Source: Pseudomonadota bacterium (GTDB lineage Bacteria; Pseudomonadota; Gammaproteobacteria; Pseudomonadales; Moraxellaceae). Taken from it: a stretch of DNA of 37,956 bases. Positions 1 to 37,956 of this stretch are shown piece by piece; the first letter of the stretch is position 1, and every line of letters begins with the position of its first letter. The notes below the pieces were generated by a model. That model did not search any database. It worked only from the letters and a program-made list of their open reading frames with translations, and was not told the DNA's origin. The stretch is taken from the NCBI GenBank assembly GCA_963204705.1, contig CAUJHL010000059.1:1-37956 (forward strand), given 5' to 3'. The position numbers were made by a program, and so were the translations under genes.

Positions 1-156
1 CGCCACTCCTTTGACCGGAACGGGTAAATGGGCGGGCAATGGCATTTGCGAGAGCTGCCGAAGTTTAGCAGCGGGTAATGCACCCGTTGGAGATGGGGGG
101 TGGCTAGCACAGCTTACGAGACCAGTAATTATTAGCCCTGTAACCATTATCCCCAT
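1..156 (-). CDS. Putative lipoprotein, N-terminal fragment running off the left edge; possibly an M23-family peptidase
   Basis: Manual minus-strand translation from ATG at 156: MGIMVTGLIITGLVSCASHPPSPTGALPAAKLRQLSQMPLPAHLPVPVKGVA. Has a lipobox (LVSC). The LPVPVKGV motif resembles the segment just before the catalytic domain of M23 lipoproteins (inference only). Confidence 0.45.
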   Translation of the reverse strand, partial: MGIMVTGLIITGLVSCASHPPSPTGALPAAKLRQLSQMPLPAHLPVPVKGVA

Positions 157-219
157 AAGGGCGTTCTGGATTCGCCCTGAGAGCGGCCAGAAAAGCCCTA
201 TTCTTTGACAGGAGTTTGC

Positions 220-272
220 TGTGGATAACTTTGGGTATGATCTGTGCATAACGGTGAAAAATCTGTGGATAA
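220..272 (-). promoter_or_regulatory. Cluster of three DnaA boxes (TTATCCACA, TTATGCACA, TTATCCACA on the minus strand)
   Basis: TGTGGATAA at 220-228, TGTGCATAA at 243-251 and TGTGGATAA at 264-272 on the + strand. All have the same orientation, with 21-23 bp spacing, and match TTWTNCACA. Confidence 0.6.
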
Positions 273-325
273 CTAATAGGAAAGTATCGGCTGAGCGGAG
301 TTTCCTGAGTCTGTTCAGACCGTGA

Positions 326-390
326 TTAAAAGTTGGCATTAATAGTTGGGATTAATAGTTGGGTTTAAAAGTTGGGTTTAAAAGTAGGCC
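326..390. repeat. 13-bp imperfect tandem repeat, 5 copies
   Basis: TTAAAAGTTGGCA / TTAATAGTTGGGA / TTAATAGTTGGGT / TTAAAAGTTGGGT / TTAAAAGTAGGCC. Overlaps the stop codon of the DUF2799-like gene. Confidence 0.85.
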
Positions 391-977
391 AGTGTCAGGC
401 GTAACCGGTTGACCATATCATTGGCTATCAATACCTGTTCCCGCTGGTAGCCCATACGGTCGTCGTTTTGGCGCATTTCTCGCCGAATCTCTCGCCGCCG
501 GGATTCTGTGGTGTCTTTTTTCTCAAGCTCCAGACTCAGTGACTGCTGCTTGTTGTCCAGTTCTTCCAGTGCCGATTGTGCGCGGTACAGGGTTCTGCCG
601 GCATCGCGATAGGGCTGGAGAGCAGGCTGAAGCGCACTGGGGCACTGGCTGATCTCACCCCGCCCATCTATCGACTCGCTCAGTATGCGGCTTTTGGTGC
701 AATAGCCCTTTAAGCCTGTTTGATAGCCTTGTCGATAGAGTGCCACATTGACCGGCAGGCCATGGCTTTGGCAACTTTTCAGATGCTCAGCAATCCGGTC
801 AGGGGAGCCCCGGCTCGCGTCCCGTTCGCCCAATGCACGCCAGTCGGCAGTCCGGCATTCTTCCAGTGTGAGGCTGGCACAACCATTCAGCACAACGAGG
901 CACAGCGCGCCCAGCAGCAAGGATCGGCCTTGAGTAAACAGGGGGGTGCTTTGGGCTGAGGAAAAATGGCCATTCAT
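378..977 (-). CDS. DUF2799-like lipoprotein
   Basis: ORF with lipobox (LNGC) and the pattern C..DWRALGERDASRG...C...YRQGYQTGLKGYC typical of DUF2799 proteins. Confidence 0.75.
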   Translation of the reverse strand: MNGHFSSAQSTPLFTQGRSLLLGALCLVVLNGCASLTLEECRTADWRALGERDASRGSPDRIAEHLKSCQSHGLPVNVALYRQGYQTGLKGYCTKSRILSESIDGRGEISQCPSALQPALQPYRDAGRTLYRAQSALEELDNKQQSLSLELEKKDTTESRRREIRREMRQNDDRMGYQREQVLIANDMVNRLRLTLAYF

Positions 978-1010
978 GATGGGTCGGTTCCGCCGTGTGA
1001 TTCACTCTCT

Positions 1011-2231
1011 TTAAGGCAAATAGCCCTGTGTTTGCAAGAGCTTTTGCATGGCAGCTGGGATACCCGCCTGCAAGGCCTCAGTGCCTGTCATCCAGCGGCC
1101 GGTGGCTGGCTGGCTGTAAGTAGGATTGGGATTGGGATTGGAATTGGAATGGAGGCCAGGTTGTTTGCTATCAGACAACGATATCCAGCGGGGGCTGAGA
1201 ATCAGCGTAAAATGGCTAAATACATGTCGAAAAGGGGACGGAGATGTTTCTACGCTGGCTGAGGTGACAGGAGGTGTGCCAGCGTCAAAGGTGTGCAGTC
1301 GCTCATGAATGGGCAAGTCTTGGGCCACACTAAGCGGCAGGCACCAGAGGCCATTCCATAATCCCTGTTCAGGCCGTTGTAGCCACCAGAGCTTTTGTTC
1401 ATGTCGTGTCTGTTGTTGGGATAGTGCGCCAGCGTCTTCGGCATGAATAAGCCAAACGGTCGCTGGGTAAATGGGCTTTTGAGCTTTAGGTCTTTTTTCG
1501 GGAAACCGCTCGACGGCATTTTGTGTAAAGGCCAGACAATCGGTATTCAGCGGACACAGTAAACAGGCCGGTTTTGTCCGCGTACAGAGGGTTGCGCCCA
1601 AATCCATCATGGCCTGATTGTAGTTACTGGTAGGGCTAAATGCTGAACGACTATCCGTAGTATCTGCAACAGGGTGAGGTCCCTGAATAGCGGGCTCAGG
1701 CGTCAATTGGGTTGCCAGTGACCAGAGGCAATGCTGGGTAGCGGGGCTCAGGGCATCTCCGGTAATGGCACGGTGTCTGGCCAATACTCGCCGCACATTG
1801 CCGTCCTGAATGACGCCATACCGCCCCTGTCCCAGCGACAGAATCGCTCCTGCCGTCGAGCGACCAATGCCTGGCAGAGCCATCCAGTCCTCAAGATCCT
1901 GAGGAAATGTACCCAGTCCGTGTACCAGTTGCGCGGCACGATGCAGATTGCGCGCGCGGGCGTAATAGCCCAGTCCTGCCCAATACGGCGCAACCTCTTC
2001 CCAGCTCGCCTCTGCGAGTGCCTGTACCTCAGGAAAGCGCTGCAAAAAACGTTCAAAATACGGAATCACCGTAGTCACTTGGGTCTGTTGCAGCATGATT
2101 TCTGAGACCCAGACTTTCCAGGGATCGTCCGGCACCTGCCAGGGCAGACCATGCCGTCCCGAGACTGCAAACCACTCCAGCAGACGTTGCTGAAAAGAGG
2201 CAATATAGTCAGGCGTCAGGGTGTCAGCCAA
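1011..2231 (-). CDS. mutY: A/G-specific adenine DNA glycosylase MutY
   Basis: HhH-GPD region (SEIMLQQTQVTTVIPYFERFLQRFP, LPGIGRSTAGAILS), Fe-S cysteines (CTRTKPACLLCPLNTDC), NUDIX-like C-terminal domain. Confidence 0.95.
   Translation of the reverse strand: MADTLTPDYIASFQQRLLEWFAVSGRHGLPWQVPDDPWKVWVSEIMLQQTQVTTVIPYFERFLQRFPEVQALAEASWEEVAPYWAGLGYYARARNLHRAAQLVHGLGTFPQDLEDWMALPGIGRSTAGAILSLGQGRYGVIQDGNVRRVLARHRAITGDALSPATQHCLWSLATQLTPEPAIQGPHPVADTTDSRSAFSPTSNYNQAMMDLGATLCTRTKPACLLCPLNTDCLAFTQNAVERFPEKRPKAQKPIYPATVWLIHAEDAGALSQQQTRHEQKLWWLQRPEQGLWNGLWCLPLSVAQDLPIHERLHTFDAGTPPVTSASVETSPSPFRHVFSHFTLILSPRWISLSDSKQPGLHSNSNPNPNPTYSQPATGRWMTGTEALQAGIPAAMQKLLQTQGYLP
1123..1152. repeat. Hexanucleotide repeat inside mutY, encoding NPNPNP-like residues
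   Basis: GGATTG x3, GAATTG, GAATGG; encodes the (SN)(PN)n stretch 'HSNSNPNPNPTY'. Confidence 0.85.
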
Positions 2232-2236
2232 GCGGA

Positions 2237-3238
2237 TTATTCCTCAAAAATCCGGCTAAAAAACGTCCGCAAATGTGCCCAGGAACGCCGGTCTGCGGCA
2301 GCGTTATAGCCAATATCGATGTGATTTTCTTCAGCAAGCCGGTCGGCATCCGGATTACTAAAGGCGTGTTTGGCATTGGGGTACACAATCAGTTTATAGG
2401 GCACTTTGGCAGCAGCCATTTCCTTGCGAAACGCCCCCACATCAGCGTAGCTGACCATGGAGTCCGCACCACCGTGGAGTACCAGTATGCGGGCTTTGAC
2501 GGTATCCGGCTGGGCGGGAATCGTCGGTGTCAGATTGCCATGCACACTGACGACACCCTGAAGCGGCATCCCACTGCGCGCCATATCCAGCACCACTTTA
2601 CCGCCAAAACAATAGCCTACAGCACCCAGCTTCGCTGAATCCACTTCTGGCTGGGCGACCAGCAGCCCCAATCCCAATTGCGCACGGTTCAGCGACTTAA
2701 TAGGATCATTCATTACGCCATGCATCCACAGGGCTGCCTGTTTGGCATCATCGGTAGATTTGCCCTCACCGTACATATCCAGTGCCAATGCGGCATAGCC
2801 CAGCGCGGCAAGTTCGCGGGCCCTCTGGCGCGCATAGTCATTTTGACCCCACCATTCGTGCACCACGAGAATACCAGGACGTTTTTTTTCGGGTTGACTG
2901 TCGTCGTAGGCGTAATAAGCCATCAATTGAGTGCCATCTGGCGCTTTATAAGGCAATTCACGCGCTATCACTTCGGCAAACACGGCGCTACTTAAAAGCA
3001 ATGCACTTAAAAGCGATGCACTTAAAAGCAATGTACTTGAAAACAATGTACTTGAAAACAATGCGCTTAAAAATAATTTAAATAAAAACAAAACATTAAA
3101 TTTGTTTTTCCCAGATGTAGGACGCGTGCATAGGCGTACCATAGCTGGCCAAAAATCGCTGATCGCCATAGACGGCATCGCCTTTGACAGCATAATAATC
3201 CCTTGAAACGGTGTGTACTCAAGCGTGGAGCGTACCAT
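2237..3238 (-). CDS. Dienelactone hydrolase family protein, secreted; start uncertain
   Basis: DLH motifs: VVHEWWGQNDYARQRARELAALGYAALALDMYG, GAVGYCFGGKVVLDMA (nucleophile Cys), HGGADSMV, YPNAKHAFSNP. Signal peptide ends around AVFA; the true start is probably internal. Confidence 0.88.
   Translation of the reverse strand: MVRSTLEYTPFQGIIMLSKAMPSMAISDFWPAMVRLCTRPTSGKNKFNVLFLFKLFLSALFSSTLFSSTLLLSASLLSALLLSSAVFAEVIARELPYKAPDGTQLMAYYAYDDSQPEKKRPGILVVHEWWGQNDYARQRARELAALGYAALALDMYGEGKSTDDAKQAALWMHGVMNDPIKSLNRAQLGLGLLVAQPEVDSAKLGAVGYCFGGKVVLDMARSGMPLQGVVSVHGNLTPTIPAQPDTVKARILVLHGGADSMVSYADVGAFRKEMAAAKVPYKLIVYPNAKHAFSNPDADRLAEENHIDIGYNAAADRRSWAHLRTFFSRIFEE
2990..3079. repeat. 15-bp in-frame tandem repeat (5-6 copies) in the signal-peptide region of the DLH gene
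   Basis: ACTTAAAAGCAATGC / ACTTAAAAGCGATGC / ACTTAAAAGCAATGT / ACTTGAAAACAATGT / ACTTGAAAACAATGC / GCTTAAAAATAATTT. Confidence 0.9.
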
Positions 3239-3526
3239 AACTGGTCCATAATGAATATGCAGGCGCTATGCTGTGAAAGGACTGACAGTTGCGGTCAAAT
3301 TAATTGACATGAATTTACATTAATTGACACTATGGAAAGCCAGCACGATTAGAACGCGGTATGCGTATTTGTGGGGTGAGAGCAATCTTTATGGAATTAT
3401 TTTGCCACTGCTGTTTTAAGTATTGTGAAATAAAACTAACTGTCATGAAACGTGTTCGATTAAAAATAAAATGAGAAATCAATAAATTGAATCGAGAAAT
3501 TAAAAACTTATTAAGAAATAATCGCT

Positions 3527-3640
3527 AAAAAATTCCCATCGAACGACCACTCCACGAGTAACCGACGATGGGAACTTTTGCGGCTAACCTTATAACTAAT
3601 AAGGTTGGTTTAGCATGACCCGGGCAGGATGCCGGGTCTA
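3527..3640 (-). other. Structured 3'UTR with three hairpins, the last followed by a T-run (terminator or possible 3'UTR-derived RNA)
   Basis: Inverted repeats at 3617-3638, 3586-3606 and 3533-3574. The last is an ~18-bp stem on the minus strand (with G-U pairs) followed by TTTTTT. Confidence 0.6.
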
Positions 3641-3648
3641 TCTAACCG

Positions 3649-3816
3649 TTAAACCTTAGGCAGTGAGCCACGGGAAATAAAAGCAACCACAGCTAGAATC
3701 ACAGCAATCACGAGGAAAATGACGGCAAAGTCTTGTGACAGTCCAGCCACGCCACCAAAACCAAGCAGCGAAGCAACCAGAGCGATAACGGCAAAAATGA
3801 TAGCCCAGCGAAACAT
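3649..3816 (-). CDS. DUF1328 family small membrane protein (YtjA-like), 55 aa
   Basis: Not in the ORF track. Manual translation: [55 protein letters not shown], typical DUF1328. Confidence 0.88.
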
Positions 3817-4403
3817 GATAATTCTCCAGATATTGGGACTAAAAAGTGTACTAAATCAGTTGGGCTATTCTTTTGCTCAATCCGAAGATTTTACTTAACA
3901 ATAGATTTCAACTGTGACACTGGTTAGCCATAAAGACTTAGGGTAAGGTAGTTTAAAAAACAGTCGATAGATAATTCACTATGAATAGTTTTTAATGAGT
4001 AGCATTAAATCCTATCCGGTGTTGAATCATTCAACGTCTGCCGATGAGTTCAGAATACCGAATTCAACTTTTTCTGCTGTGAGGCTTGAGTTACGGATTA
4101 TGCCACTTGGTTTATTTTAGGGCATGGAGGATACAGACAGTGTCTTTTGTAAAATGATGCGGTAATTGGTTTTAAGCTTATGTTCTATAATAATTTTTAG
4201 TGTAAATTGTTCGTTAAGTCTTAGCTTGCGACGTCATTTTTAGAAGTAACATCTTATACACGGCTTAACGTGATGGGACAGTCTGTTACGCGAATTCTTG
4301 CAAACAAGACTGTTGAAAGCGGTCAGTCGACATGTTGAGAGCGTCTTAGTGAAACCTGACGAATTCCAGGGGACTGATTTATACTGAATCCCACTTCGAC
4401 GCT

Positions 4404-4862
4404 TTGGACGCTGTCATGTTGCGACCCCACTTCTGGGACCATTACCCGCTGGATGAACTCACAAAAGAGGAATGGGAGGGGCTTTGTGACGGCTGTGGGC
4501 AATGCTGCCTGATTAAACTGGAGGATGAGGATACAGGCCGGATAGCTTACACGCAGCTGGCGTGTAAATTGCTTGATTGCGGAACGGGTTTATGCAGTAA
4601 CTATGGTCAGCGTCAGGAATTTGTTCCCGATTGCATACAGCTTGCTCCACACATGGTCTCACAGTTGACCTGGTTACCTGCCAGTTGTGCCTATCGACGG
4701 ATTCATGAAGGCCGGGGTCTTGCGAGCTGGCATCCCTTGATCTCAGGACATCGGGAGTCGGTTCGCCATGCCGGTAAGTCTGTCGCGGGACGCTGCCGGA
4801 CGGAAGTTGGAGTCGATGAGGAGGATTGGGATCGCTACATCGTGCGCTGGGTAAAGCAATAG
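4404..4862 (+). CDS. YcgN family cysteine cluster protein (UPF0260)
   Basis: LCDGCGQCCLIKLEDEDTGRIAYTQLACKLLD ... SCAYRRIHEGRGLASWHPL. The listed start is TTG; ATG at 4416 is an alternative. Confidence 0.9.
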   Translation: MDAVMLRPHFWDHYPLDELTKEEWEGLCDGCGQCCLIKLEDEDTGRIAYTQLACKLLDCGTGLCSNYGQRQEFVPDCIQLAPHMVSQLTWLPASCAYRRIHEGRGLASWHPLISGHRESVRHAGKSVAGRCRTEVGVDEEDWDRYIVRWVKQ

Positions 4863-5309
4863 CAGCGTTTTTTTAATGACTAATCCTTGCGCTATTACAG
4901 TTGATCAATTAATAAACAAAAAAATGAACGCCTGTATAAAATACCATTGGTCGGAATGGTATTTAAACAACGAGCGTATTTAAACCTGTAAAAATGGCCT
5001 GAATTCACAATTTTATTTGGGGATATTGATAATAATTGACATTATAAAACAATAACTTAAATAATAAAGTCGGAATTTGTCAATAATAATTGTGGAGGTG
5101 ATTGGCTGGGACTGTAGTCTAGCCGTAATTAATTCGTCTAATCGTGTATTTATTATGAAATATGGGCGTGTTAGTGTCTCTTCATCGTAGACGCTTACCG
5201 ATTGCACGCGGCCAGATCAGCAGAAGTTTGCAGGACATCTGACTGACAGAAAAAAGCGTTTATTTTATGGATTTCCCTGATCCCTAATGCCTTTTGGCAG
5301 GAACCGACT

Positions 5310-6329
5310 ATGAAAAAAATTGCGTATGGCCTGATGACTGCAACCACCCTGTTGATGGGTGCGATGGATGCGAATGCGTTCAGTCAGGAAACCCACCGCC
5401 GTATTGCGATGGATGCCGTGAATTATATGAAAGCCAATCCATCGACCACTAATTACGCCAAACTGCTGGCAGGTGCGACCGCAGCGGGTTATAGCATTAA
5501 TCAGTTCGCTACTGCGCTGGGTCAGGGTGCCTACGATGTGGATGACTTTGCCGATACCTATTTCTGCGGTGCTTCTACCGGTAGCTGCGTACTGGCTCCA
5601 GTATGGGGTGCCGGTTCAGGCATCGTGAAATACACCTCGTACTGGCATTTTCAGAACCAGACTCAGGGTGCCGACGTACACGGCAACGACTTTGGTGGCT
5701 ATAACTATGCCAAGCTGACCGTCTGGGGCGATATCGACAATATGGCCGCTTCCTGGCTGTATGGCGATTATCTCGATGACGGCAAAGGCAATATGAAAGG
5801 CTGGTTCGGTGACAGCACCAAATACAATGCTTATGACCTGACCGAAGCCCATTATCGCCTGGGTGGCTACTCCACCCGCAGCATGTACGCTGACTTTGAA
5901 GCCATGCCATTTCAGCCCATCGATAACCTGGGTCAATACTGGTTTCAGCAATTCCTGAGTGCCCCAACCGTTCAGACACTGGGCTTTGTGCTGCACACGA
6001 CGGATCTGCTGCAGCCTCACCACGTCTGGACCACTTCGGCCCTGAACCACGCTGGCTGGGAAGGCTGGGTAACCGATCATTACGATAGCCTTGCGCTGAA
6101 TGACCAGAGCAAAGTCACTGCCGCTCTGAATGACCTGACTCCACTCACCGCGACTGCTACAGACATTCGCCCACTGCTGACCCAGGGCGGAACGATTGCC
6201 TACACCCAGGGTGGTATCGTGCTGTCCAGTACGGATGATGCCGACCGTACCCGCGTGGCCAATGTGGTGATTCCTCATGCGATTGCCATGGCAGTGCGTG
6301 TGCTGAATCGTGCAGCAGAGCGTTTCTAA
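5310..6329 (+). CDS. Secreted protein resembling the zinc-dependent phospholipase C / S1-P1 nuclease fold
   Basis: Signal peptide (..MDANA), FSQETHRRIAMDAV at the mature N-terminus, central HTTDLLQPHHVWTTSALNHAGWEGWVTDHYD resembling the H..D..QP.H...H..E..V.....D metal-site pattern. Confidence 0.6.
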   Translation: MKKIAYGLMTATTLLMGAMDANAFSQETHRRIAMDAVNYMKANPSTTNYAKLLAGATAAGYSINQFATALGQGAYDVDDFADTYFCGASTGSCVLAPVWGAGSGIVKYTSYWHFQNQTQGADVHGNDFGGYNYAKLTVWGDIDNMAASWLYGDYLDDGKGNMKGWFGDSTKYNAYDLTEAHYRLGGYSTRSMYADFEAMPFQPIDNLGQYWFQQFLSAPTVQTLGFVLHTTDLLQPHHVWTTSALNHAGWEGWVTDHYDSLALNDQSKVTAALNDLTPLTATATDIRPLLTQGGTIAYTQGGIVLSSTDDADRTRVANVVIPHAIAMAVRVLNRAAERF

Positions 6330-6360
6330 GCCGTTCACTTTAAAACTGCGTCTTAAAAAG

Positions 6361-6386
6361 TGTCACCTTCGGGTGACATTTTTTTT
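6361..6386 (+). terminator. Rho-independent terminator
   Basis: TGTCACC-TTC-GGGTGACA followed by TTTTTTTT; can form a C(UUCG)G tetraloop. Confidence 0.9.
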
Positions 6387-6412
6387 AGTGTAGGTGCCAT
6401 GGGAAATGACGT

Positions 6413-6460
6413 AGTCTGTGATTGAATAAGTCTGTGGTTGAATGAGTCTGTCAGGCAATG
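6413..6460. repeat. 16-bp tandem repeat, 3 copies
   Basis: AGTCTGTGATTGAATA / AGTCTGTGGTTGAATG / AGTCTGTCAGGCAATG. Confidence 0.85.
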
Positions 6461-8119
6461 AATGACTGCACACAAGACGACGGATTCTCGGGCCTGTTCA
6501 GAGCCGACCAGAACCTGACTGTCGAAATCAGACATATCACACGCATCAGGGAAGGCGAGGCGACAGACAATGATCGCTCCCAGAGTTTTGAAAAAGACAG
6601 GATGAATACCATGCAAACCAGCATGCAAAACCGGATGACATTCAAAGCACGATTCAGCGCGAGTCTGAAATCAGGGTTAAGCGTGCTCCCAATGGTGTCG
6701 AGGGGCTTGGTGTTGACCAGAGCTCTTCCCTTCCGAAAGTCATTGCTGGCACTCATGTTTGGACTCTCTGCGGCTAGCTCCGCGAGTGCCACGGTTCAGT
6801 ATGATCTGCACTCGCCGACACTGGCTGCTACAGTCGATCAATGGCAGGTTAGCCAGTCCATTTTGCAGCGCTTTACCCAGATTGCCCAGCGCAAAGAAGA
6901 CAGGGTCTCCCCCCAGCTGGTGTTAAAGCGAATCATTGATAATCATCTGCTGGCCAGCTACGCACGTGCCCATTTCAAACCAGAAGACCTGATTGAGGAC
7001 AGTCCGGCGGCCTATCACCCGGACGTTCAGATTCAGCAATCGCTGGTATCCAATATTATCGCGGCCTATGGCGATGCCATGCGCCCATCCACACCTTCTG
7101 GCCCTGCTGGCTCTACTGGAAAGGGTAAAACTGCAGCCTTTGGCCAGACACAGGCGCATCAGATGACTGACGATGACTGGAAGGCTGTCTTTGCCGATCA
7201 GCCCAAAATGAGCCTGTACTATCAATTGACGCCTGCAGGCAGAAAGGCGGCCGAGGGTCTGGTGTTGCGGCGCTATCGTTTTGGGTCGCAGCGCACGGGC
7301 GTGGTGACGCTGGCTGAGGTCTACGATGCCCAGCATGTACAGGGACGCAACCAGATACATCAAAAGGACGCTGCCTATGTGGATCAGCAGGCGCAGAATA
7401 TTCTGGAAGGGCGTTTTGCGGTGGGCTGGCTGGAGCACCACTCCGGCCTCTCTGCAACCGAGGTAGCAACGTTTCGGCAGATCGTGCTGGATCATCTGCA
7501 GGTGCAGGGCTATCTGGCGCACATTGGCGTCGCAGCGGACATTCATGACGATGTACCTTACCTGAAACAGGTCGCCAGTGAGGTGAGTCAGGAGGAAGTC
7601 AATGCGTTTTATAAAACCCATCTGGATATGTTTGAGCGGGTAGAGCGGGTAAAGGCCCGTCACATTCAGGTGCCCGATGAGGCCACCGCCAGGCAGGTAC
7701 AAGCCGAACTGAAAAAGGGCCGAGCCTTCGCTGAGCTCGCCCAGCAGTATTCACAGGCTGAGGACAAAGGCTCCGGCGGTGACATGGGATGGGTGGTGCA
7801 TCAGCCAAATAGCGCCAACTGGCTGGAAAGCTTATTGTTTTTTCAACCGGTCAATAAAGTCTCGGCCCCGGTGCGGATGCCTGGCCGCCCCGATCAGGCG
7901 GTGAGCTGGGAGCTGGTATTGGTGGAGCAAAAGGAAATCGGTCATCAGCCGATGGAAAGCAGCTCGGTGCGGTATGTGGCCAGTCAGGCGATTGCCCGTC
8001 AAAAAGTCCGTCAGGAATACGCCCAGACTCGCCTCAATGGCTGGCAACAGGCTGCCATTCATGTACAACCTACGCTAAAATTGTCCGATGCACCGCTGGC
8101 GGAGCCACTGGCACCATGA
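6458..8119 (+). CDS. Parvulin-type peptidylprolyl isomerase (PpiC domain); start may be 6602 or 6611
   Basis: ERVKARHIQVPDEATARQVQAELKKGRAFAELAQQYSQAEDKGSGGDMGWV is a parvulin signature. A signal-like segment lies inside the ORF, favouring an internal start. Confidence 0.85.
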   Translation: MNDCTQDDGFSGLFRADQNLTVEIRHITRIREGEATDNDRSQSFEKDRMNTMQTSMQNRMTFKARFSASLKSGLSVLPMVSRGLVLTRALPFRKSLLALMFGLSAASSASATVQYDLHSPTLAATVDQWQVSQSILQRFTQIAQRKEDRVSPQLVLKRIIDNHLLASYARAHFKPEDLIEDSPAAYHPDVQIQQSLVSNIIAAYGDAMRPSTPSGPAGSTGKGKTAAFGQTQAHQMTDDDWKAVFADQPKMSLYYQLTPAGRKAAEGLVLRRYRFGSQRTGVVTLAEVYDAQHVQGRNQIHQKDAAYVDQQAQNILEGRFAVGWLEHHSGLSATEVATFRQIVLDHLQVQGYLAHIGVAADIHDDVPYLKQVASEVSQEEVNAFYKTHLDMFERVERVKARHIQVPDEATARQVQAELKKGRAFAELAQQYSQAEDKGSGGDMGWVVHQPNSANWLESLLFFQPVNKVSAPVRMPGRPDQAVSWELVLVEQKEIGHQPMESSSVRYVASQAIARQKVRQEYAQTRLNGWQQAAIHVQPTLKLSDAPLAEPLAP

Positions 8120-8700
8120 AAACCTCATTGATCTGGATCGGTCTCATACTGCTGATTGCCGTGGTCGGTGGGCTGGTGTACTGGCTTAAACCGGCTCCAC
8201 AAGCACCCGTAGTGGTTTCAGCGCCGAGTCGCCCCCCGCAGGCACTTCCTCCCATCGTGGTCGCAGAAGCACCGCCTGCACCGGCCATTCCCGATAATAT
8301 CGGCGTGGGCAGTACCGACAGTCCCATCCTGCCGATTCCAGATCCCGTGCTGTTTCCGCCGGTGGATGCCACCACCACCATGGCCAATGCTCGCGAGCAC
8401 GGTGATGCCCGAATGCCACCGCTGGATCAGGTGAAAGATCAGCGTGAACCGCCCACGCCTGAGGAGCTGGCGGATCCCAAAGCCTATCAGCGTTATGAAG
8501 CCCGCCAAAATGCCAGGCTCTACAAGGCCTATGTCGCAGCGGCGGACGAAAAAATTCCGGAATTACAGGCAGATATCGACCGCGCACGCAAAGCGGGTTT
8601 CAGTAAGGAACAACTCAAAGAAGTCGAGGAAAAAGTTCGCCGCATTCAGGAAATGAAGGATCAACTTAAAGCACAGCACCCTGAGCTGTATCAGCAATAA
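8116..8700 (+). CDS. Single-TM protein with Pro-rich linker and charged helical C-terminus, unknown function
   Basis: ATGA overlap with the preceding PPIase gene; N-terminal TM (LIWIGLILLIAVVGGLVYWL), C-terminal coiled-coil-like AADEKIPELQADIDRARKAGFSKEQLKEVEEKVRRIQEM. Confidence 0.75.
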   Translation: MKTSLIWIGLILLIAVVGGLVYWLKPAPQAPVVVSAPSRPPQALPPIVVAEAPPAPAIPDNIGVGSTDSPILPIPDPVLFPPVDATTTMANAREHGDARMPPLDQVKDQREPPTPEELADPKAYQRYEARQNARLYKAYVAAADEKIPELQADIDRARKAGFSKEQLKEVEEKVRRIQEMKDQLKAQHPELYQQ

Positions 8701-8819
8701 GCCCCCTTTTTGACCCGCAGCCCGATGCGTGTTTTCTTATTAGCTGCGCGGGCAGTTGTTAGAGGCGAGTAGGGCGAAAAATGGTACACTCGTTCACCCA
8801 TTTTTCCCGGTAAGTCCTA

Positions 8820-10274
8820 ATGACTATTTCGCAGTCCTGCTTGCGTCACGCCATGGCGGAGGCCACCACCTATGAGGAATGGCTGGATTTTGCCCAGCAG
8901 CTGGATCAGCGTACCGGTGCCGATGAGTGGCGGGCGGAGGATCGGACGGAGCTGCTGCATTCGCGATTGATTCGCGACCATCAACAGCGGTTGAATCGCT
9001 TGTATGAACAGGGCGACTGGCAAGAGCTGGCAGCTTTGCTGACGGAAAGCCTCTATCGGCATTTGAGTGAGCTGAATAACCCTGAGCTGTATCAGGGCGC
9101 CTGGAGTGGGCCCAAGCAGATCGTGGTGGATTATCTGGATACCATCGAACGCTGCCTGCGCGGTATCACTGCGGAATCCGTCCCGGGGATTTCTCCTGCG
9201 CATAAACTGGCCCTGCTGGAACAGGCAGAGCGGGTGTTTGGCAAGCCTGCATTGATCCTGAGCGGTGGCGCTGCTTTTGGCATTTATCATCTGGGCGTGG
9301 TCAAATCGCTGTGGCAGGCGGGCTTGATGCCACGGATTCTGGCGGGTTCGAGCATGGGTGCCATCATGGCAACGGCCATTTGTAGCCGCAGTGATGACGA
9401 GCTGACGGTGTTTTTTCGGGAGCAACTGGAGTCGGTCGATCGCATCGCACTGAAATGGCGGGACTGGCAGGGCATACGGCAGCATCGCAGTCTGCTGGAT
9501 GAACGTCAGGTGATGCAGCACATCGTGGCCAATGCGGGGAGCCATACCTTTAAAGAAGCCTTTGAGCGTTCAGGACGTGTGCTGAATATCACGGTGTCGC
9601 CCACCCGTACCCATCAAAAACCACGGCTGCTTAATTACCTCAGCGCGCCGGACGTGCTGATTGAAACCGCCGCACAGGCTTCGTGCGCGGTGCCCGGACT
9701 GTTTCCGCCCGTGTTATTGAAAGCACGCCGTGCTGATGGTGAAGAAAAACCCTATTTTTCCACCGAACGCTGGATCGATGGTTCGGTGCATGGTGATTTG
9801 CCGCGTGAACGATTGGCACGCCTGTTCAACGTCAATCAGACCATCGTGAGTCAGGCCAATCCCCATGTGATTCCGTTTATTCATAACCGCCAGCACCGGG
9901 GCATGCGCGCAACGGGCCAGCGGGTGGCGGTGAACCTGCTTCAGGCAAATACCGAACAGATACTGGACATTAGCCGGCAGGCACTCGGCTGGACGCCGCT
10001 CCGGTCTGCCCTGCGGCACGTGCATGCCATGGCCAGCCAGAGTTATCTGGGCGACATTACGATTCAGTTTCCTTTTCACCCACTGGCGTATCGGAGGGTC
10101 TTGTCGAACCCTACGCCAGAAGGTCTGAAACAGTATATTCGCTGGGGAGAACAGGCGACTTGGCCGCAACTCGCGATGATTCGGGAAACCACCCGGGTGA
10201 GCCGGGTATTAAATGAGTGCATTGATAGCCTGCGCGCGCAGCAGGCTGCTGATCTCTCACCGCTAAGCGCTTAA
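8820..10274 (+). CDS. Patatin-like phospholipase with N-terminal DUF3336 (TGL3/SDP1-like)
   Basis: SGGAAFGIYHLGVVKSL (oxyanion hole), LAGSSMGAIMA (GxSxG), IDGSVHGDLPRERL (DG/A dyad). N-terminal TYEEWLDFAQQLDQ...W matches DUF3336. Confidence 0.9.
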   Translation: MTISQSCLRHAMAEATTYEEWLDFAQQLDQRTGADEWRAEDRTELLHSRLIRDHQQRLNRLYEQGDWQELAALLTESLYRHLSELNNPELYQGAWSGPKQIVVDYLDTIERCLRGITAESVPGISPAHKLALLEQAERVFGKPALILSGGAAFGIYHLGVVKSLWQAGLMPRILAGSSMGAIMATAICSRSDDELTVFFREQLESVDRIALKWRDWQGIRQHRSLLDERQVMQHIVANAGSHTFKEAFERSGRVLNITVSPTRTHQKPRLLNYLSAPDVLIETAAQASCAVPGLFPPVLLKARRADGEEKPYFSTERWIDGSVHGDLPRERLARLFNVNQTIVSQANPHVIPFIHNRQHRGMRATGQRVAVNLLQANTEQILDISRQALGWTPLRSALRHVHAMASQSYLGDITIQFPFHPLAYRRVLSNPTPEGLKQYIRWGEQATWPQLAMIRETTRVSRVLNECIDSLRAQQAADLSPLSA

Positions 10275-10340
10275 GCGGTTCGTTTCTTCAGCGATTCGTC
10301 CATCACCGATTCGTTCTTAAATGATTGCTGTTTAAACGAT
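10275..10340. repeat. 15-bp degenerate tandem repeat, 4-5 copies, between convergent genes
   Basis: GCGGTTCGTTTCTTCA / GCGATTCGTCCATCA / CCGATTCGTTCTTAA / ATGATTGCTGTTTAA / ACGAT... Confidence 0.65.
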
Positions 10341-10342
10341 CC

Positions 10343-11566
10343 TCAGGCTAAACCGTCCGGTCTGGGCGAGCTCAGGATACCGGCATAGCGCCAGCAGTAG
10401 AGCCCAAACGCCATAACCCACAGGCCCATACTCAGGGCAATCCCAACAGTCCAGGGCAGCCCACTCGCCGCCGTTAGTACCCGAATCACCGCACACAGCA
10501 CGATCAGGAAAAACGCCAGCGCCATCCCTGCAGGTAACTGCAGTGTTCTGCCGGTATGACCAAGGCTTACCCGGCTAATCACCCCCAGAATCAGCGCAGC
10601 CGCGGCACCGATGGCAATCAGGTGAATCCAGATCAGCGGAGACCACCAGCCCAGCAAGCCACCGGCCATGACCAGCCAGCCCGCGCTGATCATAAGCTGG
10701 GGCAGGTGCAGTATCCACAGCAAGGGCTCTTGCCGGATGCGCCAGCCTTGCCAGCGAATCACCCGCACACCACTGAGGACGCCCAGCACTGCCGCAAGAC
10801 CAGCACTGAGCAAGGGCACAGACACCAGCATAGGCATGAGCATACTGGCTGCCAGCGCCATACCGCCTGCAATGAGGGCTTTCTCCAGCGCTGGAATCGG
10901 CTGGATCTGGGCTTCATTGGGAGCCAGTTGCTGCTTCATGCGCAGCCAGTTGTATGAAAATGATGGAGTAATCCGCCCCCCGATCACCAGCATCAGGACG
11001 CAGAGCAGGGTCAGCGCTGCATGGGCAAACCGCAGTTGCTGGGTGACTAACAAGCCTGCCTGAAAGAGCCAGTACACGGTCAACACAACCAGGATGATCA
11101 GATGCCGGCTTTGCTTTTTGGCATAAATGCGCCGGCCGGCATCCCAGGCCACCAGCGGCAAAAAGGCCAGCTCTATCCCAGCCACCAGCCAGAAGGGGAG
11201 GCTGCTGCCACAGAGGAGCACGATCCGGCCTGCCAGCCACACACTCCATAGCCCCACCAAAGGCCAGCCGTGGAGGCGAATGGTGCCTGTCCAGACACAC
11301 ACCGCCGTTAACAAAAAGCCCGCAATGGCCGCAGGCACCCAGCCAAACAGCATTTCATGGGCATGCCAGACCACTGGCGTCACCGCGAGCGCAGGCTGAA
11401 TCCAGTGAAAGAGGATCGACCACCACAAGGGGATAATGGCGATGGCCATAACCCCCAGCGACAGGAAAAAAATCCGGAAGGGGTAGCTCATCAGCCAGTG
11501 CCAGCGACTGGCATCGGTGGGTAATGACGGGGGGCGATCCTGAATCTGCATGACACACACTGCCAA
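10343..11566 (-). CDS. nnrS: NnrS family protein
   Basis: Polytopic protein with WHAHEMLFGWVPAAIAGFLLTAVCVWTG, GGRITPSFSYNWLR and HTGR, characteristic of NnrS. Confidence 0.92.
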   Translation of the reverse strand: MAVCVMQIQDRPPSLPTDASRWHWLMSYPFRIFFLSLGVMAIAIIPLWWSILFHWIQPALAVTPVVWHAHEMLFGWVPAAIAGFLLTAVCVWTGTIRLHGWPLVGLWSVWLAGRIVLLCGSSLPFWLVAGIELAFLPLVAWDAGRRIYAKKQSRHLIILVVLTVYWLFQAGLLVTQQLRFAHAALTLLCVLMLVIGGRITPSFSYNWLRMKQQLAPNEAQIQPIPALEKALIAGGMALAASMLMPMLVSVPLLSAGLAAVLGVLSGVRVIRWQGWRIRQEPLLWILHLPQLMISAGWLVMAGGLLGWWSPLIWIHLIAIGAAAALILGVISRVSLGHTGRTLQLPAGMALAFFLIVLCAVIRVLTAASGLPWTVGIALSMGLWVMAFGLYCWRYAGILSSPRPDGLA

Positions 11567-11760
11567 TAAAACCAGTGCTTAGCCTAATGCAGTTTGGCTA
11601 CGGATGCCATGCTTATGGTCAAGCTGGCATAGGAATTGGTAAGCATTGGCAGGAACGGGAATATTATCGGGGTGTTTGGCAGGCTGTACTATCAAGCTGC
11701 TGTATACAGTTGGCACGTGGCAAACTGAAGCAGAAAAATTCTGCTGAAACACGGGCCAAA

Positions 11761-11799
11761 AAGAGAAAACCCGCCCATTATCATCCAGATAGAGCGGGT
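11761..11799 (-). terminator. Rho-independent terminator of the Rsm-like sRNA
   Basis: ACCCGCTC-TATC-TGGAT-GATA-AT-GGGCGGGT followed by TTTTCTCTT on the minus strand. Confidence 0.85.
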
Positions 11800-11925
11800 C
11801 TCAGTTCAACGTCCTGTTGATGCATCCTTACAGCTCATTATCCATCCGAATAATTCGCTTTGTCTTCCTACGGCAGTCCTTCCTTCGGGTCATCCTGACC
11901 GACTTCCTTGTGCCGTGAAAGAATA
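11761..11925 (-). ncRNA. RsmX/Y/Z (CsrB)-type CsrA-sequestering small RNA; 5' end approximate
   Basis: Ten GGA motifs (TCC on + at 11784, 11812, 11825, 11841, 11845, 11866, 11877, 11881, 11893, 11905). Five hairpins with GGA in the loop: 11888-11900, 11837-11854, 11821-11832, 11806-11820 and terminator 11769-11799. Confidence 0.82.
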
Positions 11926-11972
11926 ATCACATTTTTTACCGAGCAGATACAGACGGCAAACACCTCAGTTAC

Positions 11973-11990
11973 TGTACGTTTTGGCTTACA
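11973..11990 (-). promoter_or_regulatory. GacA-box-like upstream activating sequence
   Basis: Minus strand TGTAAG-CCAAAA-CGTACA versus Pseudomonas GacA consensus TGTAAG-N6-CTTACA: one mismatch in 12 specified positions, about 60 bp before the predicted sRNA start. Confidence 0.72.
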
Positions 11991-12013
11991 CAGGCGTTTA
12001 GCGTGGGTAAAGT

Positions 12014-13492
12014 TCAGCTTTTACGGCGTGCCATACGGGGAATGTTCAGCCGTTGACGCTTCTCCCAGAGGGTTTTACGACTGATGCCTAGTGCTTCGGC
12101 CAGTTGGGTTTCGGTCATACCGGTTTCTAATTGGCGTACCGTCTGGATAAATTGTTGTTCCAGCAAATTACTGCCGGCGGGCAAATCCGCCAGCGAGTCC
12201 GGCAACAAGGCTGGGGGTGGAGTGTTGTGATGACCATTCGGAGCCGGGGTAGGTGATGCAGGAGTCGAAATGCCTGTTGGGCTGTGAGTGGAGGATAGAA
12301 AGGTCTGTCCATCGGTCAGCATGGCATAGGTCTGTCGGGGATGCTCCTCCACGGTATCCGGAATGCGGATCAGTTCTGGACCTATGCGGCCACCTTTGCA
12401 CATGATCACGGCATATTCCAGCACGTTTTGCAGTTCGCGCACATTACCGGGCCAGCTATGGCGACTGAGGCGCTGCGAGGCTTCAATGGACAGCCCTGGG
12501 CAGCTTTTCCGGTGCTTCTCACAAAATTGCTGAATGAGCTGATTGGCCAGCAGCAGCAGATCATCTCCCCGCTGGCGCAAGGGCGGGAGCAGTAGGGAGA
12601 CCACATGCAGGCGAAAATACAAATCCGCCCGGAACTTGCCTTCACGTACCATTTGTTCCAGATTGCGGTGCGTTGCCGCAATCAGTCGGATATCGACCCG
12701 GCGGGTTTCATGGGTACCCAGACGGCGGATTTCACGTTCCTGAAGCAAGCGCAATAAGCGTGCCTGTGCTTCCAGAGGCAGCTCGCCGATTTCATCCAGA
12801 AAAAGCGTCCCCTGATCGGCTGCTTCCACCAGCCCTTTACGTAAGGTATTAGCACCGGTAAAGGCGCCTTTTTCATGGCCAAAGAGTTCATCTTCCATCA
12901 GGCTGTCTGGAATGGCAGCACAATTGACGGCAATCCACGGCTGTGTGGCACGGGGACTGAGCTGATGCAGGGCTCTGGCAACCAGTTCCTTGCCGGTACC
13001 CGACTCACCCAGGACCAGTACGGTGGCGTCCAGAGGCGCGACGGTCCGCATGTCGTCGAAAAGTTTCAACATACTGGGTGAGTTGCTGATCATGCCCATG
13101 TGGTGTTGAGGAGCTGATTCATTAGAAAAATTGGGCAAGGGATTCAGGCGCGACAGGGCACTCTCGATCGCCAGCAATAATTCCTGATGATCAAAGGGTT
13201 TGATCAAATAATGAACAGCGCCATTGCGCATGGCTTCAACGGCATCACGCGTGTCACTGTAACTGGTCATGATGAGTACAGGAACGGGCCGGGCCCGATC
13301 GATCAGCACTGTCCCCAGCTCGCCAGGGAGGCGGACATCGGAAACGATCAGGTCAAACCTGTGCAGGCCAAGGGCTTCGGCAGCCGCCACAGAGTCGGCT
13401 TCGGTAACGTTGTAGCCATGCCGATTCAGCAGTTTCAGCAAATTTTGGCGAATGAGCGGCTCGTCTTCTACGACAAGTAATTGCGCCGTCAT
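12014..13492 (-). CDS. cbrB: Sigma-54-dependent response regulator, CbrB-like
   Basis: REC domain (VSDVRLPG), AAA+ domain (GESGTGKELVARALH, GAFTGA), C-terminal Fis-type HTH. Adjacent to CbrA and in conserved order with cbrX/gluQ/dksA. Confidence 0.92.
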   Translation of the reverse strand: MTAQLLVVEDEPLIRQNLLKLLNRHGYNVTEADSVAAAEALGLHRFDLIVSDVRLPGELGTVLIDRARPVPVLIMTSYSDTRDAVEAMRNGAVHYLIKPFDHQELLLAIESALSRLNPLPNFSNESAPQHHMGMISNSPSMLKLFDDMRTVAPLDATVLVLGESGTGKELVARALHQLSPRATQPWIAVNCAAIPDSLMEDELFGHEKGAFTGANTLRKGLVEAADQGTLFLDEIGELPLEAQARLLRLLQEREIRRLGTHETRRVDIRLIAATHRNLEQMVREGKFRADLYFRLHVVSLLLPPLRQRGDDLLLLANQLIQQFCEKHRKSCPGLSIEASQRLSRHSWPGNVRELQNVLEYAVIMCKGGRIGPELIRIPDTVEEHPRQTYAMLTDGQTFLSSTHSPTGISTPASPTPAPNGHHNTPPPALLPDSLADLPAGSNLLEQQFIQTVRQLETGMTETQLAEALGISRKTLWEKRQRLNIPRMARRKS

Positions 13493-13500
13493 GGGGTCTC

Positions 13501-16461
13501 CTATGGCATGGGTGCTCGCGGAATACTAAAGTGCACCACGACGCCTTGCCCCTGATTGTAAGCTTGTTTATCGATAAGTTGTATATCCCCGCCGTGACTG
13601 CGAATAATCCCCTGCACCAGTGACAAGCCCAGTCCGGTACCCTGGCCTACTGGTTTGGTGGTGACAAAGGGGTCAAACAAAGTGTCTTTTTTGGCATTGT
13701 TGGGCAAGCCGATACCATCATCTTCGACTTCCACGTGCACCATATCCTCCTGAGTCGAGGCGCTGACGTGAATGCGAACAGGATGAAGATTGGGCAAGTC
13801 CTCGCGGGACTCAGTGGCATCTATCGCATTACTGAGCAAATTGACAAACACCTGGTTCAGCTGGTGGACATAGCCAAAGACATACAGGTCACGATCTACG
13901 GCATTGATCAGTTGCAGGGGCAATCGGCGTCCGAGCCGGATCAGCTGAAAGGATTCTGCGACGACCTGATGCAGATTCAGGGCCTGCCGGAAATCCTGAT
14001 CGGTTTTATCAGTGCGAGCATAGCCGACGAGTGCGCTGACGATACGCCGGATGCGATCGGTTTGCTGCAAGATTTGCTGCGAAGAATCCTGGATTTCTGG
14101 GTCAGCAAAGTCGGCTTCCAGATTTTGGGCGATTCCCGCGATACCGGTCACGGGGTTGCCGATTTCATGCGCCACGCCGGCAACCAGTCGCCCAATATCC
14201 GCTAGTCGTTCCTGATGCCGTAACTGGGATTCCAGCTCTGTTACCTGAGTAATGTCTTCCAGAATCAGGACTTGTTGAGCCTGAGACTGGCCTTCGACAT
14301 TTCCTACCGTGGACTTTTGCAGATTAAACAGACGGGTTTTATGGTTGACCTCCGCATGTTGCCGGTACCATTGAGGTTTTTCCTGTGTGGCAAATCCCAA
14401 CAGGAGGGGGCCCCAGGGCGCTGGCAGGTTGCCAAGATACCATCCTATGACATCTTCGTTAAACCCAGTCAGTTCCGTCATTGCACGGTTCCAGCCTATG
14501 ACGGCCAGACTGGCATCCACGGAGCACACCCCAATCGGCAATTCATACAACGTCTGACGATGAAAGCGCCGGAGTTCATCCAGTTCCGCAGCGGTACCGA
14601 CGAGCGGATAGCGTGCGGTTTCTTTATCCAGTTCCTGTTCACGGCTGTGGCGTAACATGCTGTCCGGCAGATTGGCGGTTGCCTGATAGGGCAGGGCGCG
14701 ATCCATCAGGTGCTGTGCCAGGGCCGGCCCAAGCACTGCAGATAAATTAAACAGAATCCGCTCACGCAACTGGATCAGCTTGGGACCACTTTGTTCTTCA
14801 CGGCTAAATTCCAGCTCCTGCAAAGCGCGAGTCACTTGCTGTAGCGCAATCCGCCGCCCCAGTTGTTGGGTCAGAGCGCGCTCCAGTTCCTCTATGGAGG
14901 TGATGGTCAATGACCAATGAGTGGTCGGCCCAGGCTGCAGTGCATTGAACAGGCTGCATTCCCGTGCCCGGGCGATTTCCTGCAAGGACTGCGGCCAGGC
15001 CAGCGAGCCAGCAATCAGCCCCAGAATGGAAAGCAGCACAGTCAGTACCAGCAGCTGATTATGGTGATCGTTCTCAAACCATTGATTAAGCGACTGCTCA
15101 TCCATGATGGCAAAGGGGAGCATCTGCAGTAGTATCCAGCAGGTCAGCCCCAGCATCAGGCTAAAAATAGCTCCCTTGGCATTGGCTCTGGACCAAAACA
15201 AGGCACCCACAAAGTTAGGCAAAATCACCATCAATCCGGTAAACAGCAGCTTGCTGATCCGATCGGCAGGCTGTTCACGGATGAGAAAATACACTCCCGC
15301 CACCAGTACAGACAGCAACAGCATCAGGCCATATTTGCGCCGTTTGACGTAATCGGTCAGCTGTTCACGCTGATGGCTGGGTTTATAAAATCCCACCAGC
15401 AAATGACTAAAGGTCATACCGGATACATTGTGCAGGCTAAGCATTAACACACTTGAAATCGCTGATAAAACCGCCAGAAAATAAAAGAGATTGAGCCATC
15501 CCTGATGAAAATAGGTGGTGATCGCAGGCAAAATGGGCACTCTATCCGGCGAGAATCCACTGGCCAGAGCACTCCACAGGATCAATGGAATCACCACCAG
15601 CAGTGGCGTAAACAGCAGGGGAACCCCCCATTGGGCTGTGTTCAGTTCGGTAGGCCGGGTATTTTCAACAAAGACGCTTTGAAAAATGTGAGGCATGACT
15701 AGTGTGGCCAAGCCAAAAATCAGCACGTTAAATTCCCATACCCCACTCTGTAAGGGTTGAAACAGCGCGTGTGTCATCTCGGGGTGATGCGCCAGCCATT
15801 GGTGAAAGTGGGACCAGCCGCCAAAGATGCCCCATAGGCAAAAACCCGCCAAGACAAAAAGAAAGGCCATTTTCACTAAACACTGAAATGCCACCACCAG
15901 CATCAGCGGTTTATTGCTGGAGTATTCGAACAGGCCAATATCATGATGGAGAAACATGAGAAGGCAAATCACCGTACTATAGATCAGCAGGGTTTCAAAC
16001 CTGCCACCGCCAAAGAGCGCCAGAACCTGCTCCAGCGCCATTAATTGCAAGGCCAGAATCAGAATCGTCACCAGCAGGAGTATCAGCGTAACCACGCCCC
16101 CCAGTAGGCGGCTCTGAAATCGGAATGCCATTAGATCGGCCAGTGAGTGCAGCTGATGGGTTTTTACCAACCGCAGCATGGGAGCGATCAAAATCGGGGC
16201 AATTAAAAACAACAGGCCCAGACCCAAATACAGCTTGGTAAAATTAAAACCGTAGTGATAGGCATAGTTGGGCATAATGACCAGCATCCAGCCACCCAGC
16301 CCGGCGGTACATCCCAGCACATAAATAATTGGGCCATGTAACAGACGCCGGAGGAAATTACCGCGTGATGCCCAGACCGCCAGTAGCCCCAGCAATGCGG
16401 TATACACTACCGACAACAGGAGAGGCCAGTTGAACGTCATGGATGCCTGTAGGGAATCCAT
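13501..16461 (-). CDS. cbrA: Sensor histidine kinase with N-terminal SLC5/sodium:solute symporter domain, CbrA-like
   Basis: ~13 hydrophobic segments, PAS-like region, H-box VAGVAHEIGNPVTGIAGIAQNLE, N-box VNLLSNAIDA, G-box GQGTGLGLSLVQGII. Confidence 0.93.
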   Translation of the reverse strand: MDSLQASMTFNWPLLLSVVYTALLGLLAVWASRGNFLRRLLHGPIIYVLGCTAGLGGWMLVIMPNYAYHYGFNFTKLYLGLGLLFLIAPILIAPMLRLVKTHQLHSLADLMAFRFQSRLLGGVVTLILLLVTILILALQLMALEQVLALFGGGRFETLLIYSTVICLLMFLHHDIGLFEYSSNKPLMLVVAFQCLVKMAFLFVLAGFCLWGIFGGWSHFHQWLAHHPEMTHALFQPLQSGVWEFNVLIFGLATLVMPHIFQSVFVENTRPTELNTAQWGVPLLFTPLLVVIPLILWSALASGFSPDRVPILPAITTYFHQGWLNLFYFLAVLSAISSVLMLSLHNVSGMTFSHLLVGFYKPSHQREQLTDYVKRRKYGLMLLLSVLVAGVYFLIREQPADRISKLLFTGLMVILPNFVGALFWSRANAKGAIFSLMLGLTCWILLQMLPFAIMDEQSLNQWFENDHHNQLLVLTVLLSILGLIAGSLAWPQSLQEIARARECSLFNALQPGPTTHWSLTITSIEELERALTQQLGRRIALQQVTRALQELEFSREEQSGPKLIQLRERILFNLSAVLGPALAQHLMDRALPYQATANLPDSMLRHSREQELDKETARYPLVGTAAELDELRRFHRQTLYELPIGVCSVDASLAVIGWNRAMTELTGFNEDVIGWYLGNLPAPWGPLLLGFATQEKPQWYRQHAEVNHKTRLFNLQKSTVGNVEGQSQAQQVLILEDITQVTELESQLRHQERLADIGRLVAGVAHEIGNPVTGIAGIAQNLEADFADPEIQDSSQQILQQTDRIRRIVSALVGYARTDKTDQDFRQALNLHQVVAESFQLIRLGRRLPLQLINAVDRDLYVFGYVHQLNQVFVNLLSNAIDATESREDLPNLHPVRIHVSASTQEDMVHVEVEDDGIGLPNNAKKDTLFDPFVTTKPVGQGTGLGLSLVQGIIRSHGGDIQLIDKQAYNQGQGVVVHFSIPRAPMP

Positions 16462-16467
16462 ACCCGG

Positions 16468-16647
16468 TTAATCCTGCGGAATGTGAGGGCTGGACCGTGA
16501 CTCAATCAGGGCGATTACACATAATCCCACCCAGAACAGTGCCGGGCAGAGCCAGGCATAGATGGTGTGTTGGCTGGCATAGACCAGTAGCGGAGTGCTG
16601 ATAAATAATAGTAATAATGTCAGTAGGTTGGACTTGCTGAAATACAT
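16468..16647 (-). CDS. cbrX: CbrX-like small membrane protein, 59 aa
   Basis: Not in the ORF track. Manual translation: MYFSKSNLLTLLLLFISTPLLVYASQHTIYAWLCPALFWVGLCVIALIESRSSPHIPQD*. AAGGAG RBS upstream; sits between gluQ and cbrA as in Pseudomonas. Confidence 0.82.
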   Translation of the reverse strand: MYFSKSNLLTLLLLFISTPLLVYASQHTIYAWLCPALFWVGLCVIALIESRSSPHIPQD

Positions 16648-16662
16648 GCCTCAGCTCCTTTT

Positions 16663-17547
16663 TTATCGATATGTATTGGGTAGGCAGACCTTATGCGGGA
16701 TATTTCCAGTTTGCCAGTGGCTGACCGCATAATCCAGCATCGTGCTCAGGTCATTCGTTACCGGAACGCCTTGCCCCAGTGCCTCAAGTGCTCGCCCAAG
16801 CAAAACGGCCGCCTGTCCGTCATCCAGGGGCTGTGCCAGGTTCTGTTTCGACAGTTTTTGGCCTTGTGCATTCATTGCCAGGGGTAAATGGGCATACTGC
16901 ATTTCAGGAAAGTTCAAACAGCGTCCCAGCCAGCGCTGCCCCAGCGTCTGATCCAGCAGGTCAGCCCCACGGACGACTTCTGTCACGCCCTGCGCGGCAT
17001 CATCACACACCACAGCCAGCTGATAACTGATAATGCCATCGCGCCGCCGAAGTACCAGATCCCCCCGCGATTGCGCCAGATTTTCAGTCTGTAAGCCCTG
17101 TATGCGATCCACAAACGCCAGCGTTTGATCCGGTACCCGCAAGCGTACCACATGGCCGTCGAGCGGCAGTTTTTTATGGGCACAGGTGCCGGGATAAACT
17201 GCGCGGCCGGCCAGCTGACTACGGGTACAGGCACAGCCATACACCAGATCCCTTTCTGCAAGTGATTGAATCGCTGCTTCATAGAGGGAGGTGCGATCCT
17301 GCTGCCGAAGAATAGGGCCATCGGGTATCAGGCCAAAAACAGTGAGGGTATTCAGGATGGATTCAGTGGCACCTGGCTGGTTTCGCGGCAGATCCGTGTC
17401 TTCAATCCTGACCAGCCAACGTCCTTGAACTGCGCGAGCCATGCAATAGCTTCCCACGGCAGTAATCAGCGACCCAAAATGCAAGGGGCCGGTTGGCGAA
17501 GGTGCAAACCGGCCCGTATAGGCAGCAGGCGCTGGCATCAGTGACAT
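16663..17547 (-). CDS. gluQRS: Glutamyl-Q tRNA(Asp) synthetase
   Basis: GRFAPSPTGPLHFGSLITAVGSY, RIEDTDLPR, truncated GluRS architecture, KLSKQN motif; next to dksA. Confidence 0.95.
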   Translation of the reverse strand: MSLMPAPAAYTGRFAPSPTGPLHFGSLITAVGSYCMARAVQGRWLVRIEDTDLPRNQPGATESILNTLTVFGLIPDGPILRQQDRTSLYEAAIQSLAERDLVYGCACTRSQLAGRAVYPGTCAHKKLPLDGHVVRLRVPDQTLAFVDRIQGLQTENLAQSRGDLVLRRRDGIISYQLAVVCDDAAQGVTEVVRGADLLDQTLGQRWLGRCLNFPEMQYAHLPLAMNAQGQKLSKQNLAQPLDDGQAAVLLGRALEALGQGVPVTNDLSTMLDYAVSHWQTGNIPHKVCLPNTYR

Positions 17548-17593
17548 GGGCAGACGTCAGGCACAGGAGCAATTGGGCGGTGGTACATTGCCC

Positions 17594-18157
17594 TTAACCG
17601 TTGTTTTGCTTTTCCTTGATTTCCGACAGGGTCTTGCAGTCGATGCACTGGGTAGCGGTCGGGCGTGCTTCCAGCCGTCTCAGACCAATTTCGATACCAC
17701 ACGTCTCACAGTAGCCATAGTCAACATTATCAATGGCTTGCAGGGATTGCTCAATTTTACGAATCAGCTTGCGTTCACGATCACGCGTGCGCAGTTCAAT
17801 GGCGAACTCTTCTTCTTGGGTAGCCCGATCGTTAATGTCAGGCAAAGCAGCGGATTCATCCTGCATGTGGTTGACGGTGCGATCCACTTCTTCCATCAGC
17901 TCGGCACGCCAGGCTTCCAGAATTTTGCGAAAATGGGCGAGCTGACCATCAGACATGTATTCTTCATTTTTGGCCGGCTGATAGGGCTCAATGCCATACA
18001 AACCAGCAGCGGTTCCGAGTGCGGCGTTCGCCCGGCTTTTGGCTGGGGTGGCGCGCTTGGTTCGGGCCTTGGTCGTTTTCTCAGTTGATCCAATGGAATC
18101 TATCATGGGCGAATCCTTCGCTTCCTGAGCAGTTTTCTGCTGTTTATCCACTGCCAT
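17594..18157 (-). CDS. dksA: RNA polymerase-binding transcription factor DksA
   Basis: C4 zinc finger CETCGIEIGLRRLEARPTATQCIDC, coiled coil with DINDRATQEEEFAIELRTRDRERKLIRKI. Confidence 0.95.
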   Translation of the reverse strand: MAVDKQQKTAQEAKDSPMIDSIGSTEKTTKARTKRATPAKSRANAALGTAAGLYGIEPYQPAKNEEYMSDGQLAHFRKILEAWRAELMEEVDRTVNHMQDESAALPDINDRATQEEEFAIELRTRDRERKLIRKIEQSLQAIDNVDYGYCETCGIEIGLRRLEARPTATQCIDCKTLSEIKEKQNNG

Positions 18158-18535
18158 GCTGGCACCCTCTCAATCACCTACGGCAAAGTCTGTTGTGTTC
18201 AAAATAACACCAGTATCACCTTTCATCTCACAGTGACACAGCCTATTTTGAGCGCAGGCATCATAAAGAGATTAATGGTCAGTGCCTACTTAAAACAGTA
18301 ACAAAACGTAGCGATGAGCGCCTAACCTGTCACACTTTGCTGCAAACACCGGCCATGTATACCAGGTTGTGCGGTATGGAAGGTATGTGAATCCACAAGG
18401 CGAATGCAGTATACCAGTGTGCAACGGCTGGCGTGGGTTGGGTCAGAATTCGCTGAATTGGTTGAATTGTCTTCAGTAGTGTTGCTTCTGAAACGGCATA
18501 CTTCGGCGACATCGAGTGCCTAAAGCAAAACATGC

Positions 18536-19414
18536 CTAATACCCGAGCGACTCGAAATCCACGCCGGGAGGAATTTCGTCCAGCCGGGAAACGGCTGTTT
18601 CAATACGACCGTCTGGCATTAAATTCAGCCAGCGATAGCCTGGTGGTCGCTTGTCGAGGGCAAATTCACGACTGCCCGGCTTGAACTGGATGCAGGTAGA
18701 AGGGCAACCCAGAATGCGCACCCGGCCATACAGTTTATCGACGGCCTGATGGACATGACCATGCACAATGGCGCGTACATTGGGAAAACGGTCAATCACC
18801 GCCCAGAACTTGCGTGTTTCGGCCAGCATATGGTGATCCAGCCAGGCCGAGCCAACCGGCAGCGGATGGTGGTGCATGGTGACCATGACATGCCGCCCAT
18901 GGCTCAACTGCAGCTGGTTTTCGAGCCATTCCAGTTCGGACCGGCTGAAACGCCCAGCGACCTCGTGATCGACACTGGAATTCAGCATCAGAATCGTCCA
19001 GTTACTGCGCTCGATGACGCACGGCGTGATGCAGGAAGGCGTGTGCCGGCTATCATTGAACATGGCGTCCAGATCATGATTGCCCTGCAACCAGTAATGG
19101 GGCGTCTCCAGCGCGCTGACTGCTTCATAAAAGCGCTGATAGGTTTGGGGTGAGGGTGCCTGCGCGATGTCGCCAGTAATCAGGAGTAATTCGCGATCCG
19201 GCTGTTCTTCGGTCAATAGGGCCAGTACTTGCTGAAAACTGTCTTCGGTATTCATCCCGAGCAGACAATGCGCTTTATCGGTAAATAAATGCGGATCGGA
19301 AAACTGGACGACATTCACCACTGGAAAATTCACAGACATGCCCGCGTCAGTGTCCTCGTCCTGTGGAGAGGGCGACGGCACCGGGCTAAAACTGTCGTGA
19401 TTGCCAGCAGTCAT
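18536..19414 (-). CDS. cpdA: 3',5'-cyclic-AMP phosphodiesterase (CpdA-like metallophosphoesterase)
   Basis: QFSDPHLF, ITGDIAQ, LQGNHD, VTMHHHPLPVGSAWLDHHML, IVHGHVHQ. Confidence 0.9.
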   Translation of the reverse strand: MTAGNHDSFSPVPSPSPQDEDTDAGMSVNFPVVNVVQFSDPHLFTDKAHCLLGMNTEDSFQQVLALLTEEQPDRELLLITGDIAQAPSPQTYQRFYEAVSALETPHYWLQGNHDLDAMFNDSRHTPSCITPCVIERSNWTILMLNSSVDHEVAGRFSRSELEWLENQLQLSHGRHVMVTMHHHPLPVGSAWLDHHMLAETRKFWAVIDRFPNVRAIVHGHVHQAVDKLYGRVRILGCPSTCIQFKPGSREFALDKRPPGYRWLNLMPDGRIETAVSRLDEIPPGVDFESLGY

Positions 19415-19865
19415 GAATCGAGGAGTTCCTAACGGGTTGTGGTTATCTTAAAGTGATGATTGCTTAGTGTATTCATTAATCACGTCAAAAGCGGCGAGCG
19501 GTGTGGTCAGAGTGGTCAGTACAGTCATGAAAACTGGACAACCCTGAAAATGGCCAACGCACATTTTCCGAAAAGCCGCTTTCCAATGGGCCAGAAAACA
19601 TGCTGACTGGAGTTGGGGAATATGACGTGACTCACTTTAAGGCTCACTCCACAACTCACCATCCACGACCCATGAAACGGGTGCAGCTCCTGCTTTTTTT
19701 GCATGATGTCATTTCAGTCATTGTGCCATAGTATTTTTCGACAGAGTCAGACACGCGTCACGAAAAGTCCAGAGCCTTCCGCCATTTATCGGCAGATGAG
19801 TCGACGACTCCCCATGATTTATGCCATCAGTCTGCTAAAGCTACGCCCGTTCAATCATTCCTCTC

Positions 19866-20636
19866 TCAGGGGTATGTTCGCTGGGCTGGCGCGGGGGATT
19901 CTGGGGCCGGGTGTGCACCTGTAATAGTAGGAATCGGGCTGGGGCCAGAGCTGATCGTGGGCAGTACGCCAGCCATGCCGTATTTGGGGCCAAGCGAGTT
20001 CAGAATCATTTTTGCGTCAAAAGCGGCGGCTGCAGGAGCTAAGGCAGGGGACGTGGAATTGGTGGCTAATTGACCGTCTGTAACGGCTATAGTGGCATTC
20101 TGTGAGCAACGAATGGTATAGACAACCGGCTCAACGATTTCATGCACGATGATGGTTTCCCCCCAGCCATCGTAAGGAAAACTGGAAAAACCACCAAAAG
20201 GCCCATATCCAGGGAAATATGGTCTGCCAGGATAGGCCCAGTCTGACCGGTGTCCTGTGGAAATATAGACAGGCTGCTGTATCACGCGGGTGGTGCGGGG
20301 CCGTTCCAGCTGGCCCAGTATGACAAAATACCGAAAGCCCCGATTCAGGGTGAGGCGAGCCGCATGCAATAACGCCAGCTCATCTGCTTGAGCCTGTGTC
20401 GTATCCGGCCCCGGTTGAAAGCTCACCCGAAACACATCGGTATTGAGCTGGTATTCTTCTGCGGTACCGAGTGGCGGCGGCGATGAAAAGCGTGTCGGCT
20501 GGCTGGCACAGGCCGAAAGTAAACCGATCAGTATCAATGCCAGACTGGTTTTTAAACGACTGGCCGCTAAACCGGCGGTCTTTGGCAGGGGAGATAACTG
20601 TTGAGGTTGTACCGCGGGTATGTGCGTCCTCGGCAT
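19866..20636 (-). CDS. Putative lipoprotein of unknown function
   Basis: ORF with lipobox LLSAC; resembles the CC0125/CC1285 lipoprotein type (AARLTLNRGFRYFVI). Confidence 0.7.
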   Translation of the reverse strand: MPRTHIPAVQPQQLSPLPKTAGLAASRLKTSLALILIGLLSACASQPTRFSSPPPLGTAEEYQLNTDVFRVSFQPGPDTTQAQADELALLHAARLTLNRGFRYFVILGQLERPRTTRVIQQPVYISTGHRSDWAYPGRPYFPGYGPFGGFSSFPYDGWGETIIVHEIVEPVVYTIRCSQNATIAVTDGQLATNSTSPALAPAAAAFDAKMILNSLGPKYGMAGVLPTISSGPSPIPTITGAHPAPESPAPAQRTYP

Positions 20637-20797
20637 GATGGCGATCCTTTCCGTCCAGACTATGCTGCCAGCTTAACCCCTGCAAACGCTGGACTCCAGT
20701 AGTTGAATGCGCTCCAGCGTAGTGTTTTTTCGTGGTCGTGTTTTTTGTGTTATAAAATCGCGCTGGCGCAAGCCCGTTTTCACTCAAGTGAGTCATT

Positions 20798-22381
20798 ATG
20801 TCTGCACCAGACACCGCAACTTTTCAGCTTCCCCAGTGGCTAAACCCCCAGCTCTTACAGGGCATGTTGCGCGGTATTGAAAAAGAATCCCTGCGCATGC
20901 AACCCGATGGTCATTTGTCGCAACAGCCCCATCCGCAAGCGTTGGGGTCGGCACTGACGCATCCCCAGATTACCACGGATTATTCCGAAGCCCTGATGGA
21001 GCTGATTACGCCTCCTTGTGACAGTCCGACGGCCGCATTGGAACAGATGACACTGCTGCATGCGGTGGTTGCCCGCTCCCTGCCGGAAGGCGAGCGGTTG
21101 TGGCCGATGTCGATGCCCTGCATGCTCTCCATGGAAGATGAGGAAATTCCACTGGCCCAGTACGGCAGCTCCAATCTGGGGAAATTCAAAACCCTCTATC
21201 GGCGCGGGCTGGGCGTTCGTTATGGTCGTCGTATGCAGACGATTGCGGGAATTCACTACAATGTGTCGTTTCCGGAAGGGTTTTTTCAGCAATGGCAGTC
21301 GTCTGTTGCAGATGCACAGGGCTCATTACAGGCATTTACCAGTGCGCGCTATTTGGGTCTGATTCGAAATTTTCAGCGATTGTTGCCGCTCGTCATCTAT
21401 CTATTAGGCGCTAGCCCTGTCGTCTGCGGCTGTTTCCTGAAAGGCAGGGCGCATGACTTGCAGCCCTTGATGCCGGGTAACTGGTATTTACCGGAAGCGA
21501 CCGCACTCCGCATGGGGAAACTGGGGTATCAAAACAGTGCCCAGCGTGAATTAGGCATTCATTACAATGACTTGAATGAATATGTGAGTGGGCTGCGGGC
21601 CGCTACCGCAACGCCGTTTGAGGCATTTGCCCAACTCGGTCTGGAAGATGAGCAGAATGAGCCGCTGCAGATTAATGACCACGTTCTGCAAATCGAAAAC
21701 GAATACTACAGCCTGATCCGGCCCAAACAGATTGCCCAGTCGGGAGAAACACCCGCTCAGGCACTCGCCAATCGCGGTATTCAGTATGTGGAGCTGCGGG
21801 CGGTGGATCTGGATCCGTTTAGTCCCATTGGCATTAGCCTTGAAACCGCCTGTTTTCTGGAAACGCTGGCGCTGTACGCCATGCTGTTGCCGAGTCCGGA
21901 GATGTCGGCGAGTGAAGAGGATGAGTGCCACCTCAATCAGAACCGGATGGTGGAACGGGGTCGTCAATCCGGCATTACGCTGCACATTCAGGGTGATGAG
22001 GTCTCATTTCAGGACTGGGCTGGCCAGCATCTGAACGCCATGCAGCCACTTGCTGCACTCCTGGATCAGCAAGCGCAGGCGGCGTCTGGCGCGACTTCGA
22101 ATTGTTATCAGCACGCACTGAGCGCGATGCAGCAGCGACTCTCTCATTCGGACATCACGCTTTCGGCCCAGTTGCTTGATCGCATCCGGGATGCGGGTGG
22201 CATGGCGACACTTGGCAAGCAACTGGCAGAGACTTATCAGCAGTCGTTTCAACAGCAGGAGCTCCCCCCGGAACGTGTTGCTCAGTTCGAGGCACTGGCA
22301 AAACATTCTCTCAGTCAGCAGGCAGCGCTGGAACAGGATAGCCTGCCGTTTGAGGCATTTTTGGCGCCTTATCGTCAATAG
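20798..22381 (+). CDS. gshA: Glutamate-cysteine ligase
   Basis: GIEKESLRM, YSEALMELITPP, IAGIHYNVSFPE, YVELRAVDLDPFSPIGI. Confidence 0.96.
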   Translation: MSAPDTATFQLPQWLNPQLLQGMLRGIEKESLRMQPDGHLSQQPHPQALGSALTHPQITTDYSEALMELITPPCDSPTAALEQMTLLHAVVARSLPEGERLWPMSMPCMLSMEDEEIPLAQYGSSNLGKFKTLYRRGLGVRYGRRMQTIAGIHYNVSFPEGFFQQWQSSVADAQGSLQAFTSARYLGLIRNFQRLLPLVIYLLGASPVVCGCFLKGRAHDLQPLMPGNWYLPEATALRMGKLGYQNSAQRELGIHYNDLNEYVSGLRAATATPFEAFAQLGLEDEQNEPLQINDHVLQIENEYYSLIRPKQIAQSGETPAQALANRGIQYVELRAVDLDPFSPIGISLETACFLETLALYAMLLPSPEMSASEEDECHLNQNRMVERGRQSGITLHIQGDEVSFQDWAGQHLNAMQPLAALLDQQAQAASGATSNCYQHALSAMQQRLSHSDITLSAQLLDRIRDAGGMATLGKQLAETYQQSFQQQELPPERVAQFEALAKHSLSQQAALEQDSLPFEAFLAPYRQ

Positions 22382-22407
22382 GTTAGGTCTGGCTGCGCTG
22401 AGGCCAG

Positions 22408-22483
22408 ACTGCACTGTTTCCAAACTGCACTGTTGCGAAACTCCACTGTCAAGAAACCGCTGTCATGAAACTGCCGTGATGAA
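22408..22483. repeat. 16/14-bp imperfect tandem repeat, 5 copies, between gshA and dsbB
   Basis: ACTGCACTGTTTCCAA / ACTGCACTGTTGCGAA / ACTCCACTGTCAAGAA / ACCGCTGTCATGAA / ACTGCCGTGATGAA. Confidence 0.85.
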
Positions 22484-22498
22484 AAAAGGAACAACACG

Positions 22499-23050
22499 AT
22501 GAGCACAACCACGAACACGACGACACACAAACCGATGGCCTGGCTGCTGGGCTACCGTTTTTTTAACCTGCTACTGGTTGCAGGGGCGGTCGTAGGTATG
22601 GGGTTTGCGTGGTATTTACAGGAATATCAACATCTTGATCCGTGTCCGCTGTGCATTTTCCAGCGGGTGGGCCTGATCTCGATGGGGGTATTTGCACTGA
22701 TTGCCTTTGTGCATCATCCCCGCCATATCTGGCTGCGCCGGATGTATTCTTTACTGGCCTTTCTGGGCATTAGCTGGTCGGTCGGCGTCGCCAGTCGCCA
22801 TGTCTGGTTGCAGCATTTGCCGCCTGAAGATGTACCAGCCTGTGGGCCAGGGCTGGACTATTGGATGGATACCTTTCCCATGAATGAAGTCGTGCGCAAG
22901 GTACTGCATGGCTCCGGCGAATGCGCCAAAGTGGACTGGACTTTTCTGGGCTGGTCGCTGCCCCACTGGTCGTTGTTGTTTTTTCTGGGATTGGCAGTGA
23001 TTGCGCTGTGGCAGCTGGTGCGCCCTCATCATGAGCTTCGTGGCATATAA
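22499..23050 (+). CDS. dsbB: Disulfide bond formation protein B
   Basis: Four TMs, DPCPLCIFQRVGL (CxxC) and second periplasmic cysteines. Confidence 0.93.
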   Translation: MSTTTNTTTHKPMAWLLGYRFFNLLLVAGAVVGMGFAWYLQEYQHLDPCPLCIFQRVGLISMGVFALIAFVHHPRHIWLRRMYSLLAFLGISWSVGVASRHVWLQHLPPEDVPACGPGLDYWMDTFPMNEVVRKVLHGSGECAKVDWTFLGWSLPHWSLLFFLGLAVIALWQLVRPHHELRGI

Positions 23051-23097
23051 CACGACCACTGCTCTCCCACCTTATCCGCTCCGCATCAAACATAGAA

Positions 23098-23126
23098 TCA
23101 AAAAAAGACCCTGATTGCTCAGGGTC
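23098..23126 (-). terminator. Rho-independent terminator downstream of the WS/DGAT gene
   Basis: Minus-strand GACCCTGA-GCAA-TCAGGGTC followed by TTTTTTT. Confidence 0.88.
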
Positions 23127-23158
23127 AGGTTACTCAGGTTCAGTTTGCTCAAGGTCAG
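23115..23158. repeat. 14-15-bp imperfect tandem repeat, 3 copies
   Basis: TTGCTCAGGGTCAGG / TTACTCAGGTTCAG / TTTGCTCAAGGTCAG. Confidence 0.75.
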
Positions 23159-23180
23159 TCTCTCGCCTTTGGGGAAGTTC

Positions 23181-24584
23181 TCAGGTTGAAGCGGCTCGTT
23201 GCTCCAGATCTTCCAGTGCTTCCAGACTGTACACTGCGAGGCGCTGCAAATGCGGAATACTGTCACGGCAGCCAATAAACCCAAAGTTCAGCGTGTCGAG
23301 ATAACTCATCACCGTGATATTGAGTCCGTAGCCGTGCATCGGGATGGACAAGGGAAAATAGGAGTCCATTTTGTAGCCCCGGAAATACAGCGGCATAGTG
23401 GGCCCAGGGACGTTGGAAATCACCACGTTAAACGCTGGACGTACCTTGCCAGGCAGGCCGGGAACCTGAGACAACAGCATCGGACTCATCAGCATTGCGC
23501 TGAACTGAACAATCGCCGCACGGGAAAGCGTAGACAGCTGTTCCTTGGCATGCGTCGTCGAGGCAATGATGTGGCGGATTCGCTCGACGGGATCGGCCAG
23601 ATGCGTCCCCAGCGAGGCCAGAATGGTGCCAATTGCATTACCGCCGCCGATGTCGTCCTTGGGCCGGATATTAACCGGTAGCATCGCCACTAGCGGTTCA
23701 TCGGGCAGGGCATTTTGTTCCAGCATCAACTGGCGCAAGGCAGACGCGCAGACGGCCAGCACCACATCGTTCAGGGTGCCGTGATACTGCGAGGCGACCT
23801 TTTTCAGCCGTTCAATCGACATGATCTGGGTGGCAAAGCGCCGGTTGCGGCTAATAGCCTGATTGATAATGGATTTTGGTGCCTGCATCGGCGCAATCAG
23901 CAGATCGTCCCGCGCCTTGAAGGAGCGCACCACATTCATAAAAGCATGGCCGGCATCGCGGCTAGCGTGTAGTTGCTCCTGTAATACCGCAAACAGGCCA
24001 TCGAGTGAGGGTGTTTCCTGCCGGGCAGGCATGCCATCTTCGCGGGGTGGACGCTTAAAGGGTTCCTGCAAATAAAACAGCGGTGTGTCCAGCTCGTCCA
24101 CGGACTTTGACATGGTATGAGTCAGCAGTTTGATGCCGGTATAGCCGTCAACCAGGGAATGATGTACCTTGAAATAAATCGCAAAACGATCATTTTCCAG
24201 GCCTTCAATAAAATGTACTTCCCAAGGTGGACGATGCTGGTCGATGTGATGGCTGTGGAGACGTGACACCAGAATCCCCAGTTCTTTTTCATCGCCGGGA
24301 TGGGGCAACGCAGAGCGCCGGACGTGGTATTCCACATCAAAGTGCTCATCTTCGATCCAGCATTGCAGGGGATGATTCAGAAAAAAGGGATAGCGCAGCT
24401 TGAGATTCCACGGAACCTTGACGTCCAGCGAGGCTTTGACTTCGTCCATCAACTCGCGCAAAAAATTTTCAGGAGCAGGCCGCTGGGGGCTGAACTGCAT
24501 GAGCGCACCGACGTGCATCATGGATTCACGGGATTCTCCCGCTAAAAATACCCGGTCGATTACATTAATACTTTTCGCCGTCAT
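23181..24584 (-). CDS. Wax ester synthase / diacylglycerol acyltransferase (WS/DGAT)
   Basis: Active-site FKVHHSLVDGYTG (HHxxxDG), VISNVPGPTMPLYFRG, NDVVLAVCASALR. Confidence 0.94.
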   Translation of the reverse strand: MTAKSINVIDRVFLAGESRESMMHVGALMQFSPQRPAPENFLRELMDEVKASLDVKVPWNLKLRYPFFLNHPLQCWIEDEHFDVEYHVRRSALPHPGDEKELGILVSRLHSHHIDQHRPPWEVHFIEGLENDRFAIYFKVHHSLVDGYTGIKLLTHTMSKSVDELDTPLFYLQEPFKRPPREDGMPARQETPSLDGLFAVLQEQLHASRDAGHAFMNVVRSFKARDDLLIAPMQAPKSIINQAISRNRRFATQIMSIERLKKVASQYHGTLNDVVLAVCASALRQLMLEQNALPDEPLVAMLPVNIRPKDDIGGGNAIGTILASLGTHLADPVERIRHIIASTTHAKEQLSTLSRAAIVQFSAMLMSPMLLSQVPGLPGKVRPAFNVVISNVPGPTMPLYFRGYKMDSYFPLSIPMHGYGLNITVMSYLDTLNFGFIGCRDSIPHLQRLAVYSLEALEDLEQRAAST

Positions 24585-24932
24585 GCCAACAATCCTTTGC
24601 TGCGGTTTGCCGTAAAGCGTGCCGCTGATGAGCGTATAGGGTTCTCAGTCAGTAAAACACTGGCAGTCCATGGCAGTCAATCCGGCTTCACGCAAAATTT
24701 CCTTGCTTACCGTATCGCTGGGGTGGACGGCTCAGAGTGTGCCCAGTTTTGCATAGTTCACCAATTCCAGAAAATCAGTACGGCTCTCAGAACGACAGTA
24801 CTTGTCCCACTGTTGCTGTACAGGCTTGGGATTCTGGGCCAAAACGCCTATGATCCTCCCTTTGCCCGCACCTGCAGGATGGCAGGAGTTGCATGGGGCT
24901 TTTTTTCCGATGCGTTATTCAGGCGGTAGTCC

Positions 24933-27176
24933 ATGACCGAATTGCACCACGCAGCGACCGAGAGTCGTTCCGTCGCTGAGTTCACAGAGCTTGCTTATCT
25001 CAACTACGCCATGTACGTGATCATGGATCGGGCATTGCCGCATATTTCGGATGGCCTTAAGCCAGTGCAGCGGCGCATTGTCTATGCAATGAGTGAGCTG
25101 GGATTAAAATCCAGCGCAAAGCCCAAAAAGTCCGCACGGACAGTTGGTGATGTGCTGGGCAAATACCATCCGCATGGCGACACTGCCTGTTATGAGGCGA
25201 TGGTGCTGATGGCACAGCCCTTTAGTTATCGCTATCCGCTAGTGGAAGGGCAGGGCAACTGGGGCTCGCCAGACGATCCAAAGTCCTTTGCTGCGATGCG
25301 TTACACCGAGGCCAAATTATCGGCTTACAGTGAAGTTTTGCTCAGCGAACTGGGTCAGGGCACCACCCGCTGGCAGGACAATTTTGACGGTACCCTTCAG
25401 GAGCCGGTCACACTGCCTGCCCGTTTGCCCAACATTTTGCTGAATGGTACCACGGGCATCGCGGTGGGCATGGCGACGGATATTCCGCCGCATAATCTGC
25501 GTGAAGTGGTGAAAGGCACCATTGCCCTGCTCAAAAATCCCGATTTGACTGATGCAAAACTGGCCACACTGATCCCCGGGCCGGATTTGCCCACGGCGGC
25601 AGAAATTATTTCCAGTCCAGACGATTTGCTGAAAATCCAGACCAGTGGACGTGGCAGTTACCGGATGCGCGCCATTTACCGCATGGAAAAAGGGGAAATC
25701 ATCATCACGGCCTTGCCCTATCAGGTGTCGGGCAACAAGATTATCCAGCAGATTGCCGATCAGATTCAGGCCAAAAAACTGCCCCTCGTTACCAATGTAC
25801 GCGACGAATCCGACCACGAGCATCCCACGCGCTTAGTCATCGAACTTCGCTCCAATCGCGTCGATGCCGCTGCCGTCATGAGCCACCTGTTTGCCACCAC
25901 GGATCTGGAAACCAGCTACCGGGTCAATCTGAACATGATCGGGCTGGATGGCCGGCCACAGGTGAAATCCATTCGCCAGATCCTGCTGGAATGGCTGGTG
26001 CATCGCCGGCAAACCGTGCGTGACCGCCTGAGCTGGCAACTGGACCGGATTGAAAAACGCCTGCATATCCTGGCGGGCCTGCTGATTGCCTACCTGAATA
26101 TTGATGAAGTGATTCGCATCATTCGCACGGAGGATCAGCCCAAGCCGGTGCTGATGTCGCATTTTGGCATTGATGCGATTCAGGCTGAAGCCATTTTGGA
26201 GCTCAAGCTGCGCCATCTTGCCAAGCTGGAAGAAATGGAAATTCGCCGTGAACAGGACGAACTGGCGGCGCAGGCCGCGGTGATTCGGGAGCAACTCAAT
26301 AATCCGGAATCACTGACGACACTGATTGCTGAAGAACTGCAAGCGGATGCCAAAAAGTACGGCGACGCCCGTCGATCGCCCATCGAACAGCGTGAAGAAG
26401 CCATTGAGCTCAAAGAAAGCGACATGGCACCGGCTGAAAGTGTGACGGTTATTCTCTCGCAAGCGGGCTGGATCCGATCGGCCAAAGGGGCGGAAGTTGA
26501 CGTACAGCAACTGGCCTACAAATCGGGGGATGCTTACCTGAGTCACGCGGTGGGCAAAAGCAACCAGCGGGTGTATTTGCTGGACAATGCCGGTCGTAGC
26601 TATGCCCTGAGCGCGCAATCACTGCCTTCGGCTCGGGGACAGGGCGAGCCAGTCACCAGTCGCCTGAGCCCGCCGCCAGGCCACCGCTTTACTCAGTTGC
26701 TCATGGGACGGGACGAGGAACAGCTACTCTTGGCGAATAGTCAGGGCTATGGCTTTTTGACCACTTTGGGTCAGCTCGACAGCCACACCAAGGCGGGCAA
26801 GGCGGTCGTCAGTTTGCCGGAAACGGCGGAATTGCTGCCTGCCATCCCGGTACCTGCAGGCGGTGAACACCTGGTCATTTTATCGAGCACAGGCCGCCTG
26901 TTGATGTATCCCTTGTCTGAGTTGCCCATTTTGGCAAAAGGCAAGGGTAACAAGCTGATTCAGCTCGATCTTACTGCTCAGGAAACCATCCGTGGCATGG
27001 TGATTGTTGGGCCATCTCAGAGTCTGGAAATCGGCACGCCCAGCAAGCGCCAGCGGTTCCGTCCCGATCAGCTCGCCCACTATCAGGGCAGTCGTGGCCA
27101 GCGCGGACATCTGTTGCCCAAGGGTTTGCAGAAAGCCACCGAGCTGCGCCGGGTGACAGAGCCCGCGCAGGATTAG
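24933..27176 (+). CDS. parC: DNA topoisomerase IV subunit A
   Basis: [59 protein letters not shown]. Confidence 0.97.
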
Positions 27177-27339
27177 TCCAATTGCATGGCGCGGCTTGCG
27201 TAAATGCACAGAATGTGAAAGATTCAGGGCATAGGAAGATAACGACGGGCCAATCGCTAGGGTCTCCAGCGACCCGGATCGTGGGATGTGGCAGGCAATG
27301 GCTTGCCCATCGATAAAATCAGCAAGGAGAGGACAGCGC

Positions 27340-28788
27340 ATGTCCCCACCCGACAGCTCTGCCGAGAAAGACACGACTGCACCGCCGGAAGGTGAGACAG
27401 CACATGGCTCAATACATGAATCAGCACGTGCGGCAAATGTCCCTGCTTCGTCACCAAGCTATTCCAGCACGCCGGCTTTGAACCCGGAGGTTGATCCTGA
27501 GCTGACTCAGGCGCTAAGCCAGTTGCGGGCCGCTCAGGTGCACGTGGGTATTCCAGAAGCAGTAGAGTTGCCCGATCTTTCAGTCACTCGCCTCACCCTG
27601 ATTTCCCAGTTGCTGGAAACCCGTAGCCTGAGCCTGCGCTTTCAGGACAATGCCCTTGAGCAAAGCTATCTGCAATTACGTGCGTATGAATTTGCCGGAA
27701 TCATGCGGGTGCTGTGGCCTCTGATCCTGATTTTGTTTGTGATGTTGCTGGGACTGGGTTCGCAATTCTATCCGGCGGATATGCTCGATCCGGGCTATCA
27801 TTTTATCCTGACGATCTGGTTGCCCTGCGTGGTGATTATTTCCCTCACGGCAGGGATGACCTGGCTGCGGCGTTTTCATCGCTATTTTGAATGGCTGGTG
27901 GGATTTGCCTGTATTCTGGTGCTCACTTTACTGGTCAGGGCGGTACTGGAAGCGCACAGTCGCGACTTTGAAATGCACAGCCTGATTAATGTGCAGCTGG
28001 TCATCATGATTCTCGGTTTTGGTACACGGCTCCGGCTTTTAGCCCAATTCATCACCCTGAGCATAGCCATCACGGCAGTCATGGTATTGGCTCTGATGGG
28101 CGATTATCATCTGGGCTGGCTGAAGCTAGGCCATTATGTGGGCATTTTCTCCATTGCCATGTTGCTGTTATCGGCCATGGTGGAGTCGCGTGACCGGCAT
28201 GCCTTTTTGGGCAATGTGCTGATGCTGTCGCGTGAACACGGCTATCAGCAGCTGGAGCGGCGACTGAACCGGCTGACCAGCGAGGATATGCTATGCCGGA
28301 TTCCTAACCGGCGGGCCTGTGATGAATTGTTGCTGCGCGAATGGGAGCGTAGCCGTCGTGAGCAGCAAACACTGGCATTGCTCTATCTGGATATTGATTA
28401 CTTCCGGCAGTTCAATGATCACTATGGCTCGATTGCCGCAGATCGGGCCTTGTATCAGTTGGCTCAGCTCATGGTGCAAACGCTTTGGCGCCCCGCAGAT
28501 CAGGTTGGACGCTATGGAGGTGACGAATTTATGATATTGTTGCCAAACACCGATCCGGAAGGTGCCGAACAGGTGGCAAGGCGCATGATACAGGCAGTCG
28601 ATGCCCTGGCCATTGAGCACCGATGGTCGCAAGTGGCGGGTTATCTGACGGTGAGTGTCGGCATTGCCCTGACGACGCCTGAAGACGACAGTCAGTGGGA
28701 TTTGGTCAGGCGGGCAGAGCAGGCTTTGGCCCGCGCCAAACAACAGGGAAGGCACCAGAAATACCTGCTGAATGCAGCTCAGGTTTAG
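27340..28788 (+). CDS. Membrane-anchored diguanylate cyclase (GGDEF); ORF-track start is 27286
   Basis: ~6 TM segments then GRYGGDEFMILLP with upstream RPAD (RxxD I-site). AAGGAG RBS before ATG 27340. Confidence 0.93.
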   Translation: MSPPDSSAEKDTTAPPEGETAHGSIHESARAANVPASSPSYSSTPALNPEVDPELTQALSQLRAAQVHVGIPEAVELPDLSVTRLTLISQLLETRSLSLRFQDNALEQSYLQLRAYEFAGIMRVLWPLILILFVMLLGLGSQFYPADMLDPGYHFILTIWLPCVVIISLTAGMTWLRRFHRYFEWLVGFACILVLTLLVRAVLEAHSRDFEMHSLINVQLVIMILGFGTRLRLLAQFITLSIAITAVMVLALMGDYHLGWLKLGHYVGIFSIAMLLLSAMVESRDRHAFLGNVLMLSREHGYQQLERRLNRLTSEDMLCRIPNRRACDELLLREWERSRREQQTLALLYLDIDYFRQFNDHYGSIAADRALYQLAQLMVQTLWRPADQVGRYGGDEFMILLPNTDPEGAEQVARRMIQAVDALAIEHRWSQVAGYLTVSVGIALTTPEDDSQWDLVRRAEQALARAKQQGRHQKYLLNAAQV

Positions 28789-28951
28789 CATCAACTGTGC
28801 AAGCCCTGAAGGCATGTTCGGTGAGGGTTCTATGTATTCGTTGAAAGACGAGTGGTCTCTCGGGGATATGAATGGGTTACGACCGGGGTCATTTTTATTA
28901 ACATAATGTCTTTAAAGGCATTTTCATCACATAATCACAGGAGTCGGACCG

Positions 28952-30628
28952 ATGGCAAAACCATGGCTGGAAACTTATAAGGCGCAGCACATCGCATCAG
29001 AAATCGTACTTCCAGCAGACAATACGTCGCTGGTTGATATTTTTGAGCGTAATTTTCAGAAATTCGGCTCACGCAAGGCCTTTGTCTGTATGGACAAGGC
29101 GATCAGCTTTGCCCAGCTGGATCAGATGAGCCGCCAGTTTGCCAGCTATCTGCAAGGTCTGGGACTCAAGCGCGGAGCGCGGGTGGCCGTCATGCTGCCC
29201 AACGTCCTGCAATACCCGATTTCTGCGTTGGCGATTCTTCGTGCAGGCTATGTACTTGTTAACGTCAATCCCTTGTACACCCCGCGTGAACTGGAGCACC
29301 AGCTCAAGGATTCTGGCTCCGAAGTCCTGATTATTCTGGATAAATTTGCCAATGTGTATCAGCAGGTGGCCAGCCATACCCCTGTTAAACATGTTGTGGT
29401 GGCGACGGTAGGTGATCTGCTGGGCTTCAAGGGCCTGATTGTCAATATTGTACTGCGCCATGTCCGCAAGGAAATTCCAGCCTGGTCCATTCCAGGCCAT
29501 GTTGGCTTTAACAAAGCCCTGTCCAGTGGCAATGCCTCCAGCTATCAGCGTCCCCAATTGGCCCTGAACGATACCGCGGTTCTGCAATACACCGGCGGTA
29601 CCACTGGCGTGTCCAAGGGTGCAGAGCTGACCCATCGCAATCTGGTAGCCAACCTGCTGCAAACCGATGCCATGTTTGCCAGCGTCTTTGGCAGTGGTGA
29701 CCTGCCAGCGGGCGAAGTCGTTTTGTGTGCGTTGCCGCTGTATCATATTTTTGCGTTTATGGTGTGCGCCCTGTTTGGCATGTACAAAGGCAATACCAAC
29801 CTGCTGGTGCCAAACCCGCGCGATATTCCGGGTTTGATCAAGGAAATTGGCAAGTACCAGCCTTCATTCCTGCCTGCGGTTAATACGCTCTTTAATGCGC
29901 TGGTGCATCATCCCGACTTTAAACAGCTTGATTTCTCCAAGCTGAAAGTGTCCATGGGGGGCGGTATGTCCGTACTGCCCTCCACTGCAGAAGCATGGGA
30001 AAAAATCACTGGAAAACCGATTGTTGAAGGCTATGGTCTGTCAGAGACTTCTCCCGTGGCCACTGCGAACCCACCGAACATTGATCATTTCACCGGCACC
30101 ATCGGAATTCCGATGCCCTCGACTGACATCGCAATCCTGGACGATGACGGCAATCATGTAGCGCTGGGCGAGCGCGGCGAAATTTCGATCCGTGGCCCAC
30201 AGGTGATGCGGGGTTACTGGCAGCGTCCTGAAGAAACTGCCAACGTCATGACGGCGGATGGTTTTTTCCGTACGGGTGATATCGGGGTAATGGACGAGAA
30301 GGGCTATACCAAAATCGTCGATCGCAAGAAAGACATGATTCTGGTATCCGGCTTTAACGTCTACCCCAACGAAATCGAAGAAGTCATTACCAAACATCCC
30401 AAAGTGCTGGAAGCTGCAGCAATTGGTGTGCCGGATGAAAAAAGCGGTGAAGTGCCCAAGCTGTTCATCGTCAAGAGCGATCCGAGCCTGACCAAAGAAG
30501 AAGTGCAAGCGTTTTGCCGTGAAAACCTGACGGGCTATAAACAGCCTCGCTACATCGAATTCATCGATGAACTGCCGAAATCTCCTGTCGGGAAAATCCT
30601 GCGTAAAGAGCTTCGCCCTAAGGCTTAA
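28952..30628 (+). CDS. fadD: Long-chain fatty acid-CoA ligase
   Basis: YTGGTTGVSKGAELTHRN, GYGLSETSPVA, GFFRTGDIGVMDEKGYTKIVDRKKDMI, SPVGKILRKELR. Confidence 0.96.
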   Translation: MAKPWLETYKAQHIASEIVLPADNTSLVDIFERNFQKFGSRKAFVCMDKAISFAQLDQMSRQFASYLQGLGLKRGARVAVMLPNVLQYPISALAILRAGYVLVNVNPLYTPRELEHQLKDSGSEVLIILDKFANVYQQVASHTPVKHVVVATVGDLLGFKGLIVNIVLRHVRKEIPAWSIPGHVGFNKALSSGNASSYQRPQLALNDTAVLQYTGGTTGVSKGAELTHRNLVANLLQTDAMFASVFGSGDLPAGEVVLCALPLYHIFAFMVCALFGMYKGNTNLLVPNPRDIPGLIKEIGKYQPSFLPAVNTLFNALVHHPDFKQLDFSKLKVSMGGGMSVLPSTAEAWEKITGKPIVEGYGLSETSPVATANPPNIDHFTGTIGIPMPSTDIAILDDDGNHVALGERGEISIRGPQVMRGYWQRPEETANVMTADGFFRTGDIGVMDEKGYTKIVDRKKDMILVSGFNVYPNEIEEVITKHPKVLEAAAIGVPDEKSGEVPKLFIVKSDPSLTKEEVQAFCRENLTGYKQPRYIEFIDELPKSPVGKILRKELRPKA

Positions 30629-30650
30629 TTGCCTAATGCGAATGGGGAAA

Positions 30651-30670
30651 GAGCGCCTTATCGGGCGCTC
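30651..30670 (+). terminator. Hairpin downstream of fadD (weak; no long T-run)
   Basis: GAGCGCC-TTATCG-GGCGCTC. Confidence 0.4.
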
Positions 30671-30734
30671 GGAACTCTCTTAAAAGTAGCGATTTCTCAC
30701 AAAGGCCGGTTTCGCAAAAGGGCCGGTTTTATAA

Positions 30735-30759
30735 AAGAGCATCAGCTGCTCTTTTTTTT
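30735..30759 (+). terminator. Rho-independent terminator downstream of fadD
   Basis: AAGAGCA-TCAGC-TGCTCTT with TTTTTTTT. Confidence 0.85.
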
Positions 30760-30816
30760 CGCCCATTTAGGCTGAATCGAATTACGTTAAAAACCTAATT
30801 AGAAAGTTATCGGAAT

Positions 30817-32394
30817 TTAGGCGATTTTGGAGTTGGAATTGGAGTTGGAATTGGATTTGGGTACCGGCAGCAGGGTATTGTCGGCATTAAATCGATGTCC
30901 TTGGCGCGCGGCCAGCGTTTGAATCAGTGGCCAGACGGCATACCCATTCAGCAAGGTGCGCGCACGAGTCGCCGCCACATAGAGCAGCCGAATCTCATCG
31001 TCCTGTATCACGGGCTCTCCCTTGACCAGTTTAAAATTATAATCGTTTTCGATCTGCACGCGGTTCCACTCCAGGCCTTTGGCCTTATGCGCTGTGGAGA
31101 TGACGTAGTCGGCCTCTGCAATGGGCTTGAGTGCTTTTAGCGAGCGGCGCAATGCCTCGGTGCCGTGCTCATCCACCAGTTTGACCAGTGGCTTCAGATC
31201 GGTTCCATCCACGCTGTCACAGTATTCCTGAACATCCTGCCAGCGCTGAAAACCGGAAAGCTCCATCAGTTCTACCCGGCGTCCCAGTTTGAGCTGTGCT
31301 GCGGCATCCACAAACCGCCCCAGCCGATCAGTATCGGCCTGTAGAGCGACGTTATGACCTTGCTGCAAGCCACCAATCAGCAAGCCCATGGCCCGGGCAT
31401 TGGTACGGCATAAAATGGCGTCGGGCTGCTTCATCCGTGCCGTGAGGTCAATAGCCGACTGAAGGTTTGGCTGTCCCTCCAAGGGAACGGTTTCCTTTAA
31501 TTCACGAAGCAGGGTATTGGCCACCCCGGCAATGGTATCGCCAAAGCGAAACGAACGGGTCAGGCGGCTTTCGGGGAGCGGTAGCCGCTGCATGGCATTG
31601 ACGGCACCACGCCATTGATAAATTTGCTGATAGGGATCGCCGACATAAATCACCTGTGACTGCGACTGCTGCATCAGCACACCCAGCATCAACGGATCGG
31701 AATCCTGTGCCTCATCAAAAAGGATATAGTCCGCCGGAATCACTGGGCGCGATAAGGCCCAGTATTTCAGGTAAATATCATGGGAAATACCCGCTGGATG
31801 ACTGGGAGACAGGGCTTGGTGCCAGGTCTGTTCTAGGGCAGGATACAAGCGGGTTGCCACTTGCTCGGCATCGGATTCGTGGAGCCAGTCGGGCATCTGG
31901 AAATGCCTTGGGTGGGGATGCTGGCTGGCGGTAGCACAAAATCGCGTCAGGGCATTCAGGATCAGCGTTGCCTGTCGAACGGCAGTCAGCCGAAAAAATT
32001 CATAGCGCCCATCCATTTTGCGGCGAACGTCAATCGGCGTTAGGTGATGCTGCTCGGCAAGGCGCTGGGGTGTCAAACGGGGTGCACTCAGCTTGTCGGT
32101 CAGGGCACGGGGAACCTGCCGAAAAGCCAGCGAGTGAAAGGTACGGCAATCGACGCCACGATGAAATTTTTGCGCGGCTTCGGTGGCAATGGCTTTATTA
32201 AACGCCAGATACAGCCCTTTGCGCTGGGGCATGGCCTCGCTGATGAGGCGCAGCGTGGTGGTCTTGCCGGAGCCAGCATAGGCCAGAATCTTGAAGGATT
32301 CGCCGGAAGTGGCGCGTTCCAGTGCCAGCTTCTGTTCGTCAGTCGCTTGCACGCTGTCCCTCAACAAAGCGGCCAAAGAACAAACCAAGCTCAA
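30817..32394 (-). CDS. UvrD/Rep-type superfamily 1 helicase
   Basis: Walker A AYAGSGKTTTL, ADYILFDEAQDSDPLML, YVGDPYQQIYQWRGA, VISTAHKAKGLEWNRV, RLLYVAATRAR. Likely starts at an internal GTG near 32352. Confidence 0.92.
   Translation of the reverse strand: MSLVCSLAALLRDSVQATDEQKLALERATSGESFKILAYAGSGKTTTLRLISEAMPQRKGLYLAFNKAIATEAAQKFHRGVDCRTFHSLAFRQVPRALTDKLSAPRLTPQRLAEQHHLTPIDVRRKMDGRYEFFRLTAVRQATLILNALTRFCATASQHPHPRHFQMPDWLHESDAEQVATRLYPALEQTWHQALSPSHPAGISHDIYLKYWALSRPVIPADYILFDEAQDSDPLMLGVLMQQSQSQVIYVGDPYQQIYQWRGAVNAMQRLPLPESRLTRSFRFGDTIAGVANTLLRELKETVPLEGQPNLQSAIDLTARMKQPDAILCRTNARAMGLLIGGLQQGHNVALQADTDRLGRFVDAAAQLKLGRRVELMELSGFQRWQDVQEYCDSVDGTDLKPLVKLVDEHGTEALRRSLKALKPIAEADYVISTAHKAKGLEWNRVQIENDYNFKLVKGEPVIQDDEIRLLYVAATRARTLLNGYAVWPLIQTLAARQGHRFNADNTLLPVPKSNSNSNSNSKIA
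30825..30860. repeat. Hexanucleotide repeat at the 3' end of the helicase gene (encodes SNSNSNSN)
   Basis: TTTTGG AGTTGG AATTGG AGTTGG AATTGG ATTTGG. Confidence 0.85.
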
Positions 32395-33094
32395 ACAGCA
32401 GCCACATGGGAATGGCCAGCATCAGCATGGACAAGGCGTCGGGCGGGGTAAACACCATGGCTACCGCAAAACAGCCCACAATGATGTAGCGACGTTTTTC
32501 GGACAGCGACTGCGTGGTGACAAAACCGGCAAGGATAAGCAACAAGGTGGCCACGGGAATTTCAAAGGTGATGCCAAACACCAGAAACAGCTTCAAGGCA
32601 AAGGACAAATAACTGTTGATGTCCGTCATCGGGATGACCGAATCCGGCGAAAACAGAATAAAAAAATGCAGTACGCCGGGCAGCGTCACAAAGTAGGCAA
32701 AAGCCACCCCGGCGTAAAACAGCAACACACTGCTAATGAGCAGTGGTACTGCGATTTTTTTCTCATGCTTGTAAAGGCCTGGCGCAATAAATTGCCACAG
32801 CTGATGCAGGATGTAGGGCATCGCCAGAAATACACAGACAAACAGGGTGAGTTTGATCGGCACCATAAAATTGGAGGTAATATCGGTGGCGATCATGCTG
32901 GCATTGGCGGGCAGCTGGGCACGCAGGGGGGCAGAGAGCAGTTCGTACAGATTGCCGGAAAAATATACCAGAACCAGAAACAGTCCCAGAATTAGCGAGA
33001 CGATGCGCACCAGATGGCTACGCAACTCAATCAGATGCGCCGTAATCGGCATTTCCTTGAGCTCTTCCGGGCCAAGTGGGGGGGTGGCGCTCAC
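32339..33094 (-). CDS. tatC: Sec-independent protein translocase TatC
   Basis: HLIELRSHLVRIV, PLILILAGFVTT-like segments, ALSMLMLAIPMWLLFELGLF; six TMs. Confidence 0.96.
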   Translation of the reverse strand: MSATPPLGPEELKEMPITAHLIELRSHLVRIVSLILGLFLVLVYFSGNLYELLSAPLRAQLPANASMIATDITSNFMVPIKLTLFVCVFLAMPYILHQLWQFIAPGLYKHEKKIAVPLLISSVLLFYAGVAFAYFVTLPGVLHFFILFSPDSVIPMTDINSYLSFALKLFLVFGITFEIPVATLLLILAGFVTTQSLSEKRRYIIVGCFAVAMVFTPPDALSMLMLAIPMWLLFELGLFFGRFVEGQRASD

Positions 33095-33711
33095 GGGGTA
33101 TTTCCTGCGGAAGGCATCGCGATGGGGGGAGAAGCAGGCACGGTTTTGGAAGGCACGTCAGCGAGTGAGGCAGTTGGCTTAGGCACAGAAACCGTACTTT
33201 CGACCAATGGCCGTTCAACTGGTGGGAGCTCTGGCAAAAGGGCTGGCAACGGTTCTGGCAATAGTTCTGGAAACTGGGCCAGCTCCGGCAAGACGATCCC
33301 GCTGGTATCGATCAGATGAGGAACGGCCAGCTGGCCCAGAAACGGTGCCGGAGGCCTGCGTAGGCTCAGTTCCTCACCACGGAGCAGGAAATAATAATGG
33401 CCACGCGCAGGTTTGACTGGCTGTGTTGAGCCCACACTCAGCGATTCCACACTGGCGCGCAGCCGGTTCATTTCCTCATGCAGCTGTAACTCGGCTTCAC
33501 GTACTTTTTTCAGCTCGGCTTCCATCTGCTGACGAATTTCCAGCGCATCGACTTCCTGGGCGATTTCCTGCTGAACTGTGGCAATAGTGCGTTTAATACG
33601 GCCATACCAGGCACCGGCCATACGTGCGGCATGAGGCAATTTTTCAGGGCCAAGCACGATCAGAGCGACTACGCCCAATAAAATTAATTCACTAAAACCT
33701 ATGTCAAACAT
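33091..33711 (-). CDS. tatB: Sec-independent protein translocase TatB with Pro-rich C-terminal tail
   Basis: MFDIGFSELILLGVVALIVLGPEKLPHAARMAG. Confidence 0.95.
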   Translation of the reverse strand: MFDIGFSELILLGVVALIVLGPEKLPHAARMAGAWYGRIKRTIATVQQEIAQEVDALEIRQQMEAELKKVREAELQLHEEMNRLRASVESLSVGSTQPVKPARGHYYFLLRGEELSLRRPPAPFLGQLAVPHLIDTSGIVLPELAQFPELLPEPLPALLPELPPVERPLVESTVSVPKPTASLADVPSKTVPASPPIAMPSAGNTP

Positions 33712-33774
33712 GCACGCGGTATCCCGTCAGGGCCCAGGAAGTTCCTGAGCGGCTCAGTCGCTGGTATCAGTCGC

Positions 33775-34014
33775 TTAAACCTGATCCTTGCGCTCGACTG
33801 GCTGGGCACTGCCCTGTACCACGCGATCCTGAGCACGATCATCACGGAGTTTGGGGTCGGTACCGTTAGCAGACTCACCTTCTTTCATGGCGTCTTTAAA
33901 GCCTTTGACCGCGCCACCAAGATCCTTGCCGGCGTTTTTCAGTTTTTGGGTACCAAAAACCAGCACCACCACGACCAGTAAAATGATCCAGTGGGTAATC
34001 GAGAAGCTGCCCAT
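33775..34014 (-). CDS. tatA: Sec-independent protein translocase TatA
   Basis: [43 protein letters not shown]. Confidence 0.96.
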
Positions 34015-34037
34015 GGTAGGTATCCTTTAGCTATACA

Positions 34038-34089
34038 GTTCAATACAAGGGTTCAATGCAACGGTTTAATACAACAGTTTAGTTCAGTT
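34038..34089. repeat. 13-bp imperfect tandem repeat, 3-4 copies, upstream of tatA
   Basis: GTTCAATACAAGG / GTTCAATGCAACG / GTTTAATACAACA / GTTTAGTTCAGTT. Confidence 0.8.
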
Positions 34090-34186
34090 TTTAGTCTCAA
34101 CGCGCCCGTACCACAGCACTGTCTGCATCATGCCATGGCCCCGAAAGATTGACCAGTTAGGGTTGTAGCGCGAGTGTCATACATTT

Positions 34187-35047
34187 TCAGGCAGTGCGTG
34201 AGGCTTTTTCCTCCAGCCCAGACAAGCCAAAACGGCGTGACAGCTCGGACAGGATGTGCGACGGCGGGATATTAAACTGCCCTAGCATGACAAGGGTATG
34301 AAACCACAGGTCGGCTGTCTCATACACCAGATCGTCGGTCGCACCGATCGTGGCATCCTTGGCAGCAAGAACGGTTTCGATGGCCTCTTCGCCCACTTTT
34401 TCCAATATTTTGTTCAGTCCCTTGTGGTACAGACTAGCGACGTATGACGAAGCCGGGTCGGCCTGCTTTCGGCTGTGCAACAACCGGCCCAAAGCATCCA
34501 GTATGTCCGCTGCAGGAAGTTGCACTGCTTCAGACAGGCTGTCACTGGAAACGGCTGAGGCGTTTACTTGCTGTTCTTGATGTTGTAGAGCTTGATGTTG
34601 TAGAGCTTGAGTTTGCTGCTGTGGAGCTTTGCCTGACTCAGCCTCACCCGTGTGAGTCGTCGCCTGACCATAAATGGTCGCAGGGTCTTTGAGCACCGGA
34701 TCAACCGTCTGCCAGCCGTCTGGCCCCAGCACGCGGTAAAAACAGGCTTCGCGACCGGTATGACAGGCAATACTACCTTGTTGCGTCACATTCAGGACAA
34801 TGACGTCGCCATCACAATCGAGGCGTATCTCATGTACCGTCTGTGTGTGTCCCGAGCTTTCGCCCTTATGCCATCGCTGCTGCCGAGAACGTGACCAATA
34901 CACGGCTTCGTTCAGTTGTGCGGTTTCCGCGAGGGTATCCCGATTCATCCACGCCACCATCAAGACGCGGCCACTGGCATGATCCTGAGCAATAACGGGA
35001 ATCAGACCCTGGGCATCAAAATGGACATCATCCAGCCAGTGCTTCAT
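34187..35047 (-). CDS. hisIE: Bifunctional phosphoribosyl-AMP cyclohydrolase / phosphoribosyl-ATP pyrophosphatase HisIE; ORF-track start is 35104
   Basis: HisI part: [15 protein letters not shown]...[17 protein letters not shown]...GREACFYR. HisE part: [42 protein letters not shown]. Start MKHWLDD at 35047 preferred. Confidence 0.94.
34577..34621. repeat. 15-bp in-frame repeat in the HisI-HisE linker
   Basis: TTGATGTTGTAGAGC twice exactly, then degenerate TTGAGTTTGCTGCTG; encodes [11 protein letters not shown]. Confidence 0.9.
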
Positions 35048-35179
35048 GCAAATACTCGAACAAATAAAGACAAAACAAACAATGTCAAAACACGCATTAA
35101 ACACACCAGGGTCGCGGCAGACAGTGCTACAGGGCAGTATACCGTCAGCACGTCATCCGTAGCAGTGCTGTGATGCACC

Positions 35180-36052
35180 TCAGCTCATGTGCAGGCCAAA
35201 CAGCGCCAAGGCGGCTTCGGGGCCAAACCGATACTGCGCATGGCAAAACTGGCAATCCATACGGATTTCATCCTCTTCTTCCAGCAATTCACGCACAGCA
35301 TCCGCCCCGATCTGCTGTAGGGCCGCTTCGCAGCGCTGCTGGGAGCAGGTACAGCCAAAATGCAGCGGTTCGGCATCCGCCAGCCGTACGGTTTCTTCAT
35401 GGTAGAGACGGTAGAGGATTTCAGTTGCCGGCAGATTGAGCAATTCTTCAGCCGTCAGGGTGTCTGCCAGTGTGGTCAGTCTGGGCCATAAATCGTCGTC
35501 AATGGTCGCTTTTTCGTCTTCCTGCCGTGGCAACAGCTGCATAAGCAGTCCGGCAGAGCGTTCGCGGGTACACGCCAGCGTCAAATGACTGGGGATTTGT
35601 GCGCTCAGGTCATAATACTGGGTGAGGCAAGCTGCCAGCGTCGGCTGATCCATCGGAACAATGCCTTGATAACGCTCGCCTTTTTCGGGTTCTATGGTGA
35701 TAAACAACACCCCGCCCTGCAAGGCGGTCAGGGCGACTTCACTGTTAGTGGCGGGCGCAAATTCAGTCCCTTCCTCCCATTCGGCAAGGGCGCGCAACTG
35801 GCCGGGCAGATGACATTCGGCCATAGCCCATTTGAGTGGCCCGCTTCCTTGTGCCTGAATGGTCAGGCGGCCTTCAATCTTCAAGGTGCTGGCCAGCAAT
35901 GATACCGCAGTCAGCATTTCCCCGAGTAACAGGGCAATCGCATCGGGATAGTCGCGCTGGGCCAAAATAGTCCTCAGGGCATGATCCAGATGCACCACAT
36001 CGCCACGAACAGGCGTATCGGCAATAAAAAAACGCTGGCGCTGGTCGTACAT
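35180..36052 (-). CDS. hslO: Redox-regulated chaperone Hsp33
   Basis: C-terminal redox switch FGCTCSQQRCEAAL...MDCQFCHAQY; Hsp33 core motifs. Confidence 0.95.
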   Translation of the reverse strand: MYDQRQRFFIADTPVRGDVVHLDHALRTILAQRDYPDAIALLLGEMLTAVSLLASTLKIEGRLTIQAQGSGPLKWAMAECHLPGQLRALAEWEEGTEFAPATNSEVALTALQGGVLFITIEPEKGERYQGIVPMDQPTLAACLTQYYDLSAQIPSHLTLACTRERSAGLLMQLLPRQEDEKATIDDDLWPRLTTLADTLTAEELLNLPATEILYRLYHEETVRLADAEPLHFGCTCSQQRCEAALQQIGADAVRELLEEEDEIRMDCQFCHAQYRFGPEAALALFGLHMS

Positions 36053-36179
36053 GGGGAATTCTCTCTGTCAAAACAGCAGGGTACGTGTCGTGCTCATCGT
36101 CAGAAGCGCAGGCTTCAGGCGGGGCAAGGCGCAGGTGTCAATGGCTGTGCAGCGAAACTGGGGGCGCTAGGGCGTGTTT

Positions 36180-37956
36180 TCAATCCCCGTCTGTATCTGG
36201 AGCTTTGGATACGGTGGGGCTTTGTCCAATCAGATCCAGTCCATCAGGAATACGGTGTAGGGCGGGCCCGGCAAGACTGACGGGTAATTTTTTAGGTTTG
36301 ACCGTGGCGGACTCGTTGCCTTGTGGGAGTGTCGCCGACGCAGACGCTGAACCAAAAACTGGCCCTGATGTAGCCCCAGAATCTGGAACAGCACTTGACG
36401 CAGACGCAGCGCCTTTATTGGCAGAAAAGTCGGTTTCAAACAAGCCTTCCAGCTCCGCCATGGCGGCTTTGTTGGATTCGATCAGACTGGTTTCATCGGC
36501 ATAAATGGCCTGTTGGCGGGCCATGAGTCGCTGGTCGTATTGATAAAACGTCCGCACACTGTCGCGCGCATCGCTTTCTTCCAGCCCTAGCTGGGTGAGC
36601 GCCGATTCGGCCATCGCAAGGGCACTGAGGTAGGTTTCACGCCAGATCAGAGTGATGCCGATGTCGCGCAAACGATAATAATGATGGCGGTCGCGTGCGC
36701 GCACCAGCAGCGGCAAATTGGGATAACGTGCGTGCAGATAGGCTGCTGTTTTAATGGACTCTTCTACATCATCCAGCGCCAGAACAAACAGCCGCGTGTG
36801 CTCAATCCCTGCCGCATGCAGCAATTCCGGACTGGTTGGATCGCCGTAATACACGGTATTGCCGTATTTACGGACAAAATCGACCTGACGGACGCTTTTT
36901 TCAATCGCCGTAAATTCAATGCCATGCATGCGCAGAACACGACCTACAATCTGTCCCACTCGGCCAAATCCGGCGATGATGACCGGATGTTCGGACTCAG
37001 GAATCTGATCGTACTCACGGCTGGGGGTTTTGCGTTCCAGCCACGGGCTGATTTTTCGGTCCAGTATCCAATAGGCCAGTGGCGTCAGTGCCATGGACAG
37101 CGTGACCATCAGGATGAGCGGCGTCACCACGGCTTCAGCCAGCACCTGTTGCTGGATCGCCGTACTAAACAGCACAAAGGCAAACTCACCGCCCTGTGAC
37201 AGCAGCACGCCAATGCGCAAGCTGGTGAGCCATGGAATGCCGATAAACCGTGCAATGGCGGTCATGATGCCAAATTTGACCAGCATCAACCCCAAGGTTC
37301 CAGCCACGATAAAGACAGGCTGGGTCGTTAGTACATCAAGCCGTACACTCATGCCTACCGACATGAAAAATAGCCCCAGCAGCAGGCCCTTAAAGGGTTC
37401 GATACTGGCTTCCAGATCGTGCCGAAATTCCGAATCCGCCAGCAAAACCCCTGCCAGAAACGCGCCCAGTGCCATGCTGATCCCGACGGTTTGCATCAGC
37501 ACAGATACGCCAATCACCAGAAACAGCGCAATGGCCGTTAATAACTCGCGCGCACCACTGGAGGCCACAAAGCGAAAAAATGGGCGTACCACAAACCGGC
37601 TGGCCAGAATCAAACCGGTAAATATCGCCAGCAAGCTGAGGACATACCGGAGATCGAAATGTGCCTGTCGGGCACCACTGATCAACGGCAAAATCGCCAG
37701 GAGCGGGATCACCGCTATGTCCTGAAACAGCAACACCGCAAAGGCCCGACGACCCTGAAGGCTCCCCAGTTGTTGGTTTTCAGCCAGTAATTGCATGACA
37801 AAGGCCGTCGAGGAAAAGGCCAGACCAAAGCCAATCACAAAGCTCGAATCCACCGGACGTTGCAGCAAAAACCAGATCAGTGCAGTCAATAAGAGTCCCG
37901 TCAGCAAGACCTGTAGACCACCCACCAAAAACAGCGAGCGCCGCAAGGCCCAGAGA
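36180..37956 (-). CDS. CPA2-family monovalent cation:proton antiporter with RCK/TrkA-N domain (KefB/KefC-like); 5' end beyond the window
   Basis: GFGLAFSSTAFVMQLL, FLVIGVSVLMQTVGISMALGAFLAGVLLADSEFRHDLEASIEPFKGLLLGLFFMSVGM, then VIIAGFGRVGQIVGRVL. The N-terminus is missing, so the gene is truncated by the window. Confidence 0.92.
   Translation of the reverse strand, partial: LWALRRSLFLVGGLQVLLTGLLLTALIWFLLQRPVDSSFVIGFGLAFSSTAFVMQLLAENQQLGSLQGRRAFAVLLFQDIAVIPLLAILPLISGARQAHFDLRYVLSLLAIFTGLILASRFVVRPFFRFVASSGARELLTAIALFLVIGVSVLMQTVGISMALGAFLAGVLLADSEFRHDLEASIEPFKGLLLGLFFMSVGMSVRLDVLTTQPVFIVAGTLGLMLVKFGIMTAIARFIGIPWLTSLRIGVLLSQGGEFAFVLFSTAIQQQVLAEAVVTPLILMVTLSMALTPLAYWILDRKISPWLERKTPSREYDQIPESEHPVIIAGFGRVGQIVGRVLRMHGIEFTAIEKSVRQVDFVRKYGNTVYYGDPTSPELLHAAGIEHTRLFVLALDDVEESIKTAAYLHARYPNLPLLVRARDRHHYYRLRDIGITLIWRETYLSALAMAESALTQLGLEESDARDSVRTFYQYDQRLMARQQAIYADETSLIESNKAAMAELEGLFETDFSANKGAASASSAVPDSGATSGPVFGSASASATLPQGNESATVKPKKLPVSLAGPALHRIPDGLDLIGQSPTVSKAPDTDGD

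Follow-up and report, generated by a model that had tools for sequence, protein, structure and literature searches.

In Acinetobacter baumannii, GacSA is a global regulator (674 genes; PMC5295007) and CsrA is needed for growth on rich media (PMC12802169). The available Acinetobacter literature names no validated RNA that links GacSA to CsrA, and no sRNA is mentioned anywhere in the main text of a 2025 GacSA study. CsrA-decoy RNAs have been predicted computationally in A. baylyi ADP1 (Kulkarni 2006, as cited in PMC5568370, Table 2), and a CsrB-like RNA is cited from the same source in PMC12442408. For rsmY of Pseudomonas aeruginosa, a GacA site has been reported at -75 (PMC4950607).

Here we describe a small RNA gene in a member of the Moraxellaceae that very probably encodes a Gac-controlled, Rsm/Csr-type decoy for CsrA. 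The whole stretch of DNA that was analysed (37,956 nt, hereafter the window) corresponds to contig C59 in a 2.4-Mb genome that is 99.5% complete.

The RNA gene and its neighbours

The predicted RNA lies on the minus strand, as do the genes on its two sides:

11761..11918, minus strand: predicted Rsm/Csr-type small RNA, about 155 nt (matches to models R1 and R2, copies in the genome, covariation on 34 copies)
12014..13492, minus strand: cbrB-like gene for a sigma-54-dependent response regulator, upstream neighbour (Pfam Response_reg and Sigma54_activat)
10343..11566, minus strand: nnrS, downstream neighbour (Pfam NnrS, E = 3e-91)

The sigma-54 regulator is identified as CbrB by context, together with a CbrA-like gene (13501-16461) that encodes SSF and histidine kinase domains (Pfam).

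The preliminary description of this DNA had reported ten GGA triplets in about 125 nt of the minus strand. Counting bears this out: the ten triplets, with starts between 11907 and 11786, are the maximum per 125 nt for both strands of the window, against a minus-strand mean of 1.70 (sd 1.38). Dinucleotide shuffles of the whole window (60) gave a mean maximum of 7.5 GGA, the highest being 9. Shuffling of the RNA by itself gave a weaker result than the whole-window test (10 GGA vs 6.5, P ~0.03), because the RNA is GA-rich. This P is modest, and GGA density alone is therefore not our main argument.

Conserved structure

The minimum-energy fold of the RNA (-48.4 kcal/mol, z = -2.3) contains every hairpin named in the preliminary description, including the outer stem. 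The structural elements are as follows:

11870..11916, minus strand: outer stem ACGGC/GCCGT around hairpin GGTC-AGGAT-GACC (fold and 34-copy alignment)
11837..11854, minus strand: hairpin ATTATTC-GGAT-GGATAAT (double-sided changes at all seven pairs among relatives)
11821..11832, minus strand: hairpin TGTA-AGGA-TGCA (GGA kept in 33 of 34 copies)
11806..11820, minus strand: hairpin TCAAC-AGGAC-GTTGA (GGA kept in 33 of 34 copies)
11761..11801, minus strand: intrinsic terminator: hairpin with a TGGAT loop, and a T-rich tract (helices 8 and 9; loop GGA in 34 of 34 copies)

Alignment with relatives adds covariation to the fold. Across 34 copies (alignment A3), 89.7% of cells pair and 26 of 52 pairs are changed on both sides, counts that lean towards the model, since the rows were aligned to its structure and are related to one another. 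None of 500 shuffles reached the observed values, and pairing collapses to 35-48% when the structure is slid by 1-3 columns. The slide control and the seven-pair covariation of the middle hairpin (11837..11854) are hard to explain without a real structure. The stem of this hairpin also carries a U-A to C-G compensatory change between paralogues of the source genome. The core of the outer stem, CGGC/GCCG, is invariant in all 34 copies, and the inner stem of the hairpin that it encloses has changes on both sides among them.

The terminator proposed in the preliminary description is likewise conserved: 96-99.5% of cells in helices 8 and 9 are paired, and seven pairs are changed on both sides. A simple automated terminator scan nevertheless called none at the RNA. 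A bulge in the stem probably explains this; the GC-rich stem is kept in the aligned copies. One element of the earlier account did not hold, as the loop GGA of the middle hairpin is kept in just 8 of 34 copies and the neighbouring GGA in 4 of 34. These two, in and beside that loop, are the exceptions: each of the other eight GGA is present in 33-34 of the 34 copies, and hairpins with GGA loops are conserved in relatives. GGA held constant while the stems drift is the pattern that would be expected for CsrA sites.

Upstream site and probable promoter

Two further elements were identified between the RNA and cbrB:

11973..11990, minus strand: GacA-box-like upstream activating site, TGTAAGCCAAAACGTACA (one mismatch to TGTAAG-N6-CTTACA)
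11919..11930, minus strand: probable -10 region, GATTAT at 11928-11923, with the start region (no differences among the three near-identical copies)

The 18-bp site, which the preliminary description had missed, lies 72 bp upstream of the predicted start; no other site in the window comes within two mismatches of this consensus, which was taken from PMC4950607. At the position equivalent to GATTAT, relatives have CATTAT or CATAAT. We infer the promoter and start site of the window RNA from these sequences.

All four copies in the genome have the box at -72, with 1-2 mismatches, and it is also kept in the non-Acinetobacter relatives examined. Copies linked to exoIII in Acinetobacter have a degenerate left half of the GacA-like box. 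At four such loci (L061, L065, L073, L082) we observed the right half-box only, often CTTACA, and another inverted repeat, GTGAACA..TGTTCAC, farther upstream. The half box and the extra inverted repeat mean that the exoIII-linked Acinetobacter copies may respond to a different activator or to an altered one. A one-mismatch box at C88:22520-22537 (L034), TGTAAGCCAAAACCTACA, was considered as the mark of a further RNA copy and rejected, as there is no GGA-rich RNA on that strand. This box is of the same sequence type and is possibly a direct GacA target.

Copies in the source genome

The preliminary description knew the RNA from the site after cbrB, which can now be seen as one of several. The genome has at least four copies, three of them near-identical and one diverged. 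A box pattern search and a DNA search identified two copies besides that in the window. The one at C13:6711-6555 (~97% identical over the RNA) is flanked by an outer-membrane efflux gene and by a Rid-family gene that comes after clpB, and that at C146:18978-18822 (also ~97% identical) follows an exonuclease III/Crc-like gene; each has box, promoter and terminator. The diverged copy, C116:4900-4725, scores 74 bits with model R2; a box of its own, TGTACGTTATTTCTTACG, precedes it, again at -72. Identity among the copies begins about the box and ends at the terminator. The RNA is a free-standing gene, in that the whole unit from box to terminator is present at unrelated loci. The C146 site is probably ancestral, because the RNA of Acinetobacter follows the same kind of gene, and the window copy would then be a duplicate.

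Distribution in the Moraxellaceae

A first covariance model, built from the three near-identical genomic copies, detected the RNA in 57 of 149 Moraxellaceae genomes, with E-values down to 1e-25. With a second model, built from 34 copies, it was detected in 81 of 199 genomes of the family, spread over 8 of 16 genera. In many Moraxellaceae genomes, neither model has a match. Apart from family members, an order-wide search of 397 genomes returned two weak matches (29 and 27 bits). Nearly all carriers in a scan of named genomes were Acinetobacter and other Moraxellaceae, among them A. nosocomialis and A. pittii, close relatives of A. baumannii. A pattern match in a Pirellulales bin (L088) is probably due to chance and is not found by the covariance model. 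In the Acinetobacter loci examined, the RNA lies directly after an exoIII/crc-like gene, which is divergent from pyrE.

Some relatives have additional arrangements. Tandem copies of the RNA (1501-1667 and 2075-2248), each with a two-mismatch box, occur in a member of genus g11 (L060). Three Acinetobacter loci (L165, L166, L167; ~1490-1690) encode a second Rsm-like RNA that contains 8-10 GGA; ~73-75 bp upstream of it is a GacA-like box with one mismatch, TGTAAGCAATATCGTACA (TGTAAGCATTATCGTACA in L166). In another Moraxellaceae genus (L115), the RNA is found at 5712, directly after recD (3901-5625).

Laboratory evolution of A. baylyi repeatedly produced mutations in a predicted small RNA that lies between recD and ACIAD0400, alongside mutations in csrA, hfq and rnd (PMC11426457). 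This small RNA may be a CsrA decoy of the same family as the window RNA. The RNA copies of the Moraxellaceae family may also include the ADP1 predictions.

Proposed function

The Rsm/Csr-type reading of the preliminary description is strengthened by the GGA density, the co-varying hairpins, the box at -72, the four paralogues and the presence of CsrA and a GacA-like regulator. The CsrA homologue on which that reading depends is encoded in a single copy (79 aa, above the NCBIfam cut-off). The GacA-like regulator (C146:8499-9125) scores 254.5 bits, compared to 108 for the next paralogue, and does not reach its NCBIfam cut-off (280). There are also GacS-like kinases, again below the NCBIfam cut-off; the best (504.7 bits, C34) lies at a contig end. 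Hfq is also encoded in the genome.

In the mechanism that we predict, the 18-bp site ~72 bp upstream of the start is most likely the target of phosphorylated GacA, which would turn on a sigma-70 promoter of the RNA. The ~155-nt transcript would stop at its own terminator. GGA in the hairpin loops and linkers would bind CsrA dimers, which would be titrated away from their target mRNAs, and the three near-identical copies and the diverged one should act additively. The multiplication of copies suggests a role of dosage, for which rsmX duplications in Pseudomonas provide a parallel (PMC7911923). We infer transcription, GacA dependence, CsrA binding and titration from genome sequence.

It is very unlikely that the RNA is instead a structured RNA unrelated to CsrA (a base-pairing sRNA or an element of the cbrB 3' UTR) in which the GGA are incidental. 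Such a role would suit an RNA that closely follows cbrB in a genome with Hfq, but it would not account for conservation that centres on the GGA while compensatory changes accumulate in the stems, nor for the box and promoter that accompany the RNA at unrelated loci.

The position after cbrB

The site just after cbrB is the expected position of CrcZ, and the window RNA might thus be a CrcZ-type decoy for Hfq/Crc. Arrays of CA motifs (AANAANAA) were identified downstream of cbrB in a number of relatives (L005:3099-3415, L010, L011, L017, L018, L019, L024, L027, L029). Overlapping AANAANAA motifs reach densities of up to 19 per 200 nt in these arrays, some of which lie behind a sigma-54-like promoter (TTGGCACG-N4-TGC-like). 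For one array, the Rfam CrcZ model gave 27 bits (E = 7e-4), short of its cut-off of 95. We regard the arrays as CrcZ-like Hfq decoys.

Lacking in the source genome are AANAANAA motifs within 600 nt downstream of cbrB (zero were found), and no CrcZ-like array was found in the rest of the genome by the pattern used. Rfam has no CrcZ match in the window, and the cbrB slot has no sigma-54 promoter of the relatives' type. Position and orientation of the window RNA do fit CrcZ, some relatives have a CA array there, and Hfq is available as a partner; against these points stand the missing motifs, match and promoter, and the occurrence of the same RNA with its promoter at other loci. We therefore give the CrcZ reading hardly any weight. 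Least credible of all is the reading as a multi-hairpin mobile or repeated element (REP/MITE-like), which three near-identical dispersed copies in one genome might suggest, because there are just these three plus a diverged copy, orthologous copies keep a fixed pyrE-exoIII place in the Acinetobacter loci examined, and the unit has a directional promoter and a terminator and is conserved in length and structure.

If the window RNA is a Gac-controlled CsrA decoy, its location invites a more speculative reading, which we put forward tentatively and think rather unlikely. A decoy swap may have taken place at cbrB: loss of the CrcZ-like Hfq/Crc decoy, and settlement at this site of a CsrA decoy that had been duplicated together with its GacA-controlled promoter, perhaps with some read-through from cbrB in addition. 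Should this be true, carbon-status signalling in the lineage would have been rerouted from Hfq to CsrA. Other close relatives likewise have no CA array after cbrB, and for this reason the loss of CrcZ may precede the arrival of the RNA.

Comparison with known regulatory RNAs

Rfam has no family for the window RNA. At gathering cut-offs there was no match in the window, nor in 13 loci with relatives included, and this holds for the RsmX, RsmY, PrrB_RsmZ, CsrB and CsrC models to which the preliminary description had pointed. The best match of the window RNA, a weak one, is to PrrB_RsmZ (RF00166; 15.6 bits, E = 0.36; gathering cut-off 44). Over 39 relatives, RF00166 gave three weak matches, none above the cut-off, and its matches in control genomes were in unrelated bacteria.

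Csr decoys are expected in a bacterium with Gac and CsrA, which limits the surprise; the value lies in a concrete family that can be tested. The family provides covariance-supported candidates, with loci, for the missing link between GacSA and CsrA across the Moraxellaceae, open to deletion and assay, and it could serve as the seed for a new Rfam family.

The window RNA resembles RsmX, RsmY and RsmZ of Pseudomonas in its similar length, GGA in loops and linkers, terminator, GacA-box-like site ~70 bp upstream and several paralogues per genome. It differs from them in belonging to a distinct sequence family (15.6 vs 44 bits) and in its genomic neighbours, and the box of its family favours TGTAAGC-N5-CGTACA or the reverse. 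With CsrB and CsrC of Enterobacteria it would share the functional principle of CsrA titration, although it is shorter and has fewer GGA. CrcZ (RF01675) has in common with it the position just downstream of cbrB and the decoy principle, whereas the CA motifs for Hfq/Crc and the sigma-54 promoter belong to CrcZ and are absent from the window RNA. The ADP1 predictions concern the same bacterial family and the same proposed function, but they are computational and for one strain, and in the accessible part of the citing text they come without a covariation model or distribution. The kind of RNA is already known; what appears to be new to the available literature is the supported family, together with its paralogues and the copy in the window.
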